Source: [Zimmermannella] alba NBRC 15616 (GTDB lineage Bacteria > Actinomycetota > Actinomycetes > Actinomycetales > Microbacteriaceae). From it: a stretch of DNA of 64,000 nt. This document shows, one piece after another, positions 1 through 64,000 of this stretch (its first letter is position 1; the number at the start of each line of letters is the position of its first letter). The DNA is taken from NCBI RefSeq assembly GCF_001570905.1, contig NZ_BCSO01000006.1:1-64000 (forward strand), in the 5' to 3' direction. Position numbers and translations under genes: made by a program. A model generated the notes under the pieces. It worked only from the letters and a program-made list of their open reading frames with translations, had not been told where the DNA came from and searched no databases.

Positions 1-167
1 TTTTTTTGTTGTGTGGTCGGGCTGTTCCCGGATGGCCCCTTTTGTTATCGCCTTGGATGGGCGGCGTAGCTGGGGGAGCATGGGCGGAGGGTCGGGCTCT
101 TTTACGGGTTGCGGAAAGGGCTGGGCCGAGCCGCGATACTCGTGGGCTTCGCCCCCGAGAATCACGT

Positions 168-212
168 CCCAGCCCAGCCCAGCCCAGCCCAGCCCAGCCC
201 AGCCCAGCCCAG
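168..212. repeat. CCCAG pentanucleotide tandem repeat, nine perfect copies
   Basis: Nine uninterrupted CCCAG units (CTGGG on the other strand) lie just beyond the tesB stop. On the minus strand, which is the tesB sense strand, this gives nine GGG runs separated by CT, a textbook G-quadruplex pattern. The rest of positions 1-257 holds no convincing gene; the short open frames there are open only because the repeat lacks stop codons. A role in 3' end formation of tesB mRNA or in length variation is inference. Confidence 0.9.
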
Positions 213-257
213 GTGGGTCAGTTGTAGTGGCAGTTCTCCTTGGCTGTTGCTGGAGCT

Positions 258-1289
258 CTACTCGGCGCTGAGGTCTTTCAAACGCACCATGCCCTCTTGC
301 GTGATGCTTGCGACGAGCTCACCGTCGCGCGTGTAGATGCGCCCGAGCGTGAGGCCGCGTCCACCCTGTGCAGCGGTTGAGTTCTGCACGTACAAGAGCC
401 AGTTATCGACACGCGCAGGACGGTGCCAGTGGACGCCGTGGTCGAGGCTCGCGAGCCTCAGGCGCGGATCCGTCCAGGTAATTCCGTGACGGCGGAGCAC
501 GGGTTCGAGAATCGTGTAGTCGGCGAAGTATGCGATGGCAGCCTGGTGGAGCACCGGATCATCGGGCATGGTGTCGACGGCCTTCACCCAGAGCGCCTGC
601 TGGGCCGTCGCTTCCGCTGCCGGCGTGGTGTAGATCGGCTGATCCACGTGCCTCGTGATGAACGGTCGACGATGCATCCAATAGTTCGCCAGCTGCTCGC
701 CGGCCGCTTCGATCTCTCCAGCCTCGGCGGGAAGATCCTCGGGAGCCGGCAGCCCTTCCGGCATCGCTTCACAATGCGCGAATCCGTCTTGTTCCAGCTG
801 GAAGGAGCAAATCATCGACCAGATGGTCTTGCCATACTGGTAGGCCTGTACCCGTCGCGTCGTAAAGCTTCCTCCATCGTGAAGACGAGCCACGCTCAAC
901 GTAATGGGTGAGTGGATGTCACCAGGGCGAATGAAATAGCCATGCATCGAATGGATGACGCGATCTTCGGGCACCGTGCGTGCCGCGGCGACAATCGACT
1001 GCGCCGCCACCTGCCCGCCGAAGACTCGACCGTGCGGCATCCACTGGCTCGGCCCCGTGAAGATGTCTTCATTGGTGCAGGCGCCAGTGTCAATGAGGTT
1101 CAGGGTGCGCAGGAACGCCTCGAGCGGCGGTAGCTGCTCGAGCTCCTCCAGGCTCAACGGTGCCGGTGCTTTGACACTCACGGGATCCCAAATATGGGAG
1201 CGGTGATGTTCCCGCAATCCATCCGAAGTGTGAGATGCGGCGTGTCGTTCACCTGCGGTTTCCTCGGGCGCCTGGTTTGTCGGTGTCAC
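258..1289 (-). CDS. tesB: Acyl-CoA thioesterase II
   Basis: Double hot-dog acyl-CoA thioesterase of the TesB family, which hydrolyses acyl-CoA to free acid and CoA in the cytoplasm. The conserved VFGGQVAAQS, SMHGYFIRPGD and LDHGVHWHRP segments are present, the last carrying the usual region of the catalytic residues. The start is uncertain. The longest frame opens at an ATG (1308-1310) that overlaps the start of the divergent neighbour. I use the GTG at 1287-1289, which has AAGG eight bases upstream (343 residues). A GTG at 1179-1181 would give 307 residues, nearer the usual family length of about 285-300. The function is well supported; the first 40 or so residues are not conserved-looking. 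Confidence 0.9.
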   Translation of the reverse strand: MTPTNQAPEETAGERHAASHTSDGLREHHRSHIWDPVSVKAPAPLSLEELEQLPPLEAFLRTLNLIDTGACTNEDIFTGPSQWMPHGRVFGGQVAAQSIVAAARTVPEDRVIHSMHGYFIRPGDIHSPITLSVARLHDGGSFTTRRVQAYQYGKTIWSMICSFQLEQDGFAHCEAMPEGLPAPEDLPAEAGEIEAAGEQLANYWMHRRPFITRHVDQPIYTTPAAEATAQQALWVKAVDTMPDDPVLHQAAIAYFADYTILEPVLRRHGITWTDPRLRLASLDHGVHWHRPARVDNWLLYVQNSTAAQGGRGLTLGRIYTRDGELVASITQEGMVRLKDLSAE

Positions 1290-1308
1290 GACGACTACCT
1301 TATGGGCC

Positions 1309-2010
1309 ATGAGCGCAACTATTCGATTTGCAGACCCGGCCGGTGGCCGTGACCTGATGACCTACCTCCGCCGCGCGGCACGTATCGAGGACGGCTCGGT
1401 GCGTATCGTCGCTGAGCCCGGCTTCATCGCCGTGTGGACCCCCGTGCTTCGCCCCCAGGGCCTGCTCGACGCCGAGCCGATCGTCCTCGGCCTCCGCGTC
1501 ATGAAGGGCGAGATCGTCGGTGCCGACGAGAGCGACCTTCGCGACGGTGTCTTTGACGCGGTCATGCCGATCCGCGGCTTCCTCGACCGCTTCGCCCACG
1601 AAGCACCGGGCCAGGAAGTTGAGCTTCCGGTCGAGCGTCGCAACGACGCCTGGGCCGGCGTCCTCCCGAGCCGCGAGGGCTGGCAGGCGATTGGCGAGCT
1701 CGATGAGCCGTCGCTCAACAAGGTCGCCCGCTCGGGCATCCAGCAGGTCGGCAAGGCGCTCGACGAGCTCAAGCAGGCTGGTAACGAAGACCAGCAGAAG
1801 CTTGCTGAAGCCCGCACCGCCACCTGGATGCGCCCGATTCCGCACGGCCTCCCGGCCGGTGTCGCATTCGGTGCCTTCGCGCTCGGCTTCCTCGCCCCCG
1901 AAGGCAGCGAAGCTGGCCGCGTTCAGGTTGCCGAGCAGCGCGGCTGGAAGCGTCTCTCGACGCTCCGCGGCCACGTGCTCGTCCGCGTCAAGGAGCGCCC
2001 CGCGGCGTAG
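1309..2010 (+). CDS. Uncharacterised 233-residue protein
   Basis: I do not recognise this family. The protein has no signal peptide or clear membrane segment. It opens with an alpha/beta-looking stretch (residues 1-90), has a charged helical middle (about 125-175, with DELKQAGNEDQQKLAEA), and ends basic. There is no Shine-Dalgarno sequence. TACCTT at 1296-1301 lies seven bases before the ATG, as expected for a leaderless actinobacterial transcript. Codon use and GC match the surroundings and a strong hairpin follows, so it is a real single-gene unit. It is transcribed away from tesB. Confidence 0.8.
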   Translation: MSATIRFADPAGGRDLMTYLRRAARIEDGSVRIVAEPGFIAVWTPVLRPQGLLDAEPIVLGLRVMKGEIVGADESDLRDGVFDAVMPIRGFLDRFAHEAPGQEVELPVERRNDAWAGVLPSREGWQAIGELDEPSLNKVARSGIQQVGKALDELKQAGNEDQQKLAEARTATWMRPIPHGLPAGVAFGAFALGFLAPEGSEAGRVQVAEQRGWKRLSTLRGHVLVRVKERPAA

Positions 2011-2047
2011 CCTTCAGGCCTGACACAGTTCAGAGCCGATAGCCTGT

Positions 2048-2079
2048 CCGCCCCCGTCAGCCCACGCCGACGGGGGCGG
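2048..2079 (+). terminator. Hairpin terminator after the 1309-2010 gene
   Basis: An 11-bp perfect stem (CCGCCCCCGTC pairing with GACGGGGGCGG) with a 10-base loop lies 37 bases after the stop. There is no U-tract, which is common in high-GC actinobacteria. Confidence 0.75.
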
Positions 2080-2125
2080 ATTGCTGCACCGGGACCTGCT
2101 CCCGGCCCCTGACCGACGCCAATGA

Positions 2126-3490
<1,365 letters not shown>

Positions 3491-3523
3491 ACGAGCAACC
3501 GCTGAGCCAGCCCGCGCAGCCGT

Positions 3524-4003
3524 CTAGGCGAGGATGCCGAGATCGGTGTCACCCTTCGGGCCACGCTCTCCAACGGGCGGCGTTGGCTCGAAGGTGTTGA
3601 TGAGCGCGCGTGATGCCCGGTCGAAGTAATCGAGCATGGCCTCGCGGTGGATCGGGGCCGGCCCCATCTCTTCAACCGCGCGCGTCATGTGCTCAAGCCA
3701 GTGATCACGGGCTTCAGGATTCACGTGGAAGGGCGCATGGCGCATCCGGAGGCGCGGATGTCCGCGCTCAGCCGAGTAGCTGCTCGGCCCGCCAAAGAAC
3801 TGAGCGAGGAAGGCGGCGAGGCGATGGATGGCGCCGTCAAGATCGTCCGCCGGATACATCGGCCAGAGCACCTCATCCTCGCGGACGCGCGCGTAGAAGC
3901 GCTCGACGAGCTCCTGGAAGAACGGTTCGCCGCCAACCTCGTCATACAGCGTCGGCAAGGCTGTGTCGCCGTCTTCGCCGCGGCGAAGGTGCACCTGGGC
4001 CAT
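3524..4003 (-). CDS. glbO: Group II truncated haemoglobin (HbO type)
   Basis: A small 2-on-2 haem protein implicated in O2/NO chemistry or protection of respiration. Family marks are LYDEVGGEPFFQELVERFY (B-helix aromatic pair F36-Y37), the proximal-histidine stretch RLRMRHAPF (H89) and a tryptophan in the G helix (W102). It has 159 residues, slightly long because of a C-terminal Pro/Gly tail. Its start lies eight bases after the mscS stop, and an AGGA ribosome site bridges the two, so it is the last gene of an mscS-globin unit. The symbol follows the mycobacterial homologue. Confidence 0.92.
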   Translation of the reverse strand: MAQVHLRRGEDGDTALPTLYDEVGGEPFFQELVERFYARVREDEVLWPMYPADDLDGAIHRLAAFLAQFFGGPSSYSAERGHPRLRMRHAPFHVNPEARDHWLEHMTRAVEEMGPAPIHREAMLDYFDRASRALINTFEPTPPVGERGPKGDTDLGILA

Positions 4004-4011
4004 GAGTTGTC

Positions 4012-4983
4012 CTAACGGGTCGGGGGAGTCTGGTTGATGCGATCAATGCCGGTGCCATTGCACGGCTGCACATCAAGACCGTTCGGGCCGTCGAAGACGA
4101 TCGTATTGAGCGCGGGGAGCTTGATGCCCTCGCGCTTGAACTCTGCCTGGATGTGCTGGCGCAGCGCACGCTCAACCTCCCAGCGCATGCCGGCGCGGGT
4201 CTTCGCCACAAGGCGAACCACGACAGCTTCGGCCGAGAGGGTCTCCATACCCCAGACGTTCGGTTCCTCAATGAACTTTTCCATCCATTCCGGCTCGTTC
4301 GCGAGGGCTGCGGCACCGCGCAGCATGACCTGCTTGGCGTGCTCGACGTCGACGTCGTAGGGGATTGCGAGGTCGATGATGGCGCGGTTCCACCCCTGCG
4401 AGTTCGAACCGACGCGGGCGATCTCACCGTTGCGGACGAACCAGAGCGTGCCGTGGACGTCGCGAACCTGCGTGATGCGCACGCCGACCTTCTCGACGAT
4501 GCCCGTTGCGTGCTCGACATCCACTTCATCGCCGACGCCGAGCTGGTCTTCCAGCACCATGAAGAGGCCGTTCAGGACGTCACCGATGATGCGCTGGGCA
4601 CCGAAACCGAGACCCGCACCGATCGCTGCCGAGAGCAGCGAGAGCGAGGCGAGCAGGTTCGGGTCGATGCGGTTCACGCAGAGCACGATCACGATGATCG
4701 AGAGGACGACCGTGACGACGTTCTGCAGCACCGAGCCGATCGTGCGCGTACGCTGCACGGTACGGACGGCGCTGAGTGGCGAACGCATGGCAATCGCCTG
4801 CGTGTCGGTGGTGCCGCGGCGACGCTTCACGCCCGAGACGATCTCTTCGACCGAGCGGCGGATGACGCGGCTCAGGATCCAGTGCAGGATCACGCCGCCC
4901 ACGATGTACCCGACGAGCCAGAACAGGGTCTCGAACGGGGAAATCGCATCCTGGACCTCGGTCCACGTGATCAACGGATTCAT
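4012..4983 (-). CDS. mscS: MscS-family mechanosensitive ion channel
   Basis: A small-conductance mechanosensitive channel that releases solutes on hypo-osmotic shock. The 323-residue protein has transmembrane segments near residues 10-30 and 80-105, then the pore-lining glycine/alanine helix (LLSAAIGAGLGFGAQRIIGDVLNG), then the cytosolic beta domain (VGDEVDVEHATGIVEKVGVRITQVRDVHGTLW is the MscS signature area). The start at 4983 has AGGAGG seven bases upstream. A longer frame upstream lacks a ribosome site. It lies downstream of pepN and directly upstream of the globin gene. Confidence 0.93.
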   Translation of the reverse strand: MNPLITWTEVQDAISPFETLFWLVGYIVGGVILHWILSRVIRRSVEEIVSGVKRRRGTTDTQAIAMRSPLSAVRTVQRTRTIGSVLQNVVTVVLSIIVIVLCVNRIDPNLLASLSLLSAAIGAGLGFGAQRIIGDVLNGLFMVLEDQLGVGDEVDVEHATGIVEKVGVRITQVRDVHGTLWFVRNGEIARVGSNSQGWNRAIIDLAIPYDVDVEHAKQVMLRGAAALANEPEWMEKFIEEPNVWGMETLSAEAVVVRLVAKTRAGMRWEVERALRQHIQAEFKREGIKLPALNTIVFDGPNGLDVQPCNGTGIDRINQTPPTR

Positions 4984-5025
4984 GGGGCGTCCTCCTGAGG
5001 AATGTCGAAGCAGCCGAGTGTGCCA

Positions 5026-5062
5026 CACGGGGCCGGACATCTGCTCGAAATCCGGCCCCGTG
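5026..5062 (-). terminator. Hairpin terminator after pepN
   Basis: A perfect 12-bp stem (CACGGGGCCGGA with TCCGGCCCCGTG) sits between pepN and mscS, 20 bases after the pepN stop. It probably separates the two transcripts or reduces read-through. Confidence 0.75.
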
Positions 5063-5082
5063 GCGGTGCAGCTCAGTGCGAG

Positions 5083-7635
5083 TTACTCCTGGTCCTGGCG
5101 GTCGCGGGCCTGCGCAGCGAGGGCACGCTCAACGCCAGCGCGGCCCTCGAGGACCATGCGGCGAAGGGCGGGCGAGGCATCCTCGTGCGAATCAAGCCAT
5201 GCAGTAGCGGCGTCGCGGACTTCTTCATTGGCGAGCTCTGCCGGGAAGAAGCCCTCGATGATGAACGATGCCATGTGGAAGGAACGCTCTGCCCACACTG
5301 TGTCGAGCGCGTCGAAGTAGCGCGACACGAACGGCGCGATGAGCTCGGCGTCTGCGCGTGCAAAGCCGAGTGCCGTCGCGCGTACGACATCATTCGTGGC
5401 ACCCGGGGTGACCACGGCACGCTGCCAGGCAGCTTCCTTGCCCTCTGCTGTCGGAAGCGCGGCAAGCGCGTGCGCTGCTGAGCGGGTACCGTCGGCCGTG
5501 CGGTCTTCCTCGAGACGAGCTTCAACGTCATCCGCGCCGCGGCGGCCACCAGCAACGAGTGCGATGAGCAGCTCCCAACCGAGGTCGGTGTCGATGTCGA
5601 GACCGACGAACACCTCGCGGCCCTCAAAGAGCGCCTCCACCGTGTCGAGCTGTGCGGGCGTGTGAGCGAGGCTCGCGAAGGCCTTCACGAAGCCGAATTG
5701 GGCGTCCGAGCCGGGCGCCGCGGTGCGGGCAAGCTCCAGTACGCCGTCGCCGGCCTCGGCGAGGAACTCGGCACGCACGCTCGGGTCGACGTACATGCGC
5801 GCAACCGTCTCGAGCTGGCCGAGGATCGTGCGACGGGTCGTCGACTCCGACTCTGCACCGGCAGCACCGAGCACGAGCTTGATGAAGTCGCGCGGGCGCA
5901 TCTCGGCGTCGCGAGTGGCATCCCACACCGAGCCGAACACGAGGGCACGGGCCATCGGGGAGTCGAGCTCCGCGAGACGGTTGATGGCGGTCTCGAGCGA
6001 GTGCTCGTCGAGGCGGATCTTGGCGTAGCTGAGGTCGTCGTCGTTCAGGAGCAGGAGCGCGGGCTGCTTCTTCCCAACGAGCTCCATCACCTCGGTGCGC
6101 TCGCCGTCAACGTCCAGCTCGAGACGCTCAACGCGCGTGAGCTTGCCGTCCACCTCGTCGTACAGGCCAACGGCGAGGCGGTGCGGGCGGATCGTCGGGT
6201 AGTCGGGGTGTGCGCTCTGCTCGATGACGACCGAGGTGTAGTTTCCCTGCTCGTCCACCTCGACGACCGGGCGGAGTGTGTTCACGCCCGCGGTCTCGAG
6301 CCACTTCGCCGACCAGTCGCGCAGGTCGCGGCCGCTCGCCGCCTCGAGCTCGCTGAGGAGGTCCTCAAGCTCGGTGTTGCTCCACGCGTGCTTGTGGAAG
6401 TAGTTGCTCACACCCGAGAGGAACTTCTCGCGGCCAACCCAGAAGAAGAGCTGCTTGAGGACCGAACCGCCCTTGGCGTAGGTGATGCCATCGAAGTTCA
6501 CTTCAACAGCCTGCAGGTCGGGGATGTCGGCGACGATCGGGTGCGTGCCCGGCAGCTGGTCCTCGCGGTACGCCCAGGCCTTCTCCATTGAAGCGAAGGT
6601 CGTCCAAGCTTCGGTCCACTCGGTGGCCTCAGCGGTGGCGAGTGTCGAGATGAACTCGGCGAAGGACTCGTTGAGCCACAGGTCGTTCCACCACTTCATC
6701 GTGACGAGGTCACCGAACCACATGTGGGCGAGCTCGTGGAGGATCGTGACGACGCGGCGCTCCTTGACGGCGTCCGACACCTTGGAGCGGAACACGTACG
6801 TCTCGGTGAAGGTGACGCAGCCGGCGTTCTCCATCGCGCCCATGTTGTATTCGGGGACGAAGAGCTGGTCGTACTTCTCGAAGGGGTAGGGCACCTTGAA
6901 CGCGTTCTCGAAGAACTCGAAACCCCGCTTGGTGATGTCGAAGATGTAGTCGGGGTCGATGAACTCCTCAAGCGAAGAACGGCAGAACACGCCGAGCGGA
7001 ATGGTGCGGCCGTCGCTCGAGGTGAGCTCGTCGCGGTGGACGACGTACGGGCCAGCAACGAGAGCCGTGATGTAACTCGAGATGCGTCGGGTGGGAGCGA
7101 ACGTCCAGCGCGAGCGGGCGTCATCCACGACCTCGGGTTCGGGGGTCGTCTGGTTCGAGACGACCTGCCAGTGGTTCGGCGCGACGACCGAGAACTGGAA
7201 CTCGGCCTTGAGGTCGGGCTGCTCGAACACAGGGAACATTCGGCGAGCATCCGGCACCTCGAACTGCGAGTAGAGGTACACCTCACCATCGACCGGGTCG
7301 ACGAAGCGGTGCAGGCCCTCACCCGTGTTCATGTAGATCATGTCGGCCTCGACGACGAGCGTGTTGTGCTTCGCGAGCGAGGGAAGCTGAATTCGGATGC
7401 CATCAGCGTGCGTGGCGGGGTCGAGTGATTCACCGTTGAACTCGATCCGGTGCACGGTCTTCGTGATGGCGTCGATGAAGGTGCTCTCACCCTCAACACC
7501 GTCGAAGCTGATCGTTGAGACGACGCGGAACGTATCTTCGGCGGTCGTCAAGTCGAGCGAGACGTCGTAGCGGGCGTTGTCGACGACGCTGCGGCGCTGC
7601 TGCGCTTCGACACGGCTGAGGTTCTTTCCTGGCAT
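5083..7635 (-). CDS. pepN: Aminopeptidase N (M1 zinc metallopeptidase)
   Basis: A cytoplasmic M1 aminopeptidase that trims N-terminal residues from peptides. The exopeptidase motif GAMEN (about 267-271) and zinc motif HELAHMWFGD (H300, E301, H304) followed by WLNESFAE (third ligand, E323) are intact. The C-terminal ERAP1-like helical domain is present. The 850-residue length matches actinobacterial PepN. GAAAGG is placed before the ATG at 7633-7635; an upstream in-frame TTG is less likely. It is a monocistronic unit with a hairpin behind it. Confidence 0.96.
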   Translation of the reverse strand: MPGKNLSRVEAQQRRSVVDNARYDVSLDLTTAEDTFRVVSTISFDGVEGESTFIDAITKTVHRIEFNGESLDPATHADGIRIQLPSLAKHNTLVVEADMIYMNTGEGLHRFVDPVDGEVYLYSQFEVPDARRMFPVFEQPDLKAEFQFSVVAPNHWQVVSNQTTPEPEVVDDARSRWTFAPTRRISSYITALVAGPYVVHRDELTSSDGRTIPLGVFCRSSLEEFIDPDYIFDITKRGFEFFENAFKVPYPFEKYDQLFVPEYNMGAMENAGCVTFTETYVFRSKVSDAVKERRVVTILHELAHMWFGDLVTMKWWNDLWLNESFAEFISTLATAEATEWTEAWTTFASMEKAWAYREDQLPGTHPIVADIPDLQAVEVNFDGITYAKGGSVLKQLFFWVGREKFLSGVSNYFHKHAWSNTELEDLLSELEAASGRDLRDWSAKWLETAGVNTLRPVVEVDEQGNYTSVVIEQSAHPDYPTIRPHRLAVGLYDEVDGKLTRVERLELDVDGERTEVMELVGKKQPALLLLNDDDLSYAKIRLDEHSLETAINRLAELDSPMARALVFGSVWDATRDAEMRPRDFIKLVLGAAGAESESTTRRTILGQLETVARMYVDPSVRAEFLAEAGDGVLELARTAAPGSDAQFGFVKAFASLAHTPAQLDTVEALFEGREVFVGLDIDTDLGWELLIALVAGGRRGADDVEARLEEDRTADGTRSAAHALAALPTAEGKEAAWQRAVVTPGATNDVVRATALGFARADAELIAPFVSRYFDALDTVWAERSFHMASFIIEGFFPAELANEEVRDAATAWLDSHEDASPALRRMVLEGRAGVERALAAQARDRQDQE

Positions 7636-7743
7636 GAGCAACCTTTCAGACGAGAGCGGGGAAGTCCCGGCGCAGCGGGACGCTGCGGATATGCCGCATC
7701 CTAGCCGGGCAGTGTGGGGTGGACGCCAGTGATTGTGGAGCCC

Positions 7744-8379
7744 CTACGGAAGCAGGCCCAGCGACCTCGCGCGTGCAACAGCCGCGGTCCGGCTGGGGAC
7801 GTCAAGCTTGCCGTAGAGGCGGGCGAGATGGCTCTTCACGGTGGTTTGGCTCAGATGTAGCCGCTCGCCGATGTCCTGATTCGAGAGGCCCTCGGCGATG
7901 AGTTCGAGGACATCCCGTTCGCGGGCCGTGAGCTGCACGCTCGGTGCGCGCAGGTGCTCGACGAGCCGCATGGAGACGCGCGGCGCGAGCACAGTGCGTC
8001 CCGCGGCGGCGAGGTGGATCGCTTCGAGGAGCTCTGCGGGCGGAGCGTCCTTCAAGAGGTAACCGCTCGCGCCGGCCTCGATGGCCCCGACGATGTCAGC
8101 GTCATCCTCATAGTTCGTGATGACGAGTACGGCGGGCGCTGGCTGGCGGGCGCGGATGCGCTTCGTACCGATGACACCGCCATCCGACGGCCCAAAGCGA
8201 AGGTCCATCGTGACGACATCCACCGGTTCACCCTTGGCGTCGTGCGAGTCCAGGCGGGCGATCGCTTCGTCCACGCTGGCAGCCTCATCCACGACAGTGA
8301 TCTCGGGGTCGGTGGCGATGACGGCGCGAAGGCCCTGACGAACAATCGGGTGGTCGTCGGCGATGAGGACACGAATCAT
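7744..8379 (-). CDS. NarL/FixJ-family response regulator
   Basis: A DNA-binding response regulator of 211 residues. The receiver domain has the acidic pair D8-D9, phospho-acceptor D59 (VVTMDLRF) and K110-region LLKDAP; the C-terminal LuxR-type HTH is at about 148-205 (LTARERDVLELIAEGLSNQDIGERLHLS). It is translationally coupled to the kinase upstream by an ATGA overlap. The pair is divergent from an ABC exporter operon that may be its target, an arrangement common in Firmicutes and Actinobacteria; that link is inference. Confidence 0.95.
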   Translation of the reverse strand: MIRVLIADDHPIVRQGLRAVIATDPEITVVDEAASVDEAIARLDSHDAKGEPVDVVTMDLRFGPSDGGVIGTKRIRARQPAPAVLVITNYEDDADIVGAIEAGASGYLLKDAPPAELLEAIHLAAAGRTVLAPRVSMRLVEHLRAPSVQLTARERDVLELIAEGLSNQDIGERLHLSQTTVKSHLARLYGKLDVPSRTAAVARARSLGLLP

Positions 8380-9590
8380 GTGGTGGGCTCCTCAGCGTGA
8401 GCGAGGGGAATGGGGATGGATGCGCGCACGAGCGTGCCCTCGCCGGGGGCAGTCACCACGGCGAGATACCCGCCAAGCGCGGCGGCACGGGCGCGCATGC
8501 CCGGGATGCCGTAGCCCGAGCTGCCATCTGGTGCGGGCCCTGCCTCTTCAAGCACGAAGCCAGGCCCCTCGTCGGCAATCTCGACAACGACCTGGTCGTC
8601 TTCGCATTCGACGGCGACTCGACGTGGTGCATCGCCCGCGTACTTTGCTGTGTTCTGGAGGGCCTCTTGCGTGATGCGTACGAGCGCGGCCTCAACAGGT
8701 ACAGGCAGTTTCGTGACGGTGCCCGTGCACTCGAACTCAGCGCCAGCATCGCGGGCGAGACGCTCGAGGACAGCCTCAAAGGACGCTTCCTGCAGAGGAG
8801 TGGGCGCAAGATCCTTGATGAAGGCGCGGGTGTCTGCGAGCGCAGCCGCCGCTGCTTCACGGGCTTGGACGAGCGCACCCGCGCTCGCGGCATCGCGGCC
8901 AGCACCGTGCGCTTCCGCCGCGTGAATGAGGAGCTGAATGCTCGAGAGATGCTGTGCCACGGTGTCATGCAATTCGCGGCCAAGGCGGGCACGCTCAGCA
9001 AGGACTCCCGCCTCGCGTTCGGTCTCGGCAAGGCGCGACTGCGTCGCCCGCAGCTCGGCGATGAGCGCGGCGCGCGCCGCCGACTCCGCCATGAGCGCGC
9101 GGAAGCCGATCATGACGACGATGAGGATTGCGGCACCGGCGAGCGGGCCGAGCACGGCGCCCGAGGACCAGCCGTGGTGGACACCCTGACCGGTCGCGGT
9201 GAGCGCCGCCAGCACGATCGCGGCGACAGATCCGGTCACCGGCGGCAGGAGCCAGAGGGCGAGGAAGTAGAGGGCGAGGCCGAGATAACTGGCGTCCGGG
9301 GTCAACACGATGAGCCACGACCACGGCACGCAGATGAGCGCGAGCCAGAGCGTATTGCGGACATTGAGCAACTGCGCGGGGCGGTCCAGGCTTGAGCGCA
9401 CCACGAATGCGGGATGCAAGGCCGTGAGCAGGAGCACTGCCTCCACCGCGACAAGTCCCACGATGAGCGTGAAGACATCGGGACGATGTTCGAATGCGTC
9501 GCGCAGCGGCAGGGCGAGCAGGAGGAGCGCAAGCCCAACCGAACCGGCGAGCACACTGCGGCCGACGGGGGATGCCGCAGTCCTTGTCAT
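8376..9590 (-). CDS. Sensor histidine kinase (NarL/DesK-type, HisKA_3)
   Basis: A membrane sensor kinase of 404 residues. The first 165 residues carry five or six transmembrane segments and no sizeable extracellular domain, so it is an intramembrane-type sensor. The dimerisation helix has the phospho-acceptor in ARLGRELHDTVAQHLS (H208), followed by a HATPase_c domain with N box, DEGPGF and GIPGMRARAAALGG. The start at 9590 has no ribosome site but has TACGAT exactly six bases upstream, pointing to a leaderless mRNA. Coupled to the response regulator by ATGA. The signal is unknown. Confidence 0.94.
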   Translation of the reverse strand: MTRTAASPVGRSVLAGSVGLALLLLALPLRDAFEHRPDVFTLIVGLVAVEAVLLLTALHPAFVVRSSLDRPAQLLNVRNTLWLALICVPWSWLIVLTPDASYLGLALYFLALWLLPPVTGSVAAIVLAALTATGQGVHHGWSSGAVLGPLAGAAILIVVMIGFRALMAESAARAALIAELRATQSRLAETEREAGVLAERARLGRELHDTVAQHLSSIQLLIHAAEAHGAGRDAASAGALVQAREAAAAALADTRAFIKDLAPTPLQEASFEAVLERLARDAGAEFECTGTVTKLPVPVEAALVRITQEALQNTAKYAGDAPRRVAVECEDDQVVVEIADEGPGFVLEEAGPAPDGSSGYGIPGMRARAAALGGYLAVVTAPGEGTLVRASIPIPLAHAEEPTT

Positions 9591-9596
9591 ACCTCG

Positions 9597-9602
9597 ATCG
9601 TA
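9597..9602 (-). promoter_or_regulatory. Putative -10 element for a leaderless kinase transcript
   Basis: TACGAT on the minus strand ends six bases before the ATG of the histidine kinase gene. That places the transcription start on the A of the start codon, the usual geometry of actinobacterial leaderless promoters. No clear -35 is seen. Confidence 0.5.
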
Positions 9603-9732
9603 GAGCGGCACGCGGGCGTCACTTCATCCTTTTGGACGAACTGAAGTCTGCTCCTTTGCATCTACTGCGTCCTTCTTCTCCCACCGAGAGTGGAGATGTG
9701 CTCGGGGACGTCCCGGGCCAGGAAGGACCACC

Positions 9733-10815
9733 GTGTTTGTTGCACTTCGCGAAATCCGCGCCGCCGCAGGACGCTTTGCCCTCATCGCGGGCGTCGTTGC
9801 GCTCATGACCCTCCTCGTCGGGTTCGTGAGCGGCCTCGCCGCTGGCCTCGGCGAAAAGAACGTCTCGGCGCTGCTCGCGAGCAACGCTGAACACGTCGTC
9901 TTCGCCATGCCCGACGGGCAACGTGAGAGCTTCGCCGATTCCGCCATCGACGAAGCGGTCGCTCAGCAGTGGGAAGCCGCCGCTCCCGGGGCTGTGACAG
10001 CCCTCGGTCTCGCGCAGGTGCCGCTTGAGCACGGCGCGACTGGCTCCGACAGCGCCCCGGTCACGATCTTCGGCGCGGATGTTGCGCTCCCCACCGCGGG
10101 TGAGCTGCCCGCGGGCGCCATCGCGCTCGACGCGGAGACTGCCGACAAGCTCGGCGTTGCTCAGGGCGAACAGATCGCCGCCTTCGGCGCTGAGCTCACG
10201 GTCTCGAGCATCGTGTCGCGCACCGACCACGCCCACATGCCTGTCGCGTACATGACCCTCGACACCCTCCACAGCGTGCTCGATGGCGCCCGCCAGCCCC
10301 ACGCCTTCGCGAACGTTCTCCTGATCGATCAGGATGCGCTCCCGGCAGGATTCGACACCGCCGCACTCGACACCCACGCCGGTACGACCACCACGCCGAT
10401 CCTGCCTGCCCTCCTCGCCATCGAATCGTTCAAGTCAGAACTCGGCTCGCTCGGCCTCATGGTCCTCATGCTCATGGGCGCTTCGGTCCTCGTCGTCGGA
10501 GTCTTCTTCCTCGTCTGGACCATGCAGCGCCGCGGCGACATCGCGGTCCTCAAGGCCCTCGGTGCGCCCACCGCGTGGGTTGCTCGCGACGCCCTCGCGC
10601 AGGCGGCGCTCGTCCTCGCGGCAGGGGTCATCGTCGGTGGCATCGCGGTCTTCGCCCTTGGTTCGGCCGCATCCGGCAGCGTCCCGTTCCTCGTGAGCTG
10701 GTGGACGCTCGGCCTTCCCTCGCTCGGCATGTTCATTGCCGGTCTCCTCGGTGCGCTCGTGTCGCTTCACCAAGTCACGAACGCCGACCCGCTCACCGCG
10801 CTCCAGAACGCTTAA
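9733..10815 (+). CDS. FtsX-like ABC transporter permease
   Basis: A MacB/DevC-type permease. It has one N-terminal membrane helix (about 15-38), a large extracytoplasmic domain (about 40-230), and three C-terminal helices typical of the FtsX domain (about 240-350, with LKALGAPTAWVARDALAQA). The 360-residue length fits. The start is GTG with AGGAAGG upstream. It is followed 26 bases later by its ATPase. The substrate is unknown; such pairs usually move lipids, peptides or antimicrobials out of the membrane. It is divergent from the two-component system, which may regulate it. Confidence 0.93.
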   Translation: MFVALREIRAAAGRFALIAGVVALMTLLVGFVSGLAAGLGEKNVSALLASNAEHVVFAMPDGQRESFADSAIDEAVAQQWEAAAPGAVTALGLAQVPLEHGATGSDSAPVTIFGADVALPTAGELPAGAIALDAETADKLGVAQGEQIAAFGAELTVSSIVSRTDHAHMPVAYMTLDTLHSVLDGARQPHAFANVLLIDQDALPAGFDTAALDTHAGTTTTPILPALLAIESFKSELGSLGLMVLMLMGASVLVVGVFFLVWTMQRRGDIAVLKALGAPTAWVARDALAQAALVLAAGVIVGGIAVFALGSAASGSVPFLVSWWTLGLPSLGMFIAGLLGALVSLHQVTNADPLTALQNA

Positions 10816-10841
10816 CCCGCAACAACCTCCAAGGACTCATC

Positions 10842-11555
10842 ATGTTGGAACTTCACCAGATCACCTACCGCGTCCAAGACGGCGACAGCATCCGCGACAT
10901 CCTCCGCGATGTGAGCCTCACCGTCACCGACGGCGAGATCGCAGGTCTCACCGGGCCGAGCGGCTCCGGCAAGTCGACCGCGCTCGCGGTGGCCTCGCGT
11001 CTCGTCCGCCCCGCTCGCGGCACCGTGCTCCTTGACGGCCGCGACATCACCGCCCTTCCAGAACGAGCCGCCGCTGCCGCCCGTCTCGAACACCTCGGCA
11101 TCGTGTTCCAGACGCCGAAGCTCCTCGGCGCGCTCACGGTCCGCGAGCAGCTCGAACTCATGGTGCGGCTAGGCGCAGGCGATCTTGCGCGCCTGTCGAC
11201 GGCAGAACAGAACGCACGGATCGACGAGACGCTCGAACTCGTCGGCATCAGCGATCTCGCGAAGCGTCGACCCGCCCAGCTCTCCGGCGGTCAACAGCAG
11301 CGCGCGAACATTGCCCGCGCGATCATCCACCGTCCCGGAACCCTCCTTGTAGACGAGCCGACATCGGCGCTCGACGTCACCCGCAGCAACCACATCATGG
11401 AACTGCTCACGAGCCTTACACACGAGCTTGGCACTGCCACCCTCGTCGTGACGCACGAACAGGCACACCTGCCACTCTTTGACACGGTGTACCGGATGCA
11501 GGACGGCGTGCTCGAAGCGCGGGAAGGACGCACGAGCGTTGGGGTCATGTCGTGA
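10842..11555 (+). CDS. ABC transporter ATP-binding protein (LolD/MacB-like)
   Basis: The energising subunit for the adjacent FtsX-like permease, 237 residues. Walker A is GPSGSGKST (38-46), the Q-loop is at FQTPKLLG, the signature LSGGQQQR begins at 147, Walker B is TLLVDEPTSALD (D171-E172), and the switch histidine is in VVTHEQ. AAGGA lies about seven bases before the ATG. A longer open frame upstream overlaps the permease and has no ribosome site, so it is rejected. Confidence 0.95.
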   Translation: MLELHQITYRVQDGDSIRDILRDVSLTVTDGEIAGLTGPSGSGKSTALAVASRLVRPARGTVLLDGRDITALPERAAAAARLEHLGIVFQTPKLLGALTVREQLELMVRLGAGDLARLSTAEQNARIDETLELVGISDLAKRRPAQLSGGQQQRANIARAIIHRPGTLLVDEPTSALDVTRSNHIMELLTSLTHELGTATLVVTHEQAHLPLFDTVYRMQDGVLEAREGRTSVGVMS

Positions 11556-11602
11556 GCGAACGCCCAGCGCACGACGCTTGCTCCAGCATCTAGGCTTGCG
11601 GT

Positions 11603-12220
11603 ATGGCTACGACGACGGTTGAGTTCTGGTTTGACCCGGCATGCCCGTGGGCATGGATAACCTCCCGCTGGATGGAGGACGTTGCCCGCCAGCGTCCCGA
11701 GCTGGACGTGCAGTGGACCCCGATGAGCCTCTGGCTCCTCAACAGCGCCCAGCACGCGGATGCCGATTACCTCTCGGGCCACGGTGCTGCCCACCAGCGC
11801 ACCTTCGTCCTCACGAAGGCGCTCGCGGGCCTCAAGCAGGAAGCTGGCAACGAGCACGTGAAGGCGCTCTACGACGCACTCGGTGAACGCATCCACCACG
11901 AGGGCCGCAGCGACGACGCCCTCGTGGGCGAGGCGTTTGAAGCCGCAGGCGTCGACGCATCGTTCCTCGCTCGCGCCGAAGCTGGCGAATTCGATGAGGC
12001 GCTTGAAACCTCGCACCGCGACGGCATCGGCCGCGTTGGCCAGGACGTCGGTACTCCAATCATCGCCGTCAACGGCGTCGCCTTCTTTGGCCCCGTCATC
12101 TCGCCCGCACCGAAGGGCGAGCAGGCTCTCCGCCTCTTCGACGGCATCGTCATGGCCGCCGAATACGACGGTTTCTTCGAGCTGAAGCGTTCACGCACCC
12201 GCGGACCGGAGTTCAACTAA
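11603..12220 (+). CDS. DsbA-family, mycothiol-dependent nitroreductase-like protein (CPWA)
   Basis: A thioredoxin-fold DsbA-type oxidoreductase related to mycobacterial Rv2466c: FWFDPACPWAWITSRWM at the N terminus, an all-helical insert, and NGVAFFGPVISPAPKGEQA around the cis-proline region. The active site is C14-P-W-A17, so only the first cysteine of CxxC remains. A monothiol mechanism with mycothiol would fit. It has 205 residues and ends inside the start codon of rpiB (TAATG), so the two are translationally coupled. Confidence 0.87.
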   Translation: MATTTVEFWFDPACPWAWITSRWMEDVARQRPELDVQWTPMSLWLLNSAQHADADYLSGHGAAHQRTFVLTKALAGLKQEAGNEHVKALYDALGERIHHEGRSDDALVGEAFEAAGVDASFLARAEAGEFDEALETSHRDGIGRVGQDVGTPIIAVNGVAFFGPVISPAPKGEQALRLFDGIVMAAEYDGFFELKRSRTRGPEFN

Positions 12221-12762
12221 TGCGTATCCATATCGCCACCGACCACGCAGGCCTCGAATTCTCGAAGGCACTCCAGGAGCACCTCGCCACGCAGGGCCAC
12301 GAGGTCATCGACCACGGACCGGTCGAATACGACGCACTCGACGACTACCCGTCGTTCTGCATCAACGCCGCACAGGCCGTCGCGAACGACTGGCGCGAGG
12401 GCGCGTTTTCGCTCGGTGTCGTCTTCGGCGGCTCGGGCAACGGCGAGCAGATTGCGGCCAATAAGGTCGAGGGCGTGCGTGCAGCACTCGTGTGGAGCGT
12501 TGCCACCGCAAAGCTCGCCCGCGAACACAACAACGCGAATGTGTGCTCGATCGGTGCGCGCCAGCACACGCTCGAGGAAGCACTCGAGTTCATCGACGTC
12601 TTCATCGCTGAGCCGTTCCCGGGCGAAGAACGTCACGTGCGCCGCATCTCGCAGCTTGCCGAGTTTGAGCAGATTGGCCTCATCAGCGGCAAGGAAGTGC
12701 TCGAGCCGACTGAAGGCGCAACGCCTGCCGTGCTCGAGAGCGACGAGGCGGCGGCGAACTAG
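12220..12762 (+). CDS. rpiB: Ribose-5-phosphate isomerase B
   Basis: Interconverts ribose-5-phosphate and ribulose-5-phosphate in the non-oxidative pentose phosphate pathway. MRIHIATDHAG and the VVFGGSGNGEQIAANK loop identify the LacA/RpiB family. The position taken by cysteine in E. coli RpiB is replaced by the mycobacterial type with Glu as catalytic base (E76). The 180 residues include a 20-residue acidic/alanine C-terminal tail beyond the usual fold. It overlaps both neighbours by a base or two, so dsbA-like, rpiB and nei form one operon. Confidence 0.95.
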   Translation: MRIHIATDHAGLEFSKALQEHLATQGHEVIDHGPVEYDALDDYPSFCINAAQAVANDWREGAFSLGVVFGGSGNGEQIAANKVEGVRAALVWSVATAKLAREHNNANVCSIGARQHTLEEALEFIDVFIAEPFPGEERHVRRISQLAEFEQIGLISGKEVLEPTEGATPAVLESDEAAAN

Positions 12763-13724
12763 TGCCCGAAGGGCATTCCGTCCACCGCATCGCGCGCCAG
12801 TTCAACGCCAATTTCGACGGGCACCGGATCGCGGTCTCCAGCCCGCAGGGCCGCTTCGCGGACGGTGCTGCGCTCCTTGACGGGCACCTCCTCGAAGAGA
12901 CCTTTGCCGTTGGGAAGCAGATGTTCTCGCGCTTCGAGCATGGCCTGTGGCTGCGCGTGCATCTCGGCATTTACGGGGCGTGGGACTTCTCGGGCGAGGT
13001 GTCGACGACGCTTGGACAGACGGGGGAGTATTCTCGCCCGAGCGGCAGCATCCAGGTTGAGGACTCGCGCGGCGAGACATCACTTGCCTCAATCGGGGCA
13101 CCGCGGCGGACGCGCCTCCGTATGGCGGAGCATGAGGCCGAGGGTGAGCTGGCTGCCTGGCCGCCGGAGCCGGTCGGAGCGGTCCGTGTGCGTCTCCTCA
13201 CCGAGTCCAGTTGTGCAGATCTCCGCGGGCCGACCGCCTGCGAAGTGATCGACGAAGCACAGCTCGAACGTCAACTCGACAAGCTCGGCCCGGATCCCCT
13301 CGTTGATCGCGGCGCGAAGGCTCGGGAACGCTTCGTCTCACGCGTGCTGGCGAAGAAGACGCCGATCGGGATCCTCCTCATGGACCAATCGGTGGTCGCC
13401 GGCATTGGCAATGTGTACCGCGCGGAGATCCTCTACCGAGCGGGGCTTGACCCGCATCGACCTGGCAACTCGCTCACGCGTGACGAAGCCGAAGCGCTCT
13501 GGACTGACTGGTGCAAGCTCTTGAAGATCGGCGTCGAAGTCGGACAGATGATGACGATCGACGGTCTCCGCGGCGCCCGCAGGATTGCTGCGCTCCGCAA
13601 TCGTGAAGACCGGCACTGGGTGTACGGCCGCGCGGGGGAGCCGTGCCGCAGCTGTGGTACCCCGGTCGCGCTCGAGGAGATGCAGGCCCGCAAGCTGTAC
13701 TGGTGCCCCGGATGCCAGCACTAG
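12762..13724 (+). CDS. nei: Fpg/Nei-family DNA glycosylase (endonuclease VIII-like)
   Basis: A base-excision repair glycosylase/AP lyase that removes oxidised pyrimidines. The N-terminal catalytic PEG (P2, E3) is intact after processing of the GTG-encoded Met. The H2TH region contains LMDQSVVAGIGNVYRAEILYRAGLDP, and the C-terminal zinc finger has four cysteines (CRSC and CPGC spaced by about 17 residues). MPEGHSVHRIA resembles the actinobacterial Nei2 branch. The start GTG overlaps the rpiB stop (TAGTG). 320 residues. Confidence 0.92.
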   Translation: MPEGHSVHRIARQFNANFDGHRIAVSSPQGRFADGAALLDGHLLEETFAVGKQMFSRFEHGLWLRVHLGIYGAWDFSGEVSTTLGQTGEYSRPSGSIQVEDSRGETSLASIGAPRRTRLRMAEHEAEGELAAWPPEPVGAVRVRLLTESSCADLRGPTACEVIDEAQLERQLDKLGPDPLVDRGAKARERFVSRVLAKKTPIGILLMDQSVVAGIGNVYRAEILYRAGLDPHRPGNSLTRDEAEALWTDWCKLLKIGVEVGQMMTIDGLRGARRIAALRNREDRHWVYGRAGEPCRSCGTPVALEEMQARKLYWCPGCQH

Positions 13725-13741
13725 CTGGCTAGATCGGGCCA

Positions 13742-16700
13742 CTAGCGAAGCTTCGAGAACGCCGTCGCCATCCGTTTCGCGTTGCGGATCTGCGCCTCGT
13801 AGGTGGCTGCGAAGACGACGAGCACGATGCCGGCAAGCGCCGTCCACATCCACCACGGGACGCTCGTCCACACGAGCACGGCGACCGCCCAGAAGGTGAT
13901 GAAGGCGTGCAGTAGCGTCGTGACGGCACCGATGAGCAGCGGTGCCTGCATCCGGAAGACGGCTCCGAGGATGACCGCGAGCACGGTGCACACGGCGAGT
14001 ACGATCGCCCGGATGCCGTGCGGCGCAGCAAGCTCCGCGAGCAGCATCGGCAGCGACAGGACGAGCAGCCCCGGCGCGAGGGCCTGCCATGACGACACGG
14101 CACGGTAACGGCGCAGGAGCAGAGCCCCGACCACGAGCCATGCGAGACCGAGGGGGAGGACGAGTGCTTCCGTGCGCCACCATGACGCGAGCTCGAGTGG
14201 GCTCGTCCCACCGACGATGAGTTCGGTGATGGCGGTGCAGATGATGACACCGGTCGTGAGCACGAAGACGAAGCCAGCATTTCGGGGCGCGAGGGCCTGA
14301 CCCACTCGCTCCGGGGCAGCAGCAAGCGCCATCGTGAGCACCCCGAGGACGACGACCAAGGCGATACGGGTGAGGTCTTGCAGCAGCCGTTCTGGTGACC
14401 AGAACGCTGTGGTGAACACGAGGAGTTCGAGCATACAGAGCATGAGGACGAGCGCCGCGCGCGGGGTGGCCTGCTGTCGTGCCCGGGCGAAGGCGCTCGC
14501 GGCGAAACACCCGCCGATCGTGAGGACGACGAGGGCGGCGGCAGCGCCGAGCACGCATGGGATGCGCGTGGCGACCGGGGCAGCGAACCACAGGAGCGTC
14601 GTGATGCATGAGGTTGCGACGCCGCTCCACGCGAACAGCTGCAGGAGTCGACGAAGCGAGGCTCGGGTGAACGGGATGACGGTGACGCACGCGACGACAA
14701 ACACGGCGGCGAGTACGGGGAGCGCAGTGTGCGGTTCGAGGTTTGGTGACCCGAGCGCTGCGACGAGGTGCGGCGTGAAGAGGAGCAGCGGCGCGAGTGC
14801 AGCGTAGAACGCGACGTTGGGGGCAAGCTTCGGCGACGTTGCCGCGCGCGTGACGCTCCACAGGAGCCAGGCACTCGCCATGAACAAGCCGCCGATGACG
14901 GTCATTCGCCAGCTTGCGGCGAGGCCTGGCATCCAGGCCTCGCACGCTGACCAGAACGCCAGCGAAACTAGTGCCGGCACCGGTGTGAGGAGCGAGCGGC
15001 GAACGCGTCGCGCGGCGGGTGAAACCGTGTGTGCATCCGTGACTCGGCTCGGGAGAGCGAGGAAGCTCAGCGTCAACGCGAGGCCCAGAAGGGTGATGGT
15101 TGCGGTAGCCGGTCCGCTCGCGAAGATCGTTGGCAAGGCCGCGCCGACGAGGCCAACCACTGTCCATTCGGCCGGGCGCAGGGCATCAGCCTGCGGGCCC
15201 CGCCGCGCGCTGCGCACGATGAGGACGATGCCCGCCGCGAGGAGTGCCCCAAGCATGAGCGTGAGCGGGGCGGACCCGATAGGCCCCATCGATTCGGCAG
15301 GCCGCTGCGGGAACGGCTCGAAACTCCGAAGGAGGAGCATGCTGATGCCCGGCAGCGCCGTGAGCGGGAGGATGGCGCTGGCTGCCGCGCCGAGGCATCG
15401 CTCGGGCAGCACCATACGCGCCCACACGAGCGTTGCCGCGAAGAGTACGAGGCTTCCCACGATGGCGATGGTGGCGAGCACGGGCAGCTCTGGCGAGTCG
15501 AACACGGTCCCAACCACGAGCACGAGGAACGGCAGCGCGAGCGTGCCGAGGGCCACACCAGTCGCCGTGCTGAGCACGCGAGCCAGCTGCTGGCGGTCAA
15601 AGGCGAGCGTGCGCGCAAGAAGTGCCGTGTTCACAAGCACACATGCAGTGAGCACCGGTGAGAACTCGAGCGGCTGCAGCTCTGCGGACCACGTCATGAC
15701 AGTCACGACCGCGAGGAGCGTGAGCAGCGGCGGCATGAGTGACCAGATGACGGTGCGGGTCATTGCGCCGCGGCCCAGCGTCACAAGCCAGCAGATGCCA
15801 GCGATGACGAGGATCGTCGCCGCGCTCGCGGCGGCGTGGGCGAGAGCGAAACCGATCGTCTCGAGGAGGAGGTACGCAACGGCTGCGAAGACACCAGCAG
15901 ACCGAGCTTGCACACCGGTCAGCGGCGGGGGTGTCGACTGGGCTCGCCGTGCGTCAAGCACCGCCAACATCGCCACGCCAAGGAGGCCGAGCCCTGCCAC
16001 AAGCCACGCGGCGAGCCAGATCGGCATCCCGTTCGCGAGAGCTGCGACGGCTGCCGCAGCGGAGAGTGGCACCGCGAGCGAGGCAAGACGGCTCCGGCGG
16101 TGTCCGACCGTGAGGAGGATGGCGGCCGCGATGAAGCCGAGACCAAGACCGAGACGGTGACCGGCGGCCTCCGGCCAGACTGCAAGGAGTACGCCGTCGA
16201 GCTCCTGAACCGATGAGGTCGTGAACGCCCACTCGAAGGGCGAGACCAGGAGCAGGAGCAACCACACCGCGACCGGGATCGCGAACGTTGCGCTCGTGAC
16301 GATGAGGAGCGGCAGCGTGTGCCCGGCGAGTGCGCGGACTCGGGTGTGCAGTACGTACGCCAGCGCGAGGGCGACCGGCAGCATGAGCGTGAAGACCGTG
16401 TCTCCTACGATGCGCGCCGCAGGGATGTCAGCGGAGAGGCTGAGCGCCAGGCCCATCACAGCGAGCGCAGCGAAGGGGAGCGTGAACGCCAGGAACCATG
16501 CACCGAGCGAGAACCGAGAGCGGGGTCGACGCTGCCAGCTGAGCAGCGCATGGCCTGCGGCGACGCAGGCAGACAGCGCGGCGAGCACACATCCCGTGAG
16601 GAAGAATGGCGCCCCAGCTGAGACGACGCTTCCTCCGAAGACGCTCCCGAGGAGGATAAGGAGGACAACCGCGAGTGAAACGACCGCGGCGGCCTGCAGC

Positions 16701-17794
16701 ATCCGCGGCTCAAAGGAGCGGCGCTTGGGCGGCTGACCGGGAGCCCCGGCCGCAAGACCGTGCAATGCGCTTCGACGATCGAGGACAGCTTGGTAAGCAG
16801 GATGAACGAGCGCGAGGCCAGCCACAGCCAGGAACGCCATTGCGGCGGGCAACTCGATCTCGAGCACATTCGTGAGGCCATCAACCGTGACGAGGCCCGC
16901 GAACGGGAGCAGGAACGCCGACACAATGAGCGGCGCCCGAAGAAGCCCGATGGCGGCCCATCCCAGGTGGAGCGCCGACACCGCAACGAGCGCCGCACCC
17001 CAGGAGATGCCCGTCAGATGTGACGGGATGTTGAGGAGGTCTTCGCTCTGCAAGCCCCAACAATCCAGCAGCAACAGCACTGATCCGAGGACCGCGAGAC
17101 CCTCCGCAGTGCCCCGTAGCTTGCCGCGTGCGAGCACCGCGGAGAGCACGAGCACGGTGAGCGTGAGGAACCCAACGACGATCGTTCGGCCAACGACACC
17201 CGCGATGACCCAAGCAAAGATGAGGAAGACGATCGAAGCGACCGACAAGAGCGCGATACCAAGCACGAGCATGAGGATCTGCACAGCGGAGCGCTTGGGT
17301 GCCGGCGGCACGGGTGCTACGGGGGTGTGCGCCGGTGTCGGGTGAGCACGTGGCGTGGGGTGCTGGTGGGGAGGCGCGCCGGATTGTAGCGCCGTGGCTT
17401 GCGGCGCTGGGTGCGGCGGGCGCCCCTGCGCGTGCGAAGCCTTGGCCGCCACGGCGTGCGCCCGGGCGACAGCCTCCCGCTGCTGGAGGAGGAGGGCCTG
17501 GCCGCGCTGATGCGCGAGTTGCAAGAGCTCCGCGCGGCGCTGGAGCGCACCAACCGCCTGTTCAGAGGCGCGCCACGCTTCGCCCGCTTCCGCGCAGCGG
17601 AAATCGAAGCCACAGGCTGGGCAGAGCGGCGCAGCGACTGGGCCGAAGGAACACCAGGGGCACCTCGACGGGGCGATGAGAAGATCGGCGCGGGGCGGAA
17701 GTGGAATCACGTGTGCTGGCATCACCCGCGGACGAGGCAATGCCGAGGAATGCGCGGGCCGGTCGTCCTGGCCCGTGTTCGTGCTGCCGATCAT
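13742..17794 (-). CDS. Giant polytopic membrane protein with N-terminal zinc ribbon
   Basis: A 1350-residue protein. The N terminus is cytoplasmic-looking with a zinc ribbon (CPWC then CPAC, about residues 45-61) and a coiled, Gln/Ala-rich segment (about 75-120), followed by a Pro-rich linker. From about residue 165 to the end it is an almost continuous run of hydrophobic segments (30 or more by eye). The architecture resembles actinobacterial proteins annotated as 'SCO7613 C-terminal domain-containing'; the function is unknown. The ATG has no ribosome site, but TAGCCT ends six bases before it, suggesting a leaderless mRNA. A later ATG (residue 25) is an alternative. It converges on nei with no strong terminator between. 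Confidence 0.85.
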   Translation of the reverse strand: MIGSTNTGQDDRPAHSSALPRPRVMPAHVIPLPPRADLLIAPSRCPWCSFGPVAAPLCPACGFDFRCAEAGEAWRASEQAVGALQRRAELLQLAHQRGQALLLQQREAVARAHAVAAKASHAQGRPPHPAPQATALQSGAPPHQHPTPRAHPTPAHTPVAPVPPAPKRSAVQILMLVLGIALLSVASIVFLIFAWVIAGVVGRTIVVGFLTLTVLVLSAVLARGKLRGTAEGLAVLGSVLLLLDCWGLQSEDLLNIPSHLTGISWGAALVAVSALHLGWAAIGLLRAPLIVSAFLLPFAGLVTVDGLTNVLEIELPAAMAFLAVAGLALVHPAYQAVLDRRSALHGLAAGAPGQPPKRRSFEPRMLQAAAVVSLAVVLLILLGSVFGGSVVSAGAPFFLTGCVLAALSACVAAGHALLSWQRRPRSRFSLGAWFLAFTLPFAALAVMGLALSLSADIPAARIVGDTVFTLMLPVALALAYVLHTRVRALAGHTLPLLIVTSATFAIPVAVWLLLLLVSPFEWAFTTSSVQELDGVLLAVWPEAAGHRLGLGLGFIAAAILLTVGHRRSRLASLAVPLSAAAAVAALANGMPIWLAAWLVAGLGLLGVAMLAVLDARRAQSTPPPLTGVQARSAGVFAAVAYLLLETIGFALAHAAASAATILVIAGICWLVTLGRGAMTRTVIWSLMPPLLTLLAVVTVMTWSAELQPLEFSPVLTACVLVNTALLARTLAFDRQQLARVLSTATGVALGTLALPFLVLVVGTVFDSPELPVLATIAIVGSLVLFAATLVWARMVLPERCLGAAASAILPLTALPGISMLLLRSFEPFPQRPAESMGPIGSAPLTLMLGALLAAGIVLIVRSARRGPQADALRPAEWTVVGLVGAALPTIFASGPATATITLLGLALTLSFLALPSRVTDAHTVSPAARRVRRSLLTPVPALVSLAFWSACEAWMPGLAASWRMTVIGGLFMASAWLLWSVTRAATSPKLAPNVAFYAALAPLLLFTPHLVAALGSPNLEPHTALPVLAAVFVVACVTVIPFTRASLRRLLQLFAWSGVATSCITTLLWFAAPVATRIPCVLGAAAALVVLTIGGCFAASAFARARQQATPRAALVLMLCMLELLVFTTAFWSPERLLQDLTRIALVVVLGVLTMALAAAPERVGQALAPRNAGFVFVLTTGVIICTAITELIVGGTSPLELASWWRTEALVLPLGLAWLVVGALLLRRYRAVSSWQALAPGLLVLSLPMLLAELAAPHGIRAIVLAVCTVLAVILGAVFRMQAPLLIGAVTTLLHAFITFWAVAVLVWTSVPWWMWTALAGIVLVVFAATYEAQIRNAKRMATAFSKLR

Positions 17795-18073
17795 GGTTCG
17801 AGGCTAGGCCGAAACAAGGGCGGCGGGGACGGGCTGTGGATAACCCGCGCTCGAAGTGCTACCTGAGGATAAGCGAGGGCAACTCGCAAGATTCGCGGAT
17901 GCGTGACAAATCGAACTTGTGGGACTGCTCAAAAACGAGACGTGCTTTATCCAACGTCACCCTGAAGGCGTAGTGTCGTGTAAGTGTTGCTTGCCCTGCA
18001 ACTGCCCTGCCAGTGATGTTGAGTGTGCGCTTGCGGTCCGGTGGGGTTCGTCGTCACTACCTTGAGGTTGACA

Positions 18074-19615
18074 GTGAAATCACGTACCTGGAAGGCCGCT
18101 CTTGGCCTCGTTGGCGCCTGTGCAGCCGTGTTTGCTGGAGCGGTTGCTCCTGCTGCACCGGCTCAGGCAGCCGACACGATTGACCCGAACGCTGCCGTCA
18201 CGCTGAACATTTATAAGTACGTGGGGGACCCGGTCAGCCCGCAGCCGGCCCCGGGAACCGCTCCCACAGGCCTGGACCCCCTGCCGGGTGTCACCTTTGA
18301 GGTGAAGCGCCTCACGAACGTGGACCTCACCACGAGCGCTGGCTGGGCGACGCTGTCGAGTGTGACGGCGGCTCAGCTTTCTGACGGAGACACCGCGAAT
18401 GATGGCGGCGTGACCCTCGGCGGTCCCGTCACGAAGGTGACGGATGCGCAGGGCCTTGCGAGCTTTACGAATCCGGACATCAAGGTTGGTGCCTATCTCG
18501 TCACCGAAAAGCAGCTCGGCAACTACACCGTTGCAGCCCCCTTCATCGTGACCCTTCCCCACGAGGGTGCCAACGGTGCATGGGACTACACGCAGAACGT
18601 CTACCCCAAGAACCAGAAGATTCAGCCGACGAAGGCCGTGAACGATGACAAGGCGACGCTCGGCCAAAACATTGACTACACCGTGAACCTCCCGGTTCCA
18701 GCTGGCGACCTCACCGCCTTCGGTATGGAAGACCAGCTCGTGGCTGACCTCACGCTGGTTGCGTCGCCGGTCACGGTGAAGGCCAGTAACACGAAGGTGA
18801 CGCTTGATCCTGCCACCGACTACACGATCGACACCGCCAACAACAAGCTCACGGTGACCTTCACCGAAGCTGGCCGCAAGAAGCTCCAAGAGCAGCGCGT
18901 GAGCGACCCGGCTCTCGCCGTGAGCGTCGGCTTCTCGGCCACCGTGAAGTCGATTCCGACTTCGGGCGTTATCACGAACACCGCTACGTTGATCGGCCCG
19001 AACGGCATGCGCATTACGACCGACGTGGACGCGAACGGTGACGGCAAGCCGGACCCGGCTTCGACTACCTTCGCGAACCTCGTCGTGACGAAGACTGGCC
19101 CGGCTGGAACGGACAACGCGGCCCTCAACGGTGCCGTCTTCGAGCTCTACCGCTGCACCGAGACCGCACCCGGCAGCGGCAAGTATGCGCTGAGTGGCAA
19201 TGCGCTCACCATGTCGACCGACGCTGAAGGCAAGAAGGGTACGACCATCACCACGGCAAAGGGTGTCACCGGTGGTGCTGCCTCGACCGCGCAGGCCTTC
19301 GCCGTTCCGGTGTCGTCGACGAACACTGACGCGACCGGAACGATCTCGGAGACCTACTGTGTGCTCGAAACCGACGCTCCTGCAGGCTTCGTCCGTAACC
19401 CGGAGCCGATCCTCGTGACGTACACGCCGGGCGAGGGCGGCAACGCTGGCACGCTCACGGCTAGCGTGATGAACCAGAAGAACACGATCCTCGGCAACCT
19501 TCCGGCAACCGGTGCCTGGGGTGTTGGCCTCATCCTGCTCCTCGGTCTTGTGCTGGTGATCCGCGGTATCGTCACGAGCCGCCGCGACCGTGAGGACCAG
19601 CCCACCGTCGCCTAG
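18074..19615 (+). CDS. SpaA-type shaft (major) pilin
   Basis: The covalently polymerised pilus backbone, 513 residues. A Sec signal peptide (about 1-33, ending AQAAD) is followed by an N-terminal domain. The pilin motif VYPKN comes next (K179 is the expected sortase acceptor lysine). Two isopeptide (Cna-B-like) domains follow, the last carrying an E-box-like YCVLETDAPAGF (E432). The sorting signal is LPATG (476-480) with a hydrophobic helix and RR tail. The start chosen is GTG with GAGG six bases upstream. Positions 17795-18073 hold no gene, only the promoter and leader. It heads the pilus locus and is followed by a strong hairpin. Confidence 0.94.
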   Translation: MKSRTWKAALGLVGACAAVFAGAVAPAAPAQAADTIDPNAAVTLNIYKYVGDPVSPQPAPGTAPTGLDPLPGVTFEVKRLTNVDLTTSAGWATLSSVTAAQLSDGDTANDGGVTLGGPVTKVTDAQGLASFTNPDIKVGAYLVTEKQLGNYTVAAPFIVTLPHEGANGAWDYTQNVYPKNQKIQPTKAVNDDKATLGQNIDYTVNLPVPAGDLTAFGMEDQLVADLTLVASPVTVKASNTKVTLDPATDYTIDTANNKLTVTFTEAGRKKLQEQRVSDPALAVSVGFSATVKSIPTSGVITNTATLIGPNGMRITTDVDANGDGKPDPASTTFANLVVTKTGPAGTDNAALNGAVFELYRCTETAPGSGKYALSGNALTMSTDAEGKKGTTITTAKGVTGGAASTAQAFAVPVSSTNTDATGTISETYCVLETDAPAGFVRNPEPILVTYTPGEGGNAGTLTASVMNQKNTILGNLPATGAWGVGLILLLGLVLVIRGIVTSRRDREDQPTVA

Positions 19616-19628
19616 CGTGAGGGCCTAG

Positions 19629-19665
19629 CGGTGACGGTGAGTGTGCCCTGCACTCACCGTCACCG
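19629..19665 (+). terminator. Strong hairpin between shaft pilin and first sortase
   Basis: A perfect 15-bp stem (CGGTGACGGTGAGTG with its complement) and 7-base loop lie 13 bases after the pilin stop and 43 bases before the sortase start, with no U-tract. It probably attenuates read-through or protects the pilin mRNA 3' end, giving more shaft subunit than sortase. This role is inferred. Confidence 0.75.
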
Positions 19666-19707
19666 GCCACAGCACGATCGGGGCATCAGCAGGACGAGGG
19701 GAGCATC

Positions 19708-20568
19708 GTGGCCACAACTCGGCGGCGACACCGCTACCGCTCAACGGTCTACCTCGCGCTCGGGATCCTCGTCCTGCTGACCCCCGTGGTGCTGACACAT
19801 ATCAACAACGTTGAACAGCAGCGAATTGCCGAACGGTATTCGCAGCATGCCTTGAATCTGAGCGAACAGGATCGATCCGCACTGCTCGACGAAGCACGGC
19901 AGTACAACCAGGATCTCGGCGAACACCCCGTCACAGACCCGTGGGGAGGCGTTCCTGACCGGCACTCCGCTGAATACCAGCGATACGAGCACTTACTCGC
20001 ATCGGATGCCATGATGGCCCGCGTGCGGATTCCGTCGGTGGGCATTGACGCTCCCGTCTATCACGGAACGAATCAATCAACGCTCGCCATGGGCGTTGGC
20101 CATGTCTACGGCACTGCGTTGCCCGTGGGTGGCGAGAGCACCCACAGCGTCCTGGCAGGGCACACCGGTCTTGCCACGGTCACCATGTTCGACAACATCT
20201 CGCACGTGAAGGACGGTGACATCATGATCGTTGAGGTCGCGGGCGAAACGCTTGCGTACCGCGTCGATCAGATCAAAACTGTCCTGCCCAACCAGCTTGA
20301 GGATGTCATGCCTGAAGCTGGTCACGATCGCATCACCTTGGTGACCTGCACGCCCTACGGCATCAATACGCACCGTCTGCTCATCCGTGGTGAACGCACC
20401 GAGCTTCCCGCAGACGCGCTGACGCAGAGCTACTTCAGCCCGTGGCAGCCGTGGATGGTCTTCGCGATCATCATGGCTTTCATCGCCCTCATCGTCTTGC
20501 TCATGCGCGCGAGGAAGCGTCACCAGCGGAAGACTCAGACTCAGAACGAAAGGACAGCGGGCGCATGA
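19708..20568 (+). CDS. Class C sortase (pilus polymerase), canonical lid
   Basis: A membrane transpeptidase that cleaves LPxTG pilins and joins them through the YPKN lysine. 286 residues: an N-terminal membrane anchor (about 13-31), a lid motif DPW (77-79) that would plug the active site, the catalytic triad H152 (LAGHTGL), C214 (TLVTCTPYG) and R223, and a second C-terminal membrane helix (about 248-267), all typical of class C. The GTG start has an AGGGGAG ribosome site. Its stop overlaps the start of the next gene (ATGA). Confidence 0.95.
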   Translation: MATTRRRHRYRSTVYLALGILVLLTPVVLTHINNVEQQRIAERYSQHALNLSEQDRSALLDEARQYNQDLGEHPVTDPWGGVPDRHSAEYQRYEHLLASDAMMARVRIPSVGIDAPVYHGTNQSTLAMGVGHVYGTALPVGGESTHSVLAGHTGLATVTMFDNISHVKDGDIMIVEVAGETLAYRVDQIKTVLPNQLEDVMPEAGHDRITLVTCTPYGINTHRLLIRGERTELPADALTQSYFSPWQPWMVFAIIMAFIALIVLLMRARKRHQRKTQTQNERTAGA

Positions 20569-21800
20569 CGCACACACTTTTCGTGCGCATCCGGCTCATG
20601 GTGCTCCTGGGGGTAATCGTGATGTCGTTCGCTGTCGTCTGCGCCCCAGCCGCGAGCTCAGCTGCTGACCTTGGAACCTTCACGTTGCACAAAACCGAAG
20701 GAGAAGGAGACACCCCGGGGACTCCCATCGAAGGAATCCAGTTTCAGCTGCAACAGTTGCAGGGCATATCCGTCACCGACCAAGCCAGCCTCAACGAGCT
20801 CTCCACTCGTGACCCACGGGTTCTCGCCGACGGGGATGAATACCTGCTCGCGGCACCGATCGCGATGACGACTGATGCACAGGGCATTGCTACGGCGTCC
20901 GGTTTGGCGGACGGCGTGTATCTCGTCAAGGAATTGCCGAGCCGGTCAGGCGACGTCGCCTACAGCGTGATCGAGCCCTTCCTGATTTCGATCGGCTATG
21001 AGGGGAAGCGTGACATCGTGGTCTGGGCGAAGAACCAGGCCGTCTCCATCACACTGGCTGTGTCGAAGAATCCCGTCGTGGAAGGTGACGTGTTCTCGGT
21101 CACCGCGCAGGGGACGGTTCCTGCACCCGACCGTGACGGAAAGCTGCACCGCTACGTGGTGGTGGTCGAAACTGATCCACTCTTTCTCGACCCGATGGTG
21201 GGACGGGTGTGGATCTCCTCTGCCCTTGGCGACGTTGAGCTGCAGGAAGGTCGTGACTACACGGCCACGTGGAACAGCGAGTTTCGGCAGATGATGGTGA
21301 CGCTGACGCCCCACGGGCTGTCGATGCTGGCACCGATTCGTCTGCACGCTCCCGATACTCATGTGAACGTACGCCTGGATGGTCGAACGGGAACACCGAG
21401 CTGTCACGCGGGCACGCCCGGCAACAGCAGCAGTGGTGACTCCGCAACGCTGATCTGCGAGCGACTCACATTCATGTCCGCGCTGTTCGTGGACGGATGG
21501 GCGGTACCAACGACACAAGACAAGCTCCTATCGCAGGGCATCTTGTCGAACCCTCAGTTCGTCGACGTTATTGTTCCCAATGCCACAGACGAAGTCGTTG
21601 ACCCGTCTATGCGGCCGGGTTCAGAACCGACGCGATTGCCAGACATCTTGGTCGCGAGCGGTGGGCTGTTTGCGGGAGGAGCGTTGTTAACGGCAGCAAC
21701 CCTCTGCGTGCTGTTGTTTTTCATGTTCACTCGGAGGCGCAGCGACGAAGATGAGGAACAAGAGCTAGTGCATGGAATGAGCGGGAGTGAGAGGAAGTGA
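20565..21800 (+). CDS. Minor pilin with non-canonical sorting signal LPDIL
   Basis: A 411-residue exported protein. It has a signal peptide (about 1-34, ending ASSAAD), a Cna-B-like first domain (TFTLHKTEGEGD to VYLVKELPS) and a pilin-motif-like VVWAKNQ at about 155. The C terminus has the sorting-signal layout (hydrophobic helix then RRR), but the pentapeptide is LPDIL (358-362) instead of LPxTG. It begins at an ATG overlapping the sortase stop and ends within the GTG start of the adhesin gene, so translation is coupled on both sides. It is probably a basal or ancillary pilin; whether either sortase accepts LPDIL is unknown. Confidence 0.88.
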   Translation: MTHTLFVRIRLMVLLGVIVMSFAVVCAPAASSAADLGTFTLHKTEGEGDTPGTPIEGIQFQLQQLQGISVTDQASLNELSTRDPRVLADGDEYLLAAPIAMTTDAQGIATASGLADGVYLVKELPSRSGDVAYSVIEPFLISIGYEGKRDIVVWAKNQAVSITLAVSKNPVVEGDVFSVTAQGTVPAPDRDGKLHRYVVVVETDPLFLDPMVGRVWISSALGDVELQEGRDYTATWNSEFRQMMVTLTPHGLSMLAPIRLHAPDTHVNVRLDGRTGTPSCHAGTPGNSSSGDSATLICERLTFMSALFVDGWAVPTTQDKLLSQGILSNPQFVDVIVPNATDEVVDPSMRPGSEPTRLPDILVASGGLFAGGALLTAATLCVLLFFMFTRRRSDEDEEQELVHGMSGSERK

Positions 21801-24800
21801 CGAAGATGGGGAACGAATATTTGATGCCTCTGCGGAAAATCCTTGTCCTGGTGCTCTCCATCGTGATCATTGCTGCCGGTGCGACCGTACTCTTGCCGCC
21901 TGCGCGCAAGGCTGCGGCAGCGTCAATCAGCGATATGGGGGATTGTGAATTTCGCACCTCATCGACGAATTCGGTGTCTTACAATGTTTCTCGGCAACTT
22001 TGTTTTCTTGATTTGACGGGTATTGACCCGAATATTACGGGTTCCCAGCCGGTAACGAAGCGGGTCGGTGCTTATACGCTGAAGTTCACGTGGAATACGA
22101 TCCGCGCGCGGGCGACCGGTGACCCGGTCTACCTGGAATCTCGCGCAACATACAGCACGCGCGCCGCCTTTGGTAATGTCAACAATGACGGTGCCATGTT
22201 TCCTGGCGGTTCTGGGCGCCCGATTGTGCACCAGAAGGGGAGCCCTTGGACGGTTGCTGACGATAGTTTTGTTCGGTTTCAGATTAGTAATATCTCTATA
22301 ACCGATACTCAAACCGGCGAACCCGTCAACAACTATGCCTTTAACGTTATTGACGCGGAAGAGACCTCGATTGGTGAAGGTATTAGTATCGATAACGGTG
22401 ATTCAAGCTATGCTTCCCTTCCCATCAAGTACTTGACTCCTCCCGAGAATGGCCAGGCTTGTAGCATCCGGGCGGCTGCGGGAAGTGAGGTAACGGGCCG
22501 AAGTGTGCTGGAGCCGCGCCCAGCTTTGGACCGCGACTTCGTCTGTGAAAACGATCGAACAAATCCCGGTTCTTTCGTCGCAACATTGAACAATCCCAAG
22601 CAGTTCACGGTCACGACGTGGACAGACGCCGAGCAGGCGTTTGCGCTTTCGCTGACGCTCGGCCGTGCCGGTGGCGAGCTGAAGGGCGATACCCTCGCGC
22701 TGAACGGTGGCACTTCTGGGCCTTCCGCTTATGAGCAGCTTGTCTATGGTGCAGAAACCGGGTTCGACCTCAAGGTATGGAATACCGTATCGACGGAGTC
22801 TTCGCCTTTTGTCTACGTTCCGCGCTCTGGCGCAGATAAGTCTATCGGGCCCCAGGATGGCAGTACGGTGGGGTATTTTCGAGTTCCGGGTGTGGCGGCC
22901 GATGGATCCCCAACCGGAGCAGGCACACTCTACTATCAATCAACTGGTGACAACGTGCCGGGAGGTAATCGCTCGCTGGTGTTCCTTCGCTACAAGCCGA
23001 AATGGACTTGTTCCGTGTCTGTGGGGCAGAAGGATCAAAAGGTGGTGGATTTGCCACCAGCTAACCCAACATCCACGTTCAAAGCGGTATCTGATATCAG
23101 TGGAAGCGCGGTAACATTTCTGACGCGGAATGACACGGCAAAGGGTACCAGTACCGTTGAAGTGACGAACCCGGACAATCTTCCGATCTCGTGTCGGGTG
23201 AACTGGGTATCGAATTACGAGGCCTCTACGTTGGACGTGACCAAGCTTGTATCCGGTACCGCCTCTGGGTTTCCCGAAGTGCAAAACCGCAGCTATGTCC
23301 TCAACTACAGTTGCACGCTCGCTGGCTACAGCAAGGCTTATCCAAGCTTGCCACTCAGCGGTAGTATCCCCATCGAGCGCAACGCAACCGAACGAATGGT
23401 GTCTCTTCCGCAAGGTGCAAGCTGCACGTTTTCCGAGTCGTTTCCGCCAACGGCCGATCCGAATAACCCTGGTTTGACGACGACACAACCAGCGCTACCT
23501 GGAAAGACACTCACCCTTACCTGGGGCGATAATGCGACGGGTACAGGCACGTACGACAGCTTCGACGGCAGTAACACTCTGCCGAATTCGAGTGTGACGC
23601 TTGGCGCCCAGACGAAGGTGTCCGCAACGAACCGCTTTGACTACCGCGGTGGCACGGTCGACTTCTCGAAGACGATTACGGGTGAGCCCGTCCGAGAACT
23701 CGCCAACACCACTAGGACCTACAACTTCGCATGGGGCTGTAAGGACACGGACCGTTCCGGTACATTTTCAATGACCGTCACCTATGCCGCAGATGGCACT
23801 GCCAGCGGTACAGGCCCCACCCTCACTGATGTTCCCGTGGCGCGCGATTGCTGGGTTCGAGCAACGTCGAACCTCACCGACAAGGAGTCGGCCCGAGTCG
23901 AATCGCTGCCACGAACGATGACCACGAGTGGAGACGCGGCCGATGCTTCTGCTGATCAAGCAGCCGAGTCGGATCCAAATACATACCATTTTCGACTCAA
24001 GGACTACAAGGAACCGTCTGGCGAAAACTCGAATCTCATCACTTCTCCGAATGCTTCCCGCATGAGCGTGCATTTGGTGCATCCGTACCGGTATAAGACA
24101 GAAGAACTGAGAGTTCAGAAAACGCTCACTGGTACGGGTGCCGAAGGTGCCCGACGAGAGATCGGTTTGGCTGCCACTCCGTTTACGGTGAACTACCGTT
24201 GCACCTATGGAATTGATCGGGTGAAGGAAGGCACCGTTCACATCGGGTTGGACCCAACTCAGCCCGGCGTCGTGCCGAGTGTCCCGTTGGGAGCCAGCTG
24301 TTCAGTCTGGGAAACCACTGCGTCGGCCCCGAAGGGGACGAATGTGCAGTTTGTTGAACGCGATAGTTCTGGCAAGCCGGTTACAACAGTCGAAAGCGCT
24401 GACCCCAACGACGCGACAACGAAGCTCGACAACGCCGCAGCGCAATCGACTCCCGTACACACGATGCACGAAGCATCGAACGACAATTCGAACCTCATCA
24501 AGATCACCAACCGCTACGACCAGCGATTGGGAACGGTGTCATTGACAAAGCTCGTTGACCGCGGCGGTATCGTGGGTACGTTGCCCACCACCTACGATTT
24601 CAGCTTCACGTGTGGTGTCCGAACCGTACAGAACGCTGACGGCAGTTATGTGGGTGTCCCTATTGCAGGAACTGTAACCGCCCGAGAAGGTACGAGCCTT
24701 GCACTTCGAGCTACTGAAGGTGACGCTGCTTCGCTTCAGCTTCTCAATGACGGCGACAACGGTGAGTTGCGTGTCCCCTTCGGCAATGATTGTGAAATCA

Positions 24801-27800
24801 CCGAACGCACCCCAGCGAAACTCCCGCCGGGTGTCTCGCTCGTTTCGGACCGCTCTGTCGTCGAGGTGGTCGACGCTGCCTCAAATTCAGTCACAGTCAC
24901 GAACACATTTGCGGCGGCCGGAGCCGGTCTCACACTCGATCAGCAATTCCTTGGCAACAGCAAGCTTGCCCCGGCAACAGGGGCGAACTATCAGCTCACG
25001 TGTGAGAACGGATTCACCCAGGCCATCACGCTCACCCCAACGACACCGCGGACGACCATCTCTGCTGCCTCCACACCATCTGGCACCGCTTGCCGACTCG
25101 TTGAGACCGCGCGGGATGCAGGTGTGCGCACCATAAATGGGGTCACCTTCCCGATCGACCGCACCTCATCAGCATCGTTGCCTGCAGATGGTTCTCACCC
25201 GGGCATCGATGTTTCCTTGCCTGAGACAAACGGCGCGCCTCAAACGATCGACGTGAGCTTCACGGTCGGTGACTCGTCAGTGCTCACGCTGTCGCACGAT
25301 TATCGATATGAGTTTGCCCCCGTCTCAGCAGAGAAGGTTGTGGCTTTCGATGCGGCAACCCAGCAGTGGATCTCGGAGACGAGAAAGCAGACCAAGCGTG
25401 ACCGTTCCTTCACGCTCACCCTGACGTGTGTTCGACCAACTGGCGAAGTGAGTGCCAGTGAAATCACGCTCTCAGCGAGCGAGACCTCACTCGCTGGTGA
25501 GCTTGCCTCCTTGGGTGATGAAGCGGTCGGGTCGAGCTGTACCGCGGCGGAACTTGCCTCAACTACTGCTGCCGGCGTGAAGCTCACTACGGAAGCGAGC
25601 TACAACGGATCACCGGACGCAGACCCTGCTACGCCGTCGCAAGCGGTTGCCTTTACCGTGGGTGCAAGCAACACGATGACGTTGACGAACACCTATAGCC
25701 GCGACCTCATCAACGTCGAACTGAACAAGATCGCGCGCTTCCCGCACAACGTGGATTCCTCGATCCGCAGTCTGTACGGGGCTGCACTCAACGAGTACCT
25801 GCACGATCACACATTCACTCTTGACTGCCGCGACCCCGAGGCCGCGAATGCGCCGCTTGGATCGCCTCTCACCGGAGCGATCAAGGGTGAAGGGAGCTAT
25901 AGCTTCACCGGAGTCCCCTCCGGTTTGAACTGCCACATCAGTGGCGACGGGTTCACGCAGCTTGACCTCGCTGATTCCACAAGCGGACGTGCACTTGAAT
26001 CTCACTTCACAACGTCCAAGGTGGAGTGGATTGTTGACGACAACGCGGCCACGGAACATGTCGACACGAACCTTGGCGACGGCATCACGGATTCTCCGTA
26101 CTGGCTCGTGCCGAGCAATGACAGCGCAACGCATCAGATTGATGTCGTCAACAACTACGAGTTTGTGATGCAGGACGTGGTGCGCTCGAAGCAGGTTATT
26201 GCAACTCAAGCTGGTTTGAATCTCCTGGACCAGACGCAGCCAACCTTCTCATTCACCTTCCGGTGCTCGGGCGTTGGATACGGTGACTGGGCGGGTATCA
26301 ACGATCCGTCTATTCCAAACCCGCTGTCGTACCGCAGTTTTACCGATGCTCCCGTCACGACGGGAACCCCTGCCTCGGGCGAAACTGAACGCTTCGTCCG
26401 CACGTACACCTCTCCGAGTGTGCAAGTTCCTGCGGGCGCACTTTGCGAAGGTACAGAGCTTGACCCGACGGGAACTCCACCGGAGCTTCAGCACACGGCG
26501 AAGTGGCTCGACGTGGCGGGCAACCAGCACGACGGAACAACAATGAGGGCACGTATTGCTGATGGGTACGGACACGGTACGAACAACCTCACGTTCATCA
26601 ATGAGTACACGCGACGTATGGTTCCGGTGCAACTGTCGATGCTGCATGCTGGCTTTTGGGCGGACGCTGATGCACGCGGCTACACGCTTCGCGTCACCTG
26701 TACTGATCCAAGTGCGACAACCGCCGAAACGACCGTTCCCTTGACATCTGCGATCGTTGACTCATCTGTTGCGCAGGCCTCTGCGCCGCAACGAGGTACC
26801 CTCGTCTCGCTTCCTGCGGGTGCAGACTGCTCATTGTCTGTAGCAGACAGTTCAGCACTGGCCCCGCGGAGCGACCTCGAGATGCTGCGTGGTAGTAGGA
26901 CGCCGTTCGTGAGTTTTGGGCTGTGGACGGGCGAAGGAACCGCCTACCCGCCGAACGGGGCCGAAGCGAGCAACCCACGATTGGCTCCCGCCGAGAATCT
27001 TCCATATTCTTCCTCGGTTACTGACGCAATGAAGGACTACACCTTTGCGTTTTCGGTCCCCGCAAACGCGAACGTTGGAGCTGGCCGGACAGCTGCTCTG
27101 ACGGTTGCGGCTGAGGCGGTCCATCCTCAGGCATATGCGGACATCACTCTGACCAAGAATGTCGCCGGCGACATTGGCAGGAGCGGGGAGTTCCGTTTCG
27201 AATCATCGTGCCTTCACGGAGGTAGTGTCACCGTTCGACCCGGTGAATCTTTCACCCTGCCTCGGGTGCCGGTCACCAATCGCTGTACCTTGACCGAGAC
27301 AGATGATGGCGTTGCTGGATCGGAAGCACAGTTGAGCGTGACGTCACACGGTGAGCACATCAAGTTCGATGCTGCACGTGACCTCGAGAACGCCCCGTCG
27401 GCTCTGACTGGCCAGGCAGGGGAACACTCCGTCACGTTTGAGGTGCGGCCAGTGACAGATCCAGCCGACCCAGGCACATCTGGGTCTCGCTGGGCGATGG
27501 ACCTTCTCAACACGTTCCCCGCGATCGATATTGAGAAGACCATCGCAGGTCCTACCACCCTGGTCCCGCCCGATAACGCGGTGCTGGATCAAAACGCGAC
27601 GAGCTTCGAGGTGACCTATGCGATCCGGAATAACGGTGGCGTGGGGGCCTCAAAGCTGACGCTCAGCGACCCGAGCCTTGCTGGTCGGACCTTGACACGT
27701 GGGAACCAGAGCTACACGGTTCCGTCCGATGGCACGATTGACCCAGGCTTCTGTGGATTCGATGCCGCCGGAACCATTGCCCCCGATGCCACGCTGAGCT

Positions 27801-28087
27801 GCACGTTCACGGCATCGATTGCAGAACCGGTTCCGCAATACCTCGAGATCGACGGTGGGCCGGTGACGGTCACCGCGGCCACAGCAAGTGGTACGGTCAG
27901 CGATCAAGATTCCTTCAGCGCTGTGCGTCCCATCGTGGGTTTCCTGCCCATGACCGGCATGCAGACGCTTGTGCTCATCCTGCTGTTCGGCCTTGCGGTC
28001 GTCGCCTATGGGCTCTGGCGGAAACGTCGGTCCAGCCGCGATGAGTCGCGTGAAGTCGCGCCGATTAATGAGCTGGTGCACGGCTAA
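21797..28087 (+). CDS. Giant multi-module surface adhesin, probable pilus tip protein
   Basis: 2096 residues. A signal/membrane segment (about 12-34) leads into a roughly 440-residue N-terminal region of unknown fold. About ten beta-sandwich modules follow at residues near 476, 620, 771, 913, 1044, 1175, 1305, 1461, 1608 and 1781, each opening with a V-x-K-x-hydrophobic strand and each with a cysteine pair. They resemble DUF5979-type repeats. Next come a DUF11-like domain (about 1910-2040), LPMTG (2050-2054), a membrane helix and a basic tail. No von Willebrand MIDAS motif was seen. The GTG overlaps the previous stop; an ATG nine bases on with AGGAAG upstream is the alternative start. The 5' third is AT-richer than its neighbours. 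Confidence 0.9.
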   Translation: MTKMGNEYLMPLRKILVLVLSIVIIAAGATVLLPPARKAAAASISDMGDCEFRTSSTNSVSYNVSRQLCFLDLTGIDPNITGSQPVTKRVGAYTLKFTWNTIRARATGDPVYLESRATYSTRAAFGNVNNDGAMFPGGSGRPIVHQKGSPWTVADDSFVRFQISNISITDTQTGEPVNNYAFNVIDAEETSIGEGISIDNGDSSYASLPIKYLTPPENGQACSIRAAAGSEVTGRSVLEPRPALDRDFVCENDRTNPGSFVATLNNPKQFTVTTWTDAEQAFALSLTLGRAGGELKGDTLALNGGTSGPSAYEQLVYGAETGFDLKVWNTVSTESSPFVYVPRSGADKSIGPQDGSTVGYFRVPGVAADGSPTGAGTLYYQSTGDNVPGGNRSLVFLRYKPKWTCSVSVGQKDQKVVDLPPANPTSTFKAVSDISGSAVTFLTRNDTAKGTSTVEVTNPDNLPISCRVNWVSNYEASTLDVTKLVSGTASGFPEVQNRSYVLNYSCTLAGYSKAYPSLPLSGSIPIERNATERMVSLPQGASCTFSESFPPTADPNNPGLTTTQPALPGKTLTLTWGDNATGTGTYDSFDGSNTLPNSSVTLGAQTKVSATNRFDYRGGTVDFSKTITGEPVRELANTTRTYNFAWGCKDTDRSGTFSMTVTYAADGTASGTGPTLTDVPVARDCWVRATSNLTDKESARVESLPRTMTTSGDAADASADQAAESDPNTYHFRLKDYKEPSGENSNLITSPNASRMSVHLVHPYRYKTEELRVQKTLTGTGAEGARREIGLAATPFTVNYRCTYGIDRVKEGTVHIGLDPTQPGVVPSVPLGASCSVWETTASAPKGTNVQFVERDSSGKPVTTVESADPNDATTKLDNAAAQSTPVHTMHEASNDNSNLIKITNRYDQRLGTVSLTKLVDRGGIVGTLPTTYDFSFTCGVRTVQNADGSYVGVPIAGTVTAREGTSLALRATEGDAASLQLLNDGDNGELRVPFGNDCEITERTPAKLPPGVSLVSDRSVVEVVDAASNSVTVTNTFAAAGAGLTLDQQFLGNSKLAPATGANYQLTCENGFTQAITLTPTTPRTTISAASTPSGTACRLVETARDAGVRTINGVTFPIDRTSSASLPADGSHPGIDVSLPETNGAPQTIDVSFTVGDSSVLTLSHDYRYEFAPVSAEKVVAFDAATQQWISETRKQTKRDRSFTLTLTCVRPTGEVSASEITLSASETSLAGELASLGDEAVGSSCTAAELASTTAAGVKLTTEASYNGSPDADPATPSQAVAFTVGASNTMTLTNTYSRDLINVELNKIARFPHNVDSSIRSLYGAALNEYLHDHTFTLDCRDPEAANAPLGSPLTGAIKGEGSYSFTGVPSGLNCHISGDGFTQLDLADSTSGRALESHFTTSKVEWIVDDNAATEHVDTNLGDGITDSPYWLVPSNDSATHQIDVVNNYEFVMQDVVRSKQVIATQAGLNLLDQTQPTFSFTFRCSGVGYGDWAGINDPSIPNPLSYRSFTDAPVTTGTPASGETERFVRTYTSPSVQVPAGALCEGTELDPTGTPPELQHTAKWLDVAGNQHDGTTMRARIADGYGHGTNNLTFINEYTRRMVPVQLSMLHAGFWADADARGYTLRVTCTDPSATTAETTVPLTSAIVDSSVAQASAPQRGTLVSLPAGADCSLSVADSSALAPRSDLEMLRGSRTPFVSFGLWTGEGTAYPPNGAEASNPRLAPAENLPYSSSVTDAMKDYTFAFSVPANANVGAGRTAALTVAAEAVHPQAYADITLTKNVAGDIGRSGEFRFESSCLHGGSVTVRPGESFTLPRVPVTNRCTLTETDDGVAGSEAQLSVTSHGEHIKFDAARDLENAPSALTGQAGEHSVTFEVRPVTDPADPGTSGSRWAMDLLNTFPAIDIEKTIAGPTTLVPPDNAVLDQNATSFEVTYAIRNNGGVGASKLTLSDPSLAGRTLTRGNQSYTVPSDGTIDPGFCGFDAAGTIAPDATLSCTFTASIAEPVPQYLEIDGGPVTVTAATASGTVSDQDSFSAVRPIVGFLPMTGMQTLVLILLFGLAVVAYGLWRKRRSSRDESREVAPINELVHG

Positions 28088-29005
28088 GTGCCCTGGCAAC
28101 GTCAGGTGATGCCGTGGGCACGGAGGGGGCGGGGAAGAAGCCGAGGTGAACGGCGCCAGTCAGGCACCTTGTGGGTCGCGCTCGGCATCCTCATCCTGCT
28201 GACGCCTATTGTGCTGACCCTCATCAATGACTACCAGCTCAACGCGATTGCGGAGCAGTACAGTGAATCCGTAGAACACATCGAGCCCTCAAATCGAATC
28301 CGGGAGTACCTGGCCGAAGCTCAGGCGTACAATGAGCGTTTGGCGGCGACTGGCCATCATGCGATGCCGCCCAACGACCAGTCACCTGGATTTGACGACT
28401 ACATGGGCACGCTAGACGCGCCGGAAACGAATGGCGTCATGGCCCGTGTGCGGATCCCAGACATCGAACTCGACCTTCCCATTTACCACACGACCAATCC
28501 CGAGGTGCTCTACCACGGTGTTGGGCACATGTTTGGCAGTGACCTCCCGGTCGGTGGGCAGGCACGAACATCGGTGATCTCGGCTCACACGGGCATGATG
28601 AGTGCCTCCATGTTCGACCAGATTGTGGCGCTCGGGAACGGCAGCGACATCTACATCGACGTGATGGGGGAGAAGCTCCGCTACCGCGTCACGGGGCGGC
28701 AGGTCGTTGGGCCGCAGGATGTGTCAGCCATCACCTACGAGGCCGACAAGGACAAGCTGATTCTCATCACGTGTACGCCGTACGGGATCAACACAGACCG
28801 ACTCCTCATTGAAGCGGAGCGTGCGCCTTTGCAGGAGCCGCTCGTGCTCGACGGCGCCTGGCATCCTGTGCTGAGCTGGTGGATGATCCTCGACCTCTTG
28901 CTCATTCTCGCGATCATCGTATACCTCCTTGCGAGCCGCCGGAAGCGGCGTCGCGACGAGGAAGATGACAACGCTTCGTGCGTCCCCGACAGGGTTGTGC
29001 CTTAA
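28088..29005 (+). CDS. Second class C-like sortase, lid motif not visible
   Basis: 305 residues with the class C layout: a basic N terminus, a membrane helix (about 27-47), the sortase beta-barrel with H167 (VISAHTGMM), C229 (LILITCTPYG) and R238, and a C-terminal helix (about 258-283) plus basic tail. The region where class C enzymes carry DP(F/W/Y)G (about 90-105) reads MPPNDQSPGF and lacks that motif. It begins at a GTG right after the adhesin stop (TAAGTG). It may be specific for the adhesin or for the LPDIL pilin, or anchor the finished pilus; this is unknown. It converges on nrdG, overlapping it by three bases. Confidence 0.92.
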   Translation: MPWQRQVMPWARRGRGRSRGERRQSGTLWVALGILILLTPIVLTLINDYQLNAIAEQYSESVEHIEPSNRIREYLAEAQAYNERLAATGHHAMPPNDQSPGFDDYMGTLDAPETNGVMARVRIPDIELDLPIYHTTNPEVLYHGVGHMFGSDLPVGGQARTSVISAHTGMMSASMFDQIVALGNGSDIYIDVMGEKLRYRVTGRQVVGPQDVSAITYEADKDKLILITCTPYGINTDRLLIEAERAPLQEPLVLDGAWHPVLSWWMILDLLLILAIIVYLLASRRKRRRDEEDDNASCVPDRVVP

Positions 29006-29532
29006 CCGCTGCCAAAAGGCACCGCCTCGTGCGCGTTCAGCGTCGCCGGCATATCAATGAGACGCTGATTCGTACTGCCTCGCCACGGGATCTCGAGAGA
29101 GCGTCGTGCAATCTGGAACGGGCCGTCGACGAGCACATCGACTTCGTGAAGGAGCTCAGCGAGGGCTGAGGAGTGCTGTGCCTCACGAAGCAGTGCCTCG
29201 ACGCGGAACCCCGAATAGCACCACACATTCAGGCCACGCTCGTGGGCAAAGCGCGCCAGCTGGGCACACGCCGCAGGCTGCCGACTCGGCTCACCACCCG
29301 AGAGTGTCAGACCCGTAATCACTGGGTTTGCGGCGATCTCGCGCATGAGCGCGTGCGTTGACGAGCAGCGACCGCCCGCAGCATCCCAGGTCGAGGGGTT
29401 GTGACATCCCACGCACTTCAATGGGCACCCCTGGACGAACACGGTGGTGCGCAATCCCGGGCCGTCCACGATCGAATCGTGGACGATGCCCGCGATGCGG
29501 ATGGGGAGATCAGGGCCAGGGAATTCGCTCAT
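29002..29532 (-). CDS. nrdG: Anaerobic ribonucleotide reductase activating protein
   Basis: A radical-SAM activase that uses S-adenosylmethionine and a 4Fe-4S cluster to make the glycyl radical on NrdD. The cluster motif is C36-x3-C40-x2-C43 (GCPLKCVGCHNPSTWD), followed by TLSGGEPSRQ. 176 residues is normal. The start overlaps the nrdD stop (ATGA), so it is coupled. The gene ends against the sortase gene on the other strand. Confidence 0.95.
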   Translation of the reverse strand: MSEFPGPDLPIRIAGIVHDSIVDGPGLRTTVFVQGCPLKCVGCHNPSTWDAAGGRCSSTHALMREIAANPVITGLTLSGGEPSRQPAACAQLARFAHERGLNVWCYSGFRVEALLREAQHSSALAELLHEVDVLVDGPFQIARRSLEIPWRGSTNQRLIDMPATLNAHEAVPFGSG

Positions 29533-31559
29533 GACCGAGACACGGAGTGACGGACACGGTCGCGCTCTTCGGCACGCTTCGCGTCGTTGAAGCGTTCGAG
29601 CGTACCGACGAGGTAGCCGGTGATGCGGCGAATCCGGTCAAAGGGCTGCCCGTCGATCTCACGGCGACCGCAGCGAGGGCATTCATCACCGATCGTGCCG
29701 GTGAAGCCGCACATCGGGTCGCGGTCGACCGGGTGGTTGATGGCCCCGTATCCGATGCCTGCGTCGTGCATGAGACGGACGACGGTCTCGAACGCCTCCG
29801 GGTTGCGCTCAGCAGCGCCATCCAGCTCGATGTACGAGATGTGGCCGCCATTCGTGAGCGCGTGGAAGGGTGCTTCACGGGCGATCTTCTCGTAGGCGGT
29901 GATGGGGAAACCGACTGGGATATGGAAGGAGTTGGTGTAGTAGTCCTTGTCGGTCACGCCCGGGATGACGCCGAAGCGCTCGCGGTCCATGCGCAGGAAT
30001 CGGCCCGACAGGCCCTCCGCAGGGGTGGCGATGAGCGAGAAGTTGAGGCCATGAGCCGCGCTCGTCTCATCCATGCGGGCACGCATGTGGCGCACGATGC
30101 GCTCGCCGAGCTCTTGCGCCTCGTGGGACTCGCCGTGGTGCTCACCGGCCAGCGCGGTGAGCGTTTCCGCGAGACCGATGAAGCCGAGGGCGAGGGTGCC
30201 GTGGCGCAGCAGCTCGCCGATCCGGTCATCCGGGCCGATCGTGTCGGAGTCGATCCACACGCCCTGTCCCATCAGGAAGGGGAAATTGCGGGCACGCTTC
30301 GCGGACTGGAGGGCGAGGCGGGCGAGGAGCTGCTCGATGACGAGATCGATGTGCTCGTCGAGGCAGGCGAAGAATGCATCAAGGTCGCCGTTGCTCGTGA
30401 GCGCGATGCGGGGGAGGTTCACCGAGGTGAAGGAGAGGTTGCCGCGGCCGTGCGTGATCGCTCGCTCTGGGTCTGCCGCGTTCGCCATGACGCGCGTGCG
30501 GCAGCCCATGTAGGCAACCTCGGTCTCCGGGCGGCCAGGGACGAAGTACTCCTTGTTGAAGGGAGCATCGAGGAACGAGAAGTTCGGGAAGAGTCGCTTT
30601 GCGCTCACGCGGCAGGCGAGCTGGAAGAGGTGGTAGTTCGGTTCGCCCTCACGGAAGTTCACGCCCTCTTGGACACGGAAGATCTGGATGGGGAAGATCG
30701 CGGTCTCACCTCGGCCAAGGCCCGCTTCCGTGGCGAGCAGGAGCTGCTCGATGACGAGCTGGCCCTCGGGGCTTGTATCGGTGCCGTAGTTGATGGACGA
30801 GAACGGCGTCTGGGCGCCGGCCCGCGAGTTCATCGTGTTGAGGTTGTGGAGGAGTGCCTCCATCGCCTGGTAGCAGGCGCGCGTCGTCGCGGCCAGGGCG
30901 CGTTCACGTGCGTGCTCCTGAGCCTTGGCGAGAGCTTGCCGGGCAAGGCTCGGGCAGGCCGCGAGGATGCGCTCCCGCTCGCGCAGGATCTCTTCATCGC
31001 TGGCGGACATGTGGTCGGCGAGGGGGAGGTCTGCGAGCGGAGCGGCTTCTGCAACCGGTGCCAGAAGCTCGAGCGCATCCTGCAAGCGCGTCCGATATTC
31101 GCGTGCGAAGGTCTTCGCAACGCCCGGGGCCATGTCTCGGTCGAAATTCGGCACGGCCTGGCCACCGTGCTGGTCGTTCTGGTTCGACTGAATCGCGATG
31201 CACGCGAGCGAGGCGTAGGCGCCGATCGATTGCGGCTCGCGAAGAACACCGTGGCCAGTGGAGAAGCCGCCCTCGAAGAGCTTCGACAGGCTGATCTGGC
31301 AGCAGGTCATCGTGAGCGTGAGGAAGTCAAGGTCGTGGATGTGGATGTCGCCGCGACGGTGCGCTGCCGCGTGGCGCGGGTCCAGAACGTGCTGGAGGTT
31401 GAAGTGCTTGGCAGACTCCGTGCCGAATCGCAGCATCGCCCCCATCGCGGTGTGGGCGTCAACGTTCGCGTTTTCTCGTTGCGCGTCGCTCAGGCGGTCG
31501 CTGTAGGTGATGTCGGTGAAGACCTGGGTGAGGTCGTCTCCAAGCGTCGTGTGTGGCAT
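29529..31559 (-). CDS. nrdD: Anaerobic (class III) ribonucleoside-triphosphate reductase
   Basis: Reduces ribonucleotides to deoxyribonucleotides without oxygen via a glycyl radical. 676 residues. The C terminus has the zinc-binding cysteines (MCGFTGTIGDECPRCGR) and the glycyl-radical loop RITGYLVGT, both intact. The start at 31559 has AGGAG upstream; a longer open frame of 58 further residues is Pro/Ser-rich leader and is rejected. It is expressed with nrdG from a promoter carrying two NrdR-like boxes about 170 bases upstream. Confidence 0.95.
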   Translation of the reverse strand: MPHTTLGDDLTQVFTDITYSDRLSDAQRENANVDAHTAMGAMLRFGTESAKHFNLQHVLDPRHAAAHRRGDIHIHDLDFLTLTMTCCQISLSKLFEGGFSTGHGVLREPQSIGAYASLACIAIQSNQNDQHGGQAVPNFDRDMAPGVAKTFAREYRTRLQDALELLAPVAEAAPLADLPLADHMSASDEEILRERERILAACPSLARQALAKAQEHARERALAATTRACYQAMEALLHNLNTMNSRAGAQTPFSSINYGTDTSPEGQLVIEQLLLATEAGLGRGETAIFPIQIFRVQEGVNFREGEPNYHLFQLACRVSAKRLFPNFSFLDAPFNKEYFVPGRPETEVAYMGCRTRVMANAADPERAITHGRGNLSFTSVNLPRIALTSNGDLDAFFACLDEHIDLVIEQLLARLALQSAKRARNFPFLMGQGVWIDSDTIGPDDRIGELLRHGTLALGFIGLAETLTALAGEHHGESHEAQELGERIVRHMRARMDETSAAHGLNFSLIATPAEGLSGRFLRMDRERFGVIPGVTDKDYYTNSFHIPVGFPITAYEKIAREAPFHALTNGGHISYIELDGAAERNPEAFETVVRLMHDAGIGYGAINHPVDRDPMCGFTGTIGDECPRCGRREIDGQPFDRIRRITGYLVGTLERFNDAKRAEERDRVRHSVSRS

Positions 31560-31725
31560 GACTTCTCCTGGCTCGTGACCCGCGGGAGTCGCGGGCGACT
31601 TGGAAGGTGTGCGGTCTGGCGTCGACGGCAGGCGACCGGAAGCGGTCGGGTGCGACGTTGGCGTGCAGGCCATTCCGGCGGACGCGACGTGATCGCGTGG
31701 CGGAACCCCATGCAGGGACCGCGAC
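31560..31725 (-). other. nrdD 5' leader region without a gene
   Basis: About 165 bases lie between the NrdR-like boxes and the nrdD start. A GC hairpin (CCCGCG/CGCGGG at 31579-31595) is placed just ahead of the ribosome site. No cobalamin-box or other riboswitch core was recognised. The rest of the gap up to tRNA-Pro (31778-31944) shows nothing further. Confidence 0.5.
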
Positions 31726-31776
31726 AACCACAAGATCTAGTGGTTGGAGCGTGGTCGATGCACTAGATACGGTAGG
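31726..31776 (-). promoter_or_regulatory. Tandem NrdR-like boxes upstream of nrdDG
   Basis: The first site, AACCACAAGATCTAGTGGTT at 31726-31745, is a near-perfect palindrome matching the NrdR-box pattern (ACAnnATnTnGTG type). A second, weaker site (GCACTAGATACGGTA) has its CACTAGAT exactly 32 bases from the CACAAGAT of the first. NrdR, the dATP/ATP-sensing repressor of ribonucleotide reductase genes, binds paired boxes about three helical turns apart. The nrdR gene is not in this window. Confidence 0.75.
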
Positions 31777-31944
31777 GCTTTGTCATCCGAAGTGGCGTTC
31801 ATCTCGCAGGGTGTGTCGAGCGTGTCGCGCGGATGTGAGGTGAACGTTTCGTGACGGGCCGGGGAGGGGCCGGCCGTCCCTTGCTCGGTCGTGGCGGGAA
31901 TTGCAGCCGCGAGCGGCTAAGCTAGACGGCGCTGCATGCAGCAC

Positions 31945-32018
31945 CGGGACATAGCTCAGTTTGGTAGAGCACCCGCTTTGGGAGCGGGGGGTCGCAGGTT
32001 CAAATCCTGTTGTCCCGA
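31945..32018 (+). tRNA. tRNA-Pro (anticodon TGG)
   Basis: A complete cloverleaf: acceptor CGGGACA/TGTCCCG, D arm with AGCTCAGTTTGGTAGAGC, anticodon stem CCCGC/GCGGG with loop TTTGGGA (anticodon TGG), and T arm CAGGTTCAAATCCTG. The discriminator is A; CC follows, so CCA is only partly encoded. Confidence 0.96.
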
Positions 32019-32063
32019 CCGTAGGAGACCACGAGCCCAGTCCAACCTGAATCAGGAACCGAC

Positions 32064-32597
32064 ATGACCCAGCCTCCGCAGTATCAGCCCATGTACGACG
32101 GGCAGGGGCCCACATGCGGTGCCCAGCAGCCTGGCTACGCACCGCAGCAGCTCGGTTATGGTGCACCTGCCGGTGAGAACGGCAAGTCCGCCTGGATGGT
32201 GAGCCTTTTCGCGTTCATTCCGTTCCTCGGCTTCATCCTGTGGCCGATCTTCGCGATCATGCAGAAGTCGAAGCTTGCTGCGCGCGGTGGCGCTCCCGCG
32301 GCCCACGGTCGTGGCGGCGCGAACTTCGCGCTCACCTGCATTGCGGCCTTCGTCATCCCTCTGGCTCTTGGCATCATCACGATGGTCATCACGGGTGTCG
32401 TGCTCGGCCAGTCGAACATTCGCTTCGACGATGCGCCCGTCTCGTTCGTCATCGCGATGGGATCGATGATCGTCTGGGCGATCGCCATGTTCGTCCTTGG
32501 CATCACCTACTGGGTTAACCTCTTCGTTGGCATGAGCAAGGCCGACAGGGGAGAGCCGTTCGAGGGCTACCTCGTGCTGCGCTTCTTCAAGGGCTAG
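32064..32597 (+). CDS. Small DUF4190-like membrane protein
   Basis: 177 residues: a cytoplasmic Gln/Pro/Tyr-rich N terminus (about 1-35) followed by three or four hydrophobic segments (about 44-62, 86-112, 128-152). This pattern is common in actinobacterial DUF4190/DUF4870 proteins, which are thought to be small integral membrane proteins of unknown function. It lies between two tRNA genes and is probably expressed from its own promoter. The family assignment is by layout only. Confidence 0.8.
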   Translation: MTQPPQYQPMYDGQGPTCGAQQPGYAPQQLGYGAPAGENGKSAWMVSLFAFIPFLGFILWPIFAIMQKSKLAARGGAPAAHGRGGANFALTCIAAFVIPLALGIITMVITGVVLGQSNIRFDDAPVSFVIAMGSMIVWAIAMFVLGITYWVNLFVGMSKADRGEPFEGYLVLRFFKG

Positions 32598-32661
32598 ACC
32601 GAAACTGGCGAGTGCGCACCCTCCGGGGTACACTTGCTTGGCTCGCCTCGTCGCGAGCAAT

Positions 32662-32732
32662 GGGGATGTAGCTCAATGGTAGAGCCCCAGTCTTCCAAAC
32701 TGGTCACGCGGGTTCGATTCCCGTCATCCCCT
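32662..32732 (+). tRNA. tRNA-Gly (anticodon TCC)
   Basis: Acceptor GGGGATG/CATCCCC, D arm TAGCTCAATGGTAGAGC, anticodon stem CCAGT/ACTGG with loop CTTCCAA (anticodon TCC), T arm CGGGTTCGATTCCCG, discriminator T. CCA is not encoded. A terminator follows 13 bases later. Confidence 0.96.
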
Positions 32733-32745
32733 CACTGAGCAGCCA

Positions 32746-32775
32746 CCCCGGCACCCGCGCTCGCGGATGCCGGGG
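32746..32775 (+). terminator. Terminator after tRNA-Gly
   Basis: CCCCGGCA pairs with TGCCGGGG, with an inner CCGCG/CGCGG stem, and a T-rich run (TTCGTTGTTG) follows. It is one of the few U-rich intrinsic terminators in the window and ends the tRNA transcript ahead of tig. Confidence 0.8.
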
Positions 32776-32912
32776 TTCGTTGTTGCGTGCCACCCGCCGG
32801 GCAGAGCGCGTAGACTTGCCTAGATTCTGCCCAGTTCGGCTGGGCATGATGCACTGTGCACGCGCAGCCTGCGTGGTGCGCGGCCCAATCCCGCAATCAG
32901 GAGAACCAACAC

Positions 32913-34445
32913 GTGAAGACTTCGGTCGAACAGCTCAGCCCGACGCGCGTCAAGCTCACCATCACCGTGGAGCCCGCCGAGCTCAAGCCCTACATGGACG
33001 CTGCCTACAAGGAGATCGCGAACCAGATCCAGGTTCCCGGCTTCCGCCGCGGCAAGATTCCGGCCCCGATCATCGACCAGCGTGTCGGCCGTGAGGCAGT
33101 CATCGAGCAGGCCATCAGCGAGGGCATCGACACCTTCTACCAGCAGGCCATCCGCGAACAAGAGCTCCAGATGCTCGGTCGCCCGACCGCTGACGTCACC
33201 GAGCGCCCCGACGCCAAGACCATGAAGGGCAACGCCGTCATCGTCATCGAGTCGGACGTCCGCCCGACGATCGAGCTGCCGAAGTACGACGGCATGAAGA
33301 TCAAGGTCGACGAGGCCAAGGTTGAGGCTGCTGACGTTGACGCCGAGCTCGACGAGCTCCGCGGCCGTTTCGGCACGCTCAAGACGGTTGACCGCCCGAT
33401 CGCTGAGGGCGACTTCGTGACCCTCGACCTCAAGGCCACCGTTGATGGCGAGGTCGTTGACGAGGCAAACGGCATCTCGTACGAGCTCGGCTCGGGTCAG
33501 CTCCTCGAGGGCATCGACGACGCCATCCTCACCCTCACCGCTGACGAAGAGACGACGTTCCGCTCGACCCTCCTCGGTGGTGAGCACGAGGGCGCCGAGG
33601 CCGAGATCGCCGTCAAGATCGGTGCCGTCAAGGAGCGCGAGCTTCCCGAGGCCGACGACGACTTCGCCCAGATGGCGTCGGAGTTTGACACGATCGCTGA
33701 GCTCCGCGAGGACCTCGAGAAGCAGGCACTCCGCAAGAAGACCTTCGCTCAGGTTGAGCAGGCTCGCGAGCTCGCGCTCGAGCAGCTCCTCGATAAGGTT
33801 GAGATCCCGATTCCGGCCGGCCTCATCGATGACGAGGTCGCCGAGCACCTCGAGCACGAGGGCAAGGCTGGTGACGACGAGCACGGCGTTGAGGTTCGCA
33901 AGAACGCCGAGCAGTCGTTCCGCCAGCAGATCCTCCTCGACGAGATCATCAAGGCTGAGAACGTCCAGGTTGAGCAGGACGAGCTCACCCAGTTCCTCCT
34001 CCAGTCGGCCGCACAGTACGGCATGGCTCCGCAGGAGTTCGTGGACATCCTCCAGCAGACGAACCAGCTCCCGGCGATGGTCGGCGAGGTTGCCCGCTCG
34101 AAGGCCATCCTCCACGTCCTCGACAAGGCTGAGATCGTCGACGAGGCTGACAAGGCTGTCGATATCTCGGAGTTCACCGCGTCGATCAAGAAGCAGGACG
34201 ACGCTGAGGATTCGGACCACGAGGCTGCCAAGGACGAGAAGCCGGCTAAGAAGCCTGCCGCCAGGAAGACGACCGCGAAGAAGACCGCAGCCAAGGACGC
34301 TGAGGCTTCGGACGACACTGAGGCTGCCGCTGAGGAGAAGAAGCCTGCCGCGAAGAAGACGACGCGCAAGCCGGCCGCCAAGGAGACGGTTGCCAAGGCT
34401 GACGACGCGAAGGCTGACGACGCGAAGGCCGCTGACGCCGAGTAG
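32913..34445 (+). CDS. tig: Trigger factor chaperone with a long Lys/Ala/Asp tail
   Basis: A ribosome-associated peptidyl-prolyl isomerase and chaperone for nascent chains. The ribosome-binding signature FRRGKIPAPIIDQRVGREAV is near residue 40, then the FKBP domain (GDFVTLDLKATVDG onward), then the helical C-terminal domain. 510 residues is long for the family (about 430-460). Residues from about 426 on form a low-complexity tail with repeated KKPAA, KKTAA and KADDA blocks, histone-H1-like in composition. The start is GTG with AGGAGA eight bases upstream. It precedes the clpP1-clpP2-clpX genes as in most bacteria. Confidence 0.95.
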   Translation: MKTSVEQLSPTRVKLTITVEPAELKPYMDAAYKEIANQIQVPGFRRGKIPAPIIDQRVGREAVIEQAISEGIDTFYQQAIREQELQMLGRPTADVTERPDAKTMKGNAVIVIESDVRPTIELPKYDGMKIKVDEAKVEAADVDAELDELRGRFGTLKTVDRPIAEGDFVTLDLKATVDGEVVDEANGISYELGSGQLLEGIDDAILTLTADEETTFRSTLLGGEHEGAEAEIAVKIGAVKERELPEADDDFAQMASEFDTIAELREDLEKQALRKKTFAQVEQARELALEQLLDKVEIPIPAGLIDDEVAEHLEHEGKAGDDEHGVEVRKNAEQSFRQQILLDEIIKAENVQVEQDELTQFLLQSAAQYGMAPQEFVDILQQTNQLPAMVGEVARSKAILHVLDKAEIVDEADKAVDISEFTASIKKQDDAEDSDHEAAKDEKPAKKPAARKTTAKKTAAKDAEASDDTEAAAEEKKPAAKKTTRKPAAKETVAKADDAKADDAKAADAE

Positions 34446-34460
34446 TCATTCCACGCACAC

Positions 34461-34494
34461 GGTGGGCCCGCTGCACAACTGCAGCGGGCCCACC
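34461..34494 (+). terminator. Terminator after tig
   Basis: A perfect 15-bp stem GGTGGGCCCGCTGCA with its complement and a CAAC loop, 15 bases after the tig stop. Confidence 0.85.
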
Positions 34495-34589
34495 GCTGGT
34501 TGTGGACGTGCATCCGGCGAGCACGGACTCCTGAGAGCCACATGGAGCCTTGTCTCGTAACGTCGAAGGACCGACGGAAGGAACGCGCA

Positions 34590-35060
34590 ATGACGAACGC
34601 CACCAGCATCCGCCACATCGCCGCGAGCGACCGCACTGAGTGGGAGCGCCTCTACGCGGGCTACTGCGACTTCTCGGACGCTGCGCCAGATGAGGCTGCG
34701 CGAGATCGACTCTTCTCGTGGTTCCTCGACGAGAACGCTTCGATGCGATGCCTGGTCGCTGAGGGCGAGGACGGCGGCCTCCTCGGGTTCGCGAACTACA
34801 CGCCGTATCGCAGAACGGTGACGGCCACGATCGGCATTTACCTTGACGACCTCTACGTGTCGCCGGAGGCCCGGGGGAGCGGTGTCGCGGATGCGATCTT
34901 CCATGCGCTCCGTGACATCGCCCTCGAGAACGGCTGGACCCTTATCCGCTGGATCACGCAGGATGACAACTACCGCGCGCGCTCCAAGTACGACCGCCTC
35001 GCGACGCGCACGCACTGGATCACTTACGACATGGATCCGAACGCACCAATCGACGACTGA
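34590..35060 (+). CDS. GNAT-family N-acetyltransferase
   Basis: 156 residues with the GNAT fold: a beta-strand LDDLYVSPEARGSGVADAIFHAL carries the acetyl-CoA pyrophosphate-binding motif (R/Q-x-x-G-x-G/A equivalent, ARGSGVAD), followed by a typical WITQDDNYRARSKYDRL C-terminal helix. The substrate is unknown. GGAAGGAA precedes the ATG; upstream in-frame codons belong to the tig terminator region. It is inserted between tig and clpP1, with about 100 bases to clpP1. Confidence 0.9.
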   Translation: MTNATSIRHIAASDRTEWERLYAGYCDFSDAAPDEAARDRLFSWFLDENASMRCLVAEGEDGGLLGFANYTPYRRTVTATIGIYLDDLYVSPEARGSGVADAIFHALRDIALENGWTLIRWITQDDNYRARSKYDRLATRTHWITYDMDPNAPIDD

Positions 35061-35160
35061 TGCCGCTACCACTGCCGGGCAGGGAATCCTATGGCGAACA
35101 GGCCCGCGCCCACCGGCGTGCGGCAGGTAGTGTCAGAGCATCCACAGACAAGGAGCGACC

Positions 35161-35787
35161 GTGGCTGAACTGCAACTGCCCAATAGCGTCTTTGAGAAGC
35201 TGCTCAAGGACCGCATCATCTGGCTGGGCTCCGAGGTCCGCGACGAGAACGCAAACGAGATCTGCGCCAAGATCCTCCTGCTCGCCGCCGAAGACCCTGA
35301 GCGCGACATCTACCTGTACATCAACTCGCCCGGTGGCTCGATCACCGCAGGCATGGCGATCTACGACACGATGCAGTTCGTGCCGAACGACATCGTCACG
35401 GTCGGCATTGGTATGGCCGCCTCGATGGGCCAGCTCCTCCTCACCGCCGGTGCTCCGGGCAAACGCTACATCACGCCGAACGCCCGCGTTCTCCTGCACC
35501 AGCCGCACGGTGGCTTCGGTGGCACGGCCAGCGACATCCAGACTCAGGCCCAGCTCATCCTCTCGATGAAGCAGCGCCTCGCCGAGATCACCGCTGAGCG
35601 CACTGGCAAGACCGTCGAGCAGATCAACGCTGATGGCGACCGCGACCGCTGGTTCACCGCGCAGGAAGCCCTCGAGTACGGTTTCGTCGACCACATCCGC
35701 GCGAGCGCCTCCGAGGTCGTCGGCGGCGGCGGAACCGACCAGCGCATCAGCGACAACCCCTCCGAGACTGCAGGCCAGCCCGAGTAG
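35161..35787 (+). CDS. clpP1: ATP-dependent Clp protease proteolytic subunit 1
   Basis: Serine protease subunit of the Clp complex. The catalytic triad is intact: S88 (GMAASMG), H113 (LLHQPHGG) and D162 (RDRW). 208 residues. The GTG start has AAGGAG upstream. Actinobacteria generally need two ClpP types to form the active mixed tetradecamer with ClpX or ClpC; the second type follows 24 bases downstream. Confidence 0.96.
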
Positions 35788-35811
35788 CGCTCGAGCGAGA
35801 AAGCGAGAACC

Positions 35812-36489
35812 ATGCACACGCCCAACTTCACGGCGGCAGGCACTGCGTTTGAAGGCATGCGCGCGCCCGGCAGCCGATACATCCTTCCCTCCTTCGAGGA
35901 GCGCACGGCCTACGGCTACAAGCGCCAGGACCCGTACGCGAAGCTCTTCGAAGACCGCATCGTTTTCCTGGGCGTCCAGGTGGATGACGCATCCGCCGAC
36001 GACGTCATGGCCCAGCTGCTCGTGCTCGAGTCGCAGGACCCGGACCGCGACATCACGATGTACATCAACTCGCCCGGTGGCTCCTTCACCGCCATGACGG
36101 CGATCTACGACACGATGCAGTACATCCGCCCGCAGGTGCAGACGGTGTGCCTCGGGCAGGCCGCTTCGGCAGCGGCCGTGCTCCTCGCGGCAGGGCAGCC
36201 CGGCAAGCGTCTCGCGCTGCCGAACGCACGCATCCTCATCCACCAGCCGGCGACCGGTGATGCTGGTCACGGCCAGGCCTCGGACATCGAAATCCAGGCG
36301 AAGGAAGTGCTTCGCATGCGCACTTGGCTTGAGGAGGCGCTTGCTCGCCACTCCGGCCAGGATGTCGCCAAGGTGAACGAAGACATCGAGCGCGACAAGA
36401 TTCTCTCGGCCCAGGAAGCCAAGGACTACGGTCTCGTCGACCAGGTGCTCACAAGCCGCAAGGGTGCACAGCCCGTCATCGTCGAGTAG
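35812..36489 (+). CDS. clpP2: ATP-dependent Clp protease proteolytic subunit 2
   Basis: Second ClpP paralogue, 225 residues. The triad is S119 (GQAASAAAV), H144 (LIHQPATG) and D195 (ERDK). The N terminus is longer than ClpP1 and is expected to contain the propeptide and axial loop ([14 protein letters not shown]). Co-transcribed with clpP1. A hairpin follows before clpX, so clpX can be regulated separately. Confidence 0.96.
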
Positions 36490-36520
36490 GCACCGCGGGG
36501 TCGCCCCGACAAGAGATGCT

Positions 36521-36552
36521 CGATGCCCGGCGGAGGAATCTGCCGGGCATCG
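36521..36552 (+). terminator. Hairpin between clpP2 and clpX
   Basis: An 11-bp stem CGATGCCCGGC with its complement and a 10-base loop, 31 bases after the clpP2 stop. Confidence 0.7.
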
Positions 36553-36615
36553 GGTCGTAGTACAGGGAATGTCCGAGGTCGCCGTTATGCTGACAGGCAC
36601 AACGGGAGGAGTCAC

Positions 36616-37899
36616 ATGGCAGGCATGAGGGAGAGCAGCGATCTGCTCAAGTGCTCGTTCTGCGGCAAGAGCCAGAAGCAGGTCAAGCAGCTCATCGCTG
36701 GTCCTTCCGTGTACATTTGCGACGAGTGCATCGGCCTCTGCAACGAGATCATCGAAGAGCGCATGGCCGCCGAGCAGAAGGACGAGCACTCGGGTGAGGT
36801 CGACCTTCCCAAGCCGCGCGAGATCTTCGACTTCCTCGAGGAATATGTCATCGGACAGGTGCCAGCCAAGAAGGCGCTCGCTGTTGCGGTCTACAACCAC
36901 TACAAGCGCGTTCGTGCCCTGAACTCGCCCCGCGCTGCCGACTCTGACGACGACGTCGAAGTTGCAAAGTCGAATGTCATGCTCCTCGGCCCCACGGGGT
37001 GCGGCAAGACGTACCTCGCGCAGTCGCTCGCGAAGCGCCTCAACGTGCCCTTCGCGGTGGCCGATGCAACCGCCCTCACCGAGGCGGGCTACGTCGGCGA
37101 AGACGTCGAGAATATTCTCCTCAAACTCCTTCAGGCGGCTGACTTCGACGTGAAGCGTGCCGAGACGGGCATCATCTACATCGACGAGATCGACAAGGTC
37201 GCCCGCAAGGCAGAGAACCCGTCGATCACGCGCGACGTGTCGGGTGAAGGTGTGCAGCAGGCCCTCCTCAAGATTCTCGAGGGCACCGTTGCTTCAGTGC
37301 CGCCGCAGGGTGGGCGCAAGCACCCGCAGCAGGACTTCGTCCAGCTCGACACCACAAACGTGCTCTTCATCGTCGCGGGTGCCTTTGCTGGCCTCGACGA
37401 GATCATCTCCTCGCGTGCGGGGAAGAAGGGCATCGGCTTTGGTGCCCCCATCCACACGAAGGACGACAACGCCGACATTTACGGTGAAGTGCTCCCGGAA
37501 GACCTCCACAAGTTCGGTCTCATTCCCGAGTTCATTGGTCGTCTCCCGGTCATCACGACGGTGTCTCCGCTCGACCGCGACGCACTTATCCGCATCCTCA
37601 CCGAGCCGAAGAACGCGCTCGTGAAGCAGTACCAGAAGACCTTCGAGCTGGATGGCGTTGAGCTCGAGTTCGACGAGGGCGCGCTCGAAGAGATCGCCGA
37701 TCTCGCCGTCGCGCGTGAGACCGGCGCACGTGGCCTGCGTGCCATCCTCGAAGAGGTGCTCGGTCCGATCATGTTCGAGGTGCCGAGCGACAGTGACATC
37801 CACCGGGTTGTCATTACGCGCGACGTCGTGCAGAAGAACGCTGCACCCACGATCGTGCGCCACAGCGAAGAGCGCACCTCAGCCAAACGGAGCGCCTAA
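36616..37899 (+). CDS. clpX: ATP-dependent Clp protease unfoldase ClpX
   Basis: An AAA+ unfoldase that feeds substrates to ClpP1P2. 427 residues. The N-terminal zinc finger has C13, C16, C35 and C38; then Walker A (GPTGCGKT), Walker B (IIYIDEID), the pore/RKH region and the C-terminal sensor-2 [11 protein letters not shown]. The start ATG has GGGAGGAG upstream; codons further upstream overlap the terminator hairpin and are not used. Confidence 0.97.
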
Positions 37900-37982
37900 A
37901 CGGGTGCGCTGACCCTGCTCGGTGATGCTCGTTCCCTCCGATGGAGGACGCGGCTCAACGAGTTTCGCGGGAGAATTGATCC

Positions 37983-38837
37983 ATGGGTAGGAGGTTGTGG
38001 CGTCGCCTGTCCGAGTGGACACGCAAGCTCACCACGAAGCGGTGGTGGTGGCACCTAGGCCATGCCCTTGATGCATTGTTCAGCGTCGCCATGGTGCTCT
38101 TCTTCGCTGGGATGCTGCAGACGGCTCTCTCTGCGCTGAAGAACGGTGCGCTTTCGGTGCCGCCGATGGCCACGCTCGTCCCGGGCTCAGCTTGGGGGAT
38201 CGCGATCATCTTCGTCACTTCCTTACTCACGGGGGTTACCCGTCTCATTGACAGTGTTGAACTGCAAGACCTTGATGCGTCAGGGCTCACTGAGGAAGAG
38301 CAGCGTCGCCGTCCTTCTGAGCGTGCTCGGGCAAACCTCGCCAGTTTTGCCGCAATCGAGATGACACTTCTCACCAACAGTTGGTTGCAGAACATGATGA
38401 GCGGTCAGAGCTTCGATACGCGCGGGCAGGATCCATTCCTGAACTGGATGGTGTACGGCGTCGGAGTCATGTTCCTCGTGGCCTCGCTGGCGTGCGTGGC
38501 GATTTCTACGGGCGCACGCGAGCGGGGGAGCGTACCTGTGCTGGAGCGCGCACTGTATTTGCTTTCCGCACTCACGACGTTCTCGCTCGGCCTGCTCTTT
38601 ACACTCTGGGCCTGGCTGACCTCGTGGGGCGGCGCTCTGTCGTTCACGGGAGTCATCGCTGACGTGAGTGTTGCCGCCGGTGGGAACGGCCTCTTCATGG
38701 TGCTTGTTCCCGCTGTAGCCGGCATTGTGACGAGTGGTCTCGGTATTGCGCAGGCGGGCATTCGTTGGTCGAATCCGCCAGTCACTGGCCTCGAACCAGT
38801 GCAGCCAATCTCGGACGAGGGTGCCGCTGGCGATTAG
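37983..38837 (+). CDS. Uncharacterised polytopic membrane protein
   Basis: 284 residues with a strongly basic, Trp-rich N terminus (RRLWRRLSEW, KRWWWHLGH) and about five hydrophobic segments (near 28-48, 70-88, 155-172, 190-212, 222-255). A charged loop around 95-115 holds TEEEQRRRPSERAR. I recognise no family. GGGAGA lies nine bases before the ATG. It ends before a bidirectional terminator shared with the convergent aminotransferase gene. Confidence 0.75.
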   Translation: MGRRLWRRLSEWTRKLTTKRWWWHLGHALDALFSVAMVLFFAGMLQTALSALKNGALSVPPMATLVPGSAWGIAIIFVTSLLTGVTRLIDSVELQDLDASGLTEEEQRRRPSERARANLASFAAIEMTLLTNSWLQNMMSGQSFDTRGQDPFLNWMVYGVGVMFLVASLACVAISTGARERGSVPVLERALYLLSALTTFSLGLLFTLWAWLTSWGGALSFTGVIADVSVAAGGNGLFMVLVPAVAGIVTSGLGIAQAGIRWSNPPVTGLEPVQPISDEGAAGD

Positions 38838-38933
38838 CTCGCCGCCACGTCACACCGTGTCACGAGGGCTCCGCCTTGTCTCGCTGTGGCCCGCTCGCAT
38901 TGTGGCATCCAGATCTCCAGCGGAACATACGGA

Positions 38934-38968
38934 AGAGGGCCCCGAAGCGGAACGCTTCGGGGCCCTCT
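38934..38968. terminator. Bidirectional terminator
   Basis: A perfect 16-bp stem (AGAGGGCCCCGAAGCG with its complement) and GAA loop between convergent genes; it can serve either strand. Confidence 0.85.
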
Positions 38969-38983
38969 GAGCGACTCAGCCGC

Positions 38984-40357
38984 TTACGCGGTGAGCTCCT
39001 GAGCCATCTCATCGAAGACAGTGATGTAGCGGTCGATGGCCTCGTCGGTGTGGACGACCGAGAGGGTCCACTCTTCCTCACGACCCGGCGTCATGAAGAT
39101 GCCGCGGTTGAGGTTGTAGAGCCATGCGAGGTCGGCGAGCTCGCCGTCCTGGTTGGCCTTGTACGTCTCGTAGTCGACGACCTTTTCGGTCGAGAAGGTG
39201 ACGCAGCCCTTCGAGCCGATGCCTACGGCGTAGCCAGCGAGGTCGTACTTGTCGACGACGGCCTGGCAGCCCTTGACGATGCGGTCGTTGAGGTGGGTAA
39301 GGTGCGCGTAGGCCTCGGGGGTGAGGACCTGCTCGAGCGAGGCGCGAGCTGCGACCATGGTGAGCGGGTTGCCGTTGTAGGTACCGACCTGGTAGACGGT
39401 GCCGTCTTCAACGAAGTTCATGATCTCTTCCGAACCACCGATGGCACCCGAGGGGAGGCCGCCACCGAGGGCCTTGGCGAGGGTCACGAGGTCAGGCTTC
39501 ACGCCGAACTTCTCGGTTGCGCCACCAGCAGCGATGCAGAGACCGGTCTTGACCTCGTCGAAGATGAGGACGATGCCGTGCTTCTTCGTGATCTCGCGGA
39601 CCGCCTCGAGGTAGCCGGGCTCGGGGAGCACAACACCGAGGTTCATCATGGCAGCTTCCATGATGACGCAGGCAGGCTTGCGGCCTTCCTTGTCGAGAGC
39701 GATGATGCGCTGCTCCATGGCCTCGGCGTCGTTGAACGGAACCGGGATGGTCATGTCGACCGTGGCCTGCGGGATGCCGCCGCCGTATGCGAGCGAGTTG
39801 TAGTTGTCGCGGGGACCGGTTTCACCGAGCGAGGTACCGATCGACACCATGACGGTGTCGTGGTGGCCGTGGTACGAACCGAAGATCTTCATGACCGTGT
39901 CGCGACCGGTTGCGGCGCGGGCGATACGGATGGCGTCCATCGTGGCTTCCGAACCCGAGTTCGTGTAGCGCCACTTGGGGAGGCCCCAGCGCTTGGCGAG
40001 CTCGTCAGCAACGACGATGTCGTCGTCGGTGGGGCAGCCGAAGTGCGTACCCATCGGGTAGCGCTTGGCGATGGCCTCACCGATGGCGGGGTGCGCGTGA
40101 CCCTGCACCATCGAGCCGAAGCCGTTGTGGAAGTCCCACATCTCGTTGCCGTCGACGTCCCAGATCTTCGCGCCTTCACCGCGCTCGATGTAGATGGGCC
40201 ACGGGTCACGGAGCTGGTAGGACGAAGCGACACCGCCCGAGAGGTGCTGTGCGGCGCGCTCGTACATGGCCTTCGAAGCCTGGGTGCGGGCGTTGAGGCG
40301 CTCTTCTTCGCGAGCGGTGAGCTCGGCAATACGAGCGCGGTCGAGGGTAATGGGCAT
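38984..40357 (-). CDS. Class III aminotransferase, glutamate-1-semialdehyde aminomutase-like
   Basis: A PLP enzyme of the HemL/class III aminotransferase group, 457 residues. The PLP lysine is K295 (TLAKALGGGLPSG), the ring-binding aspartate is D267 (IFDEVKTG), and the phosphate-binding region is GSEATMDAIRIARA. MPITLDRARIAELTAREEERLNART is an N-terminal extension of about 30 residues relative to classical HemL. No haem-biosynthesis gene is nearby, so it may be a paralogue acting on another amino donor rather than true HemL. AGGAG precedes the ATG. Confidence 0.88.
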   Translation of the reverse strand: MPITLDRARIAELTAREEERLNARTQASKAMYERAAQHLSGGVASSYQLRDPWPIYIERGEGAKIWDVDGNEMWDFHNGFGSMVQGHAHPAIGEAIAKRYPMGTHFGCPTDDDIVVADELAKRWGLPKWRYTNSGSEATMDAIRIARAATGRDTVMKIFGSYHGHHDTVMVSIGTSLGETGPRDNYNSLAYGGGIPQATVDMTIPVPFNDAEAMEQRIIALDKEGRKPACVIMEAAMMNLGVVLPEPGYLEAVREITKKHGIVLIFDEVKTGLCIAAGGATEKFGVKPDLVTLAKALGGGLPSGAIGGSEEIMNFVEDGTVYQVGTYNGNPLTMVAARASLEQVLTPEAYAHLTHLNDRIVKGCQAVVDKYDLAGYAVGIGSKGCVTFSTEKVVDYETYKANQDGELADLAWLYNLNRGIFMTPGREEEWTLSVVHTDEAIDRYITVFDEMAQELTA

Positions 40358-40528
40358 CGGGTTCTCCTACTCGGCCGGTCTGGCGCCGAGATTCGCGAGG
40401 TGACCCCGATCGACCTGGCATCGGGGTGGAGTCGTCTGTGACTCTCCTCTCTAAAATATCGGAGATTCATTTCGATGTCGAGAGACTCGACGCCGCGATT
40501 CTTGGTTTTCAGTGAATACAAGGAAATT

Positions 40529-40559
40529 GGGGGCACAAGCGTTCGTTGCTCGTGCCCCC
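40529..40559 (-). terminator. Terminator after the Ig-like wall protein gene
   Basis: A 12-bp stem with one mismatch (GGGGGCACAAGC with GCTCGTGCCCCC), directly downstream of the minus-strand gene ending at 40580. Confidence 0.75.
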
Positions 40560-40579
40560 GAACTCCCTGTTCGGAAGAA

Positions 40580-41539
40580 CTAACCGTTCGTGATGCGCCG
40601 CTTGTGCGCGAGGTAGCCGCCGCCAAGGAGCACTGCCGCGGCGCTCAGTGCGATGAGCGCAGGCAGGACACTCCCACCCGTGGAAGAGAGATCACCCTCC
40701 GTGGTTGCCTCGGGTGTTGTCGTCGCGGTGTTGGTGTCAGACGTCGCTGAGGCGGACGGTGCGGGGGCAGGAACGCCCGCGATCGTGATCGCGACGGGAG
40801 CACTCTCGCTTTCGGCAACAATCCGGGCATCCGCCGGTGTGAAGAGTGCCTTGATCGTGGCCGACGCGGAGAGGGTGAGCTCTGTGCTCGCGACGCCATT
40901 GGTGAGCGCAGCCGAGCCGAGCTCGACGCCCGTCGTGGCATCAACAAAGGTGATCGTGCCGTCTGCGGCAGGGTCGACGGTCACGTTCGCGGTCACGGTG
41001 GCGGGAGCGGTGCTCGGCTCGACCGGATCGACCGTGAGCGTCACCGTCGAAGTGTCTGGCACAGGAAGCGGGTCAACGCGGTAGGTGGTCTCCGTCGGGA
41101 ACGTCACGTGGAGCGTCGTCATCTCGGGTGCAGGGTTTGGGAAGTCATCGGGTTCATTCGCGAGGCACTGGATCCCGAGATCACCAGCAGGCGCGCCACC
41201 GGCGACATCGATGAAGGGGATCTCCGGCGTGAGCTCTGCAGGCTTTGCTGGGTCGGCGAGCTTCGTGTCGGCTGAGATCGCAATGGGCTCGCCGCCTTCC
41301 GGCGTGAACATGAGTCGTGCCGAGGTGTTGTAGCCGCTTGGGCACGGGGCGGGCGCGATGGCTCGCTCGAACATTGGGGTGCCGTCGGAGGGGCCCTCGA
41401 CAATGAGCAGACCCGCGGCGTCGCGAAGTGTGATCGTGCTCTGCTGCTGGGGGAGTGCGACCGCCGGGGTAGCAGTGAGCGTCGCGGCGAGAACGATGCC
41501 GCTTGCGATCGTGCCGATGCGGGTGAGGGAGAACGTCAT
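40580..41539 (-). CDS. Secreted Ig-like repeat protein with LSSTG-type anchor
   Basis: 319 residues: a signal peptide (about 1-29, ending TPAVALPQ), an N-terminal domain of about 130 residues with two cysteines, then one Ig-like (Big_3_5-like) domain (VTLTVDPVEPSTAPATVTANVTV to ALFTPADARIVAESES). A Thr/Ala/Pro-rich stalk follows, then LSSTG with a hydrophobic helix and a KRR tail. The end is laid out like a sortase sorting signal but with Ser in place of Pro. GAGG precedes the ATG; further upstream in-frame codons are not used. Function unknown, probably cell-surface. Confidence 0.85.
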   Translation of the reverse strand: MTFSLTRIGTIASGIVLAATLTATPAVALPQQQSTITLRDAAGLLIVEGPSDGTPMFERAIAPAPCPSGYNTSARLMFTPEGGEPIAISADTKLADPAKPAELTPEIPFIDVAGGAPAGDLGIQCLANEPDDFPNPAPEMTTLHVTFPTETTYRVDPLPVPDTSTVTLTVDPVEPSTAPATVTANVTVDPAADGTITFVDATTGVELGSAALTNGVASTELTLSASATIKALFTPADARIVAESESAPVAITIAGVPAPAPSASATSDTNTATTTPEATTEGDLSSTGGSVLPALIALSAAAVLLGGGYLAHKRRITNG

Positions 41540-41748
41540 GATGCCTCGAGATTCGACGAGAGGGCCTGGACGGGACTGTTTGTAGTGGGGGTAGGTGGCC
41601 ATCTGTTGGACGACTGACCAACAGTAGGTAGACGGAAGCCGATGATCGGTCACGTACAGTTTTTCTCGCGTGAACCTCAGGGAATTACCGTGCCGCGAGG
41701 GCCACTCGGCTCCATGTCGTTCGTCACTCCCCGAGATCAGGAATCCAT

Positions 41749-43512
41749 ATGTGCAACAGCTGTTCGCATGCGCCAGAACGCCCCGACTGGGCTCGCTCCG
41801 AAGTGAGCGATGACGCGCTCGACGAACTCTCGCTCAGCCGCCGTCGCCTCATGCAGGCTGCCGCAGCCATCGCAGGGACCATGGCGCTCGGTGCAGCCGG
41901 AACGTCGCAGGCTCCCGCTGCCATGGCAGCACCGCTCGCGCCGCGAGTGAACAACACGGGGGAATACGACTACCTCGTGGGTGACCACCACGTGCACTCG
42001 CAGTACAGCTACGACGCGAAGTACAAGATCTCGATGCAGCTCGACAACGCTGAGAGGTTCGGGCTCGACTGGATGGCCTTCACGGACCACTCAAACATCG
42101 GTTACGCCAACCGTGGTGGCCTGCTCAACTCTCACGCAGAGATCGTTCGGGAGCGTGCGGCACGTCCGAACCTCATGATCTTCCAGGGCCTTGAATGGTG
42201 GATCCCGGGTGCCGAACACGGCACCCTCCTCGTCCCGCCCTGCACGAACGACACTCGTCTCATCCGGCTCTTCCAGCTCGCCCACGACGGCCGCCTCAAC
42301 GGCATGGAGAAGCCCGAGCGCGGCACACAGCAGGAGCAAGACTGGGAAGCCAAGGCCGTCAAGGCGATCCAATGGCTCAAGACACAGCGGGACAACGGCT
42401 TCGTGGATGACATTGTCGTGCTCGCGAACCACCCGATGCGTCTTGGCATCAACTCGCCCCACGAGATGCGTGCCTGGCGCGATGCTGCGCCGGAACTGTT
42501 CATCGGGATGGAAGGTGCACCGGGGGCGCAGGCCTACGCCTACGCGACGAACGTCGACCCGGGTGACGTCCGCGGCGAGTACACGAACGGTCCTGGCGGC
42601 AGCTACGGCCAGTCCACCTATCTCGGCTACGCGGAGGCGCTGTACAAGACCTTTGGCGGTTTCGACTCCATGACGGCGCTTGTCGGCGGCCTCTGGGACT
42701 CGATGCTCGCCGAAGGCAAGCCGTTCTGGATCACTTCCAACAGCGACAACCACCTCACGGCCCGCGACACGTGGCGGTTCGACGAAACCAAGTACCCCGA
42801 CACGCCTGCCTACCAGGCGGCTGGCTCAGAGCGGAAGAAGTACGAGGTCGCGGGGCGGCGCCCCGACCCGGTTGCGACGAACACCCCGCAGGGCGGATCC
42901 GATTTCTGGCCTGGTCAGTTCTCGCGCACCCACACCGGCGTCACCGAGCGAAGCTACCGCGGCGTCCTCGACGCGATGCGGGCCGGGCGCATGTGGGTCG
43001 ACCACGGTCATCTCATCAACGGATTCGAAGCTCGCGTTCGCGTGGTCGGTTCAGCAGAGCGGGGCGTCACGCTCGGCGGACGCCTCCAGGCACCGAAGGG
43101 CTCGGATATTGAGATCGAGCTGACCGTTACCCCGACCACCTACGCAAACTCGTTCGGGATCACGCCGAAACTTGCGCACCTCGACATCATCGAGGGCCTC
43201 GTGACGGGACCAGTCACCGACCCGGACACGCTCACGACGCCGAATACGAAGGTGCGCGAGCAGATCGATACGAGCAGCAACGGGAGCGAACCGTTCACGA
43301 TCAAGCGCGTGTTGCGCGGGGTCGACAGCTCGCGCTACGTTCGGTTCCGCGGATCGGATGGCCGTCGAAACGGTCCCGGGTACTACGGCGCGGACATCGA
43401 CCCGGCTGGCCCGCAGCCTCACGGATACGACGTGAGTCCGACCGCAGACGAAGGCAACCCGTGGCTCGACACGTGGTTCTACTCGAACCCCATCTTCATT
43501 GACGTGAAGTAG
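41749..43512 (+). CDS. Tat-exported PHP-domain metal-dependent hydrolase
   Basis: 587 residues. A twin-arginine signal (SRRRLMQAAAAIAG, about 30-43, cleavage near AMAAP) is followed by a PHP domain whose metal ligands start with DHHVHSQYSYDAKY and AFTDHSNIG; further ligands are probably in LEWW, ANHP and SNSDNH. The C-terminal 150 residues look like a beta domain. PHP enzymes hydrolyse phosphoesters; the substrate is unknown. The N terminus holds two cysteines (CNSC) ahead of the Tat motif, which is unusual. AGGAA precedes the ATG; a perfect terminator follows. Confidence 0.88.
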   Translation: MCNSCSHAPERPDWARSEVSDDALDELSLSRRRLMQAAAAIAGTMALGAAGTSQAPAAMAAPLAPRVNNTGEYDYLVGDHHVHSQYSYDAKYKISMQLDNAERFGLDWMAFTDHSNIGYANRGGLLNSHAEIVRERAARPNLMIFQGLEWWIPGAEHGTLLVPPCTNDTRLIRLFQLAHDGRLNGMEKPERGTQQEQDWEAKAVKAIQWLKTQRDNGFVDDIVVLANHPMRLGINSPHEMRAWRDAAPELFIGMEGAPGAQAYAYATNVDPGDVRGEYTNGPGGSYGQSTYLGYAEALYKTFGGFDSMTALVGGLWDSMLAEGKPFWITSNSDNHLTARDTWRFDETKYPDTPAYQAAGSERKKYEVAGRRPDPVATNTPQGGSDFWPGQFSRTHTGVTERSYRGVLDAMRAGRMWVDHGHLINGFEARVRVVGSAERGVTLGGRLQAPKGSDIEIELTVTPTTYANSFGITPKLAHLDIIEGLVTGPVTDPDTLTTPNTKVREQIDTSSNGSEPFTIKRVLRGVDSSRYVRFRGSDGRRNGPGYYGADIDPAGPQPHGYDVSPTADEGNPWLDTWFYSNPIFIDVK

Positions 43513-43525
43513 GTCGATCCCTGAA

Positions 43526-43559
43526 GGCGGGGAGGAGCAGCACGCTGCTCCTCCCCGCC
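43526..43559 (+). terminator. Terminator after the PHP hydrolase gene
   Basis: A perfect 16-bp stem GGCGGGGAGGAGCAGC with its complement and a two-base loop, 13 bases after the stop; ATCGTTTGC follows. Confidence 0.85.
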
Positions 43560-43643
43560 ATCGTTTGCTCATCACCGAGGGAACATCGACAATGAACAGA
43601 TGCCAACCGCCCGCAACGGAGCAGGGCATGGAAGGACATCCAC

Positions 43644-44855
43644 GTGAATCTCTCCGACACCGCACGTCAGATCGAGGCCGAGCTCATCGCACTTCGCCGT
43701 GAGCTGCACTGCCACCCTGAGCCTGGTCTCGAGTTGCCGTGGACGCAGCGACGGCTCCTGGACGAACTTGAGCAGCTCCCGGTCGAGGTCACGCTCGGAA
43801 CAACAAGCTCGTCCATTACCGCGGTGCTACGTGGTGGCGCCGTGACAGTGGCTCCAGCACCCGCCGTCCTGATCCGGGGTGACATGGATGCGCTTCCGGT
43901 CACCGAGGACACTGGTCTGAGCTTTGCTTCAGAGATTCCGGGTGCCATGCACGCCTGCGGCCACGATCTGCACATGACGATGGCGGTCGGCGCAGCAAAG
44001 ATCCTCGCGGCTCATCGCAAGGAACTCGTCGGCGACGTCGTGTTCATGTTTCAGCCGGGCGAAGAGGGGCATGACGGTGCCCAACGGATGCTCGACGAAG
44101 GTGTGCTTGACGCATCCGGTACGCGAGTGAGCGCCGCGTACGCGCTGCACGTGTTCAGTTCGCAGATTCCCCACGGGAAGTTCATAGTTCGTGAGGGCGC
44201 AGTCATGAGCGCGTCCGACACGGTGATCTTCCGGGTGCGGGGGAAGGGCGGACACGGCTCGACACCGCATCGTGCGATCGACCCGATTTCTGCGAGCGCC
44301 GCGATGATTCACAGCCTGCACCAGATGGTCACCCGCGAAATCAGCCCATTCCGTCCAGTCGTCCTGAGTTTTGGTGCCATCAACGGCGGCCACATCGAGA
44401 ACGTCATTCCCGATGTCGTCGAGGTGAAAGCGACGGTGCGCAGCTTCGATGACGAAACGCGTCGTCACATGCAGGAAGCGATAATCCGGGTGCTCCGCGG
44501 GGTTGCCGAGGCGCACCGCGTCGACGTCGAGATCGACTACACGCTGCTCTATCCGCCGACGGTGAATGCTGCAGAGGAGTGCGAACTCGCGCGCGAGGTC
44601 ATCACAGAACTCTTCGGTGAAGATCGCGTCTTGACCGCTGTTGAGCCGATGTCGGCCTCCGAGGACTTCTCGAAGGTGCTCGCCAAGGTGCCCGGCATCT
44701 TCATCCCGATCGGCGCCGGTCACCCGGACGTCGAGGTCGAAGATGGCCCCTTCAACCACGCACCTCAAGCCGACTTCACCGAGGGCATTCTCTGGGAGGG
44801 CGCTGCACTTCTCGCAGGACTAGCTAGCGCCCGGCTCGCGCGCCTCGTAGGCTGA
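43644..44855 (+). CDS. M20-family amidohydrolase
   Basis: A metal-dependent amidohydrolase/carboxypeptidase of the hippuricase/IAA-amino-acid hydrolase type, 403 residues. It shows RELHCHPEPGLE, the metal ligands in RGDMDALPVTEDTGL, ACGHDLHMT and the catalytic/metal FQPGEEGHDGAQRM, and the dimerisation-domain motif GKGGHGSTPHRAIDPI. The GTG start has GAAGGA upstream. It is followed 64 bases later by an MFS carrier on the same strand, suggesting uptake and hydrolysis of an N-acyl amino acid or similar compound; this is inference. Confidence 0.92.
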   Translation: MNLSDTARQIEAELIALRRELHCHPEPGLELPWTQRRLLDELEQLPVEVTLGTTSSSITAVLRGGAVTVAPAPAVLIRGDMDALPVTEDTGLSFASEIPGAMHACGHDLHMTMAVGAAKILAAHRKELVGDVVFMFQPGEEGHDGAQRMLDEGVLDASGTRVSAAYALHVFSSQIPHGKFIVREGAVMSASDTVIFRVRGKGGHGSTPHRAIDPISASAAMIHSLHQMVTREISPFRPVVLSFGAINGGHIENVIPDVVEVKATVRSFDDETRRHMQEAIIRVLRGVAEAHRVDVEIDYTLLYPPTVNAAEECELAREVITELFGEDRVLTAVEPMSASEDFSKVLAKVPGIFIPIGAGHPDVEVEDGPFNHAPQADFTEGILWEGAALLAGLASARLARLVG

Positions 44856-44919
44856 CACTCTCTCGAATCGGAATGCGATTTGAACCACCGCGAATCATCG
44901 CCCCACGCAAGGAGACTTG

Positions 44920-46245
44920 ATGACCGAAACCACCGCGACGACGGGAACGGCTGCACCGTCGCAGCTCACCCCCGCCGAACGGCAGGCCGTTCGCAAAAAC
45001 CTCATCGGCATTGGCATGGGCAATCTGCTTGAGTGGTTTGACTGGAACGTCTACACCACTTTTGCCGTCTACCTCGCTGCCCAGGCGTTCTCGAAGGAAG
45101 ACCCGACCTCGGCGTTCCTGCAGACGCTCGCAACATTCGCGGTCGGCTTCATCGCTCGCCCCTTCGGTGGCTTCCTCTTCGGATGGATCGGTGACCGCCG
45201 CGGCCGTAAGTTCTCGCTCACCCTCGCGATCCTCTTCGCATCCTTCGGCAGCCTCCTCATCGCCGCGCTCCCGAGCTTTACCGACGTGGGCGTGTTCGCC
45301 TCGCTCACGCTCGTGGTCGCCCGCATCATCCAGGGCCTCGCACACGGCGGTGAGCTGCCCTCCTCGCAGGTGTTCCTCTCGGAGGTTGCTCCCGACCGTC
45401 ACCGCGGCCTCTGGTCGAGCTGGATTTACGTCTCCGGTACCGCGGGTGTGCTCCTCGGTGTCATCTTCGGCGCAATTCTCAATATGACCCTCACGCCGGA
45501 GCAGCTCGACAGCTTCGGCTGGCGCATCCCCTTCGTCGTCGGTGCGCTCGCGGGCCTCTACACGCTCTACCTGCGCCGCAACATGAAGGAGACCGACAAC
45601 TTCACGGAGGCGCAGGAGGCGGGCCTCATCCGCGAAAACATCTTCCTGCAGCTGTTCCGCCACTGGGACGCCGCACTCAAGGTTATCGGCCTCACCGTCG
45701 GCATCACGGTCGCGTACTACGTGTGGGCGATTAGCGCGCCGACCTATGCGAACAAGGTGCTCGGCATGGACCGCGGCGAGACGCTGTGGGCGGGCATCAT
45801 CGGCAACATCGTGCTTATCATCGCTCTGCCGATCTGGGGCATCGTTGCCGATCGTTGGGGCCGTAAGCCCGTCATGATGCTGAGCGCCTTCTCGACGGCG
45901 GCACTCACGCTCCCGCTCAACGCGATCGAGCTCGACAACTTTGTCTCGCTCACGCTCGGCATCTCGGGCATGTCGATGCTGCTCGCGGGCGCGCTCTCCA
46001 TCATGCCGGCCCTGTTTGCCGAGCTGTTCCCAGCAGAGGTTCGCACCGCTGGAGTTGGCCTTCCCTACTCGATCGCGGTGGCGCTCTTCGGCGGTACCGC
46101 GCCGATGCTGCAGGCATGGTCGGCGGACCTCGCCTTCGACTTCTTCCCGTACTACGTGGTGGGCCTGCTCATCCTCACTGGATGCACGGTCTTCCTCACC
46201 CGCGAGACGAAGGGCATCGTGCTCGACGAAGCACACAAGCACTAG
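44920..46245 (+). CDS. MFS transporter, metabolite:proton symporter (MHS) type
   Basis: 441 residues with 12 predicted membrane segments. The MHS/ProP-like N terminus LLEWFDWNVYTTFAVYLA and the cytoplasmic loop-2 motif GWIGDRRGRKFSL are clear, followed by HGGELPSSQVFLSEVAPDRHRG. The second half repeats the loop motif (VADRWGRKPVMM). AAGGAGA lies five bases before the ATG. It probably imports a carboxylate or amino-acid derivative used by the M20 enzyme; the substrate cannot be read from sequence. Confidence 0.93.
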   Translation: MTETTATTGTAAPSQLTPAERQAVRKNLIGIGMGNLLEWFDWNVYTTFAVYLAAQAFSKEDPTSAFLQTLATFAVGFIARPFGGFLFGWIGDRRGRKFSLTLAILFASFGSLLIAALPSFTDVGVFASLTLVVARIIQGLAHGGELPSSQVFLSEVAPDRHRGLWSSWIYVSGTAGVLLGVIFGAILNMTLTPEQLDSFGWRIPFVVGALAGLYTLYLRRNMKETDNFTEAQEAGLIRENIFLQLFRHWDAALKVIGLTVGITVAYYVWAISAPTYANKVLGMDRGETLWAGIIGNIVLIIALPIWGIVADRWGRKPVMMLSAFSTAALTLPLNAIELDNFVSLTLGISGMSMLLAGALSIMPALFAELFPAEVRTAGVGLPYSIAVALFGGTAPMLQAWSADLAFDFFPYYVVGLLILTGCTVFLTRETKGIVLDEAHKH

Positions 46246-46260
46246 CGCGTAGCACAGAAC

Positions 46261-46301
46261 ACAGTGGTGGCCCCGGGGAACGTCCCCGGGGCCACCACTG
46301 T
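46261..46301. terminator. Bidirectional terminator
   Basis: A perfect 19-bp stem (ACAGTGGTGGCCCCGGGGA with its complement), ACG loop, between the convergent MFS and M3 peptidase genes. It is the longest hairpin of this kind in the window. Confidence 0.88.
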
Positions 46302-46311
46302 TGGTGGGACG

Positions 46312-48417
46312 CTATGCGGCGAGACCGCGGCGCTTCAAGAGCGGCTGAATCTCAGCATCCCGGCCCATGAAGGAGCGGAACGCTTCCATCGGGTCCTTCG
46401 CGCCACCAACGCTGAGCACTTCGCGGCGGAACCGCTCGCCATTCTCGCGAGTTGCGCCGTTCTTCGTGAACCACTCGGCCGTGTCGGCATCCAGCACCTC
46501 AGCCCAGATATAGCTGTAGTAGCCCGCGCTGTAGCCACCCGAGAAGATGTGCTGGAAGTACGGTGTCGAATAGCGAGGCGGAACGACAGGGTTGAGGAGC
46601 CCCGCACGTTCGAGGGCAGCACGTTCGAAGGCCTCAACATCGGTGACGGCGTCGGCTTCTGCGCGGGAGAGCGTGTGCCATGCGTGGTCAACGACCGTCG
46701 CGGCGAGATACTCGCTCGTGCTGAAACCTTCACCCCAGAGTGATGCGGCACGAATCTTCTCGATCGTCTCGCGGGGGAGCGCCTCATCCGTCTCAATGTG
46801 ACGGGCGTACTTCGCCGCGAGCTCCGGCCACAGCATCCACATCTCGTTCACCTGGCTCGGGAACTCGACAAAGTCACGCGGCACGTTCGTACCACCGAAG
46901 CTCGGGTACTCCACCTGCCCAAAGAGGCCGTGGAGGGCGTGCCCGAACTCGTGGAACATCGTGATCGTCTCGTCGAAGGTGAGCAGCGTCGGCATGCCCT
47001 TCGGCGGCTTCGGCACGTTGAGGACGTTGACGACGACGGTGGGCTTGTTCTCGAGACGGTTCTGCTGCACGAAGTCGGTCATCCACGCGCCACCGCGCTT
47101 CGAGTCACGCGTGTAGAGGTCGAGCATGAAGAGACCCACGGGGGAGCCGTCCTCGTTCGAGACCTCGAACACGCGGACGTCCTCGTGGTAGACCGGCAGG
47201 TCGTGACGCTCGGCAAAGGTGATGCCGTAGAGCGCCGTCGCACCCGCGAACACGCCATCCTTGAGCACGCGCTCCGCCTCAAAGTAGGGGCGAAGGGCTG
47301 CCGCGTCAACCGCGTAGTCGTGGGCACGAACCTTGGCCGCGTAGTAGGCGAAGTCCCACGGTTCGAGCGTGAAGCTCTCCTCGCCGCGGGCAGCCTGCTC
47401 TTCGTCGATGAAGCGCTGCAGACGCTCCTGCTCAGCGGCAGCGTTTCGAGCCGCGGGAGCAACGAGGAGCTCGAGGCGTTCCGTGATCGCCTTCGCGCTC
47501 TTGGCCATTGCATCCTCGGCGACATAGTCGGCGTGGCTCGCGTAACCGAGGATCTCGGCGCGCTCGGCGCGAAGCTTCACCATCTCGAGGCCGATCGCGC
47601 GGGTGTCGTGCTCGTTGCCGCGCGAACCACGGGCACGAGATGCCTCGAAGAGGCGCTGGCGCGTCGGGCGGTGTTCGAGAGACTCCATGATCGGCTGGCT
47701 CGTCGGAAGCACGAGCGTGAGCACGAACTTGCCGTCGAGACTGCGTTCCTTCGCAACCGCCCTAGCCGCCTCGATGTCCGCTTCGCTGAGACCCGCGAGT
47801 TCCTCGCGGCTGTCGACGACGAGAGCCAGATCGTTCGTGTCGGCAAGCAGGTGCTGCTCGAATGACGTGGCAAGGCTCGAAAGGCGTCCGTTGATTTCGC
47901 TCAGTCGCGACTTGCTCGCCTCGTCGAGGAACGCGCCTGCCCGTCGGAACGCGGCAAGCGTCTCGGTGACCAGACGCTGATCTTCACTGCTGCGCTCGGC
48001 AAGTGAAGGGTCATTGGCGACAGCCTGCACCCGCTCAGCCAGTCGTGTGTTTTGCAGGATTGCGTCGCTGTGGGCGGCAAACTTCGGTGCGTACTCACTC
48101 TCCAGCTCGTCGAGAAACTCGTCGCTATCGGTGCCGGAGAGATTGTTCATGACCGTGCTCACACGATTGAGAAGCGCGCCAGCACGCTCCAGTGCAACGA
48201 GCGTGTTGTCGAAACTTGCCGGTTCAGGATTGCTCGCGATTGCCTCAACCTCGGCACGTTCTTCACGGAATCCAGCCTCAAGGGCAGGGCGGAAGTGCTC
48301 ATCACGGATGGCGTCAAACGGCGGCATCTCAAACGGGAGCGTGCTCCGTGACGCGAACGGGTTGGTAGCAGGAAGCGTCATTGCATCAGTCATGCCGACC
48401 AGCGTATGACGCTCCAT
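46312..48417 (-). CDS. dcp: M3-family oligopeptidase (peptidyl-dipeptidase Dcp-like)
   Basis: A zinc metallopeptidase of the thimet oligopeptidase family, 701 residues, that cleaves short peptides. The zinc motif is FHEFGHALHGLF (H489, E490, H493) with the downstream glutamate in FVEFPSQVNEMW. The N-terminal helical part (NPFASRSTLPFEMPPFDAIRDEHF) matches Dcp/OpdA proteins. The start is uncertain: neither the first ATG nor the ATG eight codons on has a clear ribosome site. It lies downstream of small stress-type genes. Confidence 0.93.
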   Translation of the reverse strand: MERHTLVGMTDAMTLPATNPFASRSTLPFEMPPFDAIRDEHFRPALEAGFREERAEVEAIASNPEPASFDNTLVALERAGALLNRVSTVMNNLSGTDSDEFLDELESEYAPKFAAHSDAILQNTRLAERVQAVANDPSLAERSSEDQRLVTETLAAFRRAGAFLDEASKSRLSEINGRLSSLATSFEQHLLADTNDLALVVDSREELAGLSEADIEAARAVAKERSLDGKFVLTLVLPTSQPIMESLEHRPTRQRLFEASRARGSRGNEHDTRAIGLEMVKLRAERAEILGYASHADYVAEDAMAKSAKAITERLELLVAPAARNAAAEQERLQRFIDEEQAARGEESFTLEPWDFAYYAAKVRAHDYAVDAAALRPYFEAERVLKDGVFAGATALYGITFAERHDLPVYHEDVRVFEVSNEDGSPVGLFMLDLYTRDSKRGGAWMTDFVQQNRLENKPTVVVNVLNVPKPPKGMPTLLTFDETITMFHEFGHALHGLFGQVEYPSFGGTNVPRDFVEFPSQVNEMWMLWPELAAKYARHIETDEALPRETIEKIRAASLWGEGFSTSEYLAATVVDHAWHTLSRAEADAVTDVEAFERAALERAGLLNPVVPPRYSTPYFQHIFSGGYSAGYYSYIWAEVLDADTAEWFTKNGATRENGERFRREVLSVGGAKDPMEAFRSFMGRDAEIQPLLKRRGLAA

Positions 48418-48434
48418 GCGGTAAGACGGTGCCC

Positions 48435-48686
48435 TTATGGAAAGAGTTCGTCGTCCTCGTCTGAATCGTCCAACTCGCTCTCAGCACTCTGGCGACCGAC
48501 TGAACCGTCGGGAAGCTCCCGCAGCCGGAGGCCATCGTCGTGTTCCGCAACCGCCCGGCCTTCGAGCCAGGTGAGTGTCCACCAGCCATCCGGCGTTGCT
48601 TCTGCCGCGAGCACGGCGTCGCGAAGCGCCGAAGGCAGGGACGAGGGCGGAGCTTCGGTTGTGCGCCAGCGGGTTCCGATCTGCAT
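48435..48686 (-). CDS. Small acidic-tailed protein of unknown function
   Basis: 83 residues starting MQIGTRWRTTEAPPSSLP, with AAGGA nine bases before the ATG. A compact first part (ALRDAVLAAEATPDGWWTLTWLEGRAVAEHDDG) is followed by a highly acidic end (DDSDEDDELFP). Longer in-frame starts lack a ribosome site. The family is not recognised; it resembles short conserved actinobacterial proteins by layout only. Confidence 0.7.
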   Translation of the reverse strand: MQIGTRWRTTEAPPSSLPSALRDAVLAAEATPDGWWTLTWLEGRAVAEHDDGLRLRELPDGSVGRQSAESELDDSDEDDELFP

Positions 48687-48726
48687 GCGAGACATCCTTT
48701 CATGGCGCAGCTCTGCGACGATCAAC

Positions 48727-49182
48727 TTACGTGTACGACGATGTTCGGCCTGGAGCGCCAAGCTGTTCCACCGGGCCCTCGGAGGTAACCGTGGAAGGCT
48801 CCTCGCGGCGCCTACGTTGGCTCTTGGGCTCGCGAGTCACCTCGACCGGGCCAGTGTCGCCGGACGGCACCGTAATGCCGTAGTGCTCGTAGAGCGTTGT
48901 TTCTTCATCGGCTGTGAGATGGCCTTCGCGGTGTTTGATTCGGGGAGCACGCTGAATGGCGCGTCGGGTGACGGCGACGACAACGCCTCGCGGGCGGATC
49001 CTGGCATCCTCCAGCGGAACAAGTGCGCTGTGCCCCCAAAGAAAGCCCGTTCGGACTATGGCCCAACTGGGGAGTCGATACCGGTCGTCGAGAAAAATGC
49101 GGTCGAGTGTGCCGAGCGCCGCGCCGTTGCAGTCGTAGACGCGGCGCCCAAGGAGCCGCTGCAGCGGCATCGCAGGAAGCAT
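48727..49182 (-). CDS. PRC-barrel domain protein
   Basis: 151 residues. Residues 5-75 form a PRC-barrel (LLGRRVYDCNGAALGTLDRIFLDD, then LPSWAIVRTGFLWGHSALVPLEDARI), as found in RNA-processing and photosynthetic proteins and in many actinobacterial stress proteins. EGHLTADEETTLYEHYGI is the short segment that follows PRC domains in DUF2382 proteins, but DUF2382 itself is absent. The tail is basic. AAAGGAGA precedes the ATG. It is a truncated-architecture relative of the gene at 49406-50245. Confidence 0.87.
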   Translation of the reverse strand: MLPAMPLQRLLGRRVYDCNGAALGTLDRIFLDDRYRLPSWAIVRTGFLWGHSALVPLEDARIRPRGVVVAVTRRAIQRAPRIKHREGHLTADEETTLYEHYGITVPSGDTGPVEVTREPKSQRRRREEPSTVTSEGPVEQLGAPGRTSSYT

Positions 49183-49352
49183 CGCGGTCTCCTTTCTTGA
49201 ACCCAGAACTCACGATCCTGTGTGTGAGGAGCATAGGCAGCGGTTCTGCGTAGATCTTGGCCATAGGCCGGTCATCAGCTGGGACTTCTGCGTTTGAGCG
49301 GCGTGCGGGGAGCACCGGGACCGTGGTGGTGGCGGACGCGGGCGTACAAGCG

Positions 49353-49382
49353 TTTGGCCCCGGACCGAAGTCCAGGGCCAAA
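49353..49382 (-). terminator. Terminator after the PRC-barrel/DUF2382 gene
   Basis: A TTTGGCCC/GGGCCAAA outer stem and GGAC/GTCC inner stem separated by one mismatch; 24 bases downstream of the stop on the minus strand. Confidence 0.75.
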
Positions 49383-49405
49383 GGTGATCGCTGGCAGAGT
49401 GCGAA

Positions 49406-50245
49406 CTAGTGGCGCGCCTGACCGTTGTTGTCGAGGTTCTCGCCTTCGACCTCAATGTGCTCGCGGGCAACTTCACCCTGCACGGTCTGCTGCTCGGTGA
49501 CCTGCTCCTTGCCGATGCGGACGTGCTCGGTCTCGACGGTCTCCTTGCCGACCACGGGGCGCTCCTCACGGAGGGTGATCGTCTCGTCGATCGTCTCGGC
49601 GTTGTCGTGGTCGATGCCACCAGCAACCGGGCGACCCTCAGCGGGCTCGCGGTCGACGACGAGGCGCTCCTTTGAGACGGGAACCGAAACCTGCTGCTGC
49701 TCGGTGGTCACGTACTTGCGAATGCGAACCTGGCCCGCCTGGCGCTCCTCGGTGCCGACCTTGAGACGCTCCTCGTGCGCCGTTGCGTCGATGTCGCCGT
49801 GAGCAACGTTGCGCTCGCGGTCGAGGTCGCGGTCAGCGACGTCCTGGCCGGCAACGCCCTGGCCAGCAACGCCCTGCGTGTGAGCGTCACGGTCTGCGTC
49901 ACCAAGCTGTCCGTGCTGGGTGGTGGTGCCTTCACCGAGGTCGTAGTAACGGTAGAGCTCAGCCTCTTCCTCAGGCGTGAGGTGGCCGTTGTCAACGTCG
50001 ATGTTCGGTGCGTCCTTCACGAGACCCTTCTCGTAGGCGACCTGAAGGTCGTCGCCGTTCTGCTGCGCGCCCTGAAGCGGGATGAAGGTTTCCTTCGTGC
50101 CAAAGAGGCCGGTGTTGACCGTCACCCAGGTGGGCTCGTTCGTGCGGTCGTCAAGGAACACCTGGCCGACCGAGCCGATCTTGTCGCCGGTCGAGTCGAT
50201 GGCCTTGGCGCCGATGACGCGGTCAATGTTGTCGTGCGTGAACAT
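49406..50245 (-). CDS. PRC-barrel and DUF2382 (YsnF-like) stress protein
   Basis: 279 residues. The PRC-barrel is at about 5-80 (DRVIGAKAIDSTGDKIGSVG to TKETFIPLQGA), then the HLTPEEEAELYRYYDLG segment. A Gln/Gly/Asp linker carries small repeats (GVAGQGVAGQDVADRD), and DUF2382 covers about 175-270 (EERLKVGTEERQAGQVRIRK, VPVSKERLVVDREP, ITLREERPVVGKETVETEHV). DUF2382 proteins are linked to general stress; the mechanism is unknown. AGGAGG precedes the ATG. Upstream lies a 22-bp phased repeat array. Confidence 0.92.
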   Translation of the reverse strand: MFTHDNIDRVIGAKAIDSTGDKIGSVGQVFLDDRTNEPTWVTVNTGLFGTKETFIPLQGAQQNGDDLQVAYEKGLVKDAPNIDVDNGHLTPEEEAELYRYYDLGEGTTTQHGQLGDADRDAHTQGVAGQGVAGQDVADRDLDRERNVAHGDIDATAHEERLKVGTEERQAGQVRIRKYVTTEQQQVSVPVSKERLVVDREPAEGRPVAGGIDHDNAETIDETITLREERPVVGKETVETEHVRIGKEQVTEQQTVQGEVAREHIEVEGENLDNNGQARH

Positions 50246-50350
50246 TCGTCCTCCTGCTGTCGGTGTGAACAGTCCCTGACCAGAGCGAGCAGATCTCGCG
50301 TTCTGTCTGATCAACAACAGCTTCGACGTTAGGAGGCGAACATTGGGATG

Positions 50351-50405
50351 CCATGGCCGTCGGCACAGCGTCCCATGACCGTCCACTGCACGTCCCATGA
50401 CCGTC
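50351..50405 (-). repeat. Three CCATGRCCGTC repeats at exact 22-bp spacing
   Basis: CCATGGCCGTC (50351) and two CCATGACCGTC copies (50373, 50395) start exactly 22 bases apart, so all lie on one face of the helix. They sit 105-160 bases upstream of the PRC-barrel/DUF2382 start, where a regulator binding site would be expected. The last two copies extend to TCCCATGACCGTC. No known operator matches. Confidence 0.75.
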
Positions 50406-50449
50406 GACCGAGCGGTGTCTGATCGGCTGCAGTGGATCCCCTGAATGCG

Positions 50450-50492
50450 GAGCGGCTCCGGCATCCCCACGAAGGGGACGCCGGAGCCGCTC
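50450..50492 (-). terminator. Terminator after valS
   Basis: A long stem (GAGCGGCTCCGGC with its complement plus an inner TCCCC/GGGGA stem, one mismatch), directly after the valS stop. Confidence 0.8.
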
Positions 50493-50506
50493 GATGCCTG
50501 GCCTGG

Positions 50507-53116
50507 CTAGGCTTGCTTCGGGGGAAGCTCGCCGAGCTCGATGTCGCGAACGCTGAGCTCGTCTGCAGCTTCGAAGCTCAGCGACTCGATCCGACCGACG
50601 CTCGCGAGATCGCCCTGCACTTGCTCGAGGAGCGCGACGTCCTCTGCCGGAGCCGCGATCGTTGCGCGCAGCACCGGCGTCTTCTGCGAGGCCTTCGCGT
50701 CGGTCTTCGCACCACGGATCGAGGTGAGAGCCTGGCTGGTGAGCTCGAGCAGGCGCGTGTCGCCTGCCTCGGCAGCGAGTGCATCTGCCGGAACCGGCCA
50801 GCTCGCGAGGTGCACCGAGCTCTCGTGCGTCCACGACCAGGTCTCTTCGGTGGCGAAGGGGATGAACGGCGCGAACAGACGGAGCATGACATCCACGGCG
50901 CGACGCATGGCCACAACCGCCGAGACGCGTGCCGGGTCGTTGACGTCCTCCGTGTAGGCGCGCTCCTTGACGAGCTCGAGGTAGTCGTCGCAGAACGTCC
51001 AGAAGAACGCCTCGGTGACCTCGAGTGCGCGGGCGTGGTTGAACTCGTCGAAGGCTGCCGTCGCCTGCTCGATCACGGTGCCGAGGGCGGTGAGCATGGC
51101 GCGGTCGAGCGGCTCGGTGACGCGCTCGACGCTCGCCTCACCCTCGAGCTCGTAGCGGAGGACGAGCTTTGAGGCGTTGAGCACCTTGATCGCGAGACGG
51201 CGACCGATCTTGATCTGCGTCGGGTTCTTTGGGTCGAAGGCGGCATCCGTGCCGAGGCGGCTCGAGGCTGCCCAATAGCGGACGGCGTCCGAACCGTGCT
51301 GGTCGAGCATGTCGGCCGGCGTGACCACGTTGCCCTTCGACTTCGACATCTTCTTGCGGTCGGGGTCGACGATGAAGCCGGAGATCGTGGCGTTCTTCCA
51401 CGGCACGACGCCGTGCTCGAGCTCCGAACGAAGGAGCGTCGAGAACAGCCACGTGCGGATGATGTCCTGACCCTGCGGGCGGACGTCGTAGGGGAAGACG
51501 AGGTCGAAGAGTTCCGGATCGCGCTCCCAGCCACCCGCGAGCTGCGGGGTGAGGGAGGAGGTCATCCAGGTGTCCATGACGTCCACCTCGCCGATGAAGC
51601 CGCCAGGCACGCCGCGCTGCGATTCCTCGTAGCCGGCCGGGACGTCGGTCGAGGGGTCAACCGGGAGCTGCTCGGGCGTTGCCGCGATGGCCTTGTCGTA
51701 GATCGGCTCACCCTCGGCGTCGAGCGGGTACCACACCGGGATCGGCACACCGAAGAAGCGTTGACGCGAAATGAGCCAGTCGCCCGTGAGACCCTCGACC
51801 CAGTTCTCGAAGCGCACGCGCATGAAGTCGGGCCAGAAGTCCATCTCGCGACCGCGCTGGATGAGGCGGGCGCGGAGGTCCTCATCGCTCGCACCGTTCT
51901 TCACGTACCACTGGCGCGTGGAGACGATCTCGAGCGGCTTGTCGCCCTTCTCGAAGAACTTCACGGGGTGCTGGATGGGCTTCGGGTCGCCAACCATGTC
52001 GCCCGAATCCTGCAGCATCTCAACGATGGCCTTCTTCGCCGAGAAGATCGTCTTGCCGGCGAGCTCGGCGTAGGCAGCCTTGCCACCCTCGGAGGTGATG
52101 GCTTCCGGTGCCTCGGCGATGATGCGGCCGTCCTTGCCGATGACCGAGCGGTTCGGGAGGCTGAGCTCGCGCCACCAGATGACGTCGGTCACGTCACCGA
52201 AGGTACAAATCATGGCGATACCGGCGCCCTTGTCGGGCTGAGCCAGCTTGTGGGCAAGGACAGGCACCTCGACACCGAAGAGCGGGGTCGTGACGGTCGT
52301 GCCAAAGATCGGCTGGTAGCGCTCGTCATCCGGGTGGGCCACGAGCGCAACACAGGCGGGAAGCAGCTCAGGGCGGGTGGTCTCGATGAAGACCTTCTCG
52401 CCGTCGGGCTTCGTGAAGCCGAGGCGGTGGTAGGCGCCGGGCTGGTCGCGGTCCTCAAGCTCGGCCTGAGCAACGGCGGTGCGGAAGGTGACATCCCAGA
52501 GGGTAGGGGCATCGGCCTGGTATGCCTCGCCACGCTCGATGTTCTTCACGAAGGCAAGCTGCGACTGCGCACGGGCCTCGTCACCGATCGTGCGGTAGGT
52601 CTGCGTCCAGTCGACCGAGAGACCGAGCTGACGCCAGAGCGCCTCGAAGGCCTTCTCGTCTTCGACCGTGAGCTTTTCGCAGAGTTCAATGAAGTTGCGG
52701 CGTGAAATCGGCTGCTGGTCGGCCGCCTTGATCGACTTGCCGTCGCCACCGTCGTGCGGCGGGACGAAGTTCTCGATGTAGGGGAGGGACGGGTCGCAGC
52801 GCACACCGTAGTAGTTCTGCACGCGACGCTCGGTGGGAAGACCGTTGTCGTCCCATCCCATCGGGTAGAAGACGCGCTTACCCTGCATGCGCTGGTAGCG
52901 GGACACAACATCCGTGTGCGTGTACGAGAACACGTGGCCAATGTGGAGCGAGCCGGATGCCGTCGGCGGGGGAGTGTCGACCGAGTACACCTCGGCGCGA
53001 GTGGCACCCTCACGGTTGAAACGGTGGATGCCGTCCGTCTCCCAACGTTCACCCCACTTCGACTCGAGGCCTTCGAGCTTGGGCTTGTCCGGGATATTCG
53101 CGGGCGTGGAAGTCAT
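50507..53116 (-). CDS. valS: Valyl-tRNA synthetase
   Basis: A class I aminoacyl-tRNA synthetase charging tRNA-Val, 869 residues. The HIGH motif is in GSLHIGHVFSYTHTD, the editing domain contains TTRPELLPACVALVAHPDD, KMSKSKGN is present, and the anticodon-binding domain and C-terminal coiled coil follow. GWDDNGLPTERRVQN is the usual ValRS motif. The start at 53116 has AAGG seven bases upstream; ten upstream codons are not needed. Single gene with terminator. Confidence 0.97.
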   Translation of the reverse strand: MTSTPANIPDKPKLEGLESKWGERWETDGIHRFNREGATRAEVYSVDTPPPTASGSLHIGHVFSYTHTDVVSRYQRMQGKRVFYPMGWDDNGLPTERRVQNYYGVRCDPSLPYIENFVPPHDGGDGKSIKAADQQPISRRNFIELCEKLTVEDEKAFEALWRQLGLSVDWTQTYRTIGDEARAQSQLAFVKNIERGEAYQADAPTLWDVTFRTAVAQAELEDRDQPGAYHRLGFTKPDGEKVFIETTRPELLPACVALVAHPDDERYQPIFGTTVTTPLFGVEVPVLAHKLAQPDKGAGIAMICTFGDVTDVIWWRELSLPNRSVIGKDGRIIAEAPEAITSEGGKAAYAELAGKTIFSAKKAIVEMLQDSGDMVGDPKPIQHPVKFFEKGDKPLEIVSTRQWYVKNGASDEDLRARLIQRGREMDFWPDFMRVRFENWVEGLTGDWLISRQRFFGVPIPVWYPLDAEGEPIYDKAIAATPEQLPVDPSTDVPAGYEESQRGVPGGFIGEVDVMDTWMTSSLTPQLAGGWERDPELFDLVFPYDVRPQGQDIIRTWLFSTLLRSELEHGVVPWKNATISGFIVDPDRKKMSKSKGNVVTPADMLDQHGSDAVRYWAASSRLGTDAAFDPKNPTQIKIGRRLAIKVLNASKLVLRYELEGEASVERVTEPLDRAMLTALGTVIEQATAAFDEFNHARALEVTEAFFWTFCDDYLELVKERAYTEDVNDPARVSAVVAMRRAVDVMLRLFAPFIPFATEETWSWTHESSVHLASWPVPADALAAEAGDTRLLELTSQALTSIRGAKTDAKASQKTPVLRATIAAPAEDVALLEQVQGDLASVGRIESLSFEAADELSVRDIELGELPPKQA

Positions 53117-53213
53117 TGGCCATCCTTCTGTCGATGTGGGCGGCACCGAGTCCTGGGGTGCCTTGATGTGACCTCGACAACCCTACCCGGAGCGGAGCGA
53201 ACTTCCCACGATC

Positions 53214-53690
53214 ATGCGGGCGACCACCGACATTGTTGAGGAGGCCGACCCGAGCACTGCTCAACGGGCGTCGCCTGACTGCATGATGTCGCACGTGCTC
53301 CTCCGCAACGTTGACATTCTTGATCTCTCGTTGTCGGCTGAGTCGCGAGTGGGTGAGGCGCTTGATGTGCGAATCGAAGGTGGCCGCATCACCGAGATTG
53401 GTGAGGGCCTCGCAGCGGGTGGCGCCATCGTCCACAAGGGCAACGGCGGCTACCTTGCGCCGGGACTCTGGGATGAACACGTCCACCTGAGCCAGTGGGT
53501 GCTCGGTTCGCAGCGCATCAACACGGGCGGCGGCGTGCGTGAGATCGTCGAAGGGATGACGGCAGACCTCATCTTGCTCGAGGAGAACCCGCTCGAGTTC
53601 ACCGGCAGCTCGCGTGAGGTGTTCGAGCGGCTCACCGCCGTGCGACCGCTCGCAACCTTCCTTGAAGGCGAGCTCGTCGCCGAGCGCTAG
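53214..53690 (+). pseudogene. Amidohydrolase remnant with an in-frame internal deletion
   Basis: 158 codons. The first half matches the N terminus of amidohydrolase-superfamily enzymes (VLLRNVDILDLS, IEGGRITEIGEGLA, GGYLAPGLWDEHVHLSQW with the HxH metal motif). It then jumps within about 10 residues to the very C-terminal beta-strands (VEGMTADLILLEENPLEF to TFLEGELVAER). The TIM barrel that carries the remaining metal ligands is missing, some 300 residues. The frame is open, so a short protein may be made, but it cannot be an active hydrolase. The likely true start is an ATG near 53283-53286. A terminator follows. Confidence 0.8.
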
Positions 53691-53715
53691 GCCCGGCCAC
53701 CGAGCCAGGCACGAC

Positions 53716-53748
53716 GAGGGGCCACGCCGCACACCGGCGTGGCCCCTC
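53716..53748. terminator. Bidirectional terminator
   Basis: A perfect 14-bp stem GAGGGGCCACGCCG with its complement between the amidohydrolase remnant and the convergent alcohol dehydrogenase. Confidence 0.85.
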
Positions 53749-53763
53749 GTGTTCATCGCGGTA

Positions 53764-54783
53764 CTACTTCGAGTAGTCGATCACGATGCGGCCATCGATG
53801 GCACCGCGGTGCATTTCGTCGAAGATGTCGTTGATCTCGTCGAGGGTGCGGGTGGTGAGCGTCGGCTTGATGAGGCCACGAGCGAAGAAATCGAGCGCCT
53901 CGACCATGTCCTGACGCGTACCCACGATCGAGCCGCGAATGGTGATGCGGTTGAGGACGATGTCGAAGATCGGCACCTCGGTCTTCGCCGGCGGAAGGCC
54001 AACGAACACAATCGTGCCGAGCTTGCGCGACATGCCAATGGCCTGATCGAAAGCCTGCGGGTGGACTGCGGTCACGAGGATGCCGTGCGCGCCGCCCTGC
54101 GTGGCTTCAACGACAGCCGGAACCGGGTCGCCGTCCTTGGCATTCACGACGACCTCTGCACCGTGCTTCTTTGCCAGCTCGAGCTTGTCGTCAGCGATGT
54201 CGACGGCCACGACGCGCATGCCCATGGCGACGGCGTACTGCACCGCCACGTGGCCGAGACCGCCAATACCCGAAATGACGACCCACTGGCCGGGCTTCAC
54301 CTCGGTTTCCTTGAGGCCCTTGTAGACGGTGACGCCAGCGCAGAGGATCGGGGCCGCCTCGATCGGGTCAACGCCCTCCGGAATGCGCGGTGCGTACCGG
54401 GCATCGACGAGCATGTACTCGCCGAACGAGCCGTTCACCGTGTAGCCACCAAGTTGTTCGTCGGCACAGAGCGTTTCCCATCCCTGGCGGCAAAACTCGC
54501 ACTTGCCACAGGCCGACCACATCCATGCGTTGCCGACCATGTCGCCAACCTTGAGGTCGTCGACGTCGGGGCCGACTGCCTCAACTACACCGACGCCTTC
54601 GTGGCCGGGCACGAACGGGGGAGCCGGCTTCACCGGCCAGTCACCCTCAGCAGCGTGAAGGTCGGTGTGGCACACGCCTGACGCGACGAGCTTCACGAGC
54701 GCCTGGTGCGGTCCGGGCGTGGGCTTCTCCATCTCGTTGACATCGAGCGGAGCATCGAACGAGCGAACAATTGCAGCCTTCAT
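53764..54783 (-). CDS. adhP: Zinc-dependent alcohol dehydrogenase (AdhP-like)
   Basis: A medium-chain, NAD(P)-dependent zinc alcohol dehydrogenase, 339 residues, interconverting alcohols and aldehydes. Catalytic-zinc ligands C38 (GVCHTDLHAAEGDWP) and H61-E62 are present; the structural-zinc cysteines are C92, C95, C98 and C106; the Rossmann motif is GIGGLGHVAVQYA. VCHTDLHAAEGDWPV is typical of bacterial AdhP/ethanol dehydrogenases. The ATG at 54783 has GGAAGGA upstream; a longer open frame of 63 codons is rejected. Monocistronic. Confidence 0.93.
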   Translation of the reverse strand: MKAAIVRSFDAPLDVNEMEKPTPGPHQALVKLVASGVCHTDLHAAEGDWPVKPAPPFVPGHEGVGVVEAVGPDVDDLKVGDMVGNAWMWSACGKCEFCRQGWETLCADEQLGGYTVNGSFGEYMLVDARYAPRIPEGVDPIEAAPILCAGVTVYKGLKETEVKPGQWVVISGIGGLGHVAVQYAVAMGMRVVAVDIADDKLELAKKHGAEVVVNAKDGDPVPAVVEATQGGAHGILVTAVHPQAFDQAIGMSRKLGTIVFVGLPPAKTEVPIFDIVLNRITIRGSIVGTRQDMVEALDFFARGLIKPTLTTRTLDEINDIFDEMHRGAIDGRIVIDYSK

Positions 54784-54933
54784 GGCGGGTTCCTTCCCTC
54801 GGGCAGGGACCGAACGGGCATCGGCGCCTCTGCCGCACTTCCATCGTGACTGCTCAATCCGTCGAGGTGGTAGCCCTTCGGCGACATCGTGAGGAACTTC
54901 ACGGATGTAAGGACGAACCATTCTCAACATGAA

Positions 54934-54967
54934 GGGCGGGGCTGCAGCTTTTGCCGCAACCCCGCCC
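54934..54967 (-). terminator. Terminator after pckG
   Basis: GGGCGGGG pairs with CCCCGCCC, with an inner TGC/GCA stem after one mismatch, 22 bases past the pckG stop. The 206 bases between pckG and adhP hold nothing else apart from the adhP promoter. Confidence 0.7.
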
Positions 54968-54989
54968 CGCAATGTGACGTGCTCAGTGC

Positions 54990-56849
54990 TTAGACCTCGG
55001 CGTTGTCCTTGAGCTTGTCCTTGAGCTCAGCGTCGACACGGGCGAGCTCGGAGCGGATGGCCTCCGGCAGCTTCTCGCCGAGTTCGTCGAAGTACTCGCT
55101 CGTGACATCCATCTCGATGAGCCATGCGCGAGCCGGGACGTCGAAGAGCTTCTCCATGTCGCGCTCGGACACCTCGATGCCCTCGAGGTTGATGTCGTCA
55201 ATCTTCGGGAGGTAGCCGATCGGCTCGTCAACAGCGTCCACCGCGCCATCAAGGCGGTCCATGATCCACTGCACGGCCCGGATGTTCTCGCCGAAGCCGG
55301 GCCAGAGGTACTTCCCGTCTTCGTCCTTGCGGAACCAGTTCACCTGGAAGATGCGCGGAGCCTTGTCACCAAGCTTTTCGCCCATCTTGAGCCAGTGGCC
55401 CCAGTAGTCGGCCATGTGGTAGCCAGCGAAGGGCTGCATGGCGAAGGGGTCGCGGCGAAGCTTGCCGACCGGGCCCTCAGCGGCAGCGGTCTGCTCCGAG
55501 GCGAGCGTGGCGCCCATGAATGCGCCGTGCTGCCAGCTCTTCGACTCCATGACGAGCGGGACGTTCGAGGCGCGGCGGCCACCGAAGAGGATTGCGTCGA
55601 CCGGCACACCGTCAGCCTCCTGCCAATCGGCAGAGATCGAGGGGCACTGCTCGGCGCGGACGCAGAAGCGGGCGTTCGGGTGTGCTGCGGGGGTCTCGGA
55701 CTCGGGCGTCCAGTCGTTGCCGAGCCAGTCGATGAGGTGCTCGGGCGCCTCCTTCGTCATGCCCTCCCACCAGACGTCGCCGTCATCAGTGAGTGCAACG
55801 TTCGTGAAGATCGTGTTCTTTTCGATCGACTCCATGGCTACCGGGTTCGTCGAGAAACCCGTACCGGGTGCAACACCGAAGAATCCAAACTCCGGGTTGA
55901 TGGCGTGGAGGCGGCCGTCCTGGCCCTTGCGCATCCACACGATGTCGTCGCCGAGGGTCTCGACCTTCCAGCCCGGAAGCTTCGGACGCATCATGGCGAG
56001 GTTCGTCTTGCCGCAGGCCGAGGGGAAGCCCGCAGCAATGTTGCGCGAGACGCCATCCGGCGAGGTGACCTTGATGAGGAGCATGTGCTCGGCCATCCAC
56101 ATCTCGTCACGAGCCATGACGCTCGCGATGCGGAGGGCGAAGCACTTCTTACCGAGCAGGGCGTTGCCGCCGTAGCCCGAACCGTACGAGATGATCTCGC
56201 GGGTCTCGGGGAAGTGGGTGATGTACTTCGTCTCGTTGTGCGGCCAGGCGACGTCTTCACGCGTGTTGCCGTCAGCGTCAACAAGCGGGTAGCCCACCGT
56301 GTGGAGTGCCGGAACCCACTGGGTGTCGGGCGTGAGGTACTTGAGCGCCTCGTCACCAGCACGCGTCATGAGCGCCATGCTCGCGACAACGTAGGGGGAG
56401 TCGGTGATCTCGACACCGTACTGCGTGATGGCGCCGCCGAGGGGGCCCATCGCGAAGGGAACGACGTACATCGTGCGGCCGCGCATCGAACCGTCGAGAA
56501 GCGGGTTGAGTTCAGCCTTCATCTCGGCCGGTGCACGCCAGTTGTTCGTGGGGCCGGCGTCTTCTTCACGCTCCGAGCAGATGAAGGTGCGGCTCTCAAC
56601 ACGGGCGACGTCGTCCGGGTTCGAGCGAGCCAGGTACGAGCCGGGGCGCTTCTCTTCGTTGAGCTTGATGAGGGTGCCTGCGGCGACCATCTCTTCGGCG
56701 AGGCGGTCGAACTCGGCCTGCGAGCCGTCGCACCACACAACCTTCGCGGGCTTCGTGAGCTCCGCGATGCTCGCGACCCAAGCGTTGATCTCAGGGTTTT
56801 CGGAGCGCTGAGGGATGTCAGCGGGGGACACGATGGAGGTTTCGCTCAT
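54990..56849 (-). CDS. pckG: GTP-dependent phosphoenolpyruvate carboxykinase
   Basis: Converts oxaloacetate and GTP to phosphoenolpyruvate, CO2 and GDP, the first step of gluconeogenesis. 619 residues fits the GTP family (about 600-620). The P-loop (kinase-1a) is [13 protein letters not shown], the substrate region is [17 protein letters not shown], and the GTP-family [12 protein letters not shown] is present. GAAGG lies nine bases before the ATG. It is divergent from the ScfR/RamB-like regulator with a 253-base intergenic region, so control by that protein is likely but not shown. Confidence 0.96.
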
Positions 56850-57102
56850 GTGTGGTGCCTTCACGTTTTCCGGTGGGTAACGGCTTCCTTCAAGTGTCGC
56901 GCATTCGCCAGGATTTCGCTCGCAGTTCACCTATAAAATTTCGGAAAAATTCACAAGCTCGCAAGAATCTGGGGCTGTTGTGGTGGGATCTCTGGGGTTT
57001 ACGCTCGAACAACGAGAGAATTTTGCTCAAGGGCACGAAGGCGCGTTGTTGGCGTCAACGCGCAGGTGACCACCAGGTCAACTCGAGAAAGGAAGCGTTC
57101 GT

Positions 57103-58536
57103 ATGGACAAGCTCGTCCTCGGACGACGCATCCGCTTCTTCCGGAAAGAGCGCGGGCTCACCCTTGAGGGCCTCGGCGAACTCGTCAACATGCTGCCGAG
57201 CCAGCTCTCGCTCATCGAGAACGGCAAGCGCGAGCCGAAGCTCTCGGTGCTGCAGGCGCTCGCGGAGGCATTCGAGCTTGAACTGAGTGAACTTGTCGCC
57301 AACCGTCCGCCCGACGAGCGTTCGCGCCTCGAGCTCGACGTTGAACGGGCGCAGAGCTCTGAACTGTACGCGGGACTCAACCTTCCTCGCCTCGGCTCCA
57401 CGAAGGGCCTCTCTGATGACGTCCTCCGGGTGATCGCGGGGATGCACCGCGAACTTGAACGACGTGAAGTTGAAGCAAGCCTCACACCCGAAGAAGCTCG
57501 TCGCGCGAACACGGAACTGCGTCTGTGGCTCCGCGAACGCAACAACTACATGCCCGAGCTTGAAGAAGCTGCCGACCGGCTCATGTCGAACGTTGAGCCC
57601 GCTCGCGGTGCGCTCGCGCATCACACAGTCGCCAAGCTCGCCAAGCACCTCGGCTTCGAGCTCATTTACGTCAATGACCTGCCTGATTCGACCCGGTCGA
57701 TTACTGATTTGGAAAACGGCCGCATCTACCTCCCGCCGGCATCCATCCCTGGCGGGCACGGGCTTCGCGCCATGGCGCTGCAGGCGATGGCGCACCGCGT
57801 CCTCGGCCACAACCGCCCCCGCGACTACGCCGACTTCCTCCGGCAGCGCCTCGAAATCAACTACTTCGCCGCGGCCTGCCTCATGCCACGCGACCGCTCA
57901 GTGGCATTCCTCGCCGAAGCGAAGAAGCGCCGCGATCTCGCGGTAGAAGACTTCCGCGACGCCTTCGGCGTGACGCACGAGGCGGCAGCGCTTCGCATGA
58001 CGAACCTCCTCACGAGCCACCTCGATATTCCGCTGCACTTCCTGCGCGTGAACGATCAAGGCGCGATCATGAAGGTGTACGAGAACGACGGGCTGCCGCT
58101 GCCCGAGGACGTCACCGGCTCCATCGAAGGCCAATTTGTGTGCCGCAAGTTCTCAGCCCGACGCGCCTTCGAGCGCACCAACCGCACGACCGAGACGTAC
58201 CAGTACACCGACACCCCGCAGGGCACCTACTGGTGCTCGACGCAGACCGGCCACACCACGCGTGGCGAGTTCTCGATCACGATCGGTGCGCCCTTCGACG
58301 AAGCGCGGTGGTTCCGTGGCCGTGAGGGAAGTGGACGCCTCACCTCGACCTGCCCGGACGACCCCACCTGTTGCCGGACCGCGCCGAAGGAACTCAACGA
58401 ACGCTGGGCGATGAAGGCGTGGCCAAGTGCACGCGTTCACGCGCACGTGTTCTCGCCGCTGCCCTCGGGCGATTTCCCGGGCGTCGACCAGCGCGAAGTC
58501 GTCGAGTTCCTCGACCGTCACGACCGCCGCGAGTAG
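57103..58536 (+). CDS. RamB/ScfR-family transcriptional regulator (XRE-HTH, ImmA/IrrE-like)
   Basis: 477 residues. An XRE-type HTH occupies 8-62 (RRIRFFRKERGLTLEGLGELVN, LSLIENGKREPKL). An ImmA/IrrE-like (DUF955) domain follows, with AHRVLGHNR in the place of the HExxH zinc motif; the glutamate is lost, so peptidase activity is unlikely. A C-terminal short-chain acyl-CoA-sensing type domain has clustered cysteines (STCPDDPTCCR). RamB homologues regulate acetate, glyoxylate and gluconeogenic genes. AAAGGAAG precedes the ATG. The divergent position to pckG fits such a role. Confidence 0.92.
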   Translation: MDKLVLGRRIRFFRKERGLTLEGLGELVNMLPSQLSLIENGKREPKLSVLQALAEAFELELSELVANRPPDERSRLELDVERAQSSELYAGLNLPRLGSTKGLSDDVLRVIAGMHRELERREVEASLTPEEARRANTELRLWLRERNNYMPELEEAADRLMSNVEPARGALAHHTVAKLAKHLGFELIYVNDLPDSTRSITDLENGRIYLPPASIPGGHGLRAMALQAMAHRVLGHNRPRDYADFLRQRLEINYFAAACLMPRDRSVAFLAEAKKRRDLAVEDFRDAFGVTHEAAALRMTNLLTSHLDIPLHFLRVNDQGAIMKVYENDGLPLPEDVTGSIEGQFVCRKFSARRAFERTNRTTETYQYTDTPQGTYWCSTQTGHTTRGEFSITIGAPFDEARWFRGREGSGRLTSTCPDDPTCCRTAPKELNERWAMKAWPSARVHAHVFSPLPSGDFPGVDQREVVEFLDRHDRRE

Positions 58537-58628
58537 TGCTCGGCGTTTCGCAGACACCGTAAGCTCACTAGAGAACGCGCAACGGCGAGACGTTCCTCGC
58601 CCGCTCGACGCATGTGAAGAGGGGACAC

Positions 58629-59207
58629 ATGGCACGATCCCGGGGACGCCCCGCACTCGCCGACCGCGCGCAGATCGACGAGGCTGCAGCCGAGCTCTTC
58701 CTGGAACAGGGCTACGAAGCGACGAGCGTCGACGACATCGCCCGTCGGGCCGGCGTCGCCCGCAGCTCTTTCTTCAACCGTGCCGCATCGAAGGCTGACC
58801 TCCTGTGGACCTCGGTCGACCACTGGCTCGATGTCGCAGAGCGTGAACTCCTCGAAGGGACGGAGGCTGCGGAAACCGCGCTCGAGCGGGTGGCTGCGCT
58901 CTGTGATCGCATCCCGGACGAAGACAAACCTTGGGCCATCGTCCACCGCGACGCCATGGGGACCCGCGATGCACTCCTCATCGGCGTCGGTCCTCGCCTT
59001 GCCCGCTACGAGCAGCTCCTCACCCTCGTCTTCGGTGGGCCGCGCACCGCGGAGGCGACTCGTGTACGGGTGCTCATGGCTGTCGTCGCCACGCGGCTCG
59101 CAGGGGAGCGATGGGTGCGCGGGAGTGGCGTTCCGCTTGGCGTGCATCTTCGTGAAGTGTGCCGCGAACTTGGCCTTATCGATGCTGATGGCAACCCCGG
59201 GAGATAG
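58629..59207 (+). CDS. TetR-family transcriptional regulator
   Basis: 192 residues. The N-terminal HTH is at about 10-56 (DEAAAELFLEQGYEATSVDDIARRAGVARSSFFNRAASKADLL), with an all-helical ligand-binding domain behind it. GAGGGGA precedes the ATG; a GTG five codons upstream is an alternative. No obvious target gene is adjacent: the gene ahead is the ScfR-like regulator and the next gene is convergent. Ligand unknown. Confidence 0.92.
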   Translation: MARSRGRPALADRAQIDEAAAELFLEQGYEATSVDDIARRAGVARSSFFNRAASKADLLWTSVDHWLDVAERELLEGTEAAETALERVAALCDRIPDEDKPWAIVHRDAMGTRDALLIGVGPRLARYEQLLTLVFGGPRTAEATRVRVLMAVVATRLAGERWVRGSGVPLGVHLREVCRELGLIDADGNPGR

Positions 59208-59370
59208 CCCCCTCCGATCGCTTCAACGGACAACTGCCTTCACTGGTACATGGCGGGCTTGTCGCGCTGCTCGCCCGGCTGCTCGATGGACTGCCGGGAT
59301 CGAGTGGCACCGGGTTGCTGCACCGTTCGGGTGGAGGGGACGAACGTTCAGCCGCTCCTGCTGTGTGGGC

Positions 59371-60603
59371 CTACTCGTGGAGCGCCGCAATGTCGGCGGC
59401 ACTGAGCCGGGTGAGGCCGTGCAGCTCGAGGAGGTACCGGTCGAATCCCGGAGCAGTGAAGCGAAGCGCGCCCCGCTGCGGGGATGCGATGAGGCCCTTG
59501 TTGATGAGGCGGCGGCGGAGCTCACTCGTGTCTTGGGCGGTCTTCCCGAGGAGTGCGTTGAGGTCGCGCGCCTGCGCGATGTAGTCAGGGCCCATGACCT
59601 GCGCCATAGCCGTGAGGTACTCGCGCTCGGCTGGGCTCGCGTTTCGCCACCGGCTCGGGAAGGACCCCTGTTCGAGGGACTTTGCCACGGACTCGATCGC
59701 GCGTGAGGCCATCGCCGTGGTGATCGTGCTCCCGTTCGTGAGCTGCGCGTCCATCTCTTCGGCGGCTCGCCAGCTCGCGTCCCCGAGCTGCTGGATGCGC
59801 CACGGATTTCCTTGCGCTGCGCTGAGCGTGAGTTCAATCGCTTCGGGGGACCACGAGACCCCCACGCGTCGCGCTGGTTCGACGAGCGCCTCGAGCGCCG
59901 CATCCGGATCGAGGCTGCTCACGGGCAGGAACTGGCTTCGCTCGCCGAAGCTGCTGCCGGAGGCGCCAATAATGACCGGTGTGTCGGGTGTGCCCGCCGC
60001 GATGATGGCGAAGGGATGCTTCGAACGCTGAATCATGTGCTGCGTCGCCATGTAGAGCATGTTGATGTCGGCGGGGGAGCCGGTGTGAAGCTCGTCGATA
60101 AGCAGCATGAGACCAGCCTTGCCGTTTTCGACGTGCGCGGCGGTGGCGGTCTCGAGGGTTTCCGCGAGCCCCATCGGTCGGTGGTCGCCGTCCTGGAACT
60201 CCTTCGTGACCGTGACGAATCCCGTATTGATCTCGATCGAGAACCCGGCGAGGTAGTGCGCGAGCTTCTTCATGAGGGGACGCTCGGCATCGAGCCCATC
60301 TTCGAGGCTTTCGGCAACACTCGTCGCAAGCTGCTGCGTGTTGTTGCGGCCACTCGCGACAAAACTCAGGGATGCGGTCGCGAAGCCGTGATCCCGGGCC
60401 TGCTCCTCGATGAGGCCAAGGCTCACGGTCTTCCCCATACCTCGCGGGCCCACGAGCACGATCGGCGCGAAGTGCGGCTGGTTGAAACTCGTCATCGCGA
60501 CCATGGCGTGCTTCGTCTCGCGCAGCAGCTGCTCGCGACCCGCGACGACGAGCGGACGCGCGCCGAAGCCGGGGCGATAGGGGCTCAGGGGAGTGGTGTC
60601 CAC
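59371..60603 (-). CDS. Orphan AAA ATPase (ORC/Cdc6-like ATP-binding protein)
   Basis: 410 residues. Walker A is GPRGMGKT (52-59), Walker B is LMLLIDELHTG (near 170), a sensor-1-like FAIIAAGTPD follows, then a C-terminal winged-helix-like part (RRRLINKGLIASPQRGALRFTAPGFDRYLLEL). The architecture resembles the AAA_16/ORC-type ATPases often found on actinobacterial mobile or defence segments. The GTG start has GGAGG four bases upstream. It stands alone next to decayed HipBA modules; its role is unknown. A TATACA/TGTATA inverted repeat lies just upstream. Confidence 0.88.
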   Translation of the reverse strand: MDTTPLSPYRPGFGARPLVVAGREQLLRETKHAMVAMTSFNQPHFAPIVLVGPRGMGKTVSLGLIEEQARDHGFATASLSFVASGRNNTQQLATSVAESLEDGLDAERPLMKKLAHYLAGFSIEINTGFVTVTKEFQDGDHRPMGLAETLETATAAHVENGKAGLMLLIDELHTGSPADINMLYMATQHMIQRSKHPFAIIAAGTPDTPVIIGASGSSFGERSQFLPVSSLDPDAALEALVEPARRVGVSWSPEAIELTLSAAQGNPWRIQQLGDASWRAAEEMDAQLTNGSTITTAMASRAIESVAKSLEQGSFPSRWRNASPAEREYLTAMAQVMGPDYIAQARDLNALLGKTAQDTSELRRRLINKGLIASPQRGALRFTAPGFDRYLLELHGLTRLSAADIAALHE

Positions 60604-60620
60604 GCAACCTCCAGGGTTGT

Positions 60621-60640
60621 TATACAAGGGTCAATGTATA
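60621..60640. promoter_or_regulatory. TATACA-N8-TGTATA inverted repeat upstream of the AAA ATPase
   Basis: A 6-bp perfect inverted repeat with an 8-base spacer ends 17 bases before the ATPase start codon. It could be an operator overlapping the promoter. AT-rich against a GC-rich background. Confidence 0.45.
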
Positions 60641-60732
60641 GCAAGATTGGATGCTGTACCTGTTGGTCGAAGATGAAGGCTGCCGAGCACGTGTGCCAGC
60701 AAGTGGTGTCAGAGGTGTGGTCTTGAGGTTGC

Positions 60733-60840
60733 TCACCGGTGAGCGCTGTCGTAGTGGAACGTGACGCGGTGGTCATCGTTTCGGTGGAACTGTCCCACGT
60801 GCTCCCCGTCGCGAAAGTCTTCGAGAATGTCAGAGCTCAT
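60733..60840 (-). pseudogene. HipA N-terminal remnant (module 2)
   Basis: A 35-codon frame starting at an ATG inside the antitoxin stop region. LEDFRDGEHVGQFHRNDDHRVTFHYDSAHR follows the pattern of the HipA N-terminal subdomain (xDGxxVGxLxRxxxGRxxFxYD) and then stops. The kinase domain is absent; the next gene downstream is the AAA ATPase. The 11-base overlap with the upstream HTH gene is the usual hipB-hipA geometry. Confidence 0.65.
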
Positions 60841-61102
60841 GGGAGGTTCCGTCAGGGTCAGGGCCCGCGGTCCAGTGGTGGGGTGTGGGGATCGCTCGGG
60901 GTTCGATGTCGAGTGCGTTGAGGACGGCGAGGACCTTGGCGAGTTCTGGCCTGTGTTCTGCGGCTTCGATGGACTCGATGAAGCGGGGTCCGACGCCTGC
61001 TCGTTGCGCGAGTGTGGCGGTGGTCCAGTGTCGTTCGGTGCGCGCCTGGGTGACCGTGGACGCGAGGCGTTCACGGTTGTGGAGGAAAGGGCGGCTGACC
61101 AT
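60830..61102 (-). CDS. XRE-family antitoxin-like regulator, HipB type (module 2)
   Basis: 90 residues with an HTH at about 20-70 (TQARTERHWTTATLAQRAGVG, FIESIEAAEHRPELAKVLAVLNAL), similar to HipB antitoxins that bind DNA and neutralise HipA kinases. The ATG is overlapped by a perfect 21-bp inverted repeat, a probable autoregulatory operator. TAGGCT lies seven bases before the ATG, so the mRNA may be leaderless. The partner hipA is only a 35-codon stub, so this is an orphan antitoxin. Confidence 0.85.
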   Translation of the reverse strand: MVSRPFLHNRERLASTVTQARTERHWTTATLAQRAGVGPRFIESIEAAEHRPELAKVLAVLNALDIEPRAIPTPHHWTAGPDPDGTSHEL

Positions 61103-61113
61103 ATGAGTCAGCC
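61093..61113. promoter_or_regulatory. Inverted repeat over the start of the module 2 antitoxin
   Basis: GGCTGAC and GTCAGCC arms, 7 bp each and perfect, flank a 7-base spacer containing the ATG. A probable operator for autoregulation by the HTH protein. Confidence 0.6.
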
Positions 61114-61189
61114 TAACTTTGGGACTCCGGGTCTTTTCGAACTGGCTTAGTGGTTGGCGCAGCTTGGTCCGATTCCGCGCGCGATTGAC

Positions 61190-61753
61190 TCAGCAGAGCG
61201 AAGGGGGGCGGCCGCATCGTGCGCATGCAGTCTCTGTGGTTCCCGGTGCAGGTGCGAGGTCAATCCGGGTTGGGGTATCTGGGACGTGGTTTCGGGCGTG
61301 TTGTCGCGGTGGGCCGACGAACCCTGGTGCAACATGGCGGTCTTGGCGTTCGAGGTCCAGCATTTTGGGGATGCGGGAGCTGGTGTCGAGGTGTTCTCCG
61401 TCGTGGGTATAGCGGAGTGCGCCCATGCGGAGTCGATCGTTGACTGCAAGGAGGCAGTCAATGTCGCTGGGTTTGCCTCGGCCTTCGTTCTGCCAGGCTC
61501 GTTGGATGACGCCTCTGCCCCAACGGTCGGGTGCCGAATCGGAAAACACTTGCGGGATACGGCCTGCCTCAGCCACGAGGGGTTGTGCGCCGGTGACGAG
61601 GGGAAGTGTTGGAGAGAGTGCGTAGCCGTTGACTACCCAGTTGGTGTCGTATGTGAAGACTCCGCCGCTGCGTGGATGTGGGTACCAGGTGCCCACGGGT
61701 TGCTCGTGGCCTCTTTCCAGGGAGGTCACGAGGATGGGGGCCGTGGCAGACAT
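61190..61753 (-). pseudogene. Truncated, probably frameshifted HipA-like kinase (module 1)
   Basis: 187 codons. The first 130 match the HipA N terminus (VFTYDTNWVVNGYALSPTLPL, AEAGRIPQVFSDSAPDRWGRGVIQRAW, SDIDCLLAVNDRLRMGALRY). The remainder is Pro/Arg-rich, as expected after a frameshift. A TTRPKPR stretch resembling the conserved A-R-P-K motif can be read in another frame near 61290. Only 88 bases separate its end from the next module, so the kinase core cannot be present in any frame. It starts six bases after the hipB1 stop. Confidence 0.75.
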
Positions 61754-61759
61754 GGTGGT

Positions 61760-62056
61760 CTAGTCCTTGAGAGTGCGGGTGGTCATGAGCGCGCGGCCGC
61801 GGCTGTGCTCGTAGGGGTCGGTGGCTGACACGATCTGATCCATGATCGGCACGGTTCGCGCGATGCGGAGGAGGTTCTCGAGGCTTGCCCCTTCGCCGGC
61901 TTCGAGGCGTCGAATGGTGGCGACGCTGACGCCGGAACGCAGCGCGACGAGTTCACGGGAGACGCCGTTGAGCGTGCGCCACATGCGCATGTTTTCGCCG
62001 ATCTGCAGTAGTGCGGATTCAACTGCGCGCGGTGTCCGCTTCCTGGTGGTGCTCAT
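61760..62056 (-). CDS. XRE-family antitoxin-like regulator, HipB type (module 1)
   Basis: 98 residues with an HTH at about 25-75 (GENMRMWRTLNGVSRELVALRSGVSVATIRRLEAGEGASLENLLRIA). The ATG at 62056 has no ribosome site; TATAGT ends seven bases before it, pointing to a leaderless mRNA. An ATTTGAC/GTCAAAT inverted repeat brackets that promoter, as expected for an autoregulated antitoxin. A seven-codon longer frame is rejected. The partner HipA is truncated. Confidence 0.87.
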   Translation of the reverse strand: MSTTRKRTPRAVESALLQIGENMRMWRTLNGVSRELVALRSGVSVATIRRLEAGEGASLENLLRIARTVPIMDQIVSATDPYEHSRGRALMTTRTLKD

Positions 62057-62089
62057 ATTTGACACTATAGGCCGCAAACCAGGTCAAAT
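62057..62089. promoter_or_regulatory. Inverted repeat flanking the module 1 promoter
   Basis: Perfect 7-bp arms ATTTGAC (62057-62063) and GTCAAAT (62083-62089), centres 26 bases apart, enclose the -10 element TATAGT (minus strand). A probable operator for HipB-like autorepression. The gap from here to 62300 shows no gene on either strand. Confidence 0.6.
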
Positions 62090-62300
62090 GTGAGTAGTTG
62101 TGGGGCTGCTAGTTGTCCTCGCGATTGGTAGGTCAGCAGTTCTGCGTGGAAACAACGTGTGTAGCACGCATAGCCGGTGGTGTCAGCAGTTCGGCTGGCA
62201 CTTACTGGACGGAGAAACCGATGTTGCGTTGTTGTTCACGCTGTGCGTGCGAGCGGGGACAGGTTCTCGCTCGTCGTTGGTGGGTGCCCTGAAGACACTT

Positions 62301-62771
62301 CTACTGGTCGCAGTACTTCGAGAGCTCGCCCGCGGCGGTCTGCAGCTCGCTCGACTTCGCCGCGAGGGCACCAGCCTCCGACCAGCTCATGCCGTCCTGC
62401 AGCATGGTGGTGATCTCATCGAGCTTGGCGGTCACTGCATCCACGCGCGTCTTGAGCTGCGGGTCGTCGATCCCCTCCGCAAGCTGCTTCGCGTCATCCG
62501 CGACGCCCTGGAGATCAGCTGTGCCACCCGCCACATCACCGTTGGTGATCGTCGTGACGGCAGTTTCGATTTCCGTCTGGATCTCGTCGGTCTTTGCCGT
62601 GATGTCGGCACAGGTCACAGCCGTGCTCGCGGGAGTCGAGGGCGCTGCCTCGCTCGGCGCTGCCACTTCGCTCGGCGACAGCGAAGAGGCCTCAGCCTGA
62701 CATCCCGTGAGGGCAAGAGCAGCCAGCGCAAGGCTGACCACGGCAGTCGTACCGCGCAGCGACATCGTCAC
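62301..62771 (-). CDS. Small lipoprotein with helical domain
   Basis: 156 residues. A signal peptide with lipobox LTGC (C24 is the lipidated residue) is followed by a Ser/Pro/Ala-rich linker (about 25-48). Then comes an all-helical region of about 100 residues with regular heptad-like spacing (TAKTDEIQTEIETAVTTI, ADDAKQLAEGIDDPQLKTRVDAV, TAAGELSKYC), with two cysteines that could pair. The GTG at 62771 has AAGGAG five bases upstream; an ATG two codons on is the alternative. Function unknown; divergent from the ileS leader. Confidence 0.85.
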   Translation of the reverse strand: MTMSLRGTTAVVSLALAALALTGCQAEASSLSPSEVAAPSEAAPSTPASTAVTCADITAKTDEIQTEIETAVTTITNGDVAGGTADLQGVADDAKQLAEGIDDPQLKTRVDAVTAKLDEITTMLQDGMSWSEAGALAAKSSELQTAAGELSKYCDQ

Positions 62772-62834
62772 AAGATCTCCTTCTGTGTGGGGTTCCCGAA
62801 TCCAAACACACACCACCGACAAAGCTCCCGTAGA

Positions 62835-63041
62835 CTGTCCGGCAACGACTGCGATCCGCCATCAACGGGGAGTCTTCGGAAGAACGGCAGATGCTTTGGC
62901 ATCCGCTCACTAGAACCGAACGGGGCTGGCCCGTCACAGCCAAGGAACGAGAGGCCTCCACACCAGAGGCAATCGAGGTGGTACCGCGCCCCATAGGCGT
63001 CCTCGAGGAAGAGCGCACCCGCGCGAGCACACCTCGAGGAG
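62835..63041 (+). promoter_or_regulatory. T-box riboswitch of ileS (translational type)
   Basis: The T-box core GGTGGTACCGCGC (62977-62989) matches the consensus, with TGGT at 62979-62982 to pair with uncharged tRNA-Ile ACCA. Two AUC codons (62854-62856 and 62861-62863) lie in the Stem I area as candidate specifiers. Downstream, TCCTCGAGG (63000-63008) is the exact complement of CCTCGAGGA (63032-63040), which contains the ileS ribosome site, so the switch controls translation rather than termination. The short Stem I is as described for actinobacterial ileS T-boxes. The 5' boundary is approximate. Confidence 0.9.
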
Positions 63042-63050
63042 ATTCCCCCA

Positions 63051-64000
63051 ATGAGCGACACGAGCTACCCCAAGTCCGCGTTCGGCCAGGCCGCCGACAC
63101 GCGTGGCGTCACCGCATCGCCCTCCTTCCCCGACATTGAGGAAGCGGTGCTCGCGCGCTGGAAAGACGACAACACCTTCCAGGCCTCCATCGACCAGCGC
63201 GAAGGCGCACCCGAATGGGTCTTCTACGACGGCCCTCCCTTCGCGAACGGCCTCCCGCACTACGGACACCTCCTCACCGGCTACGCCAAGGACCTCTTCC
63301 CGCGCTTCCAGACCATGCGCGGCAAACAGGTCAAGCGCGTCTTCGGCTGGGACACGCACGGCCTGCCGGCCGAACTTGAAGCGATGCGCCAGCTCGGCAT
63401 CCAGTCCAAGGACGAAATCGAATCCATGGGCATCGACGTGTTCAACAACTCCGCCAAGGAGTCGGTACTCCGCTACACGCGCGAGTGGAAGGACTACGTC
63501 ACCCGCCAGGCACGCTGGGTCGACTTCGACAACGGCTACAAGACTCTCGACATCACGTACATGGAGTCGGTGATCTGGGCCTTCAAGCGCCTCTACGACG
63601 ACGGCCTCGCCTACGAAGGTTTCCGCGTTCTCCCGTACTGCTGGAACGACGAGACGCCGCTGTCGAATCACGAGCTGCGCATGGACGATGACGTCTACAA
63701 GGACCGCACCGACCAGACGCTCACCGTCACCTTCCCGCTCGTTGGTGAGAAGGCCGCCACGCTCGGCCTCGAAGGTGTGCTCGCGCTCGCCTGGACGACG
63801 ACGCCGTGGACGCTCCCGACGAACGCCGCGCTCGCGGTCGGCCCCGAGATCGAGTACCTCGTCGTGACGGCAGGCCCGGATGCTGCAGCCCCCGAAGGCA
63901 CGAAGTACCTCCTCGCAGCAGAGCGCGTCGGCGCGCACCTCAAGGAGCTCGGCTACGAAAGTGTCGAGGACGCCACCGCAGCTGCCCAGTCGTTCCGCGG
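63051..64000 (+). CDS. ileS: Isoleucyl-tRNA synthetase, 5' part (runs off the window)
   Basis: The first 316 residues of IleRS, open to the window edge. [18 protein letters not shown] carries the HIGH motif in the HYGH form typical of the IleS2/eukaryote-like branch, followed by [15 protein letters not shown] and the start of the editing domain ([20 protein letters not shown]). GAGGAG lies nine bases before the ATG and is covered by the T-box anti-SD helix. IleS2-type enzymes are often naturally less sensitive to mupirocin; that is family knowledge, not shown here. Confidence 0.95.

Follow-up and report, generated by a model that had tools for sequence, protein, structure and literature searches.

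The closest described relatives of the locus analyzed here are sortase-assembled pili and giant wall-anchored adhesins. The SpaA-type system of Corynebacterium diphtheriae (SpaA, SrtA, SpaB, SpaC) comprises a shaft pilin, a small base pilin, a large tip pilin and a class C sortase (PMC11389406, PMC3297441). The SpaD and SpaH types of the same organism have two class C sortases per pilus, one of them for the accessory pilin, and the sortase pairs are SrtB/SrtC and SrtD/SrtE (PMC12585641); the two sortases of the GBS PI-1 pilus are required for different minor pilins (PMC3166054). The tip and shaft pilins of Actinomyces oris use one sortase, and the residues that follow LPxTG (FLIAG, in FimB/CafA) fix the identity of the tip pilin (PMC11389406). 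Among the giant adhesins, CshA/CshB of Streptococcus gordonii and other CshA_NR2 proteins combine an N-terminal adhesive beta-sandwich with a long repetitive rod and an LPxTG anchor (PMC10952558). The adhesin of Mobiluncus mulieris (5u5o/5u6f) is a single chain of 51 domains, including ester-bond and thioester domains, and its description contains no mention of a pilus (PMC10619420).

Here, we compare with these systems a five-gene locus of [Zimmermannella] alba NBRC 15616, located in a stretch of 64,000 nucleotides (contig NZ_BCSO01000006.1, positions 1 to 64,000) that we refer to as the window. Its composition is that of a SpaA-type pilus, and its two class C sortases recall, by description, the SpaD and SpaH types. 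The most distinctive feature of the locus, which the preliminary description had missed, appears to be a second sortase that lacks the usual lid and is seemingly matched to the sorting signal of the adhesin.

Five intact open reading frames on the forward strand occupy positions 18074-29005. They encode, in the order previously described, a shaft (major) pilin (18074..19615, 513 aa), class C sortase 1 (19708..20568), a small pilin (20565..21800, 411 aa), a giant adhesin (21797..28087, 2096 aa) and class C sortase 2 (28088..29005). The shaft gene starts at GTG 18074, with a GAGG ribosome-binding site (ORF finders give 18023), and the small pilin gene starts at ATG 20565, the mechanical ORF start at 20442 falling within sortase 1. 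The last four genes had been described as joined by overlapping stops and starts. This holds for two junctions, sortase 1/small pilin (20565) and small pilin/adhesin (21797), each with a 4-bp overlap; the adhesin stop (28085-28087) merely abuts the sortase 2 GTG at 28088, and an alternative sortase 2 start at ATG 28109 is possible. Scans for promoters and terminators gave results at chance level. Chance or mis-annotation can be ruled out as the origin of the arrangement, as all five genes are conserved in the same order in Corynebacterium. The upstream flank, on the other strand (13742-17794), encodes a 1350-aa membrane protein with an SCO7613 C-terminal domain, and congeners of the host possess larger ORFs (about 1700-1900 aa) locally similar to it.

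The shaft pilin belongs to the SpaH/EbpB family of major pilins (NF033902, 299 bits, over the cut-off), and its PDB relatives are 3uxf, 4hss and 3hr6. It contains the pilin motif VYPKNQ, in which the codon for Lys179 lies at 18608-18610 and PKNQ is invariant among 16 aligned shafts, and a sorting signal, LPATG-AWGVG, that begins at 19499. It thus fits the major subunit of a three-pilin sortase pilus, a protein characterised by a pilin-motif lysine, isopeptide domains and an LPxTG signal. The small pilin carries a lysine, Lys156 (21030-21032), in the sequence VWAKNQ that is invariant in all 19 small pilins compared. This invariant residue, in a context resembling the pilin motif, leads us to infer that the small pilin is a base subunit like SpaB, whose base role is described (PMC3297441), with Lys156 as its likely acceptor lysine. 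The window protein has a degenerate sorting signal, LVASG (21648-21662), at the position where most homologous small pilins have LA[SE]TG, and others LPMTG; its membrane segment and charged tail are intact and there is no apparent frameshift. Because this signal is LVASG and not LAxTG, wall anchoring of the small pilin by a class E sortase is doubtful, and in this host anchoring may be weak or proceed by another route.

The giant adhesin was initially described as a long rod of about ten modules. A long rod is indeed present (residues 476-2044, 23222..27928), but the count is eleven Cys-paired modules, six of which match DUF5979 (Pfam/NCBIfam). Twenty-eight cysteines are each shared by 33 or all 34 of the adhesins compared; the head region holds three pairs of them, and every one of the eleven modules a further pair. 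Six modules contain Lys/Glu/Asn triads (483/547/612, 775/839/905, 918/1003/1036, 1180/1252/1298, 1465/1554/1602 and 1787/1834/1905), and among the 34 adhesins those of modules 1, 4, 6, 8 and 10 show little or no variation, whereas that of module 3 is retained in most sequences. The retention of these residues in nearly all homologues predicts Lys-Asn isopeptide bonds in the six modules. A structural model of module 1 (pLDDT 70) resembles CnaB-like pilin domains and 5u5o with Z scores of 9-10; its best match is the M. mulieris domain 5u5o/5u6f (Z 10.1, rmsd 3.0, 111 residues aligned), to which a rod module is also related by sequence (E 4.4e-7). The domain shared with M. mulieris is Ig-like and has a proven Lys-Asn isopeptide bond together with a disulfide (PMC10619420), and DUF5979 has been independently predicted to be a CnaB-like isopeptide domain (PMC12617251). 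Both marks of such a domain are present, the triad in six modules and the CnaB-like fold in the module that was modelled. A DUF5979 rod is also present in the von Willebrand (vWA)-headed giant of a corynebacterial SpaA-like cluster (L136), and it is thus the head, not the rod, that sets this adhesin apart.

The head, of approximately 430 residues, precedes the eleven modules. As previously noted, it has no detectable vWA domain: Pfam scans found none, whether in the window adhesin or among 23 homologous heads. Searches with the single window head sequence revealed no convincing match among 60 relatives and 395 genomes of the class, nor did a two-sequence head profile find one in a class draw of the same size (395). 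The head profile matched nothing among PDB sequences, and an AlphaFold model of the head, built from an alignment of two sequences, had a pLDDT of 37. The homologue search proposed earlier, using the adhesin N-terminus, was therefore unproductive when performed directly; the corynebacterial head family was reached only through a search with sortase 2, and related heads occur in 43 of 242 Corynebacterium genomes (species). Four of the 23 homologous heads examined match the full CshA_NR2 domain (PF18651) over its curated cut-off (E 3.6e-11 to 1.6e-7). The window head itself does not match this model directly, but alignment of the window-like heads with the CshA_NR2-matching heads by hhalign gave an E value of 7.7e-65 over window residues 66-286 (21992..22654). 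The sequence relationships thus place the window head, by way of its homologues, in the CshA_NR2 family of adhesive domains, and the Pfam scan of the 23 homologues rules out a wholly novel head. The CshA_NR2 fold is lectin-like (PMC7846122) and in S. gordonii CshA it binds fibronectin (PMC6952806). Since it is a mutable ligand-binding fold that has been shuffled between adhesins (PMC10952558), the ligand cannot be read from the family. The present adhesin differs from CshA/CshB in having a DUF5979 rod rather than CshA repeats and in being encoded within a pilus operon; neither the GEVED partner domain nor CshA repeats were detected in Pfam scans of the window adhesin and the 23 homologous heads. 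A word search of the CshA_NR2 survey (PMC10952558) returned no occurrence of Corynebacterium, DUF5979 or pilus.

The corynebacterial SpaA-like clusters that we examined provide a direct comparison, having the same order of shaft, sortase, small pilin and giant, and DUF5979 rods in the two giants tested. The present locus differs from them in that its giant lacks a vWA head and has no detectable overall sequence match, and in that a second, lid-substituted sortase follows the giant. The early suggestion that the ligand and geometry of the tip are likely new is weakened by the kinship of the head with CshA_NR2, the presence of a DUF5979 rod in a vWA-headed giant, and the wide occurrence of the cassette in Corynebacterium.

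Both sortases exceed the cut-off of the class C model NF033745 (257 bits for sortase 1, 219 bits for sortase 2), and they fall into different clades and have different lids, in agreement with the claim that they are two distinct enzymes. Sortase 1 has a DPW lid (19936-19944) together with His152, Cys214 and Arg223. Sortase 2 retains His167, Cys229 and Arg238 but has no DP(W/F/Y) lid, the position being occupied by HHAMPP (28355-28372). The DP(W/F/Y) motif is absent from sortase 2 and from all 35 homologues of its clade, which have mostly G[HP]HAxPP-like residues at this position and form a group with support of 100/100 in a tree of 110 sortases. A pilus sortase without a lid has a precedent in the class B enzyme Spy0129 (PMC3297441); in the papers that we consulted there was no report of a lid replaced as in sortase 2. 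In 32 of 33 loci the adhesin comes with a sortase of this clade; the remaining locus is at a contig end. The third sortase of the genome, located elsewhere, is a class E enzyme of the housekeeping type. The pilin-motif lysine, the sorting signals, the two class C sortases, the small pilin with its invariant lysine and the class E sortase together bear out the earlier assertion that this is a complete sortase pilus locus, and the operon is real, of the sortase-pilus type, and probably functional.

The sorting signals vary with the sortases. The adhesin signal, LPMTG-MQTLV (27944..27973), has the form LPxTG-xQTL that is found exactly in 27 of 33 homologues. Shafts encoded at loci with two sortases have LPxTG-AWG or close variants (20/21), and those at loci without a sortase 1 gene have an adhesin-like signal, LPATG-xxTM (17/17). 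The simplest reading of these sequences makes xxT[LM] the likely signal for sortase 2 and AWG that for sortase 1, and the new element of this system may be a sorting code in which each sortase has its own tail signal. Such a code would resemble the marking of the A. oris tip pilin by FLIAG, except that xQTLV would direct the adhesin to a sortase of its own. In the tree of adhesins, the two locus layouts are parted by a single branch, and the perfect association of signal with layout may consequently rest on one evolutionary split. We advance only tentatively, as a proposal with slightly less than even chances, the more general view that the class C clade with an HHAxPP-type motif in place of the lid co-evolved with CshA_NR2-headed DUF5979 adhesins, that the residues following LPxTG decide which sortase is used, and that one operon thereby holds two orthogonal codes, xxT[LM] and AWG, one enzyme serving the shaft and the other the tip.

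Assembly of the pilus would begin with secretion of all of the pilins. Sortase 2 would cut the adhesin at LPMTG-MQTLV and link it to a shaft subunit at Lys179, placing the adhesin at the tip. Sortase 1, which we predict to build the shaft as sortase 2 attaches the tip, would cut shaft subunits at LPATG-AWGVG and chain them through Lys179. Joining of the small pilin through Lys156 would stop growth; fixing the base to the wall would then fall to the class E housekeeping sortase. The predicted tip would display the CshA_NR2-like head on a rod of 11 modules whose stiffness would come from disulfides and, additionally for six modules, from Lys-Asn isopeptide bonds. We regard a horizontally acquired, corynebacterial-type sortase pilus assembled by these steps as the best explanation of the locus, and one that is likely to be correct.

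Alternatively, the two sortases could be redundant in polymerising the shaft, with no enzyme reserved for the adhesin, a possibility that we rate as rather unlikely. In its favour, the SpaD-SpaF pili of C. diphtheriae are polymerised by SrtB as well as by SrtC (PMC12585641), and members of the sortase 2 clade are the sole sortase at 16 single-sortase loci, where they are presumably able to polymerise a shaft. Redundancy is at odds with the placement of the two enzymes in different clades with different lids, and with the shaft signal, which differs between the layouts exactly as dedicated enzymes predict. Less probable still is an adhesin that stands apart from the pilus as a fibrillar wall protein, anchored by sortase 2 or the class E sortase, the pilus then consisting of shaft and small pilin only. 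Most descriptions of CshA_NR2 proteins are of single-chain fibrillar adhesins (PMC10952558), eleven modules are long enough to reach out unaided, and a dedicated sortase travels with the adhesin. The gene order and the membership of that sortase in a polymerising (class C) family argue against this arrangement, as do the large LPxTG giants that fill the same slot in SpaA-like clusters (L136-L140) and the 17 loci without a sortase 1 gene, whose adhesin-type shaft signal suits a shared enzyme in one fibre.

The close relatives of the cassette are corynebacterial. A scan with sortase 2 identified Corynebacterium sp. p3-SID1241, where all five genes recur in identical order and the adhesin, of 2058 aa, shows 35% identity along its length. 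Among the Corynebacterium loci examined, about 16 have this arrangement of shaft, sortase 1, small pilin, adhesin and sortase 2 (L052/L087, near-copies counted once; L088-L095, L097, L098, L103, L115, L117 and L119). At L102 there is no recognisable small pilin, and at L096 the two middle genes are swapped. Other loci, with a single sortase, follow a second layout: adhesin, shaft, (small pilin), sortase 2. L115 contains two DUF5979-type adhesins around one sortase 2, and L118 contains two shafts and several sortases, arrangements that suggest recombination between pilus clusters. A further locus, L105 (G903:C14:66000-85900), contains a 4399-aa ORF that matches the head profile and not the whole adhesin, with no cassette in the examined stretch.

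Both window sortases lie inside the corynebacterial part of the 110-sortase tree (support 100/98), apart from 48 sampled class C sortases of the host family, and close relatives of the cassette are rare in that family. From these sequences we conclude that the cassette was horizontally acquired and is of corynebacterial type; since the best sortase identity is 56%, we do not regard the acquisition as recent. Vertical inheritance within the host family is very unlikely: class C sortases over the cut-off occur in 62 of 400 host-family genomes and some pilus tips there have distantly similar heads, but beyond the grouping of the sortases, the window genome yields 344 bits with a deep head profile, against 98 bits or less in the 15 of 230 family genomes where this profile detects distant matches, nine congeners have no match to the window head, and the G+C content of the cassette genes (58-64%) is below that of the neighbours compared (64-68%). 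Contamination of the contig is argued against by the host-type membrane protein encoded in the flank. One distant head match (L045:13592-17521) is the tip gene of a host-family pilus locus and has a DUF7927 rod, indicating that heads and rods shuffle. Similar two-sortase loci (L046, L047, L050 and L051) are arranged as tip, shaft, sortase, small pilin, sortase. Directly downstream of the cassette, and convergent with sortase 2, lies nrdG-nrdD (anaerobic ribonucleotide reductase; 29002-31733). No match to nrdD was found in the nine congeneric and three Corynebacterium genomes tested, and by this distribution the pair may be a second acquired module.

The cassette itself is not a new kind of locus, and its novelty may lie in the matching of sortases to sorting signals and not in an unknown tip. 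It brings a CshA-type head into the adhesins of pilus operons, and it is a case in which such a cassette has moved out of Corynebacterium. The choice of a tip subunit, and the need of some pili for two class C sortases, are unsettled matters for C. diphtheriae as well (PMC12585641, PMC11389406). On both, the present gene family constitutes a natural experiment, in which dozens of species possess one or two sortases with matching changes in their sorting signals.
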